From contig NZ_CP004078.1 of NCBI RefSeq assembly GCF_000612505.1, positions 5,206,570 through 5,270,569 of the forward strand: a stretch of DNA of 64,000 nucleotides. The letters run 5' to 3'. This document shows positions 1 to 64,000 of the stretch, one piece after another; positions within the stretch are counted from its first letter, which is position 1; each line of letters begins with the position of its first letter. The position numbers were made by a program, and so were the translations under genes. Origin of the DNA: Paenibacillus sabinae T27 (lineage in GTDB: Bacteria > Bacillota > Bacilli > Paenibacillales > Paenibacillaceae). The notes beneath the pieces were generated by a model that was not told the DNA's origin, did no database searches, and saw nothing but the letters and a program-made list of their open reading frames with translations.

Positions 1-759
1 CGCCTGCGCAGTGTCGTACAGGCTTGTGATGTCGAGTGCGGCAATGGCGCCAAGAAAGCCAAAATGGGCGGCAGCTTCTTCAGATGTTATGCTAACCGCC
101 GGCACGTTCAGCTGGCGCCCGATGACTTCGGCGATCTGGCGGAGCGGAATGCCTTCATCGCCGGCGCCAAGCAGTCGTGAGCCTGCCGGTGCAGATTCCA
201 GGGCCAGACGGTACAGAACCGCCGCATCCAGGCGATGAACCGCAGGCCAGCGGTTTGTTCCTTCGCCGATGTAGGCGGCGAAACCCTTCGCCCGGGCGAT
301 GTTGATCATCATCGGCACAAAGCCCTTATCGCCTTCGCCATGCACGGACGGTGCAAGCGAGACGATGGATGCCCGGATGCTTCGCTCTGCCATTGCGAGC
401 ACGGCCTGGTCCGCGGCGATTCCGTTTGCATGAGCCGTGGTAATGAACGGCTTCCCGGAGCCTTCCAGCGCCGCACCCATGACTTCAACGGCCTGTAAAT
501 CCAGAGCCAACGCACATTCAAAGTCGGAGAAGTCGTTGGTGAACGCCAGATGAATCACGCCGTCTGCAGCAGCAGCGGCGCTGCGCAGCGTATCGAGATC
601 TCCTAGCGTGCCGTACAGCGCTTCGGCTCCCGCCGCCTTTAATCCCGCTGCTTTCGCTTCAGAACGGTAAAGGCCCGTCACTGTATGGCCCGCTCCGATC
701 AGTTCCCGAACGACTGCGGAACCAACATACCCTGTTGCTCCTGTAACCAAAACATGCAT
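1..759 (-). CDS. NAD(P)-dependent extended SDR / epimerase-like oxidoreductase (3' end outside window)
   Basis: The reading frame runs 253 codons without a stop to the window edge, so the C-terminus is missing. The N-terminus MHVLVTGATGYVGSAVV is a Rossmann dinucleotide-binding turn (TGxxGxxG), and an arginine soon after the second strand suggests NADP(H). The rest resembles atypical extended SDRs of the epimerase/NmrA kind; substrate unknown. An in-frame ATG lies 6 bases upstream, but the AAGGAGG Shine-Dalgarno is 8 bases from the ATG at 759 and only 2 from the other, which decides the start. It is divergent from a MerR regulator that probably controls it. Confidence 0.85.
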   Translation of the reverse strand, partial: MHVLVTGATGYVGSAVVRELIGAGHTVTGLYRSEAKAAGLKAAGAEALYGTLGDLDTLRSAAAAADGVIHLAFTNDFSDFECALALDLQAVEVMGAALEGSGKPFITTAHANGIAADQAVLAMAERSIRASIVSLAPSVHGEGDKGFVPMMINIARAKGFAAYIGEGTNRWPAVHRLDAAVLYRLALESAPAGSRLLGAGDEGIPLRQIAEVIGRQLNVPAVSITSEEAAAHFGFLGAIAALDITSLYDTAQA

Positions 760-800
760 ACTCATTTCCTCCTTCAATGATTGACTGCTTGAATAGCTAA

Positions 801-831
801 AGCATAAACTATGAAGTGAACTCTAGAGCAA
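801..831 (-). promoter_or_regulatory. MerR-type promoter with 19-bp spacer for the SDR gene
   Basis: On the minus strand TTGCTC (831-826) and TATGCT (806-801) are separated by exactly 19 bp, longer than the usual 17. Over-spaced promoters of this kind are the classic target of MerR-family activators, which twist the DNA to realign the two elements. A MerR gene is divergent from it. The spacer contains TAGAGTTCACTTCATAG, similar to known MerR operators but only weakly symmetric. Assigning it to this regulator is inference. Confidence 0.6.
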
Positions 832-853
832 GCAGTCTGAAGGAGAAATGATT

Positions 854-1267
854 ATGAAAATTCAGGAACTGGCGGACAAGATGGGGTTAACGATCCATAC
901 GATCCGCTTTTATGAAAAGGAAGGCTTGCTGGATAACCGTCATGTCCGGCGGGAAAGCAACAATTACCGCAACTATTCGGAAGAGGCAATCGAGCGGCTA
1001 AAGCTCATCAAGAAGTTCCAGTCCATCGGCTGTTCGCTGGCTGAACTAAAGGAAGCTCTGCAGGACCACGATACTAATTCGCGAACCAACCTGCAGATTA
1101 TCGATTGGATTCAAGGCAAGAAAGAGGAGATCGAACGCAAGAAGCAAGAATATGACCAGATGCTGGACACCCTCAATAAGATGCTGGAGTACCGGACTTT
1201 GCTCATGAACGACCCGCAAAAAGCCGAGGAGATGCTCAAGAATTGGCATACCGGCTCATCCGATTGA
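854..1267 (+). CDS. MerR-family transcriptional regulator
   Basis: 137 residues. It opens with the MerR winged helix-turn-helix (MKIQELADKMGLTIHTIRFY, then YEKEGLL), followed by the second helical pair and a long C-terminal dimerisation helix rich in E, K and Q. It has one cysteine (GCSL) and no C-terminal metal-binding loop, so it is probably a small-molecule sensor of the YfmP/BltR kind rather than a metal sensor. An in-frame ATG at 848 is only 2 bases from the AGGAG; the ATG at 854 has 8-base spacing and is preferred. It is divergent from the SDR gene, whose promoter has the long spacer typical of MerR targets. Confidence 0.9.
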   Translation: MKIQELADKMGLTIHTIRFYEKEGLLDNRHVRRESNNYRNYSEEAIERLKLIKKFQSIGCSLAELKEALQDHDTNSRTNLQIIDWIQGKKEEIERKKQEYDQMLDTLNKMLEYRTLLMNDPQKAEEMLKNWHTGSSD

Positions 1268-1380
1268 GCTGGTGTGAAGTTAAACCTAATTAGAAATTTA
1301 CCTGGGGATATCTAAAAAGCCAAAATTTCGCCCTCTTGTGGTACGGTTTACCTTAACGGTCATAACGGCGAAAATTAAGA

Positions 1381-1413
1381 AAGGAGCTGGCGCGGCCAAC
1401 TCCTTGGCTTTTT
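1381..1413 (+). terminator. Rho-independent terminator after the MerR gene
   Basis: AAGGAG-C-TGGC, loop GCG, GCCA-A-CTCCTT forms a stem with one mismatch, followed by GGCTTTTT. It lies about 115 bases after the stop codon of the merR-like gene. Confidence 0.6.
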
Positions 1414-1838
1414 ATCAATTTCTAGTCTAAACGTAGTAATTTACTTTATTATCACTTAACAGGCACGATTCAGTTTTTCGCAGTAAACCCCGGTCATCTT
1501 CATAGTCGAAAACAGTATCCAGGAAAACTTGCTCGTTTGGAGCTAAATGAACAAGTCATTTGAGCTTTTCAGCAAAGTATTCTCGCCGGGTTCCAGTTAT
1601 ACTAATAGTATAAGTGTTGAAAAGTTTGTTAAGGAACATAGGAGATGGTTCCTTTGAACATCGGGCAAAGCACATAGTTATCAGGTACCGTCAAAACGGT
1701 TTCTAATTATTCTACAGGTAAGCGCAGACTTGCATAACCGAAAGGATGATTATGAAATGGAAACTATAGCAATCGCAGGAACAAGTAAGGCAGGGACGTC
1801 CATGACTATGAGATCAAGCAAAGTGGTTAAGGTGCCTC
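1414..1838. other. Gene-free stretch with one perfect short palindrome
   Basis: No convincing gene is present. A perfect inverted repeat TTATACT-AAT-AGTATAA lies at 1597-1613 and could be an operator for the AraC gene downstream or an unrelated regulator. The minus strand around 1450-1560 has a 50-codon open stretch reading like a protein fragment (LAPNEQVFLDTVFDYEDD), without start or recognisable family, perhaps a gene remnant. Confidence 0.35.
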
Positions 1839-2705
1839 ATGAACTGGAAAAGTCTCCGGATAAAAAAAGGGAGCTTGAAGCTGGATGAGATGTCCGTTAT
1901 CGAATTCTGTTTCTACACGCAAGGCAGAAAAGGAACCTTTTTTTTGCAGGATCATCTTCTTCTAATCGTCAAGACGGGTGTCTATACCGTTCGCTTCGGT
2001 GATCAAGAATATACGATGCGGAGCAACGAAATGATGTTTATTCATAAATCAATTGGAGTCGAGTACGAGAAAGCGGGTGAACCCGATTCCGATTACATCC
2101 TCGACTATATGATGTTTTTCCTGAACGAGAAGATAGTAGATGAATTCCTCACTTTCGCCGGTTTCAAACCAATTTATCTCGTGAATGATGTTGTTCCGAT
2201 AACAGTCTTTCCGATCAATGACCGCATTGGAAGCTATATCGAGTCGTTAAAACCCTATTTCGAGAACCCTGACGAAGTCAAAGAAGGACTGGTTCGTGTG
2301 AAGCTGATGGAATTGCTGTTTCACATAGCAGATTCGAATGATCGTTTGTTGCATCAAATGATGCAACCCATAAGCAAGGACAGAGGCAGCATCGCAAAGA
2401 TCATGGAGGAGAACTTCTCGAATCCCGTTTCCCTTAACGACCTGGCCTATTTGTCCGGCAGAAGCCTGGCGACGTTCAAAAGGGATTTTCAAGCAGTATA
2501 CAACACCCCCCCGCTCAAATGGGTTCGCAATCGAAGGCTAGATAAAGCCAAGGAACTGTTAGCGGAAACAGCGTTATCTGTTACGGATATCTGTTTTTCG
2601 ACCGGATTCGAAAATATCGCTCACTTTTCCAAAGTATTCAAGGAAAGATTCGGACTCCCGCCGTCAGAGTTTAGACGGCAGCTGAGGTTGAAGGAGGAGG
2701 CCTAA
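1839..2705 (+). CDS. AraC-family transcriptional regulator
   Basis: 288 residues. The N-terminal 150 or so form a cupin-like sensing domain of the ExsA/AraC_N_2 kind (VKTGVYTVRFGDQEYTMRSN, then EMMFIHKSIGVEYEK). The C-terminal 100 residues contain the two AraC helix-turn-helix units; SLNDLAYLSGRSLATFKRDF and ALSVTDICFSTGFENIAHFS are characteristic, ending in the FKERFGLPPSEFRR signature. Start 1839 has a modest AAGGTG 4 bases away; an in-frame ATG at 1890 is possible but has no better site. It precedes the aldo/keto reductase in the same direction with a hairpin between them, so it may regulate that gene; no target is provable here. Confidence 0.88.
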   Translation: MNWKSLRIKKGSLKLDEMSVIEFCFYTQGRKGTFFLQDHLLLIVKTGVYTVRFGDQEYTMRSNEMMFIHKSIGVEYEKAGEPDSDYILDYMMFFLNEKIVDEFLTFAGFKPIYLVNDVVPITVFPINDRIGSYIESLKPYFENPDEVKEGLVRVKLMELLFHIADSNDRLLHQMMQPISKDRGSIAKIMEENFSNPVSLNDLAYLSGRSLATFKRDFQAVYNTPPLKWVRNRRLDKAKELLAETALSVTDICFSTGFENIAHFSKVFKERFGLPPSEFRRQLRLKEEA

Positions 2706-2738
2706 GGGGGCTAAAAAGTTTGCTACACAGGCACCGAA

Positions 2739-2774
2739 GATACCGTTTAGCGGAATTTACCGCGGAACGGTATC
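2739..2774 (+). terminator. Long hairpin after the AraC gene, sister of the one at 3964
   Basis: GATACCGTT-TA-GCGG, loop AATTTA, CCGC-GG-AACGGTATC: 13 pairs with one 2-base internal mismatch. There is no strong T-run (CTTGTTATTT follows), so termination is uncertain. Its core closely matches the hairpin after the aldo/keto reductase. Confidence 0.5.
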
Positions 2775-2915
2775 TTGTTATTTACAGAAACAAAATGAGC
2801 TAAATAAACAAATAGAATGAGCTTGTAGGCAAAGAAATTCATTCGTCTCCTTGATATTCTTATCTCATACGGTAAACGCAGCAGTATTAAAATAAGAATG
2901 AAGGAGAGATTCCGA

Positions 2916-2954
2916 ATGAAAACACGTACAAACCAAACTATAGCTAGTATTTAA
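2916..2954 (+). other. 12-codon ORF with a strong ribosome binding site upstream of the aldo/keto reductase
   Basis: AAGGAGAGATTCCG precedes an ATG encoding MKTRTNQTIASI and a stop, 32 bases before the reductase start. The ribosome site is better than expected by chance. It could be a leader peptide or the start of a deleted gene; it is too short to judge. Confidence 0.25.
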
Positions 2955-2986
2955 AATTTCACTAATATAGAAAGGTGTTGAAACAA

Positions 2987-3936
2987 ATGAAAAAGGTAAA
3001 ATTGCAAAATGAAACGATTCCTTCGATCGCTCTTGGTACCTGGTCATGGGGGACCGGTCAAGGCGGCGGGGATGCTGTTTTCGGAATAATCTTACCCCGG
3101 AAGACTTAAAACCGGTTTTTGATTCGGCGATGAAAGCCGGACTCAATTTATGGGACACTGCGACTGTGTACGGAATGGGAGCCTCCGAAAGCATTCTGGG
3201 CGAGTTTACAAAAGGCCGCGACGATGTGCTGCTCTCAACGAAATTCACTCCGCAACTTGGCGGGCCTGTTGAAGACCGCTTGAACAGTAGCCTGAACCGG
3301 CTCAGCGCAGACCAGACGGATATATATTGGATCCATAATCCTCTTGATGTAAAAAGATGGACTCCAGGACTGATTCCGTTGATGAAAAGCGGAAAAGTAA
3401 AATATGCAGGCGTCTCCAACCACAATCTGGAGGAAATCAAACTAGCGCAAAGTATTCTGGCTGAAGAAGGGCTGAAAATCTCTGCTGTACAAAATCATTA
3501 CAGCTTACTGTACCGTTCGTCCGAAGAAGCCGGAATTATTGATTACTGCAACGAAAACAACATTGTGTTTTTCTCCTATATGGTGTTGGAACAAGGCGCA
3601 TTAACCGACAAATACAATGCGAAAAGTCCTCTCCCAAGCGGCACCAGAAGAGGAGAGGCGTTTAATGAAGACGTGCTTGCGAAACTGGAAGGCCTGATCC
3701 ATGTTATGAAGGAAATCGGCAATAAGCACAATGCGAATTCTGCACAAGTTGCAATCGCTTGGGCCATTGCGAAAGGAACCGTTCCGATAATCGGCGTTAC
3801 GAGAACTTCCCAAATTGCTGATGCTGTAAGAGCCGATGAAATCACGCTGACAGCACGGGAAATCCATGATCTTGAAACAGCGGCGAAAGAGACAGGAATA
3901 GTAATCAAAGGTGACTGGGAAAAGCCGATGCATTAA
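2987..3936 (+). CDS. Aldo/keto reductase, interrupted by one frameshift
   Basis: NADPH-dependent reductase of the AKR superfamily (TIM barrel). The true start is 2987 (MKKVKLQNETIPSIALGTWS; AAAGGTG at 9-base spacing), but that frame stops after about 41 codons. Adding one base in the GGAATAAT run at 3084-3090 restores GNNLTPEDLKPVFDSA and an intact 316-residue protein to 3936. Catalytic residues are visible: D in LWDTATVYG, Y five residues on, K in LLSTKF and H in YWIHNP. VPIIGVTRTSQI is the C-terminal cofactor phosphate-binding region. The only damage is one missing base in an A-run, so this may be a sequencing error or a fresh null allele. Substrate unknown. Confidence 0.85.
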
Positions 3937-3963
3937 TCACTATAATCCGTTTTCGGATTACGG

Positions 3964-3999
3964 AACCGTTTCGCGGAAATTACCGCGAAACGGTTTTTA
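3964..3999 (+). terminator. Terminator after the aldo/keto reductase
   Basis: A perfect 13-bp stem, AACCGTTTCGCGG with CCGCGAAACGGTT, six-base loop AAATTA, then TTTA. It lies 28 bases after the stop codon. Confidence 0.8.
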
Positions 4000-4261
4000 A
4001 TTAATGAACGGTCAGGTTCTGCTCCGCACACCGGGCTTTCATGGTTTGTCCGCTGGTCTAATACACATGAATACGTTCTGACCAGATTGCCTGTAGATTC
4101 GTCTCCATCCGCGATTCATCCTTTCACGTACGTGATGAATTCATTGTGACGGATTCGAACACGTTTAAATAATTGCTTCTACGAGAGCCATCCTTATTGC
4201 ACTTTGGGGCAGTTAAGTGATGTAGCGAGTTTATCATCGCCGTGTGTGAAAAAACTTTCAG

Positions 4262-5164
4262 TTACGGAGTGATTGATGTCAATAATTCGTTTTTTAGAAA
4301 ATGGTACAATGCACGGCTTGCTGGAAGCATCGGAAGCTTATCAGTTTGATATAAAAAGCCGGTTGTCATATTAATTGAGTGCGATCCCATTTCACGTACC
4401 ACTGTACCCGGTACCGGTGACTCAGTCATTATCCTAGGAACTAACGCTATGCCAATTCCGTGCTCAACGTAACTAGTTAGGGCTGTCATACTGGTGATTT
4501 CGAGTGTGTTTAGCGTGTTTAATGGTATGTTCCACTCTTGGGCAACCACTTCAAGTTTCTTGCGGTACGGGCAGTTCTTGGCTGTGATAAGCAGTCGTTG
4601 TCCGACGAAATCCTCAGGTGAAATGGTGGATTGTTCGCTGAGGGGATGATGCTCCGGCAGTAATACCACAAACCCTTCTTGGAATAACGGTTCAAAGAAT
4701 AAACTGGTACCCATTTCAGGAGTGGAACAAAGCGCAATGTCAATCTCCCCTGTATGTAGCAAGTTGTTGAGTATGGGGGTGTTGGCGATATGTACGCTTA
4801 CATGCACTTTGGGATGGGTGTTTAAGAATTTGCCAAGAATTGCTGGAAATCGAAAGCTCGCGGACGGCTCCGTGACACCAATGCGTACACTTCCGGATTC
4901 CGCTTGGGCCACCTCTATCATTGTCGACTTCAGTTGGTCGATCCGTTTCATAATATCAATGCTCTGTTCGTAAAACACTCTGCCAGCCTCAGTCAAACCA
5001 ACAGATTTTTGAGTCCTGTCAAACAACTGCGCACCGATCTCTGCTTCCAGCCTCTGTATCTGCATTGTGACAGTGGATTGGGCGTAGTTCATCTCCTCCG
5101 CCGCCCGGTGAAAACTCCCTGAGCTTAGAATCCTATGGAATGTTTTCAGTGATTTTAAGTCCAT
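4262..5164 (-). CDS. LysR-family transcriptional regulator
   Basis: 300 residues, a full-length LTTR. The N-terminal winged helix-turn-helix is plain: MDLKSLKTFHRILSSGSFHR, then AAEEMNYAQSTVTMQIQRLE and the LFDRTQKSVGLTEAG linker. Residues 90-295 are the two-lobed substrate-binding domain (GSVRIGVTEPSASFRFPAIL onward). ATG 5164 is chosen because AAGGA sits 8 bases before it but directly abuts the alternative ATG at 5173. The gene is divergent from the SDR remnant at 5269, suggesting it once controlled that gene; its present target may be the alpha/beta hydrolase beyond it or genes elsewhere. Confidence 0.9.
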   Translation of the reverse strand: MDLKSLKTFHRILSSGSFHRAAEEMNYAQSTVTMQIQRLEAEIGAQLFDRTQKSVGLTEAGRVFYEQSIDIMKRIDQLKSTMIEVAQAESGSVRIGVTEPSASFRFPAILGKFLNTHPKVHVSVHIANTPILNNLLHTGEIDIALCSTPEMGTSLFFEPLFQEGFVVLLPEHHPLSEQSTISPEDFVGQRLLITAKNCPYRKKLEVVAQEWNIPLNTLNTLEITSMTALTSYVEHGIGIALVPRIMTESPVPGTVVREMGSHSINMTTGFLYQTDKLPMLPASRALYHFLKNELLTSITP

Positions 5165-5268
5165 GGTCACCATCCTTCGTTCAATTTAGTTGAACTCCAT
5201 AATCAATAAGTTCAATTATACAGATACACTAATGAAGTATACAATATCTTTTGAGAGGGGAGGAAGAT

Positions 5269-5592
5269 ATGAATTCGAGGGAAGGCGGCACTCGTTACAG
5301 GATGCGGCATGGGCAATTGACAGAGCAACCAGTATAGCACTCGCGAAGCGTGGTGCTGTCGTGGATGAAAATCAGCAGATGACGCTGAAAAACAGTACAG
5401 AACATTCTTGTTCTAGGTGGAGAGGCACTTATGGTCCGCTGTGATGTTTCCAAGGACGACGTCGTGCAGGCGATGGTGAACCAAATTGTAGACAGATACG
5501 GATGTGTTCAAGTAGATTACGATGCTTTCAAGGACCAATGGACCATATTCAATCCAGCAATGGGCAGTCACGAGAGCCATGACCACTCTTAA
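5269..5592 (+). pseudogene. Decayed short-chain dehydrogenase (classical SDR) remnant
   Basis: GGGGAGG and ATG 5269 start a gene whose pieces lie in different frames: KAALVTGCGMG (the TGxxxGxG turn), then RATSIALAKRGAVV (helix and second strand), then GEALMVRCDVSKDDVVQAMV followed by NQIVDRYG. In order these are the first 90 residues of a classical SDR of the glucose-1-dehydrogenase/FabG kind. At least two frame changes and an in-frame TGA interrupt it. The sequence then departs from the family before the NAG motif and the catalytic S-Y-K, so the protein is dead and its 3' part is missing. It starts about 100 bases from a divergent LysR gene, the usual arrangement for such an enzyme. Confidence 0.75.
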
Positions 5593-5638
5593 GTTTCAAC
5601 GACACAGTATTGAAACAGTAAATTATCATGGAGGTACA

Positions 5639-6658
5639 ATGATGAGCAGTTTGAACCATGCTTCACAATACTATACTTCTATGGCCACCGTACCGAATTT
5701 AGCAAAGGAGTGGGCCGATAGAGGGCAATACACTACTTGGACTTCGACAGTGCCTGAAAATGCTCGTTTTGGGCCTCTCGATGTGTTTACGATTTGCGCA
5801 GGCAACATAGACAATCCAGTCATTCTCTTCATTCATGGTTATCCCACAAGCAGTTTTGATTTTCGGGAGTTGTTCGAGGAATTGAGTCAGGATTATTACG
5901 TCTGTGCGATTGATACACCAGGTTACGGATTTTCTTCGAAGCCTCGAAACGGATATATATACTCCATCCACGATGACGCACGTTTGGTGGATCACGTCGT
6001 TCGAGAAGTGTTGAAGCTTAATAAGTTTGCTTTGTTCACTCATGATAAAGGAGACACCGTGGGCATGGCCCTACTGAAGCTGTATCAGAAATACCGTGAA
6101 TGTCCATATCAGATTACCCACCATTTCATCACCAACGGCAATATCTATCTGCCATTGGCGCAACTCTCGCAGCTTCAAAATCAGCTACTCGATCCGGTGT
6201 CCGGCCCGGCCCTGTCCTCCAATCTCAACGGCACGATCTTTGCGCAAGCCCTTGCAACGTTGGCGTATTCGAAAACCTTGTCTTCTGACGAAATCGCATC
6301 ACTCGCCTCCATCTTTGATTATCAAGGCGGAGCCAATGTTCAACACGACGTCATTCAATATGTTAATCAGCGCAAACAATTCGAAGTAGGCTGGCTTGAA
6401 ACGTTGCACAAGAGCGATGTGCCGACCACAATCATTTGGGGGGAACAGGATCAAATCTCACCGATTCGTGTTTCTGATTATGTCTGGACGACATACCTGA
6501 AATCTAGGAAGCAAGTTTCGACGTACTGGCGGATACCTCAAGCGAATCATTATCTCCAGAATGATGCGCCCCATGTCGTAGCTTCCATCGTGAACAGCGA
6601 GTTGAGATCAGCCAATGATCTTGATCTCCGCAACGAAGAGGCATACAGGGTCTTTTGA
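5639..6658 (+). CDS. Alpha/beta-hydrolase (haloalkane dehalogenase / epoxide hydrolase type)
   Basis: 339 residues from ATG 5639, which has GGAGG 4 bases upstream; the frame is open further 5' but without a ribosome site. LFIHGYPTSSFDFRELFEEL gives the HGxP oxyanion motif of epoxide hydrolases and dehalogenases. The nucleophile elbow is FTHDKGDTVGM, which puts aspartate where lipases have serine, as in those families. WGEQDQISP is the usual acid-loop region and QANHYLQNDAP supplies the base histidine. A cap domain occupies about residues 170-270. It begins right where the SDR remnant ends, so a rearrangement may have joined them. Substrate unknown; hydrolysis through an ester intermediate is inferred from the motifs. 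Confidence 0.85.
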   Translation: MMSSLNHASQYYTSMATVPNLAKEWADRGQYTTWTSTVPENARFGPLDVFTICAGNIDNPVILFIHGYPTSSFDFRELFEELSQDYYVCAIDTPGYGFSSKPRNGYIYSIHDDARLVDHVVREVLKLNKFALFTHDKGDTVGMALLKLYQKYRECPYQITHHFITNGNIYLPLAQLSQLQNQLLDPVSGPALSSNLNGTIFAQALATLAYSKTLSSDEIASLASIFDYQGGANVQHDVIQYVNQRKQFEVGWLETLHKSDVPTTIIWGEQDQISPIRVSDYVWTTYLKSRKQVSTYWRIPQANHYLQNDAPHVVASIVNSELRSANDLDLRNEEAYRVF

Positions 6659-6752
6659 CGGCCAAGCGGGCAGGATGAGCGGCGATCTTCGATAGTTTTA
6701 AGCAAATAGCTTGTATGACCCATTTATTCGAAAATCCCCTAATTCAAAACCG

Positions 6753-6776
6753 AAGCTCCGGAAAAAACCGGGGCTT
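6753..6776 (+). terminator. Terminator-like hairpin after the hydrolase
   Basis: AAGCTCCGG, loop AAAAAA, CCGGGGCTT, with one T-G pair, then TGTC. It lies about 95 bases after the stop codon. Confidence 0.5.
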
Positions 6777-6788
6777 TGTCGACAGTAT

Positions 6789-6814
6789 GAAGGGTGTCTT
6801 TTTAGACACCCTTC
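6789..6814. terminator. Second hairpin, perfect 10-bp stem
   Basis: GAAGGGTGTC, loop TTTTTA, GACACCCTTC. It follows the previous hairpin by 12 bases. No long T-run on either side. Confidence 0.45.
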
Positions 6815-7454
6815 AACATTTTGAATAGACAACGGTTTGTTGAGGTTAAATTCCAGAATTCTTTAGAATTGTAATAGAATCCGTTGGACGATTTATTCTG
6901 AATATTATAAGAATGACATGAATATATTCCTTGTACTACATATATCGCGTGTAGTTACGGATTTGGTGAATGATGCACTTTTGGAAATCTTTTTTATAAC
7001 AGGCTGCAAGGGATTGAGAAAAGCAGGTGAGATTATCTGCGCAGGTAATCAAAATGTCTTGAATCCGCGAATCTTCAGCTCATTTAGAAAAAATCTGATT
7101 GGATGCTAGAATTTCAAGCAACATTGCTGTAGATAGGGAGAAAAATTTGGCTATATTCAATTGCATGTGCCTGTTGGTTCCTTCCAACTTACTCAACAAC
7201 TTCGTGTAAAGAGGTTTGATGAAAGTCCATTCTTAAACAGACCTTTGACTTTGACTACGAAGGCACCATACACTTCCTCGCAATTTCAGGGAAAGGAAGC
7301 AATCGGTCAAGCTGTGACCCAAACTTCTTGCTGTTGCCAAATCACGCTGCACGAGCCAGCGTACGCGACGTCCCTTCCCCAGAGTGACCTTCCCCCTCTC
7401 CAGCATGGGCACGTTTCCGCGCCACGTGAGCGGGACAAGGCCAAAAATTTCGCC
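6815..7454. other. Gene-free stretch between accessory block and rlmH
   Basis: About 640 bases with no recognisable gene on either strand. Open frames of 60 codons or so exist (for example 6918-7109) but lack ribosome sites and family resemblance. Base composition shifts from AT-rich (6815-7150) to GC-rich (7330-7450), consistent with a junction between acquired and core DNA. Confidence 0.4.
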
Positions 7455-7935
7455 TCACTTATGATACGGTTCACCGCGATTGATCTTCACCGCCCGATAA
7501 ATCTGCTCCACCAGCACCAGGCGCATGAGCTGATGGGGCAGCGTCATGCGCCCGAAGCTGAGCCGCTGCTGCGCGCGGCTCAGGACCGCATCGGAGAGCC
7601 CGTGGCTGCCTCCGATGACGAACACGACATGGCTCGTCCCGTAGGTGCCGAGCCCTGTCGAGCTCCGCGGCAAGCTCCTCCGAGCTCCAGAGCTTGCCGT
7701 CAATAGCGAGCGCGATGAGATGCGCGCCCTCTTTCACATGCGCGAGGATGCGCTCGCCCTCGCGCGCCTTCACGCCCGATACCTCGGCTTCGCTTAGGTT
7801 ATCGGGCGCTTTTTCATCCGCCACCTCGATCATCTGGAACTTGAGGTAAGGCGTAAGCCGTTTCGCGTATTCCTGGATGCCCTGCACCAGGTATTTCTCC
7901 TTCAATTTGCCGACCGTAATGAGCTGAATGAACAT
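7455..7935 (-). CDS. rlmH: 23S rRNA (pseudouridine1915-N3)-methyltransferase RlmH, frameshifted
   Basis: RlmH is a SPOUT methyltransferase that methylates pseudouridine 1915 in helix 69 of 23S rRNA using SAM. The N-terminus [20 protein letters not shown] and the C-terminal knot region ([36 protein letters not shown], ending NRGEPYHK) are both typical, but in different frames. Removing one base from the CCC run at 7653-7655 rejoins them ([12 protein letters not shown]) into a normal 159-residue protein. The gene sits downstream of the yycJ-htrA-CxxH/CxxC cluster, as in other Bacillales. Because every other residue looks intact, a sequencing error is at least as likely as a mutation. Confidence 0.9.
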
Positions 7936-8088
7936 AAAACTCCGAACTCCCCTTTCTTCGTCCTCTAATGATAAACAAGGATCGATGAATACACAAACGC
8001 GAGCCTTCCCTTAACTTAAGTCAAGGAAGTCCCGTCTCCTCCTTAGTACAATGTAACCATGAAGAATCTTATGAGGAGGGTTAATCAA

Positions 8089-8796
8089 ATGTCGAATCCA
8101 GCGGCCCGGGCGGCCGGGATTTCACTCATTTTGATGGCGGCTGCCGCCGCATTCTCGTACGGATATGTACATGGAAGTCTGGTCACGGAGGGAGACCCGG
8201 CCGCTACTTTTGGCAGCTTGAACGCCGCTCCCCTGCTGTTCAGGGCTGAGATTTTGGCATGGTCCCTGATTATGGTCTGTGACATCGTGGCTGCATGGGG
8301 ATTATATAAGGTGCTGAAGCCGGTGCATCCGGGCCTGTCCCTGCTGGGCGCATGGCTGCGCCTGTTGTATACGGCGGTCTTGGGCGCGGCCGTCTCCAGT
8401 CTTGTCGTCGTTTCACTGCTAACAGGCAGCAGTACCGGGGCATTTCCGGGCTTCACGGCGAATCAGTTGGAGACGGAGACGATGCTGTTTCTGCGGACTT
8501 TTGAAGCGGTATGGTCGGTGGGTTTGATCATTTTTGGCGGGCATCTGCTGATTGTGGGGGTTCTCGCTCTCCGAGCAGGGAATGTACCGAAGATCATCAG
8601 CATCCTGCTGCTGTTGGCCGGGGCGGGTTATATCGTCGTCCATGTGTGCCGCACGCTTTGGCCTGAAGCCGAGGGTCTTGTGAAGGGGCTGGAGTGGGTG
8701 TTTATGCTGCCGATGACCGCCGGGGAACTGGGATTTGGGATCTGGCTGCTGTTCAGAGCTCCGTCTCCGCGCGTTCGCGGTGAAGCCGTTTCTTGA
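8089..8796 (+). CDS. DUF4386 family membrane protein
   Basis: 235 residues with about six hydrophobic segments (near 10-30, 50-75, 85-115, 135-165, 170-195 and 205-225), an integral membrane protein. The pattern matches the DUF4386 family, which has no known biochemical role. ATG 8089 is chosen because AGGAGGG lies 8 bases upstream; the earlier in-frame ATG at 8059 has no such site. It reads towards and overlaps by 44 bases the Crp/Fnr-type gene on the other strand. DUF4386 genes often sit beside such regulators, so control by it is plausible but not shown. Confidence 0.75.
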   Translation: MSNPAARAAGISLILMAAAAAFSYGYVHGSLVTEGDPAATFGSLNAAPLLFRAEILAWSLIMVCDIVAAWGLYKVLKPVHPGLSLLGAWLRLLYTAVLGAAVSSLVVVSLLTGSSTGAFPGFTANQLETETMLFLRTFEAVWSVGLIIFGGHLLIVGVLALRAGNVPKIISILLLLAGAGYIVVHVCRTLWPEAEGLVKGLEWVFMLPMTAGELGFGIWLLFRAPSPRVRGEAVS

Positions 8797-9349
8797 TCCG
8801 GCTCAGCGACTCCGGCGTCATGCCGAGATAGCTTGCCAGCTGATGCTGAGGAACACGGTCGATGAGCCCGGGTCTTCGAAGAAGCAGGGTCTTGTAACGC
8901 TCCTCGGGAGAAGAGCCGATAAAAGCGGCGAACTCCTCCTGAAACTGACCGAAGCTCTCCTCGATCATCCGGCGCGTCATGGACTCGAGCTGCGTGTATT
9001 TGGCGTACATCTCCCTCTCGGCGTCCAGCTGGCCAACAACCAATACAGAGTCCTCCAGACAGGTCAGGGTGGAATCCGACGATTTATCCGGCTTATGTAC
9101 GTTGAAGATGGCGATCGCCTGCTCCTCGGTATAGAAATTCGAGGTTATGTCCCGGCCCGTCTCATCCACCGCATGCTGCCGTACGCACCCCTTCAGGACA
9201 AAATAACATTTGCCGGGAATCTCCCCCTGCCTGAGCAGAACGGTTCCCTTCCTGTATTCTTCCACTTGAATTTCATCCAAAATCGTGTGCTGCTCTGCTT
9301 CGCTCAAGGAGGTCAGCCGGGCCATATATTTCAGTAAAAGATGCTTCAT
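8753..9349 (-). CDS. Crp/Fnr-family transcriptional regulator
   Basis: 198 residues. Residues 15-115 form a cyclic-nucleotide-binding fold (EYRKGTVLLRQGEIPGKCYF, then VLKGCVRQ). A long connector helix follows, then a C-terminal helix-turn-helix (VPQHQLASYLGMTPESLSRI). Cysteines are not arranged as an N-terminal iron-sulfur motif, so it is not an oxygen-sensing Fnr; the family resembles YeiL/Crp-type regulators with unknown ligand. An in-frame ATG at 9373 exists, but the strong GGAGGG lies 9 bases before ATG 9349. It converges on and overlaps the DUF4386 gene. Confidence 0.85.
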   Translation of the reverse strand: MKHLLLKYMARLTSLSEAEQHTILDEIQVEEYRKGTVLLRQGEIPGKCYFVLKGCVRQHAVDETGRDITSNFYTEEQAIAIFNVHKPDKSSDSTLTCLEDSVLVVGQLDAEREMYAKYTQLESMTRRMIEESFGQFQEEFAAFIGSSPEERYKTLLLRRPGLIDRVPQHQLASYLGMTPESLSRIKKRLHRERAETEL

Positions 9350-9381
9350 TTTTTCCAGCCCTCCCTCCTTCAATGTAAAAG

Positions 9382-9516
9382 CTACCGCGTCATGGACACC
9401 TCAAAATGATCCGAGTGAAAATGGCTGTAGTACCGCCCGTTCTCCGCCGTAAATTTCAGCACGCAGCAGTCCGGGTCGGTCACGCCGAGCGGATATGACT
9501 TGCACCATCCTCCATT
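9382..9516 (-). pseudogene. C-terminal remnant of a pyridoxamine-5'-phosphate-oxidase-like protein
   Basis: A 44-codon open end reads WCKSYPLGVTDPDCCVLKFT, then AENGRYYSHFHSDHFEVSMTR and a stop. The pattern YPxGVTDPDxxVLKFTAxxGxYY is typical of the C-terminal part of general-stress FMN-binding split-barrel proteins. A stop lies just upstream in frame, and the preceding codons in another frame (LKMEDGASHIRSA) may be more of the same gene. No start exists, so only a fragment is left. Confidence 0.55.
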
Positions 9517-9571
9517 TTAAGGGAGGCCAGGCGGGTTGTACATTTCTCTTTTTTTCAGGCAAGGGCTGACC

Positions 9572-9940
9572 CTAATCGCTATGCTCCGCCAGCTGCACCT
9601 CAAAGCAGTCCGGGTCTAGGATATAAAAGAATCGCAGACGTGGATTGGGCGCGACCGGCCCGCGGGCAACCGGAATGCCCAAGCTCTTCAAATATGCCAT
9701 CGCCTCATCCAGGGACTCCACCTCAAAACCAATGGACACACCACATTCCGCCTTCAACACCGGCTCGCTTCCCTGGATCAGTTCAACCTTCGGCTGCCCC
9801 TCCGTCCCCAGCATGGCGATCTGCCTGCCTCTGCTCTCGAATCTGCGCTGAATCGGTAGTTTGAGAATCCCGTGATAGAAGTTCAGGGACGCCTCGAGAT
9901 CGCGCACCCGGAGTGTAATCCAATTCATGCTCAAATTCAT
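9572..9940 (-). CDS. VOC-family (glyoxalase/bleomycin-resistance fold) protein
   Basis: 122 residues with two beta-alpha-beta-beta-beta units: LSMNWITLRVRDLEASLNFYHGIL at the N-terminus and VSIGFEVESLDEAMAYLKSLG in the second half, ending FFYILDPDCFEVQLAEH. The glutamate of CFEVQL matches the usual metal ligand in the second module. ATG 9940 is preceded by GAGGGGG at 8 bases, better than the upstream in-frame ATG at 9970. Such proteins bind metals and act as glyoxalases, dioxygenases or binding proteins; the specific role is not readable. The terminator at 9992 shows it is transcribed separately from the genes to its right. Confidence 0.82.
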   Translation of the reverse strand: MNLSMNWITLRVRDLEASLNFYHGILKLPIQRRFESRGRQIAMLGTEGQPKVELIQGSEPVLKAECGVSIGFEVESLDEAMAYLKSLGIPVARGPVAPNPRLRFFYILDPDCFEVQLAEHSD

Positions 9941-9991
9941 GCGTGTATCCCCCTCTATTGATTGTCCCACCCGCTAATATGCTATCAATGG

Positions 9992-10018
9992 AAAAAGACG
10001 GCGGGAAGCCGTCTTTTT
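9992..10018. terminator. Bidirectional-looking terminator
   Basis: AAAAAGACGGC, loop GGGAA, GCCGTCTTTTT: perfect 11-bp stem with A- and T-runs on both sides. In context it ends the minus-strand CxxH/CxxC gene. Confidence 0.85.
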
Positions 10019-10033
10019 CTCTCCCATTTCTAT

Positions 10034-10201
10034 TTACACGACCAGATATTCCGCATTCTTCTCGCATTCCGCACATTTGGCCGGCGGGTCCCAGTCCGAG
10101 AATTCCGTATCCTTCAGATCCACGACGTCGGGCGCGTCCTCGTATTCGTCGACAAACATATCAATGGCCAGCTCCAGATGTTCTTTACAGACAACATACA
10201 T
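10034..10201 (-). CDS. CxxH/CxxC protein (YyzF-like)
   Basis: 55 residues: MYVVCKEHLELAIDMFVDEY, then an acidic middle, then CAECEKNAEYLVV at the end. The CxxH near the N-terminus and CxxC near the C-terminus make a probable zinc site and identify the small CxxH/CxxC family that sits next to rlmH/htrA in Bacillales (B. subtilis YyzF). Function unknown. The ATG has no ideal Shine-Dalgarno (AAAGGGA lies about 12 bases upstream); an in-frame TTG nine bases earlier is an alternative. The gene is followed at once by a strong terminator. Confidence 0.8.
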   Translation of the reverse strand: MYVVCKEHLELAIDMFVDEYEDAPDVVDLKDTEFSDWDPPAKCAECEKNAEYLVV

Positions 10202-10373
10202 GTAATGCAAGCATCCCTTTCCCTTTGCTCTTCAAGCGTAATACTCCTCTTACTGTTCTACCACAATTCCGCCAAAAAAGAAATCTAAATAACCCGCAAA
10301 AGCGGCCGCCTGACGCAGCCTTGCCTTTACGGGTCTATGATTAGCCTTGCTCTGCCAAAATGCTGCGGTTGTC

Positions 10374-12175
10374 TTAATTCGCCGAAGTGGCGCGCTGCGC
10401 CGCATACCCCGGCCGGTCCAGCTCATACAATCTGCGGTAGCGGGGCTCGGAAGCCATCAGTTCGGCGTGGGTGCCGCGCATTTCGACTCTGCCGTTCTCC
10501 ATAAAAATCACTTCGTCCATCCGCTCCGCACCGACGAGATGATGGGTCACCCAGATCAGCGTCTTGCCCTCCATTGCGGCAAAAATCGTCGACAGCAGCT
10601 CCCGCTCCGTGCGCGGATCGAGACCTACCGTCGGCTCGTCGAGCAGAACGACCGGCGTGTTTTGCAGCAGGATGCGCGCCAGCGCGATCCGCTGGCGTTC
10701 CCCACCGGAGAAGCGCAGCCCCGCTTCGCGCACCCGCGTGTCGTAGCCTGCAGGCAGCGAGTCGATCAGGTCGCCCAGCTTCGCCAAAGCGCCCGCCTGC
10801 GCGATTTGCTCCTCGGAAGCCTCCGGGTCGCCAAGCCGGATATTGTTCGCTACCGTCGTGTCGAACAGATGCGGACGCTGGTTCAGGACGGAGATAATGG
10901 ATGGAATCTGCTCTCCGTAGGAGGCGGCAGCCATGCCGTTGATGGTCACAGCTCCTGCGGTGGGAGCAAGCGCTCCCTGGATCATCTTCAGCAGGGTCGA
11001 TTTGCCTGCACCGCTGCGGCCGATGATGGCGATTTTCTTACCCTGGGGAATGTCCAGCGTCAAATCGCGAACCGACCATTCCCCGGCTTCTTCGTAGCGG
11101 TAATCCGCTTGGCGGATCGAGATATGAGCCGAATTTATGTCCGTGCCTCCAGCGGCAGATGGATGCCAATCGCCGTGCCTTGAATCGCCACCGTCTGGCG
11201 CATCACCCTCCGCCACCCCCCCGGTCTCTCCTCCACACCCGCGAGCCGTTCCAGAGAGTTGCGGTACTGCGGGATTTTTTCAATCGCTTCCGATACTGGC
11301 AGGAACGCATCCGCAACCGGAAAGACCACCAGCGCGAATGCGGCAATCAATGTGCCGGGAATCGCTCCCTGCGCAAACTCGCCGCCGGCCCACCAGATCA
11401 TGGACACCACGCCCAGGCCGACCACCGACTGGCCAAGAAACATGCGGATACGCGCCCAGCGCCGCAGCGCCGCGTCCGTGCGGGCGACCGCCTGCTCATC
11501 CGCCTCATACGTATCGACGAACTGGCCCTGCCGTCCGCTGATCATCCAGTCGCTCATGCCGAGCACGGCATCGGTCAGCTTCTGGTACAGCCGGTTGCGG
11601 GCCTGCTTGACTTCGCGCTGACGTTTTTGCGTCAGCAGCAGCGAAATGAGCGGCAGCACAGCGACCAGTACCAGAATGTACAGGCCGACCAGCACCGCGA
11701 AGCGCACATCGAACATACCGATGGCAATAACCGCCGCTGCGTAGATGATCAGGGAAATGACGGCGGGAAATACGGTGCGAAGATATACATTTTGCAAATA
11801 TTCAATGTCATCAGCCAGCATCCCGAGAATATCGCCCGTACGGAAGCGCGAGGAGAGGAATAACGCTTGCGGCTCCAGAATGCGGTACAGCCGCTGGCGC
11901 ATCTGGGACAAAATCCGCAGAATCGTATCATGCCCGACCAGCCGCTCCACATAATGAATGACCGCCCGGCTTGTGCCGAACGCGCGCACACCGACAATCG
12001 GAACATAGATCATGAGGATGTTCTCCGGCGGAATGGACGCTTTGGAAATCAGAAAGCCGGACGTATACATCAGGGATGAAGCGGAAAATATCGTCAGCGC
12101 GCCCAGCAGGACAATCGCCAGGAAACGCCAGAAATAAGACGACACGTAAGGGGCAAACCAGCCTTCCCGTCTCAA
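10374..12175 (-). CDS. cydC: CydC, ABC exporter subunit for cytochrome bd assembly, frameshifted
   Basis: With CydD it forms a heterodimeric inner-membrane ABC transporter that exports glutathione/cysteine and is needed to assemble cytochrome bd. The first 320 residues hold six membrane helices (SSYFWRFLAIVLLGALTIFS onward). The second part, in another frame, is the ATPase: Walker A GRSGAGKST, signature FSGGERQR, Walker B VVLLDEP. The frames meet at a run of seven C (11216-11222, minus-strand G7); an eighth base gives PGGVAEGDAP and one 600-residue protein. The start is TTG 12175, overlapping the cydD stop by 4 bases, with AGGAGG 7 bases ahead. The G-tract could be an error or a slippage site. 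Confidence 0.88.
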
Positions 12176-14076
12176 AGAATCCCCTCCTGTTGCGCTTCTA
12201 CAAGCTCGTAATAGGTGCCTTTGCGTTCAAGAAGCTCCTGATGGGTGCCCATTTCGGCAACCCTGCCCTGCTTCATAACCAGAATAAGGTCCATATCCGC
12301 CATCCAGTGCAGACGGTGCGTTGCCAGGAAGACAAGCTTGTCCTCAAATAGCGGCAGCATCGTCTCCTTCAGCTCATACTCCGTCTCGATGTCCAGATGC
12401 GCCGTCGGTTCGTCCAGCAGCATGATCGGACGTCTGCTCAGCAGCGCCCGCGCCAGCGCGACCCGCTGCTCCTGCCCGCCGCTTAAAGCGCGTCCGCCGC
12501 CGCCAATCATTTCGTCCAGTCCGTCAGGGAGCGAAGCGGCAAGCGGAGAGAGACCGGCTGCTGCGACCGCCCCGGCAACGGCTTCCGGAGAAGCCTCCGG
12601 ATGATAGAACCGGACATTATCCGCCAATGTACCGCTAAAAATGTACGGCCGCTGCGGAATATACGACGTCTGGCGCCGCCAGGCGTCGTCCGTCAGCGCG
12701 CTTACGTCATAATCGTTTATTTTTATATGTCCCCGGCTCGGATGCAAAAACCCGGCAAGCACATCAATCAGCGTCGACTTGCCGGCGCCGCTCTCGCCGA
12801 TGATGCCGATTTTGCCGGTACTGGGGAACTGCACGGTAATTTCCTCCAGCGAGGAAGGACCTCCCTCTTCGTGCCGGACGCCGATCCCTTCAAGAGACAG
12901 CATGCTGGTGGCAGTCCAGACAAATACGGACTCCGGTACAGCCGATGCATCCGAGCCGGAGGCTTCAGTTGTCTCCCCGCCGACGGGTGGATGCATATCC
13001 GGTTTACCTACCTCAGCCGCCAAAGCACGCACTTTCCCCTCCTGCTGAGAGCGTTCTTCCGAACGCCCCTCCCCTCCTGCTGCCTGAGCATTCATCCGCG
13101 ATGACTCCCCACGCTCCAGCACTACAGCCTTAACCGTCTCCCGGTCGATGATGCTCTTCATCGCTTCGCCGGCCTCCTTGCCGTCGAGCGTAGCATGGAA
13201 GTCGGCGCCGACGAGCCGCACTGGCAGGAAATATTCCGGCGCGAGAATGAGGATCATCAGCCCTGTCACCAGCGTCATTTCTCCATTCACCAGTCGCACA
13301 CCGAGACTGACGGCCACGGAAGCGACGGACAACATCGTGAAGAAATCGAGCGCAAACGAGGACAGGAATGCGACCCGGAGAGTACGCATCGTTGCCGACC
13401 GGTAGCGGTCGCTAACCTCGGCAATCGCCTCGCTGTGATCCTTGCTACGTCCGAGAAACTTCAGCGTTTCCAGCCCCCGCAGCGAATCGACAAAATGATT
13501 GGACAGCGTCCGGTACGATTCCAGCTGCCGGTCCATCTGCCCCCGCGCCGTCATGCCGATCAGAATCATGAACACGATAAGAATCGGCATCGTCACGGTT
13601 AGAATAATCCCGCTTATGCGGTCCTGCGTGTACACAAAGACAAGGAGCAGCGCAGGCGTTACCGCCATGCCGACCATCCGCGGAATAATCAGCTCCAGAT
13701 AGGTGCGGAACTTGGTGACCCCCTCCAGCACAAGCGTTACCAGGGTTCCTGTCCCTTGATCCCCGGCCATTCTCGGCCCCAGCCGAAACAGCCTGTCCAT
13801 CATCTTGCGCCGCATGGCGCTGCCCGTCTTCTCCGCGAACCGGTACGAGGCGCTGCTCATCAGCAGGCCGCAGGCATGCCTCGCCAGAAACGCAAGAAGG
13901 AACAACAGCGCAGTGCCCCATTGTTCCTTCAGCGGATTCCCCGCGAACAGCGCGGAGACGACTTCGGCCAGCGATTTGGCCATCAACAAGATGGACAAGC
14001 TTTGCACCAGGGTAAGGAATCCCACCGCCAGAAAGACCGGCCTAACTCCTTTATACCCGAGCAAATTTCTATCCAT
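12172..14076 (-). CDS. cydD: CydD, ABC exporter subunit for cytochrome bd assembly
   Basis: 634 residues: six-helix membrane domain (residues 10-300) then ATPase with Walker A GESGAGKST, signature ALSGGQEQR and Walker B IMLLDEP, and H-loop TH. Partner of CydC. Between the two domains (about residues 325-395) is an unusually long hydrophilic insert rich in G, E, S and R (for example GGEGRSEERSQQEGKV) that most CydD proteins lack. The start ATG overlaps the cydB stop by one base (TAATG), indicating translational coupling. The gene is intact, unlike cydC. Confidence 0.93.
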   Translation of the reverse strand: MDRNLLGYKGVRPVFLAVGFLTLVQSLSILLMAKSLAEVVSALFAGNPLKEQWGTALLFLLAFLARHACGLLMSSASYRFAEKTGSAMRRKMMDRLFRLGPRMAGDQGTGTLVTLVLEGVTKFRTYLELIIPRMVGMAVTPALLLVFVYTQDRISGIILTVTMPILIVFMILIGMTARGQMDRQLESYRTLSNHFVDSLRGLETLKFLGRSKDHSEAIAEVSDRYRSATMRTLRVAFLSSFALDFFTMLSVASVAVSLGVRLVNGEMTLVTGLMILILAPEYFLPVRLVGADFHATLDGKEAGEAMKSIIDRETVKAVVLERGESSRMNAQAAGGEGRSEERSQQEGKVRALAAEVGKPDMHPPVGGETTEASGSDASAVPESVFVWTATSMLSLEGIGVRHEEGGPSSLEEITVQFPSTGKIGIIGESGAGKSTLIDVLAGFLHPSRGHIKINDYDVSALTDDAWRRQTSYIPQRPYIFSGTLADNVRFYHPEASPEAVAGAVAAAGLSPLAASLPDGLDEMIGGGGRALSGGQEQRVALARALLSRRPIMLLDEPTAHLDIETEYELKETMLPLFEDKLVFLATHRLHWMADMDLILVMKQGRVAEMGTHQELLERKGTYYELVEAQQEGIL

Positions 14077-15095
14077 TAATATTCGAGAGTCTCCTTATCG
14101 CTAAGCCGTTTATGGAAGATAAAATAGCTCCAGATCTGATAGCCCAGCACGAACGGCAGCATGGTCAGCGCCACGATCGTCATTACTTTAAGCGAATAAT
14201 GACCGGATGCGGAGTTCGTAATCGTCAGGTTGTAAGCTTCGCCGAGCGAGCTGACCATTACCCGCGGGAACAGGCCCACGAATACGGCGATAACCGAAAG
14301 GCCCAGCACCGCGCCCGTCATGCCGAATGCCCAGCCGTCGCGCTTGTTCTTGCTGAAATAACCCGCGAGCAGGAAAGCGACCAGCCCCAGCACCGCAATA
14401 GCCCACAGCAGCGCCCCGCGCACTTTGAAAATATCCGTCTGGAAGTAAGTCATGATGACAAAAGCCAGCAGCACTACACCCGTCGGCAGCAGCAGAGCTC
14501 GCGACCGTTTGCGCGCCCGTTCCTGAAGCTCGCCGAAGGTGCGAAGCGCCGTGAACAGCAGGCCGTGGATGTTGCACAACAGGACGACCGCAACTCCCGC
14601 CAGCACGGTATAGACATTCACAATGTCCCCGAAAAAGGCCGCGTGCATCTGCATGTCGCCGTCAATCGGCAGACCTTTGATGAAGCTTGCAAACACAATG
14701 GCCAGCAGGAAAGGCGGCAGGAAGCTGCCGATCAGGATCGACAGATCCCAGGTGGTCCGCCAGCCCCCGGATTGCGCTTTGCCTCTGTATTCAAAGGCCA
14801 CCCCGCGGAGAATCAGACCGAACAGAGCGAAGACAAACGGCACATAAAACCCGCTGAACAGCGTTGCGTACCATTCAGGGAAAGCGGCGAACATCGCCCC
14901 CGCCCCGGTAATGAGCCATACCTCATTCGCGTCCCAGAAAGGACCGATGGAGTTAATCATCACCCGGCGCTGCCGTTCGTCCTTCGGGAGCAGCTGAGAC
15001 TGCATTCCCACACCGAAGTCGAAGCCTTCCAGAAAGAAGAATCCGACGAAGAGAACCGCAATCAGCACAAACCAAAGTTCATTAAGTGAGAGCAT
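14076..15095 (-). CDS. cydB: Cytochrome bd ubiquinol oxidase subunit II
   Basis: 339 residues, polytopic with about eight or nine helices. The N-terminus MLSLNELWFVLIAVLFVGFF, followed by LEGFDFGVG, and the PFWDANEVWLITGAGAMFAA motif are diagnostic of CydB. With CydA it forms the quinol oxidase that reduces O2 to water without pumping protons, with high oxygen affinity. The gene overlaps cydA by 14 bases and has its own GGAGG before the ATG. Stoichiometric expression with cydA and the maturation exporter CydDC downstream is expected from the operon. Confidence 0.96.
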   Translation of the reverse strand: MLSLNELWFVLIAVLFVGFFFLEGFDFGVGMQSQLLPKDERQRRVMINSIGPFWDANEVWLITGAGAMFAAFPEWYATLFSGFYVPFVFALFGLILRGVAFEYRGKAQSGGWRTTWDLSILIGSFLPPFLLAIVFASFIKGLPIDGDMQMHAAFFGDIVNVYTVLAGVAVVLLCNIHGLLFTALRTFGELQERARKRSRALLLPTGVVLLAFVIMTYFQTDIFKVRGALLWAIAVLGLVAFLLAGYFSKNKRDGWAFGMTGAVLGLSVIAVFVGLFPRVMVSSLGEAYNLTITNSASGHYSLKVMTIVALTMLPFVLGYQIWSYFIFHKRLSDKETLEY

Positions 15096-16485
15096 GGTGT
15101 CCCTCCTTTTTGTTATAAGGGTCGGTCGAATGCGAATCTTCGTCGATGGCGTACGGGCCTTTTTTGATTACTTTGACGAACAGATAGATCAGCACAATCA
15201 ACAGAACCCCATAGATAGCGTTAAAGGTAATGAGCGAGAACAAGACTTGTCCTGCCGTAATATTGGGCGAGACGCTCCGCTCGGTGGTCATCAGTCCGAA
15301 AACGGTCCAAGGCTGACGACCGAATTCCGTCATGACCCAGCCCGCCGTATTGGCGATCGGAGGCAGCAGCAGTCCGGATAAGCAGATGCGCAGGAACCCG
15401 GTGTTAGGCTGATCCAGCTTCTTGCGCCACATCAGATATACAGCCCATAGTGTTATAAAAATCATCGCCATACCGGCGGCAATCATAATCCGGAAGCTCC
15501 AGAAGGTCGTACGTACTGGCGGTATGTAATTGCCCGGACCGTATTTTTGCTCATACTCAGCCTGCAGTTCTTTCATCCCTTTGACTTCACCGGAGAATGT
15601 ACTGTAGGAGAGGAAGCTAAGCGCGTACGGAATCTTCAGCTCATGCGTGCTTACCATCTTCTCAGGGTCGATATTGGCGACTACCGTCCAAGGGGCCGGG
15701 TCACCGCTCTTGCCCCACAGGCCTTCCGAAGCGGCCATCTTCATCGGCTGGGTTTTGACTAGATATTGCGCCTGCCAGTGGCCGGCAAAGGCAACGCCAA
15801 TCGAACTGATAATGCCGACGATCGCGGCGATTTTAAAAGATTTTTGAAAGAACGAAACGTTCTGCTTTCTGAGCAGCTTAATCGCGCTGACACCGATAAT
15901 CAGAAAGGCTCCGGTGGCAAAGGCGCCCAGTACGGTATGCGGAAATTCAACCAGCACTTGACCGTTGGTGATCAGCGACAGAAAATCATTCATCTCCGCG
16001 CGGCCGTTGTTGATGGTGTACCCTACAGGATGCTGCATGAAGGAGTTCGCCGCCAGAATCCAGAAAGCCGACAGCGTGGTGCCAATCGCAACAAACCAGA
16101 TAGACAGCAGATGGATCTTCTTCGAAACCTTCTCCCAGCCGAAAATCCAGATTCCAATAAACGTTGATTCAAGGAAAAACGCGAGTAAGGCTTCAATCGC
16201 AAGCGGAGCTCCGAATACGTCCCCGACAAAGCGCGAGTAATCCGACCAGTTCATGCCGAACTGGAATTCCTGCAAAATTCCGGTCACAACCCCGATCGCA
16301 AAGTTAACCAGGAAGAGCTTGCCCCAAAATTTAGCCATTCGCTTGTACTCTTCGTTGCCGCTGCGTACGTACATCGTCTCCATAATCGCGATGATGAACG
16401 ACAATCCGATCGTCACCGGCACAAAGAAAAAGTGAAAAATCGTTGTCGACGCAAACTGCATGCGCGACAGCATAAGTGTATCCAT
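15082..16485 (-). CDS. cydA: Cytochrome bd ubiquinol oxidase subunit I
   Basis: 467 residues, nine helices. His18 in MQFASTTIFHFFFVPVTIGL is the haem b595/d region ligand, and the methionine of GWVMTEFGRQPW is the haem b558 ligand; GRQPW is a CydA signature. The periplasmic Q-loop is short, as in Firmicutes. It is the first gene of cydABDC and has the strong site GGGGGGAAGG before ATG 16485. Two dyads of TGTGA-N6-TCACA type lie within 135 bases upstream, pointing to redox (Rex) or Fnr control. It catalyses quinol oxidation and O2 reduction in the membrane at low oxygen. Confidence 0.97.
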   Translation of the reverse strand: MDTLMLSRMQFASTTIFHFFFVPVTIGLSFIIAIMETMYVRSGNEEYKRMAKFWGKLFLVNFAIGVVTGILQEFQFGMNWSDYSRFVGDVFGAPLAIEALLAFFLESTFIGIWIFGWEKVSKKIHLLSIWFVAIGTTLSAFWILAANSFMQHPVGYTINNGRAEMNDFLSLITNGQVLVEFPHTVLGAFATGAFLIIGVSAIKLLRKQNVSFFQKSFKIAAIVGIISSIGVAFAGHWQAQYLVKTQPMKMAASEGLWGKSGDPAPWTVVANIDPEKMVSTHELKIPYALSFLSYSTFSGEVKGMKELQAEYEQKYGPGNYIPPVRTTFWSFRIMIAAGMAMIFITLWAVYLMWRKKLDQPNTGFLRICLSGLLLPPIANTAGWVMTEFGRQPWTVFGLMTTERSVSPNITAGQVLFSLITFNAIYGVLLIVLIYLFVKVIKKGPYAIDEDSHSTDPYNKKEGHHALT

Positions 16486-16547
16486 GTTTTCCCTTCCTTC
16501 CCCCCGTTTGGTTGCTTTTTATTTTGTCAAAATTTTAAGATGTGAAG

Positions 16548-16563
16548 TGTGATTTATGTCACA
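16548..16563. promoter_or_regulatory. Rex/Fnr-type operator, cyd-proximal
   Basis: TGTGA-TTTATG-TCACA: both half-sites perfect with a 6-base gap, 63 bases before the cydA start. This fits both the Rex (TTGTGA-N6-TCACAA) and the Bacillus Fnr/Crp consensus. Confidence 0.65.
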
Positions 16564-16595
16564 TCTAATTCCATTTTTCCTACACAAAAATCAAT

Positions 16596-16621
16596 AAATT
16601 TGTGACATTGATCACAAATTT
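16596..16621. promoter_or_regulatory. Rex-type operator, cyd-distal, perfect extended dyad
   Basis: The core is TTGTGA-CATTGA-TCACAA, and symmetry extends to AAATTTGTGA with TCACAAATTT, 10-bp arms around a 6-base gap. This is a full Rex consensus; in B. subtilis Rex represses cydABCD when NADH is low. It lies about 110 bases upstream of cydA. Rex itself is not in this window. Confidence 0.75.
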
Positions 16622-16633
16622 TTCGACAAAAGC

Positions 16634-16660
16634 AAAAAAATAAGACGGTTATCCGTCTTA
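16634..16660 (-). terminator. Terminator of the ydjO-like gene
   Basis: Minus strand: TAAGACGG, loop ATAA, CCGTCTTA, then T7. It separates the ydjO-like gene from the cyd control region. Confidence 0.8.
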
Positions 16661-16698
16661 AAGCTTATCGTTTGAAAATCTCTTTCTTGCTTTCAATA

Positions 16699-16929
16699 TC
16701 AAGAAATGGAAATGTTCTTTTTCAGCGATTTCGGATCGCTGCTTGAATTAATCAATTGCGGAAGCATTCGCATTCCCTGCTCCATCGGCGCATGGCACAA
16801 CGGGCAGGCAGGCGCATCCTCAAACGTAAAATTATCTCTCATCCACCCATTGCAGTCATCATTCGTGCAGGACCACACGGCCGTATTCTCTTCCGGTACT
16901 TCTTCCAGCGGTTTCTTCCGGTAGTTCAT
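16699..16929 (-). CDS. YdjO-like cold-inducible zinc-ribbon protein
   Basis: 76 residues. MNYRKKPLEEVPEENTAVWS, then CTNDDCNGWMRDNFTFEDAP and CPLC match the YdjO family of Bacillales; the CxxxxC and CPLC pairs probably hold one zinc ion. Members are described as cold-inducible, with unknown biochemical role. ATG 16929 is chosen because GGAGGG lies 8 bases upstream; an ATG at 16944 precedes that site. It stands directly downstream of a cold-shock gene but is separated from it by a terminator, so the pair may share cold control rather than one message. Confidence 0.82.
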   Translation of the reverse strand: MNYRKKPLEEVPEENTAVWSCTNDDCNGWMRDNFTFEDAPACPLCHAPMEQGMRMLPQLINSSSDPKSLKKNISIS

Positions 16930-16973
16930 TGCCGTTCCCTCCATTCTTTAGGTGCAAGGTTGGTTTATAGTTT

Positions 16974-17012
16974 AAAAAAAGACCGTCCCAACTATTGTCA
17001 AGCGGGGACGGT
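16974..17012 (-). terminator. Terminator of the cold-shock gene
   Basis: Minus strand: ACCGTCCC, 15-base loop, GGGACGGT, then C and T7 (plus-strand A-run 16974-16980). Confidence 0.8.
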
Positions 17013-17024
17013 ACTTGGGTTGAT

Positions 17025-17225
17025 TTACAGTTTTACAACGTTCTCAGCTTGCGGTCCGCGGTTGCCTTGAACAACGTTGAATTCAACGCGTTGGCCTTCG
17101 TCCAGCGATTTGAAGCCTTCGCCGACGATTGCGCTGAAGTGTACGAATACGTCGTTTCCGCCTTCAACTTCGATGAAGCCAAAGCCTTTCTCTGCGTTGA
17201 ACCATTTAACTGTACCTGTTTGCAT
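17025..17225 (-). CDS. Cold-shock protein (CspA/CspB family)
   Basis: 66 residues, one OB-fold cold-shock domain: [20 protein letters not shown] contains RNP1 (KGFGFI) and DVFVHFSAI is RNP2. These proteins bind single-stranded RNA and DNA and melt RNA structure in the cold. ATG 17225 follows GGAGG at 8 bases; upstream codons in frame (MEAYN) overlap the ribosome site and are not used. The message has a 5' leader of about 140 bases with a long hairpin at 17291-17338, as expected for temperature-controlled csp messages. Confidence 0.95.
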
Positions 17226-17290
17226 GTTGTATGCCTCCAAAAATTGAAATTAACATGTTTCCTTTTATCTTTGAGCAAAGAAAAAATTCA

Positions 17291-17338
17291 CACATTGAAA
17301 AAGGCTGCTCTTCCAACCTGACAACCCTTTTCAATGTG
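17291..17338 (-). other. Long hairpin in the csp 5' leader
   Basis: CACATTGAAAAAGGCTG (17291-17307) pairs with CAACCCTTTTCAATGTG (17322-17338) at 15 of 17 positions around a 14-base loop. It lies 66 bases before the csp start and lacks a T-run, so it is not a terminator. A cold-responsive leader fold is plausible. Confidence 0.6.
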
Positions 17339-17370
17339 GAAATTCCAGGGTTCAAATCAAATTATGACTT

Positions 17371-17398
17371 TTATCATAGTACCACAACAAGACATCAA
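17371..17398 (-). promoter_or_regulatory. Candidate csp promoter
   Basis: Minus strand TTGATG (17398-17393), 16-bp spacer, TGATAA (17376-17371). It would start the message shortly before the leader hairpin. Confidence 0.4.
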
Positions 17399-17437
17399 AG
17401 GCAAGCTAACAACCGGTATAAAACCCATTTTTTTCCG

Positions 17438-17474
17438 AAAAAGACTGGCTCCCCAATCCGGCACAGCCAGCCTT
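17438..17474 (-). terminator. Terminator of htrA
   Basis: Minus strand: AAGGCTGGCT, 14-base loop, AGCCAGTCTT with one G-T pair, ending in TTTTT. It lies 40 bases after the htrA stop. Confidence 0.7.
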
Positions 17475-17513
17475 ATCTCGGTTCTTTAGTATTATATCCT
17501 GCCAACTCTGAAA

Positions 17514-18776
17514 TTATTCTCCCGGTTTCTCTTCAAGCGTAATCGTAACTTCCTTCTCAACCCCGCCCCGGTAGAAGGTGATTGCGAGCGGGTCGCCCAC
17601 CCGGGTCTCATTGTACAAATATTTACGCAGGCTCAACGTGGAATCGATAGTCTGGCCGTTAAATTTCGTAATAACATCATTCAGCTTGAGTCCCGCTTCC
17701 TTGGCCGGCCCGACGACATCGAGAACGACGACGCCTTCCTTGACGCTGCTCGGCAGCTTGAGCGCCTTGCGCTGATCTTCGGCAAGCGGAACGTACGGGT
17801 TGTTCAGATCCATCGAGTATACCCCCAGGTAAGAGCGGGCGATTTTCCCTTTCAGGACCAGTTCCTCCGCGATCTTGATGACATGGTTGGCCGGAATGGC
17901 GAAACCGAGGCCTTCTACGCCGGTATCGGAAATCTTCATCGTATTGATGCCGATTACCCGGCCGTTCAAGTCGACGAGCGCTCCGCCGCTGTTGCCTTCA
18001 TTGATGGCGGCATCGGTCTGGATCACTTCCTGCTCCCAATCATAGACGCCGTCCTGGTTAAGCGATACCGGAATCGTGCGGTTGGTATAGCTCACAATGC
18101 CCGAGGTAAGCGTATCGCCAAGACCGAGCGGGTTGCCGATCGCAATCACCGTTTCCCCAAGCTGAAGCTTCGAGGAATCTCCCAGCTTCGCGATGGTGTT
18201 GATCCCCGCCGCATCGATGGAAAGGACGGCTAGATCGCTGACCTTGTCCGCCCCCACAAGCTCTGCCTTGCGGGTTTCGCCGTCTACGGTAACAATCTCA
18301 AGCTTGCCCGCTCCGGAGATGACATGGTTGTTGGTGATGATAAACGCCTTATCGTCGTTTTTCTTATAAATAACGCCCGAACCAAGCGCCGATTCGTCCA
18401 GCGTATTCTTCGCACTCTCTTCTTTATGATTAATGATGCTGACCACCGCCGGACGGACGGCAGCAGCCGCCTTGATAATCCGGTCGTAAGGATCTCCGCT
18501 GCTAGGCGTGACATTTTGAATGAAGGCGGGCTGGGCTCCTTGTTCATGGGATAATTGGCCCGTAACCAGACTGAACAGCAGGACCGCAACGACAGCGCTG
18601 AACAAGGAGCAAAGCGCGGAAATTTGCAGTGTGGACAGTCTCAGCCGTCTGCTTCGGGCCGACCAGCCGCGTGGAACAGACCGCTGCTTTGAGACCTTTT
18701 GTTCTCTCCGTCTGGAAACTTTCGTGGAATAGAAATCATCGTCAAACAGTCCCAACTTGTCATCCTCTCCCCTCAT
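17514..18776 (-). CDS. htrA: HtrA/DegP-type serine protease (S1C)
   Basis: 420 residues from ATG 18776 (AAGG at 9 bases); an upstream in-frame GTG at 18803 is the alternative. A short cytoplasmic, basic N-terminus is followed by one membrane anchor (about residues 45-68). The trypsin-like domain has the triad H in ITNNHVISGA, D in SDLAVLSID and S in NEGNSGGALVDL. A C-terminal PDZ domain (about 310-400) contains SYLGVYSMDL and AGLKLNDVITKFNG. This envelope quality-control protease is the YycK/YyxA homologue and sits as usual just downstream of the walRK-yycHIJ operon. Confidence 0.93.
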   Translation of the reverse strand: MRGEDDKLGLFDDDFYSTKVSRRREQKVSKQRSVPRGWSARSRRLRLSTLQISALCSLFSAVVAVLLFSLVTGQLSHEQGAQPAFIQNVTPSSGDPYDRIIKAAAAVRPAVVSIINHKEESAKNTLDESALGSGVIYKKNDDKAFIITNNHVISGAGKLEIVTVDGETRKAELVGADKVSDLAVLSIDAAGINTIAKLGDSSKLQLGETVIAIGNPLGLGDTLTSGIVSYTNRTIPVSLNQDGVYDWEQEVIQTDAAINEGNSGGALVDLNGRVIGINTMKISDTGVEGLGFAIPANHVIKIAEELVLKGKIARSYLGVYSMDLNNPYVPLAEDQRKALKLPSSVKEGVVVLDVVGPAKEAGLKLNDVITKFNGQTIDSTLSLRKYLYNETRVGDPLAITFYRGGVEKEVTITLEEKPGE

Positions 18777-19083
18777 TAACTCGCGCCTTAAAGCGTGGGG
18801 CACCCTGCCCTGCAGCCCAATTCCTCATGTTATAGACTGCGTCATGCCCAGAAAGGTTTCGGCTATGCGCTCATTCACGGTAAAAAAGGCCTTTTTCCGC
18901 GCTCAAGACAGACTAAATCTCCTAACGGCGGAATACTTCGCAGCCTGTCCGACTATAATGCTAGTAATACTGACGGTTAGCCGCGCGCAATCGGACTGCT
19001 GTACTCCTCTATTGTAGCACAGCGCCTAGCGGCAGCGCGTGTTTACCAAAATAAAAACAAAAAACAGTGCAGGAGGCATGGCT

Positions 19084-19290
19084 ATGGATTCATTTTCTTC
19101 CAATATGGAGTTGGTGCAGTTCATCGGCAAGCTGGGCGATTTAAAAGACGAACACTATCATATGACGCTTGCTCTCAGCGCGGCCGTGGAACTTTTAATT
19201 GAAAAAGGGCTGATTACACGCAAGGAGCTGGAGCGCAAAATGTCCGAGCTTGACCATCTTATGATTCGCTCACCGTATCCCATGGCGTAG
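19084..19290 (+). CDS. Small conserved-looking hypothetical protein
   Basis: 68 residues: MDSFSSNMELVQFIGKLGDL, then KDEHYHMTLALSAAVELLIE and KGLITRKELERKMSELDHLM. It looks like a short all-helical protein; the end resembles the 'ITREEL..K..ELD' tail of several unrelated small proteins, so no function is named. The ribosome site AGGAGG lies 7 bases before ATG 19084. It is on the opposite strand to its neighbours and its 3' end overlaps yycJ by 32 bases, head to head with the WalRK operon's end. Coding potential rests on the strong ribosome site and helical, amphipathic pattern. Confidence 0.6.
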   Translation: MDSFSSNMELVQFIGKLGDLKDEHYHMTLALSAAVELLIEKGLITRKELERKMSELDHLMIRSPYPMA

Positions 19291-20065
19291 GCTGATCGTA
19301 ATACGTGTCGCAGAGCCGGAACTCGCTGTCTTTGTAAAAGCACCCTCTGTCTTCCATCGCCCCCCGAACCGACATTCGCGCAAGGTCGATCATGTTATGA
19401 TCCCGGCTTAAATGGGCCAGGTAGGTCCGCTTGGTGCGTCCCGTCAGAATCTCGCTCAGAGCCGCGCCCGCCGCATCATTGGACAAATGGCCCATGTCGC
19501 CGAGGATCCGCCGTTTCGTATTCCACGGATAACGTCCCATCCGCAGCATCTCGATATCATGATTGGCCTCAAGCACCAGTACATCGGCATCCGAAATCGC
19601 TGCCTTGACCTTATCGCTGACATAGCCGAGGTCCGTCGCCACACTGAGCTTGTCCTTGCCTTCATAGAAGTTATAGCCGACCGGCTCGGCAGCGTCGTGG
19701 GAAATGGCAAATGATTCGACCCGCAGGTCTCCAAAATCCTTGAATTGTCCCGTCTCCAGAATGATGCGGTTATGCTCTTCGATGTTCCCGATCGATTTCT
19801 CCATTGCGCTCCATGTGCCGCTGTTGGCGTAGATCGGCAGGCCATATTTGCGCGCAACCGCGCCGAGGCCCTTGATATGATCGGAATGCTCATGCGTGAC
19901 GAGAATCCCGGCAATCTCCTCTCCTCTTAACTCGCGCATGGTCAGCAGCTCCTCGACCCGCCGCGCACTCAGGCCGGCATCGATCATCAGCGTCGTCCCG
20001 CCTCCCCGTACAATGGTGGCGTTGCCGGTCGAACCGCTGGACAGCACCGTAAATGAAATCCCCAT
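19259..20065 (-). CDS. walJ: YycJ-like MBL-fold metallohydrolase (WalJ)
   Basis: 268 residues of the metallo-beta-lactamase fold: THEHSDHIKGLG is the HxHxDH metal motif and further ligands lie in AISHD, ATDLG and HLS. The N-terminus FTVLSSGSTGNATIVRGGGT is typical of YycJ. It is the last gene of the walRK-yycHIJ operon. Proposed roles are 5'-3' exonuclease activity and coordination of wall synthesis with replication; precise substrate unsettled. ATG 20065 has AGGAG 8 bases upstream; in-frame codons to 20101 lie before that site and overlap yycI. Confidence 0.92.
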   Translation of the reverse strand: MGISFTVLSSGSTGNATIVRGGGTTLMIDAGLSARRVEELLTMRELRGEEIAGILVTHEHSDHIKGLGAVARKYGLPIYANSGTWSAMEKSIGNIEEHNRIILETGQFKDFGDLRVESFAISHDAAEPVGYNFYEGKDKLSVATDLGYVSDKVKAAISDADVLVLEANHDIEMLRMGRYPWNTKRRILGDMGHLSNDAAGAALSEILTGRTKRTYLAHLSRDHNMIDLARMSVRGAMEDRGCFYKDSEFRLCDTYYDQPTPWDTVSES

Positions 20066-20097
20066 AGCTCCTGCTCCTTTTGTCATAATCCGATTTC

Positions 20098-20832
20098 TCA
20101 CTCTGATGTCTTGGGACTGATAATATCGGCGCTGATGCCGTTGACGTAATACGATTTGCCGTCCTCAAGCATGAACCGCCACATCGGAGCCGCCACCTGG
20201 CTCTCGGAATTGAACAATTCCCCGTAATAGCCGAGTTCAATTTCCTTCACCGCCGCGCCCTGCGGGAAAAACTTCTCGATCAGGCTCCCCAGCGCCTTAG
20301 AAGCCGGGAGCACCTTCTGCGCTTCGCCCTTTCCGCCTTCCCCCAGATCGATTTGCGGCCGGCGGTAGGCGACGATTTTCTGATTGTCGTAGATAAGCTC
20401 CAGTCTGACGCTGAACAGCGGCCATTTGCCGTCGACCAGCGGATGCAGCACGAACCTGCCGACCTCGCTTTCCAAAGGATCGAACCGGTAGCTGCCGATG
20501 TCCGGAATTTGAGACTTCAGCTCTCCGCTCAGCTCGGTGAAAGAGAAGATCAGCTTGCTGTCGACAGGCCTGTCCAGCTTGACGGCTCCGCCGCCTTCCA
20601 CGGCCGAATAACGGTAGGTCAAGTCGGGGAGCTCAGGCGTAGCCGCCGGAATGGGGCACAGAATGCGAATATCCTTCTGCTCCATGATCTGCTGGGTCGA
20701 ATCGGAGAGAGAGGTGAAGTCAAGATTGGCGCTGACCTGCTCCCGCAGGTCAACCCAGAGCTGGTAGCACAGCAGCAAATTCAGCAGCAGAAATGAATAG
20801 ATCAGCACATTTTTCGCTCTTCCCCAGTCCAT
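20098..20832 (-). CDS. yycI: WalK regulator YycI
   Basis: 244 residues: one N-terminal membrane helix (NVLIYSFLLLNLLLCYQLWV) and an extracellular domain that ends in a YycH/YycI-type fold. In Bacillus YycI pairs with YycH and the membrane helices of both restrain the WalK kinase. It follows yycH by 23 bases and precedes yycJ, the normal operon order. Sequence conservation of this protein is low across genera, so identification rests on topology, size and position. Confidence 0.9.
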   Translation of the reverse strand: MDWGRAKNVLIYSFLLLNLLLCYQLWVDLREQVSANLDFTSLSDSTQQIMEQKDIRILCPIPAATPELPDLTYRYSAVEGGGAVKLDRPVDSKLIFSFTELSGELKSQIPDIGSYRFDPLESEVGRFVLHPLVDGKWPLFSVRLELIYDNQKIVAYRRPQIDLGEGGKGEAQKVLPASKALGSLIEKFFPQGAAVKEIELGYYGELFNSESQVAAPMWRFMLEDGKSYYVNGISADIISPKTSE

Positions 20833-20855
20833 CTCTCTCCTCCTCTTCTCCTTGA

Positions 20856-22148
20856 TTATTTCAGCGTAAGCGTGCTGCCGTCCCGGTACACAACCTTCCA
20901 GACGGGAACCAGCTCCAGCTTGTCTCCTTTGACCACCGGCATATAGACCGGGTACAAATCACGGAGCGGCGAAGATTTGCCAACCTCGGCCAGCCGTTTT
21001 CGCAGGGCGTCCCCGCCGGGGAGGTCTACAATTCTTTTGGTACTCTGATCTTCCTTGCTGTACATTAAGGACCGTTCATAGGCCGTAACCGTTCCCTGCT
21101 GCAGCTGCAAATGGATGATTCCGTAATGCAGCTGCGGCTGATCCAGAACGGGGTAAGAGCCGTAGGGGTAAGAACCGTAATACTGCTGGAACGAAACGAG
21201 CCGGTCCTGATCGTTCTCCCTGGCCGCCTCCAGCCGGTAAGTACCGTTCCAACCTCCGTGCTGATTAACAAAATCAACGGCCTCCAGCACATCCTTGGCA
21301 TCGGTGCTCTCGCCCGCCGGAAGTGCCGTAGGGTCGCTGTAGCTCATCCAGTTCCGCTCCTGATCGACCTGCAGGCTGCGCTTGCTGTCCGTATAGATTT
21401 CGGAGCCGTCTTTTTCCCGGATGTAGCGCGTGCTGCCCGCATCGAAGAACAAGCTGCTCTGCATCTGCTCTACCGTATACAGCCCGGAAGGCATTTCCGA
21501 CGCTACCAGGGACAGGTTGTTCTCCGGAATGTAATAATCGCCGGTTAACGTGGTGTATGGCGTCCACGACTTTCCGAAATCGACATGTTGCTGCACGTCC
21601 TGCACGGTAAGGTCGGCTTTGGCCGCCTCATACACGATATCTCCCCTTGTGCTGAAGAAAACAGCATGCGCCTTCGAATCACTCTTGGCGCTGTAAATCC
21701 AGATCCGGTCGATACTTTCCCCCGAGAACAGGGAATCCGGAGAGAGCTGCATCACCCGCTGCAGCAGCGCTACGGGAATGCCCGAACCGAACGACAGCTC
21801 GATGCCGGGATTCTCGCTGCGGATTTTGGCCCAGTCGAAATCCTGGACGGAGCGGCGCTGAAAGCTTTCGAAGCTGCGCCCCTTCAGCCGGTTCAGAATG
21901 AGGTTATAGAACGTCGAGCTTGGGTAGAACAGCGTATGCTTGTTGTTTCCGAGATGAATAATCATCTTGTCGGGGAACAGCAGATTTTCTACTTTTTCCT
22001 CCGGCCCCATGTTGTCTGTCTTGACATAGAGATTCTCGGAGAAGACCGCGGAATCGCTGCCCGGCAGACGGTAGATCAAATAATAACTCTCCACCAGGCT
22101 GCTCACGACGAGCAGCGCCAGAACCCATGATTTGATTCTTTCCTTCAC
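20856..22148 (-). CDS. yycH: WalK regulator YycH
   Basis: 430 residues with one N-terminal membrane helix (SWVLALLVVSSLVESYYLIY) and a large extracellular part of two beta-rich domains. YycH forms a ternary complex with YycI and WalK and holds the kinase down. It overlaps walK by four bases (GTGA), so translation is coupled. No signal-peptide cleavage site or catalytic motif is seen. Confidence 0.92.
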   Translation of the reverse strand: MKERIKSWVLALLVVSSLVESYYLIYRLPGSDSAVFSENLYVKTDNMGPEEKVENLLFPDKMIIHLGNNKHTLFYPSSTFYNLILNRLKGRSFESFQRRSVQDFDWAKIRSENPGIELSFGSGIPVALLQRVMQLSPDSLFSGESIDRIWIYSAKSDSKAHAVFFSTRGDIVYEAAKADLTVQDVQQHVDFGKSWTPYTTLTGDYYIPENNLSLVASEMPSGLYTVEQMQSSLFFDAGSTRYIREKDGSEIYTDSKRSLQVDQERNWMSYSDPTALPAGESTDAKDVLEAVDFVNQHGGWNGTYRLEAARENDQDRLVSFQQYYGSYPYGSYPVLDQPQLHYGIIHLQLQQGTVTAYERSLMYSKEDQSTKRIVDLPGGDALRKRLAEVGKSSPLRDLYPVYMPVVKGDKLELVPVWKVVYRDGSTLTLK

Positions 22149-23977
22149 GCCTGATCCCTCCTTTGCTTCTCCAGAGGCAGCGTAAAGGTGACCTTAGAGC
22201 CTTTGTTCAGCTCGGACTGCAAGGAGATGGTGCCCCCGTGCGCTTTGACAATTTCCCGGGCAATGGACAGTCCGAGACCGGTTCCACCCATATTCCGCGA
22301 ACGCGCCTTATCCACCCGGTAGAAACGCTCGAAAATCCGTTCAATATCTTTCTTTGGAATGCCGATTCCGGAGTCGCGAACGGATATTTCCAGCATGCCT
22401 TCGGGATTGCGTCCCGCCTCCAGTCCGATGCTTCCGCCCTCTTGTGTATATTTCAGGGCATTGGATACCAGGTTACCGAGCACCTGGTCGATCTGATCCC
22501 GGTCAAGCCAGGCCGTTGAGATGCCCCGGCGGATGACGATGCTGATGGAGATCCGCTTCTGCCGGATTTGGAAAGAGAAGCGGTCGGCCACATCCTCCAG
22601 CATCTCGGAAATATCCGTCTCCTGATAGCGCAGCTGCGCTTCCCTGGAATCCAGCCGCGAAAGGTGCAGCAGATCGGTGACAAGGCGGATCATCCGCTCC
22701 GTCTCGCTGCGGATTACGCCGACAAAGCGTCCCGCCAGCTGCGGGTCTTCCAGCGCGCCATCCCCCAGCGCTTCCGCATAGCTCTTGATGGTCGTGAGCG
22801 GCGTCCGCAGCTCATGCGACACATTCGCTACAAATTCGCGGCGCGACGCCTCGAGATTCTCCTGCTCGGTGACATCCTGCAGCACCGCGATCGTTCCGGC
22901 GATTCCGCCCTCGCGGCGGTGGATCGGCGTGAACGTCACCCGCACGATGTTCGGTTCCTCCCCTTCGGCAGATTGCAGCCGAAGCATCGTCGACTGCGCG
23001 GTGCCGCCGGACAGGGCGAGCGTCTGGTCGCCTTCGAGACCGAGCAGTCGGATTAGCTCAAGCCCCCGAGGGAGCGGCTCTTCCGCTCCCAGCATGATAG
23101 ACGCCCGACGGTTCATCAGAATGACGCGACCGGTTTCGTCCGTCGCCACCACGCCGTCGCTCATATTGGTCAGAATGGAGGCCAGCTTCTCCTTCTCTTC
23201 CTCGTTCTGGGCAAGCGCATCCCTCAGCCTGCCAGTCATATAGTTGAACGCCTTGCTGAGCTGCCCGATCTCATCATTGCCGAATATCGGCATTTTCCGG
23301 TCGAAGCTTCCTTCGGCGACCTCCTTGGCATGCCGGGTCATCTCTTTGATCGGCTGCGTGATCGTATGGGCGAGGATAACGCCGAGCACGGCCGTCAGGG
23401 TGAGCGCCAGCAAAAGGCCGGAGATGAACACGCTGTTGATCCGGCCCATCGTCGCGTACAAATCCTTCATATCGGCGGCGATGTAGATGGCCCCTACCAC
23501 CTTGCCTCCCGACCATACCGGCTTGGCCACAACCTTTTTCCGCACATTGTCGTCGCCGATAATGTATTCCTCGTTGTCGCTGATGCCCTGCAGCGCGCGG
23601 CTGACCACCGTCTGCGTATTGCGCCGCCCGACATAGTCGCTCTGCGACGGCACCGAGGTCGTAATGATTTTGCCGCTCGCATCAAGCACCTGAATTTCTG
23701 CGCCGCTGATGTAGAGATTGTTGACCATCCCGCGCAGGCTGTCGACAGAGGACTGTTCACTTGCTCCTCCGGCTTCACTGCTGAATTTGTCGGCCGTCAG
23801 AATCGACAGCATTTCCGCCCGGGCCTTCAAATCCTTCGTGAAGTTGTCGGTCAGCGAATTCTTCATTGAACTTACAAAATATACGCCGATCAGCTGCATC
23901 GCAATCAGAATCAGCAGAACGTAAATAATGATCAGCTTCGCTTGAATTGTCCGGAAAAAGGACATGGCCTTCATCAC
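22145..23977 (-). CDS. walK: Essential sensor histidine kinase WalK (YycG)
   Basis: 610 residues. Two membrane helices (about 14-36 and 182-206) flank an extracellular PAS-like sensing domain. HAMP (about 207-260), cytoplasmic PAS (about 265-370), the phosphoacceptor [20 protein letters not shown], and the HATPase_c domain with [20 protein letters not shown] and GTGLGLSI follow. This is the full WalK domain order of low-GC Gram-positives. It senses wall status and phosphorylates WalR; YycH and YycI downstream modulate it. It overlaps walR by 4 bases. Confidence 0.97.
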
Positions 23978-24705
23978 AATCCTCCGTTTTTGGGACTGTG
24001 CATCAAATATCCGAGCCCGCGCCGCGTAAAGATATACTCCGGCTTGCTCGGGTTCTCCTCGATTTTCTCTCTCAGGCGCCGGATCGTCACATCGACCGTT
24101 CGTACGTCACCGAAATACTCAAATCCCCATACCGCCTGCAGCAGATGCTCTCTCGTCATCACCTTGCCGGCGTTGCGGACCATGTAATAAAGCAGTTCGT
24201 ATTCGCGGTGCGTCAGATCGAGCGGCTCCCCGCCCTTGTAGACAGTGTACATATCGGTATCTATAAACAAATCAAAATGGTGAATGCCCTGCTTGCCCTC
24301 ATCCGGGCCGCTCGGCGTTTCGGCAGGGGCCGACTTGTGCTGGCGCCGCATTTGCGCCTTGACCCGGGCAAGCAGCTCGCGCGTGCTGAACGGCTTGGTG
24401 ACATAATCGTCCGCCCCAAGCTCAAGGCCCAGCACTTTGTCGATCTCCCCGTCTTTGGCGGTCAGCATGATGATTGGCAGATCGAGATGGGCGGACCGCA
24501 CCTCGCGGCAGACATCCATGCCGTCCTTGCCGGGCAGCATGAGGTCAAGCAGCATGAGGTCAGGCCGTTTGGACAAGGCCAGATCAACGGCGCTGATGCC
24601 ATCAAAAGCGCAGATGACCTCATACCCTTCTTTCTCCAAATTAAACTTTAATATATCGGCAATTGGCTGTTCGTCATCGACTACCAAAATCGTTCCCATC
24701 CCCAT
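23974..24705 (-). CDS. walR: Response regulator WalR (YycF)
   Basis: 243 residues, OmpR/PhoB family. Receiver domain: [20 protein letters not shown] with the phospho-acceptor D in [13 protein letters not shown] and K in [12 protein letters not shown]-terminal winged helix: [20 protein letters not shown] and [13 protein letters not shown]. WalR controls peptidoglycan hydrolase genes and is essential in Bacillus. Start uncertain: in-frame ATGs at 24720, 24705 and 24699; GGTGG lies 3 bases before 24705 and 9 before 24699, while AAGGG is 4 bases before 24720. Confidence 0.95.
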
Positions 24706-24842
24706 AATCCACCATTTCACCCTTTTATCTTACTGGTAAGTTTCCTATTCATTTTACCATACCTGTCCGCACGTCACATCCTACGAAGTATGCAGACCCG
24801 CCTTGCAAGAGCGCAAACAGTGTCCGCTCCCCATAATAATGA

Positions 24843-24868
24843 AGCCGTCCGGGAACTCCCGGGCGGCT
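24843..24868 (-). terminator. Hairpin after the M23 peptidase gene
   Basis: AGCCG-T-CCGGGA, loop AC, TCCCGG-G-CGGCT: 11 pairs with one mismatch. No strong T-run on the minus strand (TCATTATTATG), so a weak terminator. Confidence 0.55.
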
Positions 24869-24884
24869 GTATTCAAGGCTTAAG

Positions 24885-26417
24885 CTATTGCAGATATTTC
24901 ATCGGGTTCATGGCCGTACCGCTCTTGCGGATTTCAAAATGGAGATGCGTGCCCGTTGAGCGGCCGGTGTTGCCCATGATGCCGAGCTGAGAGCCCTGCT
25001 CCACCTTCTGGCCGACCGATACGGAAATTTTGCTCAGGTGGCCGTAATATGTCTCATATCCGTTGCCATGGTTGACGATGACGACATTGCCGTAACCGTG
25101 CTGAACTCCGGCAAAGCTTACCGTCCCGGCATCCGCCGCCTTGATCGTCCGGTTGCCCGAGACGAGATCCACCCCTTTATGAATCCGGCCCCAGCGTTCG
25201 CCGAAGGTGCTGGAAATGACCGCGCCGGTTACCGGCCAGGCGAACGAGCCGGAAGCTTGGTGGGCGATCTTGGTTCCGCGGTATACAACTTCAGGCAGCG
25301 AGGCCCTGAGAACGGTCTGCCCCAGCCATTCCTCTTTGACGACTTCACCGTTCTCCTTCGTCAGCCGGTATTGCATTTCCTTGAGCCCTGTCTGTCCTGG
25401 ACGGACAACTTTCGTCTTGCCCTTGGGCAATAGCTCGCTGGTGCGCACTATCACCTGGGGTTCTGTCACGATCCGCTCCGTCGCCTTCTCCATCGTTACA
25501 ACGGTAATCGGCGGCTGCGGAACGGTCAGCTTAAGCTCATCCCCGATCTGCAGCGTCAGCTCCTTCACTTCCGGGTTGTTCCGGAAAATCTCCTTCTGCG
25601 TAATGCCGTAACGGCCGGCAATACTCGAAATCGTGTCACCTTCCTGAACGGTATACAGCAGCGGCGCCTCCACTCCCTCGGTCAGTGCCTTGATTGCTTC
25701 CTCTGTGTCCATGACCTTGTTCGGATCGGCCTTTACCGGCAAAATCGACAGCGGCTCGCGTATATCCGCCGACTCTACCTTATCCCCGGATGAAGCCGAA
25801 CCCGATAACGCGGCCGTCTGTTTCAGCTGCGGAGCATCGGAGGCTTTCTTCTCCCCCGATATGTAGTGGGCTTTTACTCCCTGGAGCACGGCGCTGGCCG
25901 TTTCCTGGTCTTTCACGATGCCGACGGCCTTTCCGTCCACAACCAGCTGAACGCCGACCGCATAGGCCTTGAGCAAGCCGTCCAGCTTATCTATCGTTCC
26001 TTCGTTATCGATAACCGGCTTATAGCTGCGGGCCGCCTCCGTAGTAATGCCGTCCGTCTGCAGAACCATTACCTCATTTGGGTATTTCTCCTGATACGCT
26101 TGCCGCTTCTCCTCAAACAACGTATTAAGCCGGCTCTTATCCGATAGCGTCCCGATTTCCTTGCCGTGCAGCAGTACGCGGTAATAGACATCCGTATTTG
26201 CTTCCACATATTGCTTGTGTGCCCCGATGATCGAAACAGTCAGCAGCGCAACTCCGGCAGTTGCCGTAAGCCAGGTGAGACGCCGACGCCGACGCGAATT
26301 TTGCACTACCTGAGCGTTCACCATGCCTTCCCCGGCATCGGCTCTCCCTCCGGCTACGGATGCGGGAGCTTTTCCCTTAAGCTCCTTCAGCCCGCGTATT
26401 AATTTCAAACCCTTCAT
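24885..26417 (-). CDS. Membrane-anchored M23 peptidoglycan endopeptidase with LysM and G5 domains
   Basis: 510 residues. A basic N-terminus and one membrane helix (about 50-68) precede an extracellular region. LysM (about 255-305: YTVQEGDTISSIAGRYGITQ) binds peptidoglycan, a G5 domain (about 308-385) follows, and M23 lysostaphin-type peptidase closes the protein: zinc ligands in RIHKGVDLV and HLHFEI. It cuts peptide cross-bridges. The gene stands alone upstream of walR; related genes belong to the WalR regulon in Bacillus, so this one is a natural target, but I could not find a clear WalR box. Confidence 0.93.
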   Translation of the reverse strand: MKGLKLIRGLKELKGKAPASVAGGRADAGEGMVNAQVVQNSRRRRRLTWLTATAGVALLTVSIIGAHKQYVEANTDVYYRVLLHGKEIGTLSDKSRLNTLFEEKRQAYQEKYPNEVMVLQTDGITTEAARSYKPVIDNEGTIDKLDGLLKAYAVGVQLVVDGKAVGIVKDQETASAVLQGVKAHYISGEKKASDAPQLKQTAALSGSASSGDKVESADIREPLSILPVKADPNKVMDTEEAIKALTEGVEAPLLYTVQEGDTISSIAGRYGITQKEIFRNNPEVKELTLQIGDELKLTVPQPPITVVTMEKATERIVTEPQVIVRTSELLPKGKTKVVRPGQTGLKEMQYRLTKENGEVVKEEWLGQTVLRASLPEVVYRGTKIAHQASGSFAWPVTGAVISSTFGERWGRIHKGVDLVSGNRTIKAADAGTVSFAGVQHGYGNVVIVNHGNGYETYYGHLSKISVSVGQKVEQGSQLGIMGNTGRSTGTHLHFEIRKSGTAMNPMKYLQ

Positions 26418-26545
26418 GAAACTCTCCCTTTCAGCCTGATCCCCGGACTGCCAAGCAGCCAGATCTATGGTATGACCGCTTCATCTATATTTGCCGACAA
26501 TATATCCTGAATGAATAAAAATGCAATTTCGATCACATGGCAAAA

Positions 26546-26561
26546 GTTACAAAAAAGTAAC
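26546..26561. promoter_or_regulatory. Inverted repeat upstream of the M23 gene
   Basis: GTTAC-AAAAAA-GTAAC, perfect 5-bp arms in an AT-rich stretch about 130 bases before the M23 start. It could be an operator; the spacing does not fit the WalR direct repeat TGTWAH-N5-TGTWAH. The rest of 26418-26640 holds no gene. Confidence 0.35.
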
Positions 26562-26647
26562 CATTTCCGGTCCCTGTTAACTTTACCATAGCCTGCAGAA
26601 ACATTTCAACTTTACTAAGCGGATCACCCTGATCCGAATCCACGCAA

Positions 26648-26695
26648 AAAACGCCGTCCCCTCTACGCCCGCAAGCGCTCTGGAACAGCGTCTTT
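26648..26695 (-). terminator. Terminator after the hypothetical gene at 26750
   Basis: Minus strand: ACGCTGTTCC, long loop containing GAGCGC, GGGGACGGCGT, then T6. The stem has G-T pairs. It lies about 60 bases after the stop codon. Confidence 0.55.
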
Positions 26696-26749
26696 TCCTG
26701 AAAAAGGCAAGCATTCTAACCCGGATTCCGCGATTGGGAGTCCATTTCT

Positions 26750-27409
26750 TTACTGCCCGCCCGTACCGGGAGTCAAGATCTTCATCAGCTTGTTATATTC
26801 TTCCGGGGTTACGTACTTGGAAATAATCGACTGGATCTCCGTCACTTCCTGTTCTGTCAGCCCGCCCTCCATGGCGGCGGAAATCTTCTGCATTTCTTCT
26901 TGAGGAACCTTATTCATTAATATGTTAAAAATATTCACTTTTTCCGCAGAGGGCAGATTATCCTTCAAATCCTTCATCGCCTCTGGGGTCATGACCAACT
27001 GCTGGTCCTGCGTGCCGCTCTGTTCCTCCGAAGCCGCCTCGCCCATGACGGGCAGCGCGTTATCCGGCGCCTTGTCTTCTGCGGCGTTTCCGCTGCTGTC
27101 CGCCGTCGGCACCGGAGCCGTGTCCTTCGTGTCCTCCGCCTCGGACGCATTGTCCGAACCCGAAGGGTCGACTGAAGCCGCGCGGTTATCCTGTGCAGCC
27201 GGTTCCTTGGAGGCTGGCTTTCCGCTTGTCCCCAGAAGGCTGCTCAGCATTCCCCCGAACCCGGGAGCCGGCAGATCGGCTTTGAGGCCGAGCCCGGACA
27301 TGACCGACTGAACATACGCGTTGACGATCACGCCCGTTGTCAGTATGGACAGACTGCTGGCCAGGACGACAATCAGACATACGCCGAGCGCGCGTTTAAC
27401 CCATTTCAT
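26750..27409 (-). CDS. Hypothetical membrane-anchored protein with disordered middle and helical C-terminus
   Basis: 219 residues; not recognised. MKWVKRALGVCLIVVLASSL begins an N-terminal membrane helix or uncleaved signal (about 8-30). Residues 60-135 are low-complexity, rich in A, S, E, D and P, and likely disordered. Residues 140-215 form three or four short helices (EKVNIFNILMNKVPQEEMQK, GGLTEQEVTEIQSIISKYV, PEEYNKLMKIL) resembling a small helical bundle. ATG 27409 follows GGGAG at 8 bases. It is monocistronic between purA and the M23/WalRK wall genes, so an envelope role is a guess from position and topology only. Confidence 0.7.
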   Translation of the reverse strand: MKWVKRALGVCLIVVLASSLSILTTGVIVNAYVQSVMSGLGLKADLPAPGFGGMLSSLLGTSGKPASKEPAAQDNRAASVDPSGSDNASEAEDTKDTAPVPTADSSGNAAEDKAPDNALPVMGEAASEEQSGTQDQQLVMTPEAMKDLKDNLPSAEKVNIFNILMNKVPQEEMQKISAAMEGGLTEQEVTEIQSIISKYVTPEEYNKLMKILTPGTGGQ

Positions 27410-27596
27410 ACCCATCTCTCCCTTGCATGAGTGCATTCCGACTTTCCCGCTTGCATCTCTATCCAAACGTTTGGTCTACTATTTTTCCAGTATTGACCAA
27501 TATGGGCTGTGGGAAACGTTCGTCGGCTCATTCATGCGGAAGTTGTGGGGCCGCTCCCGAGCAAATGGGTCGTCTTGCGCGAAATATGCACACGGG

Positions 27597-27634
27597 AAAA
27601 AACCGCAGAAAGCCATAGCAGGCTCTCTGCGGTT
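27597..27634 (-). terminator. Terminator of purA
   Basis: Minus strand: AACCGCAGAGAGCC, loop TGCTAT, GGCTTTCTGCGGTT with one mismatch, then a T-run. 63 bases after the purA stop. Confidence 0.85.
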
Positions 27635-27697
27635 CTTACATTCAACATTTCACAGCATGGCTCGAAATGCGTATCATTCACTTGGTCTTGCCGCTTA

Positions 27698-29050
<1,353 letters not shown>

Positions 29051-29140
29051 CTATATACGCAGCCCTGACGGACGCTTTAGACGGTTTAATCCGCTAAAGC
29101 ACAATTATCAGTGTACCAGCGGTCTTTTTTAAAGTCAAAC

Positions 29141-29179
29141 AAAAACGAACGATTGCACCAAGAAATGTACAATCGTTCG
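29141..29179 (-). terminator. Terminator of the rplI-dnaB operon
   Basis: Minus strand: CGAACGATTG, 14-base loop, CAATCGTTCG, then TTTTTGTTTG. Perfect 10-bp stem, 20 bases after dnaB. Confidence 0.88.
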
Positions 29180-29198
29180 GAAATTGTCATGATTATCC

Positions 29199-30560
29199 TT
29201 AGCCCGCGAACGGTTCGGCATGAGCACGCTCGTAGTTGACGAACTTGTTGAAATTTTTCAAAAAGACAAGCTCCACCGTGCCGACTGGACCGTTACGCTG
29301 TTTGGCGATAATGATCTCGATAATGTTCTTCTTCTCGGTTTCCTGATTGTAGTAATCGTCCCGGTACAGGAACGCGACGATGTCGGCGTCCTGCTCGATC
29401 GAGCCCGATTCCCGGAGGTCCGACATCATCGGCCGCTTGTCCTGCCGCTGCTCGACGCCCCGGCTGAGCTGGGACAGCGCGATTACCGGAACATCCAGCT
29501 CCCGTGCAATCTGCTTCAGTGTCCGCGAAATTTCCGATACCTCCTGCTGGCGGTTCTCTCCGCCCTTGCCGCGGCCCTGGATGAGCTGGAGGTAGTCGAT
29601 CACGATCATACCCAGCCCCTTCTCCTTCTTCAGCCGCCGGCATTTGGCGCGGATATCGGCCACGGTTATGCCAGGCGTGTCGTCGATATAGATCTCCGAT
29701 TCCGACAGCGATGCTATGCCCATTGTCAGCTTCGACCAATCATCGTCGCTCTTGAAATCGCCGGTACGCATAATGTTCGCATCCAGATTCGCTTCGGCGC
29801 AGATCATCCGCTGTACCAGCTGGGCGGCCGACATTTCCAGACTGAAGATCGCGACCGTCTCCTTCGCGCGCACCGCCACGTTCTGGGCGATGTTCAGCGC
29901 AAAGGCCGTCTTGCCCACGGAAGGGCGGGCGGCAACGATAATCAGGTCATTGCGCTGAAAACCGTTCGTCATCCGGTCAAGATCGACAAAGCCCGATGGA
30001 ATGCCGGATGTGCCCCCTTTGTTCTGGTGAAGCAACTCCACCCGATCGAACACTTCCATCAGCACATCGCGGATGGCGATGAACCCGCTGCCGCTTCTCC
30101 GGTTGGAGATTTCAAGAATGCGGCGTTCGGCGTCGCTCAGCATATCGGCGACATCCTCGCCGCCGGTGTAACCTTCGCTTACAATCTGCGTCGCGGTCCG
30201 GATGAGCCTGCGCAGCATGGCCTTCTCTTCGATAATCTGCGCGTAGTAATCGACATTGGCCGCCGTAGGCACCGCATGCGCAAGCTTGGCCAAGTAGCTG
30301 ACGCCGCCGATGTCTTCAAGCTCTCCCTTATCCTGAAGCTTGGCCGTCAGCGTAACCAAATCAATCGGCTGGCTCTCTTCTCCGAGCTGTATCATCGCCT
30401 CAAATATCATTTGATGCGCTTTGTCGTAAAAGTCTTCGGTGTTCACCCGCTCCATGGCCGAAATCAGCGCTTCATCCTGCAGCAGGATCGCGCCAATGAC
30501 CGCCTGCTCTGCCTCCAGATTCTGCGGGGGAACCCGATCGAAAAAGAGATCTCCGCCCAT
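29199..30560 (-). CDS. dnaB: Replicative DNA helicase DnaB (DnaC of Bacillus)
   Basis: 453 residues. The N-terminal helical domain (PPQNLEAEQAVIGAILLQDE) interacts with primase, and the RecA-like C-terminal domain has Walker A ARPSVGKTAFALNIA, Walker B MIVIDYLQLI and the late motif LRESGSIEQDADIVAFLYRD. It forms the hexameric helicase at the fork. The start lies one base after the rplI stop, so the two are translated from one message, the usual rplI-dnaB pair in this phylum. Confidence 0.97.
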   Translation of the reverse strand: MGGDLFFDRVPPQNLEAEQAVIGAILLQDEALISAMERVNTEDFYDKAHQMIFEAMIQLGEESQPIDLVTLTAKLQDKGELEDIGGVSYLAKLAHAVPTAANVDYYAQIIEEKAMLRRLIRTATQIVSEGYTGGEDVADMLSDAERRILEISNRRSGSGFIAIRDVLMEVFDRVELLHQNKGGTSGIPSGFVDLDRMTNGFQRNDLIIVAARPSVGKTAFALNIAQNVAVRAKETVAIFSLEMSAAQLVQRMICAEANLDANIMRTGDFKSDDDWSKLTMGIASLSESEIYIDDTPGITVADIRAKCRRLKKEKGLGMIVIDYLQLIQGRGKGGENRQQEVSEISRTLKQIARELDVPVIALSQLSRGVEQRQDKRPMMSDLRESGSIEQDADIVAFLYRDDYYNQETEKKNIIEIIIAKQRNGPVGTVELVFLKNFNKFVNYERAHAEPFAG

Positions 30561-30561
30561 A

Positions 30562-31008
30562 CTACTCCTCCGTTACCTGAACCTTCAGCACGGCCTTGAC
30601 TTCCGTATGCAATTTCACCTGAACCTGCGTCGTTCCCAAGTGACGGATCGGTTCGTCCAGCTCAATTTTACGCTTGTCGATAGTGATGCCATTTTGCTTC
30701 GTCAGCGCTTCTGCGATCTGCTTGCTTGTGATGGCCCCGAACAACCGGCCTCCTTCGCCCGCCTTCGCTTTCAGCGTAAGCGCCAGCTCACTCAGCTTCT
30801 CTCCAAGCTTCTGCGCTTCCTCTTTCTCCTGCTCCTTGCGGCGCACTTCTGCAGCCGTCTGATTCTCGAGCGTCTTCATATTGCCTTCCGTAGCCGGACG
30901 GGCCATGCCCCGCGGCAGCAGGAAATTTGTCGCGTAGCCTTCCGATACCTCTTTGATCTGCCCCTTCTTGCCCTGTCCTTTAACGTCTTTAATGAATATA
31001 ACTTTCAT
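30562..31008 (-). CDS. rplI: 50S ribosomal protein L9
   Basis: 148 residues: [20 protein letters not shown] and [13 protein letters not shown] are the conserved N-terminal rRNA-binding domain, followed by the long connecting helix and the C-terminal domain ([17 protein letters not shown]). Binds 23S rRNA domain V at the base of L1 stalk. It overlaps the gdpP stop by 4 bases and is followed at once by dnaB. Confidence 0.97.
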
Positions 31009-33011
31009 TCGAACAGACCCTCTTTCGCTTCAATTTCCGCCAGCACCTCGAGCAGTCTGGCCTCTGCTTCCTTGCTTGTTCCTTCCAATTGGACGGCCGC
31101 GTTGGTCAAATGTCCGCCGCCGCCCAGCTTCTCCATAACGACCTGCACATTCATTCTTCCAAGGGAGCGGGCGCTGATCCCGATCAGCCCGTCAGGGCGT
31201 TCGCTGATGACAAAGGAAGCGAGCACATTCGTCATTCCCAGCAGCGTATCGGCCGTCTGGGCAATCAGCAGCTGCGGAATTTTCATCCCCGGCGCTGTTA
31301 CCACCAGCGCAATATGGTCATACACCATCCGGGCATGCTTGATAATTTCCGCTTTCGAGATGTACTCCTGCAAATCCTCCTTCAGCATCCGCTGAATCAG
31401 AATCGTATCGGCGCCCAGCCGCCGCAGGAAGCCTGCGGCCTCAAACGTCCGCGATCCCGTATGAAGGGCAAAATGCTTCGTGTCTACCGTTATACCGGCA
31501 AGCAGCATCGTCGCTTCCAGCGTGCTGAGCTTGACCTTCTCATGGATGTACTGGAGAAGCTCCGTCACCAGCTCGCAGGTGGAAGATGCGTACGGCTCCA
31601 GATAGACGAGCACCGCCTCATTGATAAACTCCTCGCCCCGCCGGTGATGGTCCACGACGACAATCCGGCTGGCGTACTGAACAAGCCGCGGCTCCATCGT
31701 CATCGAAGCCTTGTGCGTGTCGACCACGATCAGCAGTGTATGCTCCGTCATCACCTGCAGCGCTTGCTCCGTACTGATGAACGAGCTGTACAGCTCTTCA
31801 TCCCTGCGAAGCTGCTCCAGCATGCGCGTAATGGACGGATTCGGCCCTTCGAGCACGATATCGGCGTCCACGTTATACATCTGTGCGGCACGGAGCAGCC
31901 CGATGGAGGCTCCCACGGCGTCGATATCGGGGTTGCGGTGCCCCATAATAATAACCCGGTCGCTCTCCTGAATCAGATCGCGGAGGGCATGCGCGATGAC
32001 GCGCGCGCGCACGCGGGTTCGCTTCTCCGCCGCGTTGCTCTTGCCGCCGTAGAAGGAGAGCCGCTGGCCCGCCTTGACTGCCGCCTGATCGCCGCCTCTT
32101 CCGAGCGCCATATCAAGACTCGACTGGGCCAAGGCCCCGAGCTCGCTCGCCGACTCCGCCCCAAAGGCCAGACCGATGCTCAGCGTCATCGGAACCTTGA
32201 GATCGGCTGTCATTTCCCGCACTTCGTCCAAAATGACGAAGCGGCTCTCTTCCAGCGCCTGCAGGCTGCGGTAATTCAGCAGCATCATATAGCGCTCCGA
32301 GGAAAGGCGGCGCAGGTATACCTCGAACTGCTTCGCCCATTCGGTTATTTCGCTCGTTACCTTCGCGATCAGCGATGTCCGCTGCTGATCGTCCATTCCC
32401 TGGGCGGCTTCATCCAGGTTATCCATCAGCAGAATGCCAAGCGCGAGCTTCTCTTCCTCATACCGCTGCCGCAGATCAATCAGCTCGGTGATTTCATATA
32501 AGTACAGCAGCCGCTCGCTTGGAATAACAACCGCCTGATAGTAGCGTTCGTCAACGCTGATTTCCATGCGAACTTCCTTCTGAATCCCTTCCTTGCCCGC
32601 TTCCCGCTTGACTGGAGGCCCGCCGGCGGCCGTCTGCAAGAGGTCCGGCAGCAATTCGGTCAGCGGTTCGCCCACCAACGATTTCCTTGAAAAAATCTCC
32701 CCCGCATAGCGGTTGTTCCACTCCACCGACCGGTCCTCGCCGTATAGAATAATACCCAGCGGCAGCGTTCCGAGCGCTTCTCCCTCCACCCGCTTGATGC
32801 GGAAAGAAAGACCGTTAATGTATTCCACAAGATTCCGCCGGAACGAAAGCTCGGCTTTCAGCATGGTGAAACATAGCGTCCCGGACAAAAACAGGCTGAC
32901 AACACCAAGCGCCCAGTTATATATGCTGACAATGATAATAAGGACCAGCAGCAGCAAGAACGCCCAGACGGTGTGATAGCCGTGCCAGCGCCTTTGCAAA
33001 AATTTTGGCAT
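31005..33011 (-). CDS. gdpP: Cyclic-di-AMP phosphodiesterase GdpP (YybT)
   Basis: 668 residues. Two membrane helices (about 12-55), a degenerate haem-binding PAS (about 75-150), a degenerate GGDEF domain (about 170-300) and DHH/DHHA1 phosphodiesterase. Metal ligands lie in [21 protein letters not shown] and [17 protein letters not shown] is the DHHA1 motif. It hydrolyses c-di-AMP to pApA and so tunes potassium, osmolyte and wall homeostasis. It sits between yybS and rplI as in B. subtilis, overlapping rplI by four bases. Confidence 0.96.
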
Positions 33012-33022
33012 GAGCTCTCACC

Positions 33023-33943
33023 CTATCGTTTCGATTTGGTGACCATTTCGCGCAACGGCGCCACCAGGTCGATAATCCCGATAATCCACAGCGGCGGCAC
33101 CATAATGGCCAATACCGCAAGTATAACCGGAATGGTTCTATTCCAATTCCGCTCATGGGCGAGAAAGAAGAAGAACCCGATCGTCTGGATGATAAAACAA
33201 ATCCTCAGCAGCGGCACTAAGTTGGCCGTAATCATGACCAGAAGGCCGTTATCCGACTTTAAAAAGAACAGCTGAATCACGGCGGCGATCAAATAGTACC
33301 AAATAAACGACTTGGGCATTCTCCAATCGCGGGCAGGTTTAAGCTTCGGTACGGCGTATCCCATACTGTTCAGAATCGGCCGGACGATAGAGTGGGTGAT
33401 CACTGTAATCAGGAAAGAAGATACAATCAGCGCCATAGGAATGACCTGAATGAATGCACGGCTGTTATTGCCGATGTCCTCAGGGCTTCCCCCAAGGAAG
33501 CCGCCCATACCGAACTCCTGCATCGGGGACAGGGCCATCGTGCGCATCTCGTTCAGCACGTCATATACGTAATTGTAGAGATCGAACTGGAACAAGGTTT
33601 TGCCCAAAAGGAGCAGCAGCAGAAATTCCCCAAGGAGCGTAATGGTGCCGGCAACAATCACTGTAGAAGCCGGAGACTTTTTCTTGTACCATCGTCCCAT
33701 AACGAGCGCGGGAACAATCAGGTAAGCGGCTATCCATATATACAGCGGGCTAATCAGCCCCAATATCAGCCATACGGGCACAATCGAAAGGATAAACTGC
33801 CTTGTATTCAGCGTGGTGAACAGCAGGACAGCCGGGATAATTACAAACAGTGTCGTGATAATGAGAAAAGGAGTTGACAGGGATAGCAGCAGGAGCAGAT
33901 AAACCACACTCCAGACCGCGGATGTCCAGCGATATTTCAACAA
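33023..33943 (-). CDS. DUF2232 membrane protein (YybS-like)
   Basis: 306 residues with about eight hydrophobic helices, including VYLLLLLSLSTPFLIITTLF near the N-terminus and FFLAHERNWNRTIPVILAVL near the end. The family (YybS, DUF2232) resembles small-molecule transporter S-components but no ligand is known. The start is TTG 33943 with AGAGG 9 bases upstream. It precedes gdpP by 11 bases and belongs to the same operon. Confidence 0.88.
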   Translation of the reverse strand: MLKYRWTSAVWSVVYLLLLLSLSTPFLIITTLFVIIPAVLLFTTLNTRQFILSIVPVWLILGLISPLYIWIAAYLIVPALVMGRWYKKKSPASTVIVAGTITLLGEFLLLLLLGKTLFQFDLYNYVYDVLNEMRTMALSPMQEFGMGGFLGGSPEDIGNNSRAFIQVIPMALIVSSFLITVITHSIVRPILNSMGYAVPKLKPARDWRMPKSFIWYYLIAAVIQLFFLKSDNGLLVMITANLVPLLRICFIIQTIGFFFFLAHERNWNRTIPVILAVLAIMVPPLWIIGIIDLVAPLREMVTKSKR

Positions 33944-33946
33944 TGT

Positions 33947-34258
33947 TCACCTCTTACGCATATGTTCTTCTAACGCCGATATATCCTGATACCAATCTTC
34001 CAGCTGATGGCCTTCTTGCCGGTGCTTTCTCAGCTTCTCCTGAAGCACCTCATCCAGATCGCGGTACGATATGCCGAGCCTGCGACCCAGAATATAAGAA
34101 CTCATAATCAAGCTGGCCAAACTGTCGCTTACCCTCCCGGTGCTGCCTTCCCATAATGCTTTGAACAATCGGGAAACCTGATCGATGACCTCGGTCTTCA
34201 GCCACTCGATGACCTTGGCCCTCTTGGCTACATCCAAATCCTTCGGCATGTTGGACAC
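33947..34258 (-). CDS. MazG-like family protein
   Basis: 103 residues, all-helical: AKRAKVIEWLKTEVIDQVSR, then LFKALWEGSTGRVSDSLASL and IMSSYILGRRLGISYRDLDE. It fits the MazG-like group of small helical NTP pyrophosphohydrolase relatives, though the full EExxE/ExxD metal set is not seen, so catalysis is unsure. The start is GTG 34258 with GGAGG at 9 bases. Its stop lies 3 bases before yybS; first gene of the mazG-like/yybS/gdpP/rplI/dnaB operon. Confidence 0.75.
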   Translation of the reverse strand: MSNMPKDLDVAKRAKVIEWLKTEVIDQVSRLFKALWEGSTGRVSDSLASLIMSSYILGRRLGISYRDLDEVLQEKLRKHRQEGHQLEDWYQDISALEEHMRKR

Positions 34259-34348
34259 GTCTATCTACCTCCGGGAAAAAGCTTTATTCTCCATTATAGC
34301 ACAAATGACTTTCCGCATCACGGCACCCTCTTGGCCCGGACCTGGGGC

Positions 34349-34385
34349 AAAAAAAGCCCGCATCCCCTATGTCGGAAATACAGGC
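34349..34385 (-). terminator. Candidate terminator after the CBS-domain gene
   Basis: Minus strand: GCCTGT, 18-base loop, GCGGGC (with G-T pairs), then T7. 41 bases after the stop. Confidence 0.5.
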
Positions 34386-34426
34386 TGCCTCCCTGCCGAT
34401 AGCCTTGCTTGGAATTTGTTCGGCGC

Positions 34427-34852
34427 TTACAAGGATTCCAGCGATTTTCGGGATACGAACTTTTCACAATACTCAATAATTTGGCTCCGCCGGACAATGC
34501 CGATGAACTTGTTCATGTCGTCCACAACCGGCACAAAATTTTGTACTTTGACCAGATTAATCAGATCTTCCATGTCCGCATCGATGGATACCGGCTTGTT
34601 GTTCATCCGCAGCGGAACATCCTTCAGCAGAAATCTCGACGAATTTTCGAAGGTGACCTTTCCCTCCGATTCTTTCATGTACCAGAGCAGGTCTCCTTCC
34701 GTTACGGTACCGGCGTATTCGCCATTCTTGTTCAGGATTGGAACAGCTGTATACCGGTGGTATTCCATTCGTTCAAGCGTCTGACGCAGGGTGGAATCCA
34801 GCGTAACGCAAGCAACCTCCTGCTTCGGAAGCAGGAAAAACGCAATATTCAT
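34427..34852 (-). CDS. CBS-domain protein
   Basis: 141 residues forming a tandem CBS (Bateman) pair: first repeat about 1-60 (TLRQTLERMEYHRYTAVPIL, then GEYAGTVTEGDLLWYM) and second about 75-135 (MEDLINLVKVQNFVPVVDDM, then IGIVRRSQIIEY). Such stand-alone pairs bind adenine nucleotides, and some bind c-di-AMP (DarB/CbpB type, about this length). With gdpP only 1.4 kb away a c-di-AMP link is attractive, but it is inference. GGAGG lies 9 bases before ATG 34852; own terminator. Confidence 0.88.
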   Translation of the reverse strand: MNIAFFLLPKQEVACVTLDSTLRQTLERMEYHRYTAVPILNKNGEYAGTVTEGDLLWYMKESEGKVTFENSSRFLLKDVPLRMNNKPVSIDADMEDLINLVKVQNFVPVVDDMNKFIGIVRRSQIIEYCEKFVSRKSLESL

Positions 34853-34981
34853 CTTCTAGGTCCTCCTCAAAGTCCCCAAGGAATAACGGCTTTCCCCTTG
34901 TCTCTCTCGGATGGGGTCCGCTTTAATTGATACGCAAAAGCCTTAACCGCAGTTCCAACAACAGTATACCATAGGAACAAC

Positions 34982-35019
34982 AAGCAGCAGCCGGTAACTT
35001 TTCACCAGGGCTGCTGCTT
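34982..35019 (-). terminator. Hairpin after the LCP gene
   Basis: AAGCAGCAGCC, 16-base loop, GGCTGCTGCTT: perfect 11-bp stem. The minus-strand tail is GTTGTTCC, only moderately T-rich. Confidence 0.6.
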
Positions 35020-35060
35020 GCGGGTGACTTCTAAGAAAGTTGTTTGAATCGCGAAAGGCT

Positions 35061-36092
35061 CTATTGGGCAGCGGACGTCGCCTTCGCTTCCAGCGCGTCG
35101 CCCGCTTTTCCCGGCTCGATCAGTTGGTCTACCGGCGTTGCGGCATTCATCCAGTTGTCGATCATCGATTTCGCTTTATTCAGATCCTCTTCATTTATTT
35201 CATCGTAATACACGCCGCCGATACGTGTGCCCTCACCCATAACGGTGAAGCTGGAAATATCGGCTTCCTTGCCGCCCAGAAACTTCTTGGCCAAACCGGT
35301 AATCATGGCGGGCGGCATATCAGTCTTGAAATTTTCGCCCATAATGTTAAGCAGCTCCGTCACGTTGCCGATTTGGTTCAGGGACAGCATTTTGTTCGCG
35401 AGCACATCCAGGAAGACCTGCTGACGCTTCGTGCGGTTAAAATCACTGTCTTCGCGGTAGCGCACATAGTTCAGCGACTCCTCGCCGCTATACAAAGACT
35501 TTCCGCCCACAATCGTAAATTTCTCATGGTCCTTGCCTTTGTTCTGGATCGTCTTTTTGATCGGCAGCGGCAGGCCGCCCAAAGCATCGACGGTATCCTT
35601 CAGCCCCTGGAAGTTGATCGTCGCATAATATTGAATATCATGCCCCAGCAGCGCCTCCAGCGTATCCTTGGCCATTTGCTGGCCGCCGAAAGCGTAAGCG
35701 TGCGTAATCTTATCCTTCTTGTTACCGTCATGGCCGATAATCTCCGTATACGTATCGCGGGGAATGGAGATGAGCAGCACCTTGTAATCCTCGGGACGGA
35801 CCACCGCATAAATCATCGTATCCGAACGGGCCGTTTCCGTCTTGCGCTGGTCGGTTCCTAACAGCATAACAGAGAAAGGATCGCTCTTGTAGGCGATTGG
35901 TGCGGGCTTAACCGTGTTGTCTTCGTTTGTAAGCGGCTGATAGGACTTCTGCTGAAGCGTAGTCTCGACCTTGTCCGACAGGAACAGATCAAAAGCCAGA
36001 ACCGTCAGCGGCTTGCGAAGCAAAACTCCTCCAGCTGCAATGATCAGAAGCAGGATAAGAGCAATATATCTTTTTTTCCACTTTTTTTTCAT
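35061..36092 (-). CDS. LytR-CpsA-Psr (LCP) family wall-polymer ligase
   Basis: 343 residues. A basic N-terminus and one membrane helix (MKKKWKKRYIALILLLIIAA) are followed by the extracellular LCP domain: SVMLLGTDQRKTETARSDTM, VLLISIPRDTYTEIIG, GLKDTVDALGGLPLPI and YVRYREDSDFNRTKRQQVFL. The conserved Asp and Arg residues that bind polyprenyl-pyrophosphate are present. These enzymes attach teichoic acid or other glycopolymers to peptidoglycan. ATG 36092 has AAGGA 6 bases upstream; earlier in-frame codons are not credible. Confidence 0.93.
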   Translation of the reverse strand: MKKKWKKRYIALILLLIIAAGGVLLRKPLTVLAFDLFLSDKVETTLQQKSYQPLTNEDNTVKPAPIAYKSDPFSVMLLGTDQRKTETARSDTMIYAVVRPEDYKVLLISIPRDTYTEIIGHDGNKKDKITHAYAFGGQQMAKDTLEALLGHDIQYYATINFQGLKDTVDALGGLPLPIKKTIQNKGKDHEKFTIVGGKSLYSGEESLNYVRYREDSDFNRTKRQQVFLDVLANKMLSLNQIGNVTELLNIMGENFKTDMPPAMITGLAKKFLGGKEADISSFTVMGEGTRIGGVYYDEINEEDLNKAKSMIDNWMNAATPVDQLIEPGKAGDALEAKATSAAQ

Positions 36093-36314
36093 ATCGATTC
36101 CTTCTTTTATTATAGAGTAGACGATAATCGCGATTGCTTTATTTGGAATGACCGGAGCGGTCATGGATTGGTTCTGCAGAGCAGAGACAAGCTCTATGCC
36201 GGCGCCCCTAGCTGGTCTTCCTCCTTTCGGCGCAGATTCTACCTAAATAAACAATAACACTATTGTAATCACTATGAAGGGAAAAAGAAACAACAAAAAA
36301 CGACACATTTGGTT

Positions 36315-36356
36315 AAAAAAGCATTCCACCGCTCTCCAAAAGCGGCAGAATGCTTT
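36315..36356 (-). terminator. Terminator of the DD-carboxypeptidase-like gene
   Basis: Minus strand: AAAGCATTC-TG-CCGCT, loop, AGCGG-TG-GAATGCTTT, then T-run. Directly after the stop codon at 36358. Confidence 0.85.
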
Positions 36357-36357
36357 C

Positions 36358-37299
36358 TTAGCCGAAGGCGCCGCCAAGGCGTCCCAGCAAGTATTTGAAT
36401 CTTCGGACCGGCGGAAGCTCCATATAAAACGCGTAGTCGAACAGCTCGGCCGTCTCCTTGAATCGCTCCTCCTGGGAGTCCGCGCCCATTATGACGGCAA
36501 TGACACGATGCCCTCCGCGCTCGGCCGTTCCCGCAAAGCTGTATCCCGTCCGTTCATCGTATCCTGTCTTTAGCCCGTCCGTTCCCGTGTAAGCGTAAGC
36601 ACCGCCCATTCCCGGAAGCATCAGATTCGTATTGCTGACGTACAGCCCCTTGCTCTGCAGCTTCATTTGGGTCAGGCTGGAGGTCTCCAGCACCTCCGGA
36701 TACGAAGTGATCAGCGCGGCCGCCAGCTTCCCGGCATCGACGGCTGTCATCCTTGTCTCTACGAGCTTGCCCTGCTGCCGTTCCGCGCTTGGCGGCGAAG
36801 CCCCCGTCGCATTGGCAAAGACGGTCTCCCCCGAAAGTCCGAGCGCCTTGGCCTTTGCGTTCATTATAGAGACAAATGCGCTTTCCGAGCCTGCAATATG
36901 CTCAGCAAGCGCCACCGCCGCATCATTGGCCGAATAGACGGTAACTCCCTGATACAGCTCTTTTACCGTATATACTTCGCCGGCCTGCATATTCAGCGTC
37001 GTCCCTTCCGCCGTTCCGGCACGGGCGCTGACCGGAACCTTATCGCTCCAATGAAGCACCCCCGCAGCCAGGCGGTCGAGCACGATCATCTGCGTCATCA
37101 TCTTCGACATTCCGGCCGGGCACAAAGCAGCTCCTCCGTTGACATCCATCCAAAGCTTCCCGGTTTCAAGATCCATCAGCACCGCCGCTTTTGACCTGAT
37201 ATGCGGCTTCATGACGAGCGTTCCGTGCTCGATTGCTGCAAGCAGCACTATAATCGTCAAGACGGTGGCGGCCGCCCCCAAAATGCTCCGTCGCTTCAT
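36358..37299 (-). CDS. D-alanyl-D-alanine carboxypeptidase-like protein lacking the SxxK serine
   Basis: 313 residues, peptidase S11 (DacF/PBP5) fold: one N-terminal membrane helix, then the penicilloyl-serine transferase domain. SxN is present as YSANDAAVA and KTG as DGLKTGYDERTGY. The first motif, normally PASxTKMMT, reads CPAGMSKMMT: the nucleophile position three residues before the lysine is glycine (codon GGA). Catalysis by the normal route should be abolished, so this may be a pseudoenzyme that binds wall peptide. It lacks the usual C-terminal amphipathic anchor of PBP5. ATG 37299 follows GGAGG at 8 bases. Confidence 0.88.
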   Translation of the reverse strand: MKRRSILGAAATVLTIIVLLAAIEHGTLVMKPHIRSKAAVLMDLETGKLWMDVNGGAALCPAGMSKMMTQMIVLDRLAAGVLHWSDKVPVSARAGTAEGTTLNMQAGEVYTVKELYQGVTVYSANDAAVALAEHIAGSESAFVSIMNAKAKALGLSGETVFANATGASPPSAERQQGKLVETRMTAVDAGKLAAALITSYPEVLETSSLTQMKLQSKGLYVSNTNLMLPGMGGAYAYTGTDGLKTGYDERTGYSFAGTAERGGHRVIAVIMGADSQEERFKETAELFDYAFYMELPPVRRFKYLLGRLGGAFG

Positions 37300-37374
37300 T
37301 TCGTCATCCTCCATACCTATATGACGAACGAAGCGGCGTTTTGACTTCATTTTCACAAAAAATTCCTAAAATGA

Positions 37375-38244
37375 TCAATATTTCTCTTGGACCAGAAATG
37401 CCTTCTTGATTCCCTCGCTAATCAAATGAATCGAAAGAATTACCCCGGTAATCAGCAGAGAAGCCGGAAGCCATATCCACCATCGGTCCCTGATGACCTC
37501 CGGAGAGAGCGCATCCGCCATCATATTCCCCCAGCTTGGCTGACCGGCCGGCACGCCGAACCCCAGAAAGCTGAGACTCGCTTCGACTCCGATCATGGCC
37601 GCGAACGTCCACATCAGATTCACGATCAATAGTCCCGACAGACCCGGCAGCAGATGGCGAGTCAATATGCGCAGCGGCCCGGCTCCCAGTGAGCGCGCGG
37701 CCAGTATATATTCATATTCTTTAACGGCGAGCGTCTTGGCCCTGATGATCCGTGCAAATCCTCCCCAGCCCAGCAGCCCCGCCGTCCAGATCAGCGAGGG
37801 GATGCCGCCGTCCGGATAGATGCTCTTGACGACAATGACGATGATCAGGAAGGGAAAAGACAGCACGACATCGGCCGCCCGCATCAGCAGCGAATCCGCC
37901 GCCCGGCCGAAATAACCGGCCAGAACTCCTATCGCAGTCCCTGCACCGGCAGTCATAGCGGATACGCAAAGGCTGATCCATAGCGTCGTCCGGCCTCCGT
38001 ATAACAGCCGGGACAGCACATCTCTGCCTCCATTGTCGGTGCCCAGCCAGTGCTCGGCTGTTGGAGGCTTATTCAGGCTCCGCAGACTGATCTTCACCGG
38101 GTCAGAGTCCGTAAGCCAGGGAGCAAGGAGACAAAGTGTAATTACCGCTGTAAGAAACAGCAGGGCTAAGACGGCTGGACGACTGGCGGCAAATTGCCGG
38201 ACAGCGGCGTAGGTCCGGGAAGCAGGCGCATGGTTTTGCTTCAT
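37375..38244 (-). CDS. Peptide/nickel-type ABC transporter permease (DppC/OppC)
   Basis: 289 residues: OppC-type N-terminal extension (LTDSDPVKISLRSLNKPPTA, then EHWLGTDNGGRDVLSRLLYG) and five or six helices with the EAA loop LAARSLGAGPLRILTRHLLP. The GTDxxGRD motif is diagnostic of the DppC/OppC subfamily. It overlaps the DppB-type gene upstream by four bases (ATGA) and ends the three-gene set. No ATPase gene follows; a DacF-like gene comes next. Confidence 0.93.
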   Translation of the reverse strand: MKQNHAPASRTYAAVRQFAASRPAVLALLFLTAVITLCLLAPWLTDSDPVKISLRSLNKPPTAEHWLGTDNGGRDVLSRLLYGGRTTLWISLCVSAMTAGAGTAIGVLAGYFGRAADSLLMRAADVVLSFPFLIIVIVVKSIYPDGGIPSLIWTAGLLGWGGFARIIRAKTLAVKEYEYILAARSLGAGPLRILTRHLLPGLSGLLIVNLMWTFAAMIGVEASLSFLGFGVPAGQPSWGNMMADALSPEVIRDRWWIWLPASLLITGVILSIHLISEGIKKAFLVQEKY

Positions 38245-39227
38245 TTTCTTCCTCCGTCGTAACCCGCACGTATGCGGGGGTCAAGCAGACCGTACAGCAC
38301 GTCCGCCACGATATTCCCGGCAACAATCATGAACGCTGTCATCAGCGTTACTGCCATCATCACCGCATAATCCCGGCCCGCCACCGCAGCCGCAAACAGC
38401 GATCCGATCCCCGGATAGGAGAACAAATTCTCGATGACGACCGAGCCGCCGAGCAGCCCTCCAATATCCAATCCCAGGAAGGTAACGAGCGGAAGGAGCG
38501 AATTGCGCAGAATATGCCGGTTATAGACCGTGGATCGGGATATGCCTTTGGCCATGGCCGTGCGCACATAATTTTTGCCGCTGTTCTCGATGATTTCTCC
38601 CCGCAAAAATTGCGTATACGCCGCGGTATTGAACAGGCCGAGCACGACCGCGGGAAGCAGGGCATGAACCGCCCGGTCTCCCAGCGATGACCATGCTCCC
38701 CCAGAATCGGCAGCCGTAACCGAGCCGCCAAGAGGCACCCAGCCGAGCACAACCGCAAACAGATAAATCGCAAAGATCGCCGCGATGAAGGTCGGGACCG
38801 CATAGGTAACATAGCTGGCCGTCAGGATTAACCGGTCCCTCCATCCTCCCGGATTGCGTCCGGAAATCATGCCGAGCACCAAAGCGCTTCCATAAGTAAT
38901 GAGAAGCGACAGCATGGCCAGCAGCAGCGTTGCAGGCAGGCGCTGGCCGATGAGCTCACTTGCAGGCATTTTATACAGGAAGGATTGCCCGAAGTCCCCT
39001 GCAGCTGCCGCCTTTAACCAGCGCCAATACTGGATTGGCAATGGGTCGCCGTATCCTAGACTTTCCCTCATTTCCGCGGCATAACCGGGATCTTTGTTCC
39101 CCGGGTTCAGCCCTCCGCCCAGACCGTCCCCCGGCATCTGCTTGGCCAGCGCGAACACGGCGACCGAAATCAGGAGCAGCAGCGGCACGGCGCCAAGCAG
39201 CCTGCGAAGCGCGAATTTGAGCAGCAT
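38241..39227 (-). CDS. Peptide/nickel-type ABC transporter permease (DppB/OppB)
   Basis: 328 residues. RRLLGAVPLLLLISVAVFAL is the typical first helix, and the EAA-type loop NYVRTAMAKGISRSTVYNRH docks the ATPase. Six helices are visible. It lies 13 bases after the solute-binding protein gene and overlaps the DppC-type gene, so the three are one operon. Confidence 0.93.
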   Translation of the reverse strand: MLLKFALRRLLGAVPLLLLISVAVFALAKQMPGDGLGGGLNPGNKDPGYAAEMRESLGYGDPLPIQYWRWLKAAAAGDFGQSFLYKMPASELIGQRLPATLLLAMLSLLITYGSALVLGMISGRNPGGWRDRLILTASYVTYAVPTFIAAIFAIYLFAVVLGWVPLGGSVTAADSGGAWSSLGDRAVHALLPAVVLGLFNTAAYTQFLRGEIIENSGKNYVRTAMAKGISRSTVYNRHILRNSLLPLVTFLGLDIGGLLGGSVVIENLFSYPGIGSLFAAAVAGRDYAVMMAVTLMTAFMIVAGNIVADVLYGLLDPRIRAGYDGGRK

Positions 39228-39240
39228 GGCCTTGGCCTCC

Positions 39241-40977
39241 CTATTTGCCGTCTTTTACCCACCACTTGTAGGGCTCGATGATGTTGCTCAGCGTACTGAC
39301 CTTGACTCCCTGAAGCCGTTTGTTTACGGCTGTAATGGTCTCGCGTTCCGCAACAAATATCATCGGCACTTCTTCATTGATTAATTTCTGCCAGTCATAA
39401 TACACCTGCGTGCGGTACTTCCGGTCATACGCTTTCAGACTTATCCCCTCCCGGATGAGTCGTTCGTTCTCCGCCGAGGACCACCGGGGGTAGTTCCAGA
39501 GATCATTCTTTCTCCACAGTCCGGTAGGATCGGGATCATTGGATAATCCCCAGACACCGTTAAACAGCTCCACTGAAGGATCATCCTCTTCGACCGCCGT
39601 ATAGAAGGTGTTCATCTCCTTGAGCGCTCCGCCGTTCAGCTTGACATCCAGGCCCACATCCCGCCAATTCTGCAAAATAGCCTCCGTTCGCGGTTCGTCA
39701 TTGGTGCCGCCGACCATGCCGTCAAAATGAATCACGAACTTCGCTCCTTTGGGATCTTCGCGCAGGCCGTCCCCGTCCATGTCCTTATACCCCGCTTCAT
39801 CCAGCAGCCGTTTGGCCTTTTCCGGGTCATACGGGTACCGGTTAATTTGCGCCTCCGGAATTTTGGCCCAGCTTTTGCTTGAGATCGGCGTTTCCGACAG
39901 CTTGCCGAGTCCGTAAGAGAAAGCGTCAATGATGCCTTGGCGGTCAAGGGCATAGTACATGGCCTGCCGCAGTCTTTTGTCCGAGAACTTGGGGTTATCC
40001 ATGACAATCTGCCCGGTCTTGCCGTCCCAGTGCCCGAATTTAAAGCCGATATACTCAAAAGACAAATCGGGCGTCTGCATCAGCGTAATGTTATCGAGCT
40101 TTTTCAGGCTTTCATATGCATCCCGCGGTGCCTGCTCGACATCGATCCGCCCCTGCTCGAACAGGCTTGCAATCAGCTTGTCGTCGAATACTTTATACAG
40201 CACGCCGTCAAGGAGGGGTTTGCCCTTGTAATAATCGTCGAACCGCGTCAGCTCGACAAATTCCCCCGGCTGAATATGCTTTACTTTGAACGGGCCGATG
40301 CCGATGGGGGCTTTACGCACCTGGTCACTGCTCGGCATATCCTTTACCGCAACTCCAGCAAAATATCGCTTATTCATCGGATACGCCCACAGATTATCAA
40401 TCGTGTTCACACGGGCGGCCGTTACCGTAATCTTCATTGTATAGGGATCGATAACCTGGATGCCCGATATCTCCTTCGCTTTCCCGTTGTGATAAGCTTC
40501 GGCCCCCTGAATCATTTCCACACTGTAATAGCGCGGGCCCGTATAGTCTGGGTTGGCAATGACCTCAAGCGCAAATTTCCAGTCCTCCACGGTCAATTCG
40601 GTGCCGTTCTGCCAGTGAATGCCCCGCTTGATTTTAAAAGTGAACGTCTTATGGTCGGGCGACTCCTCCCAGGTTGCGATCCCGGGGGCAGTGGTCAAAT
40701 CGTCCTTGACCGTAAACAACGGTTCGGTTATAAATTCCAGAACATGAAAGTCATCTTCACCTTCGTAAAAAGCCGGCTCAAATAATCCCTTGAACGGAGA
40801 AGGAAAGCCGTACGTTACCGTCCCGCCCGCTTTGGGGTCGCCTCCGGCATTGGTTGCCACAGAGGAAGGCTCTCTCCCGCCGCGATTGTCCGGAGCATCC
40901 GCTCCGCCGCAGCCCGACAGCAGCAGTGCAACGAAGAGCAGCGGCGCAAGTGCCCGGATTACCTTTCTGTTGTTCAT
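39241..40977 (-). CDS. Family 5 extracellular solute-binding lipoprotein
   Basis: 578 residues. The signal peptide ends in the lipobox LLLSGC, so the mature protein is lipid-anchored at its first cysteine. The rest is a cluster C/SBP family 5 protein (HKTFTFKIKRGIHWQNGTEL, LRQAMYYALDRQGIIDAFSY, WRDVGLDVKLNGGALKEM). Such proteins bind oligopeptides, nickel complexes or opines; the ligand is not readable. It heads an operon with two permeases but without ATPase genes, so it depends on ATPases encoded elsewhere. Confidence 0.93.
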   Translation of the reverse strand: MNNRKVIRALAPLLFVALLLSGCGGADAPDNRGGREPSSVATNAGGDPKAGGTVTYGFPSPFKGLFEPAFYEGEDDFHVLEFITEPLFTVKDDLTTAPGIATWEESPDHKTFTFKIKRGIHWQNGTELTVEDWKFALEVIANPDYTGPRYYSVEMIQGAEAYHNGKAKEISGIQVIDPYTMKITVTAARVNTIDNLWAYPMNKRYFAGVAVKDMPSSDQVRKAPIGIGPFKVKHIQPGEFVELTRFDDYYKGKPLLDGVLYKVFDDKLIASLFEQGRIDVEQAPRDAYESLKKLDNITLMQTPDLSFEYIGFKFGHWDGKTGQIVMDNPKFSDKRLRQAMYYALDRQGIIDAFSYGLGKLSETPISSKSWAKIPEAQINRYPYDPEKAKRLLDEAGYKDMDGDGLREDPKGAKFVIHFDGMVGGTNDEPRTEAILQNWRDVGLDVKLNGGALKEMNTFYTAVEEDDPSVELFNGVWGLSNDPDPTGLWRKNDLWNYPRWSSAENERLIREGISLKAYDRKYRTQVYYDWQKLINEEVPMIFVAERETITAVNKRLQGVKVSTLSNIIEPYKWWVKDGK

Positions 40978-41152
40978 TGGTCCCTTCCCTTCTCCTGGTT
41001 AAAATTAGCTGTGAACGCTTTCCCATCCAGTGGTCAATAAATAAACCATCGGTCAATTCAAGCCAACTTTGAATATCGAATGCAATAAATATTGGATTCT
41101 TCAAAATTTCAAACATCATACAATGCAATATTACTTGCGTCAATAGCTTTTA

Positions 41153-43099
41153 TTACGACCCTTCCTCCTCATCCTTTTCCTTGATAATCATCAAGCCTTC
41201 CACATGCTTTCGCCCCATCAGGTGGCGCTTCTTCCGGTTCTCCTTCGTTTCAAGCACAATATCCAGATCATAATCTTCCGGGTACAGCTCCTCTTTGGAT
41301 AAATACGGCTTCAGGCGTTTATGGTTAAACTGCATTTTATGCTTCTGCACCATGACGCCCACCATGCCTCTGGCATCCCGTTTCTCGTAGACGATTCCCG
41401 TCCTGCCCAGCGCTGTGACATAGACCGCGTCCCCGACTTCAAACACATGCGGCTGTTCCGGATGAACCTTCGCTTCTTTTTTCGCAGCGCTGCTGCCTTT
41501 TCCTGCTGTAGCCTTCTCTTCCTTTCTTCCTTCCCTATCATACCACAGGCGCATCTCTTGTTCGGCAAGCGGTTTCCGAGGGTGGCTGGCGGCAATTTGC
41601 CGCGAGCGTTCGATGACCTTTGCATCCAGACCGAGCTTCTCGGCGATCTGCAGCGCATAGCTGTGTCCCGCTTCTCCTATTGTCAGCTTATAGAGCGGAC
41701 GCAGCGTCACCGGATCAAACTCCATTCGGGCATTTTGAAAATCCGGCGCTGCCGAGGCAAATACTTTTATTTCATTAAAATGCGTCGTGACGATAACATT
41801 TGCTCCTCTGCGGCTGAGCTCCTCCAAAATGGCGATCGACAGAGCAATTCCTTCGCCCGGGTCCGTGCCCGCAGCCAGCTCGTCGATCAACAGCAGCACA
41901 TTGCGGCCTGCAGCCCGCAGCATTTCATCCACACCCTTCATTTGAGCGGAAAAAGTGCTGAGCGACTGTGTCAGACTTTGCCCGTCCCCGATCACGCTCA
42001 TTACCTCAGAAAATACCGGAAGCTGACTCTCTTTATCCGCCGGAATCAGCAGACCCGATTGGGCCATCAGCGTGAGCAGGCCTACCGTCTTCAGCAGAAC
42101 CGTCTTTCCGCCTGTATTCGGACCGGTAATCACAAGCGACTTATAGTCCAGACCGAATTCCACATCAATCGGAACCATGCCTTCAAGCAGCGGGTGCTTG
42201 CCTCCGAGAAGCCGCATATATCCCCGGTTGTTGAACGTTACCGCCCCCGCTCCTGTCTGGGCGGCATATTTGGCCTTGGCAAAAATAAAATCGTACACGC
42301 CCGTAATTTCAATATTCAGCCGCAGGGCTTCCTGCTCCCTTTCGATCAGTCCGGTCAGCATGCTTAAGATGATCCCCTCTTCCCGGGCCTCCTCGCTTGT
42401 CAGCATCTCCAGTTCTCCCTGCAACGCGGCGACCTCCTCCGGCTCCACATACACCGTCTGCCCGCTGGTGGACTGATCGAGCACTGAACCCTTGACCTGT
42501 TTATGGTACTCGCGCTTGACCGGAATTATATAACGGCCTCCCCGCATGCTGTACAGACTCTCCTGCAAAATGGACTGATGCCGCGACATGACACTCTCGA
42601 TTTTCTTCAGCAGCCGCTCCTTCGTTACTCTCAGACGTTTGCGCACCTTCTCTAGTCCCTTGCTTGCCCCGTCGTCAATGACGCCGAACCGGATGCAGCG
42701 CTCGATCTCCTCTTTCACCGTCTTCAGCTCCATCAGCGAGGCGGCATACGCTCCTATTCTTAGGGAAGCATCTTTGGAAGCCATATACTTGCGCAGCTGG
42801 GAGCAGCTGTTCAGGAATACGCTCACCGCGGTAAAATCCTGCTCATTGAACAGATAACCCGTCCTGAGCAGCGACATCACCCATTCAATCCCTTCTAATG
42901 AAGGTATCGGCACACTCGATCCTTTCATTAATAATTCCTTGGCCTCCGCCGTCTCTTGCACCGCTCTCTGCACAGCCGTTAGTTCAGTCATCGGGACAAG
43001 CTCCCGAATGAGCAACCTTCCGGCATAGGAGACGGCATAACGTTCCACTTCTTTCTTAATCCGATTGTATTCGAGCGTTTCCCGGCTTGGTAAATGCAT
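41153..43099 (-). CDS. MutS2-like ATPase without Smr domain
   Basis: 648 residues versus about 780 for MutS2. Present: helical lever/clamp region (about 1-300), MutS ATPase with Walker A GPNTGGKTVLLKTVG (about 330), Walker B NVLLLIDELAAGTDPGEG and THFNEI, a charged coiled region (about 480-540) and a KOW-like segment (FEVGDAVYVTALGRTGIVYE, about 545-600). The C-terminal Smr nuclease/collided-ribosome domain is absent; the protein ends in a lysine- and glutamate-rich tail. MutS2 in Bacillus splits collided ribosomes; this paralogue may act on ribosomes or recombination intermediates, unknown. GAGGAGG precedes ATG 43099, and an attenuator-like leader (43154-43565) lies upstream. Confidence 0.9.
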   Translation of the reverse strand: MHLPSRETLEYNRIKKEVERYAVSYAGRLLIRELVPMTELTAVQRAVQETAEAKELLMKGSSVPIPSLEGIEWVMSLLRTGYLFNEQDFTAVSVFLNSCSQLRKYMASKDASLRIGAYAASLMELKTVKEEIERCIRFGVIDDGASKGLEKVRKRLRVTKERLLKKIESVMSRHQSILQESLYSMRGGRYIIPVKREYHKQVKGSVLDQSTSGQTVYVEPEEVAALQGELEMLTSEEAREEGIILSMLTGLIEREQEALRLNIEITGVYDFIFAKAKYAAQTGAGAVTFNNRGYMRLLGGKHPLLEGMVPIDVEFGLDYKSLVITGPNTGGKTVLLKTVGLLTLMAQSGLLIPADKESQLPVFSEVMSVIGDGQSLTQSLSTFSAQMKGVDEMLRAAGRNVLLLIDELAAGTDPGEGIALSIAILEELSRRGANVIVTTHFNEIKVFASAAPDFQNARMEFDPVTLRPLYKLTIGEAGHSYALQIAEKLGLDAKVIERSRQIAASHPRKPLAEQEMRLWYDREGRKEEKATAGKGSSAAKKEAKVHPEQPHVFEVGDAVYVTALGRTGIVYEKRDARGMVGVMVQKHKMQFNHKRLKPYLSKEELYPEDYDLDIVLETKENRKKRHLMGRKHVEGLMIIKEKDEEEGS

Positions 43100-43153
43100 G
43101 TTCTTTCCTCCTCATTGGTTGTCGTCCGTCGGCCTATCGTTTTCCCACAACGC

Positions 43154-43191
43154 AAAAAAGGGCAAAGAATGCCACAGCGCATTCCTTGCCC
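43154..43191 (-). terminator. Leader terminator 2, 55 bases before the MutS2-like start
   Basis: Minus strand: GGGCAAGGAATGC, loop GCTGTG, GCATTCTTTGCCC, then T6: a 13-bp stem with one mismatch. Its position just before a gene in the same direction marks it as a conditional (attenuating) terminator rather than the end of another gene. Confidence 0.85.
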
Positions 43192-43249
43192 TAATCTTTA
43201 CACTGGTCCCTGTCTCTGGAGCCTTATCAGCTCCTTTTGTGGAATAAAC

Positions 43250-43277
43250 AAAAAAACCGCGCTGCAAGAGCACGGTT
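43250..43277 (-). terminator. Leader terminator 1
   Basis: Minus strand: ACCGTGC, loop TCTTGCA, GCGCGGT, then T7; one mismatch. It lies 150 bases upstream of the MutS2-like start and 60 bases before terminator 2. Confidence 0.75.
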
Positions 43278-43481
43278 CGTTTGCGTTGACGGGATAACAG
43301 CCGTAAAGAGGCGATGTTGACGCGTCGCGTGTTCTTAACTAAATCATTCACCCCAGGCACAGCTTTCCCCTGTCAAAAGACAATGCTAACTTACGCTTAC
43401 GCGGCACACTTAAATAAGCATGCGCTTAAAGCAAGCAAAAGAGCAGCGGTCTGCCAGACCTGAAAGGTGATATGAAATTGC

Positions 43482-43505
43482 TTAGTTAAGAACGCTCACC
43501 GACAT
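43482..43505 (-). CDS. 7-residue leader peptide MSVSVLN upstream of the MutS2-like gene
   Basis: GAAGGGG (43520-43514) lies exactly 8 bases before ATG 43505, an optimal ribosome site, followed by MSVSVLN and TAA. The last codons and stop (GTTCTTAACTAA, 43493-43482) are a perfect 12-base complement of TTAGTTAAGAAC at 43342-43331 further down the same transcript, so translation of the peptide would decide whether that pairing forms. This is the layout of drug-inducible attenuators. Too short for any homology support. Confidence 0.45.
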   Translation of the reverse strand: MSVSVLN

Positions 43506-43536
43506 CAAAATTTCCCCTTCGTTGTAGGATGGTTTA

Positions 43537-43565
43537 AACTTACTATATTTTTCCGGCTTCGTCAA
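43537..43565 (-). promoter_or_regulatory. Candidate promoter of the MutS2-like leader transcript
   Basis: TTGACG (43565-43560), 17-bp spacer, TAAGTT (43542-43537) on the minus strand. The -35 is good, the -10 weak; the AT-rich AAAAATATAGTAAG just before it may help. Confidence 0.35.
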
Positions 43566-43624
43566 TCCGCGAATGGCTCCAATCAGAACCAACTCATTCA
43601 CCGCTGAGAAAAGGGATTGCAATT

Positions 43625-43654
43625 AAAAAGACAGCCGGATGACCGGCTGTCTTT
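43625..43654 (-). terminator. Terminator of rpsF-ssb-rpsR
   Basis: AAAGACAGCCGG, loop, CCGGCTGTCTTT: perfect 12-bp stem with tetraloop and T-run on the minus strand, 10 bases after rpsR. It isolates the MutS2-like leader from the ribosomal operon. Confidence 0.9.
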
Positions 43655-43664
43655 AAAGCTTGTC

Positions 43665-43937
43665 TTACTCCGTAGTGTAAGGCAGCAGTGCGATTTGACG
43701 CGCGCGTTTGACAGCGATCGTCAGAGCGCGTTGGTATTTTGCGCTCGTGCCCGTTACACGGCGAGGCAAAATTTTACCGCGCTCACTGATGAATTTCTTC
43801 AGCAGTTCGGTATCTTTATAGTCAATGTGAGTAATTTTATTCGCAGTGAAGAAACATACTTTACGACGTTTGTTGCGGCCGCCACGGCGTGGAGGTCTCT
43901 TGTCGTTGTCTCCGCCTTCTCTTTGTTTAAAAGCCAT
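43665..43937 (-). CDS. rpsR: 30S ribosomal protein S18
   Basis: 90 residues: [20 protein letters not shown], then the conserved [20 protein letters not shown] and [19 protein letters not shown]18 pairs with S6 on the 30S platform. Last gene of rpsF-ssb-rpsR, 21 bases after ssb. The N-terminal 20 residues are a basic, glycine-rich extension. Confidence 0.98.
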
Positions 43938-43958
43938 CGTCTTTTCAGTCCTTCCTTA

Positions 43959-44453
43959 TTAAAATGGCAAATCATCATCCGATATATCAATCGGCTTACC
44001 GTCGCCCGAAAAGGGATCCTGATTATTGTTGCGCGAGAAACCGCTATTTCCGCTGTTTCCGCGTCCGCCGCCGCCGTATGCTGGTGGCTCGGGCATATCC
44101 CCCCCGCCGGATGCGTTTCCGCTCTCGCGGCTCTGGGAAGATTCCAGGAACCGGACATTATCGGCAATAACTTCGGTGACGTATACACGCTTGCCTTCGT
44201 TATTCTCGTAATTCCGTACTTGGATGCGTCCCTCTACCGCCGTCAGCCGACCTTTGCGCAAATAATTAGCACAGGTCTCCGCCAGCTGTCTCCAGGTAAC
44301 GACCGGAATGAAATCCGCTTCACGTTCGCCGCCCTGGCTTGTAAAAGGCCGGTCTACGGCAAGCGTAAACTGGGTTACGGCAACGCCTTGAGGCGTATAG
44401 CGCAGCTCAGGATCACGGGTCAATCGGCCGATCAGTATGACACGGTTCAACAT
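43959..44453 (-). CDS. ssb: Single-stranded DNA-binding protein
   Basis: 164 residues: OB-fold ([20 protein letters not shown] through about residue 105), then a glycine- and asparagine-rich linker, and the acidic C-terminal tip DISDDDLPF that recruits repair and replication partners. Located between rpsF and rpsR as in all Bacillales; AAGGAGG 8 bases before the ATG. Confidence 0.98.
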
Positions 44454-44502
44454 TTGGGTCCCCTCCTTGGAGCGATTTCCTTACCAAGCGAACGCCGTGC
44501 TC

Positions 44503-44787
44503 TTAGGCAACATCGTTCGTGATGAGATAACGAATAACTTCGTCGGAAATCTTCATGATACGTTCCAGCTCGGTAACTACTGCAGGCTCTGCAGTGAAGT
44601 TAACCAGGACATAAACGCCATCACGGAATTTCTTGATCTCATACGCAAGACGTTTCTTACCCTGCACATCGTGCTTCGTAATTTCTCCGCCGTTGGAGAT
44701 GATGCCTTGGAATTTTTCGACTGCTGCTTGAACGGCTTCTTGTTCAACGTCAGGACGAATAATGTACATCACTTCGTATTTGCGCAT
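44503..44787 (-). CDS. rpsF: 30S ribosomal protein S6
   Basis: 94 residues: MRKYEVMYIIRPDVEQEAVQ, GKKRLAYEIKKFRDGVYVLV and the C-terminal strand complete the S6 fold. ATG 44787 follows AAGGAGG with 8-base spacing; an in-frame GTG nine bases upstream overlaps that site. First gene of rpsF-ssb-rpsR. The leader between promoter and start has short hairpins and may carry the S6:S18 autoregulatory site, but I could not confirm its motif. Confidence 0.97.
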   Translation of the reverse strand: MRKYEVMYIIRPDVEQEAVQAAVEKFQGIISNGGEITKHDVQGKKRLAYEIKKFRDGVYVLVNFTAEPAVVTELERIMKISDEVIRYLITNDVA

Positions 44788-44862
44788 AACTTTCACCTCC
44801 TTATGGTCTAAGGCCCCTGATCAGGTCAGGAGCAAGGATCGAGCACAAACTCGAACTATAAT

Positions 44863-44891
44863 AATATACCAAATTTGAATACGCGTTGCAA
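44863..44891 (-). promoter_or_regulatory. Promoter of rpsF-ssb-rpsR
   Basis: Minus strand TTGCAA (44891-44886), 17-bp spacer, TATATT (44868-44863), about 75 bases before rpsF. Confidence 0.6.
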
Positions 44892-45006
44892 CCTTTCTTC
44901 CCTTATATTCTGTCTGATTATGGACTTCCCTTGGGTACATGAAGCCGAAGCGCTGTGCGCACAATAGGACGGTAATCCATTTTTAAGTCCGAAAGGAGGG
45001 AACAGC

Positions 45007-45204
45007 ATGGGTGAGCAGACCGAATTTGAAGAAGGCCAAAAGGCACCTAATCCCGGAATTTATACGGAGGTAGGCGAGGCGCGAAGCTTTCATACGGAGA
45101 TTCAGAACCCGAAGTCGATTAAAATGAAGAAAGGCGACACTTTCCCGGAGACGACCAACAAGAACCGCAAGTGGAAAAAGGTCGAGAAAGCGCGCGTGCA
45201 TTAA
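45007..45204 (+). CDS. YjzC-like small protein
   Basis: 65 residues: MGEQTEFEEGQKAPNPGIYT, then EVGEARSFHTEIQNPKSIKM and GDTFPETTNKNRKWKKV. This is the YjzC pattern (GxKAPNxGxYxEIGE, GDxFPETxNxxRxW) of spore-forming Bacillales; function unknown. AAAGGAGGGAACAGC precedes the ATG. It is on the plus strand, against the direction of its neighbours. Confidence 0.85.
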   Translation: MGEQTEFEEGQKAPNPGIYTEVGEARSFHTEIQNPKSIKMKKGDTFPETTNKNRKWKKVEKARVH

Positions 45205-45480
45205 TTTTTTTTAACGGTAATGTATAAATCGAGTTGTCCTGACCCATAATATAATCAGGCAGCACAAGAGAGAGGTGTGGTTCCGTTGGACAATGTAGTC
45301 GAACACAATCACAGGAACTCTGTTTCAGCCACTATTGTTGGCAAAGGATCACGCTGAGAGCCAAGTCGTAAAAGACAACAGCCTTGGTAGTCCTGACTCG
45401 CTTTAGGAGCTTTTTACAGAAGATTTCCAAAATCATTCAAGTGCTGCCTCTGGAAGGGCCCGAAAGGGTCCTTCTTTGTT
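45205..45480 (+). other. Transcript-like region of unknown function ending in a terminator
   Basis: After yjzC there is a perfect -10 TATAAT at 45250-45255 (no good -35), then about 200 bases with several short complementary segments. A 23-codon frame starts at a TTG (45286) with AGAGAGG upstream and ends at a TGA (45357). The stretch ends in two hairpins, AGTCCT...AGGAGCT with T5 near 45417, and the strong one at 45453. No plus-strand gene follows, so it could be a small RNA, a short-peptide gene or the yjzC 3' tail. I do not recognise an Rfam class. Confidence 0.35.
45453..45478 (+). terminator. Terminator of the yjzC-side transcript
   Basis: GAAGGGCCC, loop GAAA, GGGTCCTTC with one G-T pair, then TTTGTT. 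Confidence 0.7.
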
Positions 45481-45546
45481 ATGGAACGTCGGCGTAATAG
45501 CTATGCCCCAACTGTCCGGCAAAAACCACAGCCTGTTATGGTGCGC

Positions 45547-45577
45547 AAAAAATCCTCCGCCCATTGGACGAAGGATT
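45547..45577 (-). terminator. Terminator after tRNA-Ser copy 1
   Basis: Minus strand: AATCCTTCGTCC, loop AAT, GGGCGGAGGATT, then T-run. 23 bases after the tRNA 3' end. Confidence 0.8.
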
Positions 45578-45600
45578 GTCGTTAGCTGTTATTAAGGTAA

Positions 45601-45691
45601 TGGCGGAGAAGGTGGGATTCGAACCCACGCACGCTTTGACACGCCTAGCTGATTTCGAGTCAGCCCCCTTGGGCCTCTTGGGTACCTCTCC
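45601..45691 (-). tRNA. tRNA-Ser (anticodon CGA), copy 1
   Basis: 91 bases including encoded CCA. Acceptor GGAGAGG pairs with CTTCTCC (one G-T), long variable arm as in serine tRNAs, anticodon loop CTCGAAA giving CGA (reads UCG), T-loop GGTTCGAATCC. It differs from copy 2 (49370-49460) at a single base in the acceptor stem. Confidence 0.96.
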
Positions 45692-45801
45692 ACTGCACAT
45701 TAAATACACTTCCATTATCATAACATAAATGAATCCCTTCCGGCAAGCCTGCTGTTGAAAAAGCATCCCACCAGCCTTCGGCGGCTTCATGATTCCTATC
45801 T

Positions 45802-46481
45802 TCAGTCTATATCGTCCCGTTCCACCCTCCGGATGGATTGGTACGCGATTGCTATTCCCAGCAGTCCGAGAGATACCGATACGAACGAATAATTTCCCAG
45901 CCGGAAGCCGCCGAAGTCGGAAGAGATGATCGCTGAAACAAGTACTCCGCTCACGATCGTTGCCGGGACCGATTTTTTGCGCATGCCTACAAATAAAGGG
46001 ATCAAGGCATACCCGCCGCATATACGGCGCTGGTTGCAGTATGGAGCACCATCGAGATCAGCAGGCTTCCGGTAATTTCGCCGGGAATTGCGTTGACGAA
46101 GCGGTTTATACCGACCAGGATGGCACCCAGTGCGGCGACCGATACAATAATATTAATCAGAGTGAACAGGAACACGATCATTAATTTCGCATACATCAGA
46201 TTCATTCGCGAAATGGGATACGTAAACAGCAGCTTAATGGTGTGATTCTTATATTCGTCAATCACCAACCGGCCAAGCAGGACGGAAGCATAGACGATGA
46301 ATGAAGACCTTACAAAGAGATTTAACGCCTCAAACACTTCGGGATAGGTTATAAATTCAGTCTGGTCAAAGAACACAAGCAAAATCATGAAAGCCAAAAT
46401 GGCCAGGTTGGTGATGAGCACGCCTTTCAGCATCCCGGTCAGCTTGTACTTGCGCATTTCCAGCGAAATCAGCTTAAGCAA
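45802..46481 (-). CDS. ABC-2-type permease (BcrB-like), frameshifted
   Basis: About 226 residues with six helices, the membrane half of a drug/peptide exporter with the ATPase encoded just upstream. Start TTG 46481 (LLKLISLEMRKYKLTGMLKG) overlaps the ATPase stop and follows GGAGG. The frame breaks at the CCC run 46012-46014 (minus-strand GCGGCGGGTAT): one extra G restores AAGYALIPLFVGMRKKSVPA and the last two helices up to SIRRVERDDID. As with the other three frameshifts in the window, one missing base in a short G-run is the only defect. Confidence 0.8.
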
Positions 46482-47394
46482 TGCCCCTCCCCCCAATCAA
46501 GCTCATGAAATGATCTTCCAGCGTCGTTTTGCTCTTACTAATACTCTCTACCTCTACGTTCTCCAGGATCAGCGCCTTATTCAGTTCATGCTGCGAAACG
46601 CCCTCATCATATATCCGGATGGTACAGAAATCCATCAGTTTGAAATTGGTCAGGCGCAGTTTCTCTTCCAGCACATAAACCGCCTGGCGGACTGAGCTTG
46701 TCACAAGCTCAATGTATTCCGCATTCTGTCTGCGGATAGTTTCCATTGCGACCTCTTCCAGCAGGATACCTTCACGAATGACGCCGATCGTATCGGCGAT
46801 CTGTTCAATTTCCCCGAGGATATGACTGGAAATGAGCAGTGTCATTCCGTACTCGCGGCTGAGCATTTGAAACAATTCGCGAAGTTCCTTAATGCCAACG
46901 GGGTCCAATCCGTTAATCGGCTCATCCAGAATCAGCAGTTCGGGTTTGGTCATCACGGCTCTGGCAATTCCCAGACGCTGCTTCATGCCGAGAGAGAACT
47001 CTTTTACCGGCTTCTTGTCGACCCCAGTGAGCTTCACCAGATCCATCACATCGTTAATCGCCTGCCTGTTGTAGAAACCCATATATTCTCCGTGCAGCAG
47101 CAGATTTTCCCGTGCGGTCAGCTTTTCGTAGAATACCGGGTATTCAATAATGCTGCCCATTCGTTTCAGCATCTCGTAAGAGTGGCTGGTCATTTTTTCA
47201 CCGTAGAACTCAATTTCGCCTTCCGTCGGCTTCACCAGATTCGTAATCATCTTCATCACAGTAGTTTTGCCCGCACCGTTCGGTCCCAGAAAACCGTAGA
47301 TTTCACCTTGCTTAATGTTCATGTTTACGCTGCTTACGCTCTTGTTTCCTTTGTACACTTTGGTTAAGTTTCGTGTCCGCAGAATGGTCGACAT
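46474..47394 (-). CDS. ABC transporter ATP-binding protein (BcrA-like, bacitracin/lantibiotic type)
   Basis: 306 residues, the same length and sequence pattern as BcrA. Walker A GPNGAGKTT, signature FSLGMKQRLGIARA, Walker B LLILDEPINGLDP, H-loop SSH, then a C-terminal 90-residue extension (LEDHFMSLIGG near the end) typical of lantibiotic/bacitracin exporters. It energises the six-helix permease downstream. The two-component system at 47.5-49.2 kb is the probable regulator, matching known bcrAB-bcrRS clusters. Confidence 0.92.
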   Translation of the reverse strand: MSTILRTRNLTKVYKGNKSVSSVNMNIKQGEIYGFLGPNGAGKTTVMKMITNLVKPTEGEIEFYGEKMTSHSYEMLKRMGSIIEYPVFYEKLTARENLLLHGEYMGFYNRQAINDVMDLVKLTGVDKKPVKEFSLGMKQRLGIARAVMTKPELLILDEPINGLDPVGIKELRELFQMLSREYGMTLLISSHILGEIEQIADTIGVIREGILLEEVAMETIRRQNAEYIELVTSSVRQAVYVLEEKLRLTNFKLMDFCTIRIYDEGVSQHELNKALILENVEVESISKSKTTLEDHFMSLIGGRGIA

Positions 47395-47528
47395 TCCCGC
47401 TGCCTCCTTATCATCAGTTCCTGGTATTTATTGTACTGGGGGGAATATTCTTTTTTATTAACGGATTCTTACAAAAATCTTAATACGAAGGCATGCGAGC
47501 GACATTTCCGGACATCCATCCGCCGGTT

Positions 47529-48464
47529 TCAAAAGTTTAATCTGGGAAAAGCCGCCGTAAAAGCTGTTCTTACAAAAGGCTGGCTAATCAGCGTAATCTT
47601 GCCGTTCATCTGCTCCGTCAACCGTTTCGTGATCGTCAGCCCAAGGCCGCTTCCCTGGTACACCCGGTTTCTTGAATCCTCAAGCGTGTACAGACGCTCG
47701 AACACTTTATCCTGATGATCCGCGGAGATTCCCTTCCCCTGGTCCCAGACTTCAATGTACACGGTGTTCTTATCGCTATACAGCTTTAACCCCAGTACCC
47801 CACCGTCAGCCCCGTATGTGATCGCATTGGACAGCAGATTGGACAAAATCCGGTCCAGGGCCTCCTCATTTCCCCTTATGTAACAGGGCTCATCGGGGAT
47901 TTCGATGACTACTTCCGTTCCCTTGACGCTCAACGTATCATAGAAGGCCAAAATATTTCTCCGGCACACCTCCCCGGCCTCCACCCGTGACAGCGGAAGC
48001 TCCCGGTCTCCGGACTCCAGCTTGGCCAAATCAAAAAAGGTGTTCATCAGCGTGATCACCTCTTCAGCCTTCCGGTATATCGTCTTCAAAAGCCGCTCCC
48101 GTTCTTCCGCATTCATATCGCGGTCCTGAAGCAGCGTTTCGATGTACCCGAGAACGACGGTCAGCGGGGTCTTTAGATCGTGCGAAACATTCGCCAGCAT
48201 CTGGCGCATGGATTTCTCCAGCTTATTTCTCCGGGCGATGCCCTCATGGTTGGTATCCAGCAGCCGGTTCATATCGGTAAGCAGCATCCTCAACTCGGGA
48301 GAGCTGCTGAATAACAGAAGCCGTTCCCGGGAATTCCGTGAAAGGATGTCGTTTAGCTTCTCATGAATATATTTTAGCTGGCGAGAATCACGGCGAAACC
48401 TCCGGTTCTGCATGGCAAGACCCAATAGAAGCAGACCGATCACAGCTCCCAGCACGGCGGTCAT
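47529..48464 (-). CDS. Sensor histidine kinase (short-sensor type beside BcrAB)
   Basis: 311 residues with only one short N-terminal membrane helix (TAVLGAVIGLLLLGLAM) and no extracellular sensor. HisKA phosphoacceptor MLANVSHDLKTPLTVVLGYI (about 95-115), then HATPase_c with N-box LDRILSNLLSNAITYG, GKGIS and GSGLGLTI. Such sensor-poor kinases usually detect peptide antibiotics through their partner transporter. It overlaps the response regulator gene by 4 bases. Confidence 0.92.
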   Translation of the reverse strand: MTAVLGAVIGLLLLGLAMQNRRFRRDSRQLKYIHEKLNDILSRNSRERLLLFSSSPELRMLLTDMNRLLDTNHEGIARRNKLEKSMRQMLANVSHDLKTPLTVVLGYIETLLQDRDMNAEERERLLKTIYRKAEEVITLMNTFFDLAKLESGDRELPLSRVEAGEVCRRNILAFYDTLSVKGTEVVIEIPDEPCYIRGNEEALDRILSNLLSNAITYGADGGVLGLKLYSDKNTVYIEVWDQGKGISADHQDKVFERLYTLEDSRNRVYQGSGLGLTITKRLTEQMNGKITLISQPFVRTAFTAAFPRLNF

Positions 48465-49180
48465 TGTACGGATTCTCCAAGCTTATACCCGATCCCCCAA
48501 AGTGTTTTGATAAACTCGGGATGGGAGGGGTCGTCTTCAATCTTTTCCCGCAGTCTTCTCATATGTACGTTAATGACATTTTCATCACCATAATATTCTT
48601 CTTCCCATACCATTCCGTAAACCTGCGCTTTGGTGAACACCCGGCCCGGATGGGTCATAAACAGCTTCAGGATATGAAATTCCTTGGCCGTCAGCTTCAC
48701 CTCTTCCCCATTCTTCAGCACCGAAAAGTTATCTAAATCAACAGTCATCCCGCCCAGAGTTACGCTTGCTTTCTGATCAATAGTTTCCCCGGACGGGCTG
48801 CGGCCCGTGGCATACTCGGCCCGGCGGATGGCCGCCTTCACCCGCGCGGCAAGCTCGATCATGGAGAACGGCTTGCTAATATAATCATCCGCTCCAAAGC
48901 CGAGTCCAAGAGCCTTGTCGACATCCGTATCCTTCGCGGACACAATCAGCACAGGCACCAGACTGGATTTGCGAATGCTCTGAAGAATGTCCATGCCGCT
49001 GCGTTGCGGAAGCATCTGGTCAAGCAGTACAAGGTCAAATGGTCCTTTATGGCGAAAAGCCTGTTCCGCCGCCTCCCCATCAAAGGCGCTTTCCACTTGG
49101 TAGCCCTCTTTCACCAAATACGAGCGAACCATCTCGCTGATGGCTTCATCGTCTTCAACCAACAATACTCGATGCTGCAA
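48461..49180 (-). CDS. OmpR-family response regulator
   Basis: About 239 residues. Receiver domain VLLVEDDEAISEMVRSYLVK with D in LVLLDQMLPQRSG and K in YISKPFSMIE; C-terminal winged helix KEFHILKLFMTHPGRVFTKA and [14 protein letters not shown]. Start ambiguous: TTG 49180 has GGAGG 8 bases upstream, while ATG 49186 is only 2 bases from it; the frame stays open to 49219. Partner of the kinase downstream; probable target is the BcrAB-like exporter in the same interval. Confidence 0.92.
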   Translation of the reverse strand: MQHRVLLVEDDEAISEMVRSYLVKEGYQVESAFDGEAAEQAFRHKGPFDLVLLDQMLPQRSGMDILQSIRKSSLVPVLIVSAKDTDVDKALGLGFGADDYISKPFSMIELAARVKAAIRRAEYATGRSPSGETIDQKASVTLGGMTVDLDNFSVLKNGEEVKLTAKEFHILKLFMTHPGRVFTKAQVYGMVWEEEYYGDENVINVHMRRLREKIEDDPSHPEFIKTLWGIGYKLGESVQ

Positions 49181-49304
49181 CTGCATTCCCTCCCATAATA
49201 CATTGTCCCGGCCCCTCATCCGGTGTCAGGCACGTTCCTTTCCCTATTTTCAAGCTACCAAAATTACTCAGATAAGGAAACTCCAAAATTCACAAATAAT
49301 CAAG

Positions 49305-49339
49305 ACAAAAAAACCTCCTGCCTATTCAGGCAGAAGGTT
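49305..49339 (-). terminator. Terminator after tRNA-Ser copy 2
   Basis: Minus strand: AACCTTCTGCC, loop TGAATA, GGCAGGAGGTT, then T7. Different sequence from the terminator of copy 1. Confidence 0.85.
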
Positions 49340-49369
49340 CGTTTCATTCGTTATTGTTATGTGCTTTGG

Positions 49370-49460
49370 TGGCGGAGAGGGTGGGATTCGAACCCACGCA
49401 CGCTTTGACACGCCTAGCTGATTTCGAGTCAGCCCCCTTGGGCCTCTTGGGTACCTCTCC
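49370..49460 (-). tRNA. tRNA-Ser (anticodon CGA), copy 2
   Basis: 91 bases with encoded CCA. Same sequence as copy 1 (45601-45691) except that the acceptor stem is fully Watson-Crick (CTCTCC). Anticodon loop CTCGAAA. Flanks are unrelated to those of copy 1. Confidence 0.96.
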
Positions 49461-49503
49461 GCAGCAAAATTTATTGTATCATGCTAGCAGGAGAATGGCA
49501 AGT

Positions 49504-49716
49504 TCAATTATTTTCCACTGTGTTGTCCGCGGAACGAATCACCTTTTTTAAATTTTTCTCGAATTTTGCCCGGGGAATCAGTACACTATGCTGGCAGCCC
49601 GTACACTTGATTCGAATATCCATCCCCATGCGGATGATTTCCATTTCATTCGTTCCGCATGGATGGGGCTTTTTCATCTGCACGATATCTCCCAGCTGAA
49701 AGCTTTTACGTTCCAT
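49504..49716 (-). CDS. DUF951 family protein
   Basis: 70 residues: FQLGDIVQMKKPHPCGTNEM then EIIRMGMDIRIKCTGCQHSV. The PHPCG and CxxC pair (CTGC) suggest a zinc ribbon; DUF951 proteins are small, conserved next to mscS/parB in Bacillales, function unknown. GGGGGAGG lies 6 bases upstream, and the start overlaps the MscS gene's end by 11 bases. Confidence 0.85.
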   Translation of the reverse strand: MERKSFQLGDIVQMKKPHPCGTNEMEIIRMGMDIRIKCTGCQHSVLIPRAKFEKNLKKVIRSADNTVENN

Positions 49717-50812
49717 CTGGTTCCTCCCCCTCTTCTTTAACCTTTCCCGCCGCCTGCTCCCGGATGCCCGTTGCCGCCGTCCGGCGTGCTTCCTGCTGTT
49801 CCGGCTTTCGCAAAGGCGCTTCCTTGTCCGCTAACGCTTCTGCCTCAGCTTCTGCCTCAGCTTGTGCCTCCGCTTTCGCCTGTGCTTTGGCTTCAGCCTC
49901 AGCTTTTTCTTTTGCAGCCCGTTCGGCTTCCCTTAGTTCCAGCTGCTCCAGCGCTTTTTTAATGTCGCTCTGAATTTGGCGCTGGGCAGCCTCCCTCTTA
50001 TTAGGCAGCGTATGGGCTGTTACCCGGACGACATACTCGGAGGTGGTCATCGATTGAATCCCCAGCACATTCGGAAAAGCTACGACATTCTGATTGCGTT
50101 CCTCGATCCCCTGAAGCGCCTGACGGATAAGGCGCAGCGTTTCTTCCAGGCTTCGCTCAATTTTTACCGGAACATCGACTATCGCCAAAGCGTTAGCCAT
50201 CGAGAAATTCGTCACATTTGCTATGGTCCCGTTTGGAATGATGTATATTTCACCGCTGCTGCCAAGGATCTTGGTCGTTCGCAGCCCGATGACTTCCACA
50301 GTACCCTTGAATCCGCCGGTCGATATGACATCGCCTACCGCAAATTGATCCTCTAGAATAATGAAAAAGCCGGTAATTACATCTTTAACCAAACTTTGCG
50401 CCCCAAAACCGATAGCGAGACCGAGCACACTCGCACTTGCCAGCAGCGGACCCAGTTCAAAATGAAACTCTGATAAAATAATCAGAATCATAATAAAATT
50501 GCAAACAATAGTTACTGTGTTCTTTAGCAATTCGCCAACGGTTGAGAGGCGACGCGTGTTCGCGAGCAGCCCCCTACTCGTCTTTCGTTCCAATGACCGG
50601 TCTATGATCCGGTACACCACCCGTATGATAATGCGCGTCAAGATAAATATAAAAATAATGCGCAGTCCCGAAAATAAAACATTGGCCCACATATCGGCAT
50701 CCGTTAACCAGTTCCATACTTTATCTTTAAATTGAACCGCTTGATCTACCGCTTGATCCATAGTCTCTATCGGGGTGTCGCCATTCAGCAGCCATCCCGC
50801 CCGATGACTCAT
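49706..50812 (-). CDS. Small-conductance mechanosensitive channel (MscS family)
   Basis: 368 residues. About three or four N-terminal helices; the pore helix and beta domain are recognisable in LLASASVLGLAIGFGAQSLV and FFIILEDQFAVGDVISTGGF. It opens on membrane tension and releases osmolytes. ATG 50812 has GGAGG at 8 bases; an ATG at 50836 precedes it. The C-terminal tail (about 285-368) is a charged helical stretch of AEAEAKAQAKAEAQAEAEAE type, absent from most MscS proteins and coded by tandem similar codons. Confidence 0.93.
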   Translation of the reverse strand: MSHRAGWLLNGDTPIETMDQAVDQAVQFKDKVWNWLTDADMWANVLFSGLRIIFIFILTRIIIRVVYRIIDRSLERKTSRGLLANTRRLSTVGELLKNTVTIVCNFIMILIILSEFHFELGPLLASASVLGLAIGFGAQSLVKDVITGFFIILEDQFAVGDVISTGGFKGTVEVIGLRTTKILGSSGEIYIIPNGTIANVTNFSMANALAIVDVPVKIERSLEETLRLIRQALQGIEERNQNVVAFPNVLGIQSMTTSEYVVRVTAHTLPNKREAAQRQIQSDIKKALEQLELREAERAAKEKAEAEAKAQAKAEAQAEAEAEAEALADKEAPLRKPEQQEARRTAATGIREQAAGKVKEEGEEPDGT

Positions 50813-50825
50813 AGTCTCATCCTCC

Positions 50826-51083
50826 TCATGTCGCAATCAATTGATAAGAGCCGGTTTGTTCATCTTTGCCGTAAATGCCGCGAATTTCGATATTTTGCTC
50901 ATCAATGATCTTGTCCACCTCTTCCAGCGCACTGCGAAAAAACTGAATCGACATGGCGCAGCCTGCTGTAATCTCTTTTGGCGTTGGGCATATATCAATT
51001 TCGATTTCGGCATATTCCAGCAGCATCTCGGCGCGAAGCGCCTGCTGCGTCGAGTCAAACGCGATCAGCAGCTCCTCGTTCAT
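50826..51083 (-). CDS. DUF3343 family protein
   Basis: 85 residues, ferredoxin-like alpha/beta pattern: LLIAFDSTQQALRAEMLLEY, then EIDICPTPKEITAGCAMSIQ. This matches DUF3343, often found beside cysteine desulfurase-like genes and selenium or sulfur genes; a class V aminotransferase (52310) is close by, but function is unknown. GGAGAGTGACCT precedes ATG 51083. Ends 13 bases upstream of the MscS start. Confidence 0.82.
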   Translation of the reverse strand: MNEELLIAFDSTQQALRAEMLLEYAEIEIDICPTPKEITAGCAMSIQFFRSALEEVDKIIDEQNIEIRGIYGKDEQTGSYQLIAT

Positions 51084-51198
51084 AGGTCACTCTCCTCTTA
51101 GGCTTCAGGTCTTATCTCTTCTTCCTGAAGTATAAAACGGTCTCTCTATCCATATACTAATTAATATCAAATAGAAACGTCGGGGAAAGGAAGATTAT

Positions 51199-51804
51199 AT
51201 GTATTATTCCTCTAAACCAGTGCCTTTGCAAGAGATGTCTTGTTTAAAAATATCACATGCGGACCCTGAAATCTATTCTGCGATCATCCATCGTCTCTTA
51301 TTCCACTTTTCCCGCGTTCGTCCAGGATCTCAGATTGTGGTTGTCTGTATTGGCACTGACCGTTCGACCGGCGATGCTCTAGGACCGCTTGTAGGCACCG
51401 CCCTGTCGCGCTATCACAGCCCGCTGTTCACCTTGTACGGGACACTCGACAACCCGGTACATGCGGTCAATCTGGAGGAGACACTCGGCCTTATCCGGGA
51501 ACAGCATCAGGAGCCCTATGTCATCGGCATAGATGCCTGTCTCGGGCATTCAACAAGCGTTGGCTCCATCCAGGTCGTTGAAGGCCCTCTGCGCCCCGGA
51601 GCGGGCGTAAACAAACAATTGCCGCCGGTAGGCGATATCCATTTGACGGGCATCGTTAACGTCGGCGGCTTTATGGAATATTTCGTTCTGCAGAACACAC
51701 GGCTCAGTCTGGTCATGCGGTTATCCGAGATTATCGCTTCCAGTCTCTTTTCCGCTCTGAAGCAGTGGCATACCCATTCTAGGTCCGCTGCAGCGCTTGA
51801 GTAG
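51199..51804 (+). CDS. yyaC: Spore protease YyaC family protein
   Basis: 201 residues: VVVCIGTDRSTGDALGPLVG and VIGIDACLGHSTSVGSIQVV are the YyaC motifs, in a fold related to the germination protease GPR. Found only in endospore formers. Its biochemical role is unproven. It is the only plus-strand gene between yjzC and the origin, and its 3' end overlaps the DUF4446 gene by 26 bases, tail to tail. Confidence 0.92.
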   Translation: MYYSSKPVPLQEMSCLKISHADPEIYSAIIHRLLFHFSRVRPGSQIVVVCIGTDRSTGDALGPLVGTALSRYHSPLFTLYGTLDNPVHAVNLEETLGLIREQHQEPYVIGIDACLGHSTSVGSIQVVEGPLRPGAGVNKQLPPVGDIHLTGIVNVGGFMEYFVLQNTRLSLVMRLSEIIASSLFSALKQWHTHSRSAAALE

Positions 51805-52279
51805 TAACTTCCTTCTCTTCGGGGGACAGCGGGTATTGCGACTCTCCCTCTTTTAATGGCTTGGCATAGATGTAAGAGTTGTCCCGGCTGTGCAGGCTGG
51901 TGATAATTATGCCGTTTCCGCGTTCATCCACAGCAGCCATTGAGAAGCTGAGGTCATTCCCCCGCTCTCCAAAGGCGTTATACCGTTTCAGGGCCACACG
52001 CCCCTGCAAACCTTTCACTTTAAGCTGCAGTGCTTCCAGTCCGGCCTTTTGCGCCTGTTGATTCTCTTCCAGCATTTCGTTCTGATTTTTCAAATCAATC
52101 AGCAGGCTTTCCAAATCGTCGATTCCGGTTCCCGACATCATGGCATCATATTTACGCCGCATGGACCGTAATTTACTGCCTTGAACAAGAACGACAATAA
52201 GTATGAACAACAGCAAAATGGCTAACCCCGGAATCAGCCACTGCAGCTGATCGCTTATAAATTGATTCATTTCTGACAT
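51779..52279 (-). CDS. DUF4446 family membrane protein
   Basis: 166 residues: one N-terminal membrane helix (WLIPGLAILLLFILIVVLVQ), a predicted coiled coil (about 50-95) and a conserved globular end (LKRYNAFGERGNDLSFSMAA, then GIIITSLHSRDNSYIYAKPL). This is the DUF4446 layout; it commonly lies next to parB/parA in Firmicutes. Function unknown. Confidence 0.88.
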   Translation of the reverse strand: MSEMNQFISDQLQWLIPGLAILLLFILIVVLVQGSKLRSMRRKYDAMMSGTGIDDLESLLIDLKNQNEMLEENQQAQKAGLEALQLKVKGLQGRVALKRYNAFGERGNDLSFSMAAVDERGNGIIITSLHSRDNSYIYAKPLKEGESQYPLSPEEKEVTTQALQRT

Positions 52280-52309
52280 CGATAAGACCGTCCTTTTTCT
52301 TTATCTGCT

Positions 52310-53464
52310 TCACCGTTTGCCGTAGAGTTCCCTCATCGCATGCAGCATCATACCGACATCCTGCTCAGTCGTATCCACACCAACGCTTGCCCGCACCGCA
52401 CCGCTCTCTATCGTTCCTGCGGATTTATGCGCCAGCGGCGTGCAATGCATCCCGGCTCTTACGGCAATGCCGTATTCCCGATCCAGACGGTGGGCGATTT
52501 GCGCCGATTCTTCTCCCTCAATAACAAAAGACAGAAGTCCTGTGCGCGGAGAACCTATAGACGGGCCCAAAAATCTTATGCCGGGGATACTCCCCATCCC
52601 CTCCATTAAGGTTTGGATTAGGCCCCATTCATGCGACCAAATATATTCTGTACCCAGCGACTTTACTTTTTGAACGCCGGCAAGCAACCCCGCGATCCCT
52701 ACTGTATTTTGCGTTCCCGCTTCATATTTGTCCGGCCTTACATTGGGCTGCTCGCTATACTCCGACTGGCTGCCCGTACCCCCATGCATTAGCGGCTCCA
52801 AGTCCAGATCAGGCGAAATATACAATCCTCCTGTTCCCTGTGGCCCAAGCAGACCTTTATGCCCGGGAAAGGCAAGAAGATCGATATTCATCTGTTTCAC
52901 ATCGATATCTACCGAGCCGGCACTTTGGGCGGCATCAACCAAGAACACAGCTCTATGTCTCTTGGCAATGTCCCCGATTTCGCCAATGGGCAGAATGCTT
53001 CCGAGCAGATTGGAGCTATGGCTGCAAATGACCATTCGGGTGTTGCTCTTGAATGTCTGCTCCAATTCCCGCAGATCCAGCTGCCCTTCCGCGTCCACTT
53101 TTAAATAATCAACTTCAATACCTTTCGTTCTCCGCAGATACTCTAAAGGGCGCCGAACTGAATTATGTTCCGTCATGGTGGAGATGACATGATCCCCTTC
53201 GCGAAGTGTCCCTTGAATGGCCATATTAAGTGACATCGTTGTATTATGTGTAAACGCGATATCCTGAGCATTGGCGACCGCGAACAGTTCAGCAAGCGCC
53301 GCCCGAGCACGGATTAACATTCTCCCTGTACCGATTGCCATAGAGTGATTCCCTCTTCCGGCATTGGCTCCCGCATGCTGCAGTGCATCCATCATCGCTT
53401 GCACAACTTCCGGTGGCTTCGGCCACGAGGTCGCCGCATGATCCAAATAGACAAGCTCCTTCAA
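52310..53464 (-). CDS. PLP-dependent class V aminotransferase / cysteine desulfurase-like protein
   Basis: About 384 residues. VYLDHAATSWPKPPEVVQAM is the N-terminal substrate loop; the Schiff-base lysine is in LAFPGHKGLLGPQGTGGLYI, and VRAGMHCTPLAH holds the catalytic-loop cysteine. It belongs to the SufS/CsdA-like group of desulfurases that feed Fe-S or thio-modification pathways. Start TTG 53464 (GGGGG 7 bases upstream) is likely; the frame is open to 53506. Stands alone with a terminator from parB upstream. Confidence 0.9.
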   Translation of the reverse strand: MKELVYLDHAATSWPKPPEVVQAMMDALQHAGANAGRGNHSMAIGTGRMLIRARAALAELFAVANAQDIAFTHNTTMSLNMAIQGTLREGDHVISTMTEHNSVRRPLEYLRRTKGIEVDYLKVDAEGQLDLRELEQTFKSNTRMVICSHSSNLLGSILPIGEIGDIAKRHRAVFLVDAAQSAGSVDIDVKQMNIDLLAFPGHKGLLGPQGTGGLYISPDLDLEPLMHGGTGSQSEYSEQPNVRPDKYEAGTQNTVGIAGLLAGVQKVKSLGTEYIWSHEWGLIQTLMEGMGSIPGIRFLGPSIGSPRTGLLSFVIEGEESAQIAHRLDREYGIAVRAGMHCTPLAHKSAGTIESGAVRASVGVDTTEQDVGMMLHAMRELYGKR

Positions 53465-53504
53465 TTTCAAGCCCCCTTTTCTCATAGCATCCGCTTTTTC
53501 GTGC

Positions 53505-53551
53505 AAAAAACATATCCATTGTTATCCTTTTCGGATAGACCAGGATATGTT
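53505..53551 (-). terminator. Terminator of parAB
   Basis: Minus strand: AACATATCC, then an inner hairpin ATCC-GAAAA-GGAT, then GGATATGTT and T-run. 14 bases after parB. Confidence 0.8.
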
Positions 53552-53565
53552 TTCCATGTGCTTGA

Positions 53566-54408
53566 TTAATTTCCGAGCAGTTCTAGGAGGCGTTCCAAAT
53601 CCTGAGCACTGTAATAGTTCAACTCAATCTTACCTTTATCTTTCCCCTGTTTAATCTTTACGGTTGTTTTGAATCGCTCCCGCAAAGTTTCTTCCACACT
53701 ATCAATGTAAGGATCGCGTTTAACCGTTTTAGCTTTGGCTGCCCCTGCCGGTTTGCGATCCAAATTTTTCACCGCTTCTTCCAGCTCTCGTACACTCCAC
53801 TGTTGATCGACACATTGCTGTGCCAACTGCTTGATCAGCTCCGGCTCCTTCAATCCAACAATCGCCCGTGCATGCCCCATGGAAATTGTTCCACGTGAAA
53901 CAAAATCCTTCACTTCTTCCGGCAGCGTCAACAGCCGCAGAAAATTCGCAATATGAGAGCGTGATTTGCCGACCTTTAAAGAAAGCTCTTCTTGTGTAAG
54001 TGAGAACTGATCCATCAGCCCCTGATAGGCTACGGCTACTTCCATGGCATTCAAATTCTCGCGCTGCAGATTTTCAATTAATGCAATTTCCATAACCTGC
54101 TGGTCGGTAAAGCTGCGAACCACCGCCGGAATCGTTGCTTTGCCGCAGTATTGGGATGCGCGGAATCGGCGTTCACCGGCAATGATTTCATATCCTTTAA
54201 CGACACTGCGTACAATGATCGGCTGAATCACGCCATGCTGACGAATGGATTCGGCCAATTCCTGAATGCTCTCTTCATTAAAATCTTTGCGCGGCTGGTA
54301 AGGATTGGCACGCAGCTGAGAAAGAGGGATTTCGACTACTTTATCGTCTTCGTTAATGGACAAGGAAGGGATTAAGGCATCCAATCCTTTTCCCAAACGC
54401 TTACTCAT
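53566..54408 (-). CDS. parB: Chromosome partitioning protein ParB (Spo0J)
   Basis: 280 residues: MSKRLGKGLDALIPSLSINE, then ISELR-like VEIPLSQLRANPYQPRKDFN, the CTPase/clamp motif [15 protein letters not shown], the helix-turn-helix LTQEELSLKVGKSRSHIANF and a C-terminal dimerisation domain. It loads on parS as a CTP-dependent sliding clamp and recruits SMC. ATG 54408 follows AAGGAAG at 9 bases and overlaps the parA stop; earlier in-frame ATGs lie inside parA. A parS site is inside the gene. Confidence 0.97.
   Translation of the reverse strand: MSKRLGKGLDALIPSLSINEDDKVVEIPLSQLRANPYQPRKDFNEESIQELAESIRQHGVIQPIIVRSVVKGYEIIAGERRFRASQYCGKATIPAVVRSFTDQQVMEIALIENLQRENLNAMEVAVAYQGLMDQFSLTQEELSLKVGKSRSHIANFLRLLTLPEEVKDFVSRGTISMGHARAIVGLKEPELIKQLAQQCVDQQWSVRELEEAVKNLDRKPAGAAKAKTVKRDPYIDSVEETLRERFKTTVKIKQGKDKGKIELNYYSAQDLERLLELLGN
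53887..53902. promoter_or_regulatory. parS site inside parB
   Basis: TGTTCCACGTGAAACA fits the consensus TGTTNCACGTGAAACA at every position. B. subtilis also has a parS inside spo0J. Confidence 0.95.
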
Positions 54409-55162
54409 AAGATACCACTTCCTTTGCCAACTCGGTATACACTTCCGCTCCCTTGGAACGCGGATCGTAAGTAATGATGGATTGTCCATGAGATGGGGCT
54501 TCACTCAATCTGATGTTGCGAGGGATAATCGTCCGATACACTTTTTCCTGAAAATATTTTTTAACTTCTTCAATGACCTGAATGCCCAGATTGGTCCGCG
54601 CATCCAGCATTGTCAGAAGGACGCCTTCAATTCTTAAATGAGGATTCAAGTTTTTCTGAACCAGTCTAACGGTATTCAACAGCTGACTCAAACCTTCAAG
54701 CGCATAATACTCGCATTGAATCGGAATGATAACCGAATCGGCCGCTGTCAGTGAGTTGATGGTAAGGATACCCAAAGATGGCGGGCAATCAATAATAATG
54801 TAATCATATTGCTGTTTCACCAGTCCAAGCGCCTTCTTTAGCCGCAGCTCTCTGGAAATGGTGGATACCAATTCAATTTCCGCACCTGCCAGTTGAATCG
54901 TTGCCGGGATAATATGCAGACCGTCGATCTTCGTCTCCAGGATGGCTTCATGCGGGGCAATTTCATCAATCAAAATGTTATAAATGCAGTTTTCCACATC
55001 TGCTTTGTTTATGCCAACACCGCTTGTGGTGTTTCCCTGTGGGTCAATGTCAACAAGCAGTACCCTTTTGCCCAAAGTAGCCAAACCGGCACCCAGGTTT
55101 ACAGAAGTCGTTGTTTTACCGACACCGCCTTTTTGATTTGCTATGGCAATAATTTTGGACAC
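54401..55162 (-). CDS. parA: Chromosome partitioning ATPase ParA (Soj)
   Basis: 253 residues: deviant Walker A KGGVGKTTTSVNLGAGLA with the signature lysine, Walker B YDYIIIDCPPSLG. It forms ATP-dependent DNA-bound dimers, works with ParB on origin segregation and affects DnaA initiation. Its stop overlaps parB by 8 bases; a noc gene lies upstream. Confidence 0.97.
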   Translation of the reverse strand: MSKIIAIANQKGGVGKTTTSVNLGAGLATLGKRVLLVDIDPQGNTTSGVGINKADVENCIYNILIDEIAPHEAILETKIDGLHIIPATIQLAGAEIELVSTISRELRLKKALGLVKQQYDYIIIDCPPSLGILTINSLTAADSVIIPIQCEYYALEGLSQLLNTVRLVQKNLNPHLRIEGVLLTMLDARTNLGIQVIEEVKKYFQEKVYRTIIPRNIRLSEAPSHGQSIITYDPRSKGAEVYTELAKEVVSYE

Positions 55163-55265
55163 TTAATTCACCTCGAATAGTTAGGAAGAATCTTGTAGTC
55201 GTTCTAAGATGAGGAGCTGTTGCGGCTCTGCTCATGCTTGTGACAACTCACGGGATTAGCCGCAG

Positions 55266-55296
55266 AAAAGGCGGCCAATCACCTCAGGGCCGCCTT
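55266..55296 (-). terminator. Terminator of noc
   Basis: Minus strand: AAGGCGGCC, 11-base loop, GGCCGCCTT, then TTCTG. Perfect 9-bp stem. Confidence 0.8.
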
Positions 55297-55311
55297 CAGC
55301 TTTGCAACACT

Positions 55312-56127
55312 TTATTTTTTTGGAATTTGAATCAAAATCTCATAATGGTCGCCGCGGTCATTCTCGGAGGTCTTAATTTCCATGCCGGAGCCGGTGACCA
55401 TTTCTATGGATTGGCGAATCGTATTCAGGGCCAATCGTACATCCTTCGTATAAGAAATGCGTTTCGCTTTCTTGATCTTGGATGCTTCCTTATAAAAAGC
55501 GATGCGCGCTTCGGTCTGCTTGACGTTCAATCCCTTGGAAATAATCTCTCCAAGAACCTTAAGCTGCATTTCTTCGCTATCGAGCGACAATAGGGATCGC
55601 GCATGCCTTTCCGTGATTTTTCGTTCCATCAAAGCCGCTTTAACCTCTTCCGGCAGCTGAAGAAGCCGGATTTTGTTGGCAATGGTGGATTGGCTTTTAC
55701 CGAGACGCTGCGCGAGACTCTCCTGGGTCAACTGGTGCAAATCGATCAGCTTCTGATATGCGATCGCTTCTTCGATGGAAGTGAGTCCTTCGCGCTGTAA
55801 ATTTTCGATGAGTGCAATCGAGGCTGCCTGCGAGTTGTTGAAATCCCGGATGATTGCTGGAATGCTCTCCATCCCCAATTTCTTAACCGCCCGCCAGCGA
55901 CGTTCCCCCGCTATGATCTCATATTGAGAATCCTTCATGCGGACGACAATCGGTTGAATAACTCCGTGGGTCTTAATCGTCTGGCATAGCTCATCGATCT
56001 TCTCATCATCAAAAATCGTTCGTGGCTGATAAGGACTGCTGATGACTTCATTGACCGGGATTTGTTTAATCTCTTCTCCGCTGCTTCGTTCGGTAAATCC
56101 AAACAGTCTGGTGAATTGTTCTTTCAT
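55312..56127 (-). CDS. noc: Nucleoid occlusion protein Noc (ParB family)
   Basis: 271 residues: [20 protein letters not shown], then [20 protein letters not shown] and [18 protein letters not shown], the CTP-binding region. The recognition [23 protein letters not shown] gives specificity for Noc-binding sites rather than parS. Noc keeps FtsZ off the nucleoid. Start uncertain among GTG 56142, ATG 56136 and ATG 56127; AGGTGG suits the last at 11 bases. Located upstream of parA, as usual. Confidence 0.94.
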
Positions 56128-56579
56128 TCCGTTCATTACCACCTAATTTCGTTATAGTACGATCCTAGACCAATTCCCGGAAAAACAATCGTACAAGCTA
56201 TTCCTAATGTATGCGGTACAGGCACAGCCCAGCTCTATGTCGGCGAAACGATCCTCTTGCCGGTCCCGTTAATGTGGGATTCCCAAAAGGCCAGTCGGTC
56301 CTGCGTCATATGCTGCAAGAATGAAAAAACATTTGAACGTGCCTATACGGCGCTTGGGGCACCGCAATGTTACTATATTATTCTATCACTTTTCCGCCCA
56401 TAATCCTATTCTTCGTGTAGACCTATTTTTCCGTTTTTATCGTGAAAGCTCTCTGTGAGAAAATGCAAAACGGCGCTTTTTCAATGTCGGCACAATAGCG
56501 AGTTGACCATCCATAAATCCGCAGTGTTGAATTATAAATGGACCTGATTATATCAGATCGACATTAAAATCTATTGAGC
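56128..56579. other. Noc upstream region without a gene
   Basis: About 450 bases. AATTCCCGGAAAAA at 56174-56187 partly resembles a Noc-binding site (ATTTCCCGGGAAAT) but misses several positions. CTGAT-TAT-ATCAG at 56543-56555 is a short palindrome. No ORF with a ribosome site. Confidence 0.35.
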
Positions 56580-56684
56580 CATAAGAAGAAACGGCTTCGC
56601 CGTCCTCTGGAAGAGGAAGGCATCCGTCTCTCGTAAAAATATCAGGCTAAGGATAAGCGCGAAGCTTATACTTTCTGATATTTG
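56580..56684. repeat. Intergenic repeat element, copy A
   Basis: Starts AAGAAGAAACGGCT, then a loop, GGCATCCGTCTCTCGT, then a second hairpin AAATATCAG...CTGATATTT with an inner AAGC/GCTT. Same order and key words as copies B (63059) and C (63156). Confidence 0.65.
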
Positions 56685-56716
56685 AAAAAAACCGCCTTCC
56701 CATAGGAAGACGGCTT
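56685..56716 (-). terminator. Terminator of rsmG
   Basis: Minus strand: AAGCCGTCTTCC, loop TATG, GGAAGGCGGTT, then T5. 47 bases after rsmG. Confidence 0.85.
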
Positions 56717-56745
56717 GAATCGATGCTGACAACGTAGTTTCCAAA

Positions 56746-56761
56746 TGTTTCACGTGAAACA
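56746..56761. promoter_or_regulatory. parS site between noc and rsmG
   Basis: TGTTTCACGTGAAACA, a perfect 16-bp palindrome matching the parS consensus. It directly abuts the rsmG stop codon. Confidence 0.97.
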
Positions 56762-56762
56762 T

Positions 56763-57482
56763 TCAGACAAGGGGTGTTTTGGCAGGTATACCCGCTTTTC
56801 GCGGATACTTAGCGGGTGTTGCTCCCGTTTTGCGGATAAAAATAATGTGCCTGGCAGAATCCTCTATCGGCAAGCTGAATGGCTCTACTTTTTCAAGTTG
56901 ACCTCTCAGCTCTTTCAGACTGAACTTGGCTTCACTCAACTCCTCTGTCGGGTCGCTGCCCTTCATTGCGGCAAAGATGCCGTCTTTACGGACAAAGGGC
57001 AGGCAGAACTCATTGAGCAAAGCCATTCTTGCAACCGCCCGCGCTGTAACCAGATCATAGCTGTCCCGGTGGGATGTCTGACGAGCAATATCCTCAGCCC
57101 GTCCATGAATCAGCTCGACCCCTTCCAGCTTCAGTTCATCGCAGACATGCTTAAGAAACGAGATCCGCTTGCTCAGTGAATCGACGATCGTTAGCTTTAA
57201 ATGAGGAAAGGCAATTTTAAGCGGGATGCCCGGAAATCCGGCACCGGAGCCAATATCCGCCATCCGTTCAACGGCCTGCATATCCACAAAAAAAGAAAGA
57301 GACAGGGAATCATAAAAATGCTTCGTATATACCTGCTCACGTTCGGTAATACCGGTAAGGTTCATTTTTTCATTCCAGCTGACAAGCTCCCGGTAATAGC
57401 TTTCAAACTGGTCCAGCTGCTGAGAGAGTACAATCCCCCGCTCTTCCAGCCGCCGGACAAATTGTTCTTGAATCGGGTCCAT
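56763..57482 (-). CDS. rsmG: 16S rRNA (guanine527-N7)-methyltransferase RsmG (GidB)
   Basis: 239 residues: YYRELVSWNEKMNLTGITER, SAM-binding MADIGSGAGFPGIPLKIAFP and LTIVDSLSKRISFLKHVCDE. It makes m7G527 in 16S rRNA; loss gives low-level streptomycin resistance. It follows mnmG by 6 bases. Confidence 0.97.
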   Translation of the reverse strand: MDPIQEQFVRRLEERGIVLSQQLDQFESYYRELVSWNEKMNLTGITEREQVYTKHFYDSLSLSFFVDMQAVERMADIGSGAGFPGIPLKIAFPHLKLTIVDSLSKRISFLKHVCDELKLEGVELIHGRAEDIARQTSHRDSYDLVTARAVARMALLNEFCLPFVRKDGIFAAMKGSDPTEELSEAKFSLKELRGQLEKVEPFSLPIEDSARHIIFIRKTGATPAKYPRKAGIPAKTPLV

Positions 57483-57488
57483 TGATTC

Positions 57489-59375
57489 TTATCCTTTCGC
57501 CGCGGTTACCCGGTTATAATGCTCCAAATGCACCAGAAGGATGGAGATATCGGCCGGGGTCACGCCGGAAATCCGAGATGCCTGGCCAATGGAAATCGGA
57601 CGGATCTTCGCCAGCTTCTGCCGGGCTTCGATGGCCAATCCATGAATATCGCTGTAATCGATATCGTCCGGAAGCTTCTTCTGCTCCATCTTTTGCAGAC
57701 GCTCCACATGCTGAAGCTGCTTTTCAATATAACCTGCATATTTGATCTGAATCTCGACCTGCTCCTTCATCTCCTCATCAAGCGAAACCTGTGGCGGGGA
57801 GATTTGTTCAACAAAGGTATAGTCCACTTCCGGACGGCGCATCAGGATCAGCAGGTTGCTGCCGTCTACAATTGGCGCCGACCCTTTTTCCTCCAGGGCA
57901 GCATTTACTTCGGACGGTTTAACCTTGGTGTCCTGCAGTCTTTGAATTTCCTGCTCGACCTTCTGTTTCTTATCTACAAAAGTCGCATACCGTTCTTCAG
58001 AGATCAAGCCGATGTCATAACCGACCGGAGTCAAGCGAAGATCGGCATTGTCATGGCGAAGCAGCAAACGATATTCTGCGCGGGAAGTAAGCAGTCGGTA
58101 CGGCTCATTCGTTCCTTTAGTGACAAGATCGTCAATCAGTACGCCGATATACCCTTGAGAACGGTCCAGAATGACCGGATCTTTGCCCTGCACCTTGCGG
58201 GCCGCATTAATACCAGCCATAACCCCCTGCCCTGCCGCTTCCTCGTAACCGGAAGTACCGTTGATCTGTCCAGCCGTGAACAGTCCAGGCAGACGCTTCG
58301 TTTCCAGGCTTGGCCACAATTGGGTAGGCACCATAGCATCATATTCAATAGCATATCCATTACGCATCATTTCAACCTTTTCCAGACCGGGAATAGAGCG
58401 CAGAATCGAGAGCTGTACATCTTCAGGTAGGCTGGTAGACAAGCCTTGAACATAGTATTCGGCGGTGTTTTGCCCTTCCGGTTCAAGGAAAATCTGGTGC
58501 TTCGGCTTGTCGCTGAAGCGGACCACCTTGTCCTCGATGGACGGGCAATAACGAGGCCCTGTTCCTTCGATAATGCCAGTAAACATCGGCGCCCGGTGCA
58601 GATTGCTATTAATGATCGAATGGGTCTCTTCCGACGTATACGTCAGCCAGCAAGGAAGCTGCTCGTTCTCGGAAGATTTGGTCTCATAGGAGAAGAATTT
58701 CGGATGCTCGTCTCCCGGTTGAATTTCGGTTTTAGAGAAGTCAATCGTATCTTTGTGCACACGCGGCGGGGTTCCAGTCTTAAAGCGGACCAGTTCAAAG
58801 CCAAGCTCACGCAAATTCTCCGAAAGTTTAACCGACGGCTGCTGATTGTTCGGCCCGCTTTCGTAAGTCGTCTCCCCCATAATGACCTTGCCGCGCAGAT
58901 ATGTGCCCGTAGTCAAAATAACGGACTTACTCCGGTAAATTGTTCCGGTCTTGGTGATTACTCCGGCGCATTCGCCGTTCTCAACGACGAGCCGCTCAAC
59001 CATTCCCTGCCGCAGCGTCAGATTCGGCGTCTTCTCCATCGTTTCTTTCATTGTGTGCTGGTACAGAAATTTATCGGCCTGGGCGCGCAGCGCATGAACC
59101 GCAGGTCCTTTACCGGTGTTCAGCATGCGGAGCTGAATGAACGTCTTGTCGATATTCCGTCCCATTTCACCGCCCAGAGCATCAATTTCACGAACGACAT
59201 GCCCCTTGGCAGGTCCGCCAATGGACGGGTTGCAGGGCATGAAAGCGATCATATCCAGATTGATCGTCACCATCAAGGTGCTGCAGCCCATTCGGGCGGC
59301 GGCGAGGGCAGCTTCACTGCCGGCATGACCCGCGCCGATGACGATCACGTCATAGCTTCCTCCTTCATAACTCAT
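57489..59375 (-). CDS. mnmG: tRNA uridine-5-carboxymethylaminomethyl modification enzyme MnmG (GidA)
   Basis: 628 residues. FAD site [20 protein letters not shown], the conserved [20 protein letters not shown] with the catalytic cysteine, and C-terminal tRNA-binding helices ([14 protein letters not shown]). With MnmE it installs cmnm5/nm5 at wobble U34. ATG 59375 has AAGGAGG at 7 bases; the frame is open 45 bases further upstream without a site. 47 bases after mnmE. Confidence 0.97.
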
Positions 59376-59422
59376 TACATTTCCTCCTTTTATATGAAAA
59401 CGGCGCTCTATGGCCGCCAAAC

Positions 59423-60799
59423 TTATTTTCCTAAACAGAATTGCGAGAAGATTTGGTCAAGCAGCGAATCGGCTGCCGTATCCCCGACAATTTCGCCCAG
59501 CTGCTCCCAGGCAAGCCGAACGTCGATCTGAATCATATCGATCGGAATCAGCTGCTCCGCAGCTTCATGGGCATCCTGAAGCGACTTGTGCGCTTTTTTT
59601 AGCAGAGCGATATGGCGAACGTTGCTGACATAGGTTAAATCCCCCGACTCCAGCTTTCCTCCGAAAAAGAGTTCCGAAATGGCTTCCTCCAGCTTGTCGA
59701 GGCCTTCCTCTTCCAACACGGACATCGGCACGATAGCCGACTCGTCAAAATATTTCAGCAAAATATCTTTATCCAATTTCGGCGGTAAGTCCATTTTATT
59801 CATGATACATAAAACTTGTCTACCGTGGATTTGTTCCATTAAAGTTAATTCATCCTCGTGCAGAGGTTCACTGTTGTTCAGCACAAACAAAATGAGGTCG
59901 GCCTCATTGACGGCGGCTTTGGAACGTTCCACCCCAATTTTCTCGACCACATCCATCGTTTCACGGATACCGGCCGTATCCAGCAGTTTAAGTGGTATAT
60001 TGTTAATCGTAACGAATTCTTCAATCACGTCCCGGGTTGTACCCGGAATATCAGTTACAATCGCTTTGTTCTCCCGAGCGAGAGCGTTAAGCAGAGATGA
60101 TTTCCCTACATTGGGGCGGCCGATAATGGCGGTGGTAATCCCTTCACGCAGGATCTTTCCCTGGGTTCCCGTCTTCAGCAGCCGCTCGATTCCTTCCATC
60201 ACATCACGGCTCTTGTCTTTGATATATTCAGCCGTCAGCAGCTCCACATCATGCTCCGGATAGTCGATATTGACCTCAATATGCGCAAGTGTCTCCAGCA
60301 AGCTTTGGCGAAGCTGCCCGATCCGCTGGGAAAGGGACCCGTTAACCTGCTTCAGCGCAACGGAAAAAGCACGGTCGGACTTCGACCGGATAAGGTCGAT
60401 TACTGCCTCCGCCTGAGATAAATCGATTCTTCCGCCCAGAAAAGCGCGCTTGGTGAACTCCCCGGGTTCTGCAAGCCGGATCTGCTGCTGAAGCAGAATG
60501 TCCATTACTCTTCGCACAGAGATGACGCCGCCGTGGGTACTGATCTCCACCACATCCTCGGTGGTAAAGGAACGCGGGGCCCTCATGACCGTTACGAGCA
60601 CCTCTTCCATGATTTCGCCGTTTTCGGGATGTACGATATGGCCGTAATGAACGGTGTGACTCTCCGCTTCCGTCAGCGGAATCCGGCTGCGGAACAAAGG
60701 CGCCACCTCAGAAATGCTTTCCGGCCCGCTTACCCGGATAATGGCGATTCCTCCCTCGCCTACCGCCGTCGAAACGGCAGCAATGGTATCGCTGATCAT
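59423..60799 (-). CDS. mnmE: tRNA modification GTPase MnmE (TrmE)
   Basis: 458 residues. N-terminal tetrahydrofolate-binding domain ([20 protein letters not shown]), helical middle with the embedded G domain (G1 [16 protein letters not shown]3 DTAGIRE, NKMD) and the C-terminal CxGK motif (FCLGK). Works with MnmG. ATG 60799 has AGGTG 9 bases upstream; an in-frame GTG at 60811 is within that site. Confidence 0.97.
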
Positions 60800-60846
60800 G
60801 CTTACCTTCACCTTTCTAATGATGTAATAACCGGCATAGACAGGTT

Positions 60847-60886
60847 AAAAAAACAATGACCCCTTACTATGGTCAAGGAGTCATTG
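60847..60886 (-). terminator. Terminator between jag and mnmE
   Basis: Minus strand: CAATGACTCCTT, 9-base loop, AAGGGGTCATTG with one mismatch, then T7. It ends the rpmH-rnpA-yidC-jag run. Confidence 0.85.
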
Positions 60887-60896
60887 CGGCTATATT

Positions 60897-61634
60897 TCAC
60901 TGCTTCAATGTAATAACAACACGGCGGTTCGGCTCTTCGCCCTTGCTGTAGGTGTTCACCTGACGATGATCCTGGAGCCGCGAATGGATGATCTTTCGTT
61001 CCTGCGGAGACATGGGCTCCAGCACGACTTCCTTGCGGGTACGAACGACTCGGCCCGCCAGCCGATCCGCTAAATCCTCCAGCGTCTTCTTGCGCCGTTC
61101 GCGGAAATTCTCCGCATCCAGCACGAGGCGGACAAAGCTGTCGGAATAGCGGTTGGCAACGATATTAGCCAAATATTGCAATGCATCGAGAGTTTGTCCT
61201 CTTCTGCCGATCAGCAGTCCCAGATCCGGACCGGAGATTTGCAGCGTAGCGGCATCCTTGCCGTGAACGACTTCCACTTCCACATGGAGTCCCATGCTCG
61301 CGGCCACATCCACAATAAAACGAATGGCCTCTTGATAAGCTTCCTTAATCGGATCTCCGGAATCCTGGCGGGGCGCGCCCCCGGTCGCCTCTTGTCTCGT
61401 CTCTGGTTCATTCTGCTGAGGCAGTGACGGAGCACTCGCCGCTGGCACCGGTGCAGGATCAGTCAGCAAGGTGAGCTCCACCTTCGCATCCTTCACACCG
61501 ATAAGCCCCAGGAATCCTTTTGATGGCTGCTCAAGCACGGTTACCGTGACCTTGTCCTTTTCGGCTGCCAGCTGGGCAAGTCCGCGCTTCACAGCTTCTT
61601 CAATGGTTTTCCCTGTCGCGACGACTTTGTTCAT
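60897..61634 (-). CDS. khpB: RNA-binding protein Jag/KhpB (SpoIIIJ-associated)
   Basis: 245 residues: Jag-N domain (NKVVATGKTIEEAVKRGLAQ to about 55), a variable proline- and glutamate-rich linker, a KH domain (LLIGRRGQTLDALQYLANIV) and R3H domain (PQERKIIHSRLQDHRQVNTY). It overlaps yidC by four bases. It binds RNA with KhpA and affects cell elongation. Confidence 0.95.
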   Translation of the reverse strand: MNKVVATGKTIEEAVKRGLAQLAAEKDKVTVTVLEQPSKGFLGLIGVKDAKVELTLLTDPAPVPAASAPSLPQQNEPETRQEATGGAPRQDSGDPIKEAYQEAIRFIVDVAASMGLHVEVEVVHGKDAATLQISGPDLGLLIGRRGQTLDALQYLANIVANRYSDSFVRLVLDAENFRERRKKTLEDLADRLAGRVVRTRKEVVLEPMSPQERKIIHSRLQDHRQVNTYSKGEEPNRRVVITLKQ

Positions 61635-62476
61635 TTGGACTTTTTGGCCTCCTTCAACTTCGATGCCTTACCGCTATTGCCGGAATCGGCGCCGGCGACC
61701 GCCGTTTGGGGAGGAGTACCCTTTCCCCGGTACAAGAAATAGTTCTGACCGATCGTATACAGGTTGCTGAATACCCAGTACAGCGGCAATGCGGACGGGA
61801 AGTTGTAAGACATAATGAAGATCAGAACCGGATAAACCATCAGCATGAACTGCATAGGGCCTTGCTGCTGAACTGGATTCATCGATGACATCATCTTTGT
61901 TTGCAGGTATGTCGTAATCGCGGCGAGAGCCGGCAGGATGAACAAGTGGTCAGGCTTTCCGAGCTGCAGCCAAAGGAAGGAATGCTCCCTCAGATGGGGG
62001 TTGTAATAGATCGAATTGTAAAGAGCGATAAAGATCGGCATTTGCACAACGAGCGGCAGACAGCCGGCCATCGGATTGACTTTATTCTCCTGGAACAGCC
62101 GCATCGTTTCCTGCTGAACCTTTTCGGGATTGTCTTTATATTTTTTCTGGATTTTTTGAAGCTCAGGCTGGATGGCCTGCATAGCCCGCGAGCTCTTCAC
62201 CTGCTTCATTGTAAGCGGGAGTATAAGCGTACGGACAATAATAACCATTACCAGGACGGCCAGGGCGTATTGTCCGTGGAACCAACCGGCAAACGTCTCA
62301 AGCGCCAAGGCAAAGTAATAAACGACATTGCTCTGCCAGAAGCCCCCATTCTTCAAATCCTCCGTCGTATGCGTAACCGTTGTCGATTGACTGCAGCCCG
62401 ACAGAACGGCCACCATCATGACCATAGCTGCGATGAGGAGAAACCATTTTCCTCGTTTCGTCTTCAGTAGAGACAC
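61631..62476 (-). CDS. yidC: Membrane protein insertase YidC (SpoIIIJ type)
   Basis: 281 residues. Lipobox AVLSGCSQ gives a lipid-anchored N-terminus; five helices with MKQVKSSRAMQAIQPELQKI as the cytoplasmic helical hairpin and the conserved arginine in the hydrophilic groove. It inserts membrane proteins; the Bacillus orthologue SpoIIIJ is needed for spore engulfment-stage signalling. GTG start at 62476 with GAGGGG 7 bases away. Next to rnpA as normal. Confidence 0.96.
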   Translation of the reverse strand: MSLLKTKRGKWFLLIAAMVMMVAVLSGCSQSTTVTHTTEDLKNGGFWQSNVVYYFALALETFAGWFHGQYALAVLVMVIIVRTLILPLTMKQVKSSRAMQAIQPELQKIQKKYKDNPEKVQQETMRLFQENKVNPMAGCLPLVVQMPIFIALYNSIYYNPHLREHSFLWLQLGKPDHLFILPALAAITTYLQTKMMSSMNPVQQQGPMQFMLMVYPVLIFIMSYNFPSALPLYWVFSNLYTIGQNYFLYRGKGTPPQTAVAGADSGNSGKASKLKEAKKSK

Positions 62477-62562
62477 TTCATAACCCCTCTCTTAAACATT
62501 CCATTGCACCGTAAATCATACCATATTTATGAAGACAAATAAACAAGCCCAGAGCCGTCCAT

Positions 62563-62913
62563 TTATTTGCGCGAAGCCTTGAGCAGCTTGGCTTTTCGCA
62601 GCACATGAAGCACGCTTTTTTCAAGCTCCGCATAACTCATGTCGAGTGCCCCTTTTCGGACGATGAACACCATGTCCAATCCGCCGGCGATCTCGGCCTC
62701 ATGATGCCGCACAATTTCCTTCACAAGTCTTCTCATCCGGTTGCGGACGACGGCGTTTCCGATTTTTTTGCTGACCGATACGCCGGCCCGGAACCGCTCA
62801 ACCTGCTTTCTATTGAACCAGTACACCACAAACTGATGGTTCGCAAACGACTTCCCATGCCTGTATACGCGGCTGAAGTCGGCGCGGTTTCGTAAACGCA
62901 AGCTTTTATGCAC
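62563..62913 (-). CDS. rnpA: Ribonuclease P protein component
   Basis: 116 residues: LRLRNRADFSRVYRHGKSFA and the RNR motif GNAVVRNRMRRLVKEIVRHH. It binds the RNase P RNA and helps process tRNA 5' ends. Start GTG 62913 with GGAG 7 bases upstream. It normally sits right after rpmH, but here an extra 370 bases with two repeat copies separate them. Confidence 0.97.
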   Translation of the reverse strand: MHKSLRLRNRADFSRVYRHGKSFANHQFVVYWFNRKQVERFRAGVSVSKKIGNAVVRNRMRRLVKEIVRHHEAEIAGGLDMVFIVRKGALDMSYAELEKSVLHVLRKAKLLKASRK

Positions 62914-63058
62914 GAAAAATCTCCTTGCTCAAAGTCCAAAATCAGGATCTTCGAAATTTTTCTTCTTATTATTATAGTCACCGGAGGAGGTTACTAAACG
63001 AACGGACCAGCAGGAGGGCCGCCATCTCTCCCAAAAATACGGTCATCCCCTTATTATG

Positions 63059-63155
63059 CAAGAAGAAACGGCTAATCTATCCTCAAAAAAAGGACGTTAC
63101 CCGTTTCTCGTGACCGAAGACCAGGAAATAAGCGGTGCTTATTCCTTCCAATATA
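63059..63155. repeat. Intergenic repeat element, copy B
   Basis: CAAGAAGAAACGGCT, loop, CCGTTTCTCGT (8-bp arms AGAAACGG/CCGTTTCT), then a second hairpin GGAAATAAGC-GGT-GCTTATTCC. Directly followed by copy C. Confidence 0.65.
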
Positions 63156-63249
63156 CAAGAAGAAACGGCTGCGCCGTCAAATATTGTAGAAGGGCATCCG
63201 TTTCTCGTCGAAATATAGGATCATAGAAGAGCGAAAGGAGGCTTATTTG
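63156..63249. repeat. Intergenic repeat element, copy C
   Basis: CAAGAAGAAACGGCTGCGCC, loop, GGGCATCCGTTTCTCGTC, then AAATATAGGATCATAG and GGAGGCTTATTTG. Closest to copy A in the first 60 bases. Confidence 0.65.
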
Positions 63250-63275
63250 AAAAAAAAGACCACCGCAGTGGTCTT
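63250..63275 (-). terminator. Terminator of rpmH
   Basis: Minus strand: AAGACCAC, loop TGCG, GTGGTCTT, then T-run of eight. 12 bases after the rpmH stop, it separates rpmH from rnpA. Confidence 0.88.
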
Positions 63276-63286
63276 ATTGGCCTGAC

Positions 63287-63421
63287 TTACGCACTCAGAA
63301 CTTTTCTGCCTTTCAGGCGGCGAGCAGCCAGCACTTTACGGCCGTTTTTCGTGCTCATTCTTGCGCGAAACCCGTGCACCTTCTTGCGCTTGCTTACATT
63401 CGGTTTGAACGTCGGTCTCAT
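63287..63421 (-). CDS. rpmH: 50S ribosomal protein L34
   Basis: 44 residues: [20 protein letters not shown], then [20 protein letters not shown] and VLSA. This is L34 over its full length. AAGGGAGG lies 9 bases before ATG 63421. It is the first gene on this side of the origin, facing away from it. A terminator follows, which is unusual because rpmH and rnpA are normally co-transcribed. Confidence 0.97.
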
Positions 63422-63552
63422 GTATTGCACCTCCCTTGCAGGAACTTAAATGACTGTCAAAAAACGGCTTGGCCGTTCTTGCTGGAACAGTATCCACAAG
63501 ATCATCATTTTCATCTATCTGAGAAATTTCCTCGCAGAAAACACCTTTATAT

Positions 63553-63582
63553 ATTAAAGCATAAATCTCCTTTAAAAGTCAA
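63553..63582 (-). promoter_or_regulatory. Promoter of rpmH
   Basis: Minus strand TTGACT (63582-63577), 18-bp spacer, TTTAAT (63558-63553), about 130 bases before rpmH. Confidence 0.6.
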
Positions 63583-63623
63583 CTGCAATCCCGCTCCCTT
63601 GCTCCCCCTCTCTGAACGGCAGT

Positions 63624-63970
63624 TTATCCACAGCTTGCTTGCCCGAACAAATAATCCACAGCCCTTCAAAGTTATCCACTTGTGCTCAAAGACCAGCGGT
63701 AAATTCTGCGCTTGATGGACAATCTGTGTATAAAAAAATAAACAAGTGCCGGAAAATGTCGAACGGTAAACAAATTATCAACAATATGTAGTATTGTGGC
63801 TATCAATTATACACAAGTGGTTGAATTTGTGGATAAAATCCTCGGGTTCATTGAAAATCAAGGGGAGTTTTGCTATGATGGTATTACTTTTGATTGTGAA
63901 TAGATTTGAATGTCCTACATATTATCAACAAGTTGTGGATAAAGTTGTGAACAATTCAAGTTTATCCATC
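63624..63970. other. Replication origin region with a DnaA-box cluster (oriC part, upstream of dnaA)
   Basis: Nine-base DnaA boxes in an AT-rich stretch between rpmH and the window edge: TTATCCACA at 63624 (perfect), TAATCCACA 63652, TTATCCACT 63672, TGTGTATAA 63725, TTATCAACA 63775, TTATACACA 63807, TGTGGATAA 63828 (perfect, reverse), TTATCAACA 63922, TGTGGATAA 63934 (perfect, reverse), and TTATCCATC 63962. This matches the box-rich region upstream of dnaA in Bacillus. dnaA itself is beyond the edge. The 63430-63620 part has no gene. Confidence 0.9.
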
Positions 63971-64000
63971 TTTTTTTGTCTTCTCTTCCTGCTTATTGGG

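Follow-up and report, generated by a model that had tools for sequence, protein, structure and literature searches.

Background

The question raised by the MutS2-like gene of Paenibacillus sabinae T27 studied here is why it stands behind a long leader that harbours a seven-codon open reading frame (ORF) and two intrinsic terminators, and what such a leader would sense. The locus lies in a window of 64,000 nucleotides (contig NZ_CP004078.1, positions 5,206,570 to 5,270,569), this term denoting the whole stretch of DNA analysed. An earlier note, made from the sequence of the window, had described the leader as attenuator-like and had proposed that its target, a MutS2 paralogue devoid of the Smr domain, may be a ribosome-rescue or antibiotic-tolerance factor induced by translation inhibitors. 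The evidence compiled here makes it probable that the leader is a transcription attenuator responding to ribosome occupancy, which activates the gene of a predicted ribosome-rescue ATPase when a ribosome is slow or stalled on the seven-codon ORF. Through such a switch, translation stalled by drugs or stress would be coupled to genes with a predicted role in ribosome rescue. Among the papers listed in searches of the open-licence PubMed Central literature, none deals with the leader or the Smr-less paralogue, an absence that carries little weight.

Results and discussion

Architecture of the leader

The features of the leader are compiled in Table 1. The short ORF MSVSVLN, its ribosome site and the 12-base complement described in the earlier note are all present: segment 1 (GTTCTTAACTAA) is exactly complementary to segment 2 (TTAGTTAAGAAC), with 139 bases between them, and their pairing is referred to as P1. 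The two terminators ahead of the gene (T1 and T2) were likewise found where the note had placed them and represent the two longest of eight terminator-like sites on both strands of the window (expected, 1.1). The folding energy of the leader is 8.55 standard deviations below that of shuffles. The leader is a real feature of this locus and not a chance observation.

Table 1. Features of the leader and its flanking genes in the window
Feature	Position	Strand	Remark
Upstream gene, taken from its sequence to be rpsR	43937-43665	-	
Leader		-	about 440 bases, between rpsR and the MutS2-like gene
Promoter TTGACG-17-TAAGTT	43537..43565	-	TAAATT in relatives
Shine-Dalgarno sequence (SD) AAGGGG of leader ORF	43514..43519	-	pairs with 43312-43304 (tail2)
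Leader ORF MSVSVLN*	43482..43505	-	seven codons
Segment 1, GTTCTTAACTAA	43482..43493	-	final codons and stop
Conserved post-stop element AATTNNATA	43471..43479	-	overlaps 5' strand of helix P1b, which extends P1
TTATTT, NusG-type TTNTTT pause motif	43412..43417	-	downstream of hairpin region
Helix P1b, 3' strand	43341..43354	-	
Segment 2, TTAGTTAAGAAC	43331..43342	-	pairs with segment 1; contributes to antiterminator
Segment 2 tail	43313..43330	-	predicted on-state partner of T1 5' arm/loop
tail2	43287..43313	-	pairs with leader SD or with 43215-43187 (P3)
Intrinsic terminator T1	43254..43278	-	
P3, 3' strand	43187..43215	-	extends into T2 base
Intrinsic terminator T2	43159..43192	-	
Regulated gene	41153..43099	-	MutS2-like ATPase of 648 aa; putative KOW-like region, no Smr or coiled coil

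The candidate promoter held as to its place, where a site scoring 9/12 was detected in all six relatives inspected; the window's own copy scores below 9/12. Of 121 leaders, 106 have a sigma-70-type promoter scoring at least 9/12 in the 125 bases ahead of the ORF (18.8 in shuffles), and in 82 of these 106 the -10 box ends 29-36 bases ahead of the ATG. The motif TTNTTT is present in the interval from the ORF to segment 2 in 85 leaders out of 122, versus 38.1 in mononucleotide shuffles. Its position behind a hairpin agrees with that in NusG-paused leaders, pausing itself being predicted; in the available sections of the respective papers, TTNTTT is reviewed as a NusG pause motif (PMC12288461) and reported for msrDL (PMC10314930).

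Within the post-stop element the bases ATA are invariant in 46 leaders and the two bases preceding them are variable. Helix P1b explains the conservation of this element only in part. The 82-codon frame across both terminators, to which the earlier note had also drawn attention, exists (43360-43112); it was rejected as a second leader and is probably a chance frame outside the switch, since a spanning frame is found in only 19 of 75 leaders, with differing sequences.

Distribution among Bacillota

Leader DNA matches were obtained from 41 of 60 relatives and are strongest over the leader ORF. The segment 1/2 pattern as used in the genome scan, the length limit of which is exceeded by the leader of the window itself, was detected in 170 of the 296 genomes scanned within the order (reversed-pattern control, 4) and, across the phylum, in 8 of 398 genomes, including G349 and G463 outside the order. 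Named genomes contribute at least 118 stretches with the pattern, and the genera among the matches listed are Paenibacillus, Brevibacillus, Bacillus, Neobacillus, Mesobacillus, Rossellomorea, Halobacillus, Petroclostridium and Saccharibacillus.

The P1 pattern was used to find most leaders, with a detection script that required a seven-codon ORF and an SD as well. Loci were also reached via the MutS2-like protein. A first set of 30 loci yielded a leader ending in VLN at 29 (missing at L019). A class-wide protein profile search revealed MutS2-like proteins in 60 of 259 genomes, which fall by score into one class of 40 and another of 20; 30 of the 60 genomes gave a locus directly, while for the other 30 a further 28 regions and G063 were added and G924 was left out. 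The VLN leader is present at 30 of 30 loci from this search and in 9 of 9 further regions, amounting to 65 of 66 distinct main-class loci reached through the protein once the three loci common to both sets are counted a single time. From 18 genomes picked for absence of the segment 1/2 pattern, 12 MutS2-like loci were retrieved, 3 of which have a VLN leader. Both the leader ORF and its pairing, the loss of which in close relatives would speak against the switch envisaged in the earlier note, are kept there.

Two kinds of target gene

A total of 215 matches to the ORF plus segment 2 were distinct by sequence, 28 of which were dropped because they read the palindromic pairing in antisense. A gene was assigned to one of the remaining 187 leaders when tblastn matched it to the MutS2-like or the BpsA-like query at E<=1e-4 and its estimated start fell 189-560 bases downstream of the leader. 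By this procedure, 177 leaders precede either a Smr-less MutS2-like gene (154) or a BpsA-like gene (23); of the other 10, eight have too little downstream DNA (<730 bases) and were set aside and in two a mobile element follows. The 187 leaders revealed no target gene of any further kind. Leaders fetched by pattern, i.e. blind to the gene, gave 128 assignments, 108 of them MutS2-like and 20 BpsA-like. The two mobile elements, named by eye, are a group II intron reverse transcriptase directly behind leader L085 and a transposase behind L093.

The BpsA-like proteins show a Pfam BpsA_C match in 3 of 3 cases and match solved BpsA structures (5xnc, E 1.9e-22), and the motifs GDDD and DPPYT, corresponding to GDDD and DPPY of BpsA, are kept in 8 of 8 sequences. 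The gene product is predicted to be an enzyme of the branched-polyamine synthase type. Within the order, 34 of 292 genomes have a BpsA-like gene, and 30 of the 34 matches were examined. The leader is located directly upstream in 15 of these 30 loci, and G106 possesses segment 2, T1 and T2 further up. Nine of the 30 loci are tandem, the BpsA alignment beginning 5-27 bases past the end of the MutS2-like alignment; eight of these nine genomes have the leader ahead of the MutS2-like gene according to the genome-scan pattern. In the ninth (G083, locus L341), 614 bases separate the leader ORF from bpsA, and all that is left of the MutS2-like gene in between is a C-terminal remnant, which suggests a possible route for transfer of the leader to bpsA. 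Five diverged, lower-scoring BpsA-like loci (L354-L358) have no leader, and the end of their upstream gene resembles, by eye, a nonribosomal peptide synthetase carrier domain.

The Smr-less MutS2-like protein and a second subfamily

The sequences GPNTGGKT (Walker A) and DE (Walker B) of the MutS core/ATPase are invariant in 32 MutS2-like proteins. A profile of these proteins aligns to residues 1-683 of B. subtilis MutS2, leaving out Smr, and skips the larger part of the region that separates ATPase from KOW. Pfam MSSS, which bears on the putative KOW-like region, scores only 15.3 bits in the window protein and was not detected at E<=0.01 in two further members, compared with 53.7 bits in the true MutS2 of the genome. 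The latter is encoded by a separate gene (789 aa, L002) and has an Smr domain (92.2 bits), which Pfam did not detect in 3 of 3 MutS2-like members; the designation as Smr-less in the earlier note is thus borne out, with MutS2 homology ending past the KOW-like region. In place of Smr, a conserved C-terminal motif near ELYPxDYDFDIxFxSKExRKK...RKHVEGL is found (window 41153-41320), which L177, L228 and L229 lack. The nearest of 31 proteins aligned with the window protein is from Paenibacillus sinensis (73% identical, L197). By analogy, it is plausible that the Smr-less protein acts as a ribosome splitter, because B. subtilis MutS2 without Smr retains intermediate rescue activity and its KOW binds uS10, as stated in the available sections of PMC10897456.

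Members of the lower score class (subfamily 2) have short ORFs of their own (MSEVVSA, VSAVGSK, MSVVGIN and others), which were picked by eye from a list sorted by pairing. In a test on 13 of the 19 leaders, five near-identical and one unclear leader having been dropped, pairing of their ORF codons with a downstream stretch beats pairing swapped between species (6/10000), and most single pairings are not significant alone. At several of the loci L310-L328, a GTAGGTATCTTCAT-like copy complementary to segment 2 is found close to the ribosome-binding site (RBS) of the gene; the swap test for a helix between segment 2 and the gene RBS in subfamily 2 gave 541/10000.

Compensatory pairing

Pairings were evaluated by a swap test that compares the native pairing energy with that of pairings swapped between species and ignores phylogeny. 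The anti-T1 pairing reached -10.89 natively and -10.03 when swapped (0/10000; 91 leaders), helix P1b -11.58 and -7.76 (0/10000; 122 leaders), and the pairing of the SD core with tail2 -7.93 and -6.49 (0/5000). Detection of T1 and T2 is wrong for a few of the 91 leaders (e.g. L028, L029 and L126); in the 48 leaders kept after filters, T1, T2, the pause hairpin, the pairing of the segment 2 tail with T1a and the tail2:spacer stem enclosing T1 each gave 0/1000. P3 gave 0/5000 in these 48 leaders, on which the SD:tail2 pairing was likewise evaluated. Control pairings yielded 6518/10000 (codons 2-4 with pre-segment 2), 3671/5000 (SD with the post-stop and mid regions) and a lowish 194/5000 (SD with the T1-T2 spacer). 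A hairpin P0 between the leader RBS and the post-stop region was rejected, native pairing being weaker than swapped in 10000/10000. Covariation, which the earlier note had proposed as a check on the leader, is seen in the advantage of native over swapped pairing for P1b, T1, T2, anti-T1, SD:tail2 and the T1-enclosing stem.

An RNAalifold consensus of 46 leaders recovered only P1, without covariation, because the leaders were picked by the P1 pattern and their interiors align badly; P1 is invariant in the main alignment for the former reason. Diverged leaders from the pattern-lacking genomes retain P1 with other letters, namely GTTCAGATCTC/GAGTTCTGAAC for the peptide MITGVQIS (0/200 shuffles) and GTTCTTAACTC/GAGTTAAGGAC for MFVGVLNS (1/200 shuffles). 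Among the other loci of these genomes, P1-type pairing was found at L260 (7/200 shuffles), L261 (11/200) and L264 (7/200); pairings at L259, L262 and L267-L270 are not significant alone, and none was found at L266.

Folding of the leader with and without a ribosome

The leader ORF overlaps by sequence one strand of the competing helix, its translation being predicted. Folding was calculated for 48 leaders with transcripts that stop ahead of the T1 3' arm and with masked bases representing the ribosome. In the free leader, 11.37 of the 12 pairs of P1 form, and the anti-T1 pairing amounts to 0.27 pairs. Masking of the whole ORF with its flanks (49 bases, more than one footprint) raised the latter to 7.76, with an increase in 47 of 48 leaders. 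A mask of 31 bases with the P site on codons 1-8 (codon 8 being the stop codon) resulted in at least four anti-T1 pairs in 46, 45, 41, 42, 40, 36, 34 and 22 of the 48 leaders, respectively (none without ribosome), the number of pairs amounting to about 6-8 on codons 1-7. For the window leader the corresponding pairs are 6.13, 8.31, 5.70, 5.15, 3.59, 0.66, 0.08 and 0.00, i.e. the gain is good only for codons 1-5 and weak at 6-8. A control with swapped arms, run for codon 7 only, still gave 3.44 pairs (at least four in 18/48) because T1 arms resemble one another, compared with 5.89 (34/48) for the native arms, which in this model points to a moderate native advantage.

In silico, antiterminator and intrinsic terminator are thus mutually exclusive for T1, and for T2 this is not clear. 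P3 forms nearly equally with the ribosome and without it (18.02 and 20.27 pairs), and its contact with T2 displays no covariation (1526/5000, 2030/5000); P3 is therefore not supported as a clean T2 switch.

Alternative explanations

The leader peptide might be a specific arrest peptide that recognises a single ligand, be it a macrolide-type drug or a polyamine, and stalls the ribosome only at VLN-stop. This would agree with the near invariance of VLN in 122 leaders, most letters of which were, however, fixed by the search pattern, and with the retention of Ser2 through both codon families (TCN, 62; AGY, 13), which argues for some selection on the peptide. The same leader ahead of BpsA-like genes would be in line with a polyamine, and MsrDL stalls at its own stop codon according to the part of PMC10314930 available. 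On the other hand, VLN falls within the paired segment, and changes of pairing letters alter the peptide as well (VLI, VQIS, VLNS and VFN; VGS and VSA in subfamily 2). Moreover, all three stop codons occur among the leader ORFs, and predicted induction is lowest with the ribosome at the stop. An arrest peptide of this kind is accordingly considered unlikely. Since many codon positions give anti-T1 pairs, occupancy of the ORF rather than a special peptide is proposed as the signal.

The strong fold and several covarying helices would also be expected of a metabolite riboswitch operating without a sensing ribosome. Yet the leader of the window has no Rfam match even at E<=5, which rejects ydaO (RF00379), named as an alternative in the earlier note, along with all other Rfam families, and none was found for the leader at 18 further loci. 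There is, furthermore, no large conserved unpaired core beyond AATTNNATA and TTNTTT, and the ORF is retained at all but one of the distinct main-class loci found by protein, rendering a riboswitch very improbable. Outside the leader, the neighbouring DNA of relatives contains cobalamin (L234, 1397-1598), purine (L144, 6631-6731) and ZTP (L211, 2996-3078) riboswitches. A trp-like attenuator that responds to charged tRNA for Val, Leu or Asn could invoke the location of the VLN codons at the switch; as the leader contains no codon run, VLN is swapped out where the pairing changes and neither target serves the biosynthesis of these amino acids, it is the least credible of the explanations weighed here.

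Proposed mechanism and implications

The interpretation given in the earlier note is supported in part: its attenuator holds up, and drug induction and a rescue function of the protein would be predictions. The reading as a ribosome-occupancy attenuator, which draws on conservation, compensatory pairing and predicted ribosome-dependent refolding and dispenses with the 82-codon frame of the earlier note, would operate as follows. RNA polymerase would pause at TTNTTT, giving time for a ribosome to load on the leader ORF. If the ribosome finishes and departs, P1 would form and capture segment 2, T1 would form and transcription would end; the SD:tail2 helix would additionally close the leader's own ribosome site. 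A lingering ribosome would instead cover segment 1, allowing segment 2 and its tail to pair with the T1 5' arm, so that T1 is passed. The least certain step is the next one, in which P3 may weaken T2 at its base. Since the length of the ORF does not exceed a ribosome footprint, a ribosome at most of its codons is predicted to trip the switch; several inhibitor classes or stresses would suffice, and no special arrest peptide would be needed. The switch would yield the Smr-less MutS2-like ATPase, for which splitting of stalled ribosomes is predicted, and elsewhere the BpsA-like enzyme, predicted to make ribosome-stabilising branched polyamines, compounds described mainly from thermophiles in the available text of PMC12979288.

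A broader proposal, to which we would give somewhat less than an even chance, is a two-arm translation-emergency regulon of Bacillota in which one attenuator, acting as a peptide-independent occupancy sensor for a slow ribosome at almost any codon of its ORF and of any cause, governs a MutS2 splitter and a polyamine synthase. If true, many Bacillota would possess an intrinsic translation-stress response combining predicted ribosome splitting with predicted branched polyamines, the Smr-less MutS2 paralogue would acquire a testable role, and leaders would be shown to sense ribosome slowing without an arrest peptide.

Comparison with known systems

The following comparisons refer to those sections of the cited papers that were available. 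The accounts given there of the hflXr, msrD, tlrB, vmlR and toiL leaders do not mention these targets, the sharing of a leader by two genes, tandem terminators, an SD:tail2 helix or a weak peptide constraint. B. subtilis MutS2 (PMC10897456) has in common with the protein studied here the MutS core, the ATPase and, putatively, the KOW-like region, whereas the paralogue is devoid of coiled coil and Smr, possesses its own C-terminal motif and is encoded behind the leader. The toiL-topAI upstream ORF of E. coli (PMC12121999) resembles the leader in that a single ORF serves many antibiotic classes via ribosome position, as predicted here; it is Rho-dependent and translational, in contrast to the two intrinsic terminators of the present leader. 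tlrB/yxjB and vmlR of B. subtilis (PMC6851288, PMC12288461) share the NusG-dependent pause (here predicted), the leader ORF and transcription attenuation, and tlrB in addition SD sequestration. However, tlrB employs an RYR arrest motif and sequesters the SD of its target, whereas it is the leader's SD that is paired here.

Closest in kind are two further systems. The msrDL-msrD system (PMC10314930) likewise features a very short leader peptide, TTNTTT, an intrinsic terminator and a translation-factor target (here predicted); stalling is caused by the amino acids of MYLIFM, whereas in some of the present leaders the pairing is kept and the peptide varies. In hflXr/rli80 of Listeria (PMC6310831), a short ORF over an anti-antiterminator is combined with an antiterminator, an intrinsic terminator and a ribosome-splitting target, as predicted here; its ORF comprises 14 amino acids with an RLR motif and its target belongs to another family, compared with seven codons, no RLR, two terminators and a second target gene in the present case. 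The leader peptides have the consensus M-S/L-x-x-V-L-N, and no R/K-X-R/K arrest motif (RLR/RYR-type) was found in them; owing to this absence the leader, judged by its sequence, is kept apart from the RLR/RYR macrolide sensors. The best reading is an attenuator of the HflXr/MsrD kind without the RLR motif, controlling two predicted translation-protection genes.
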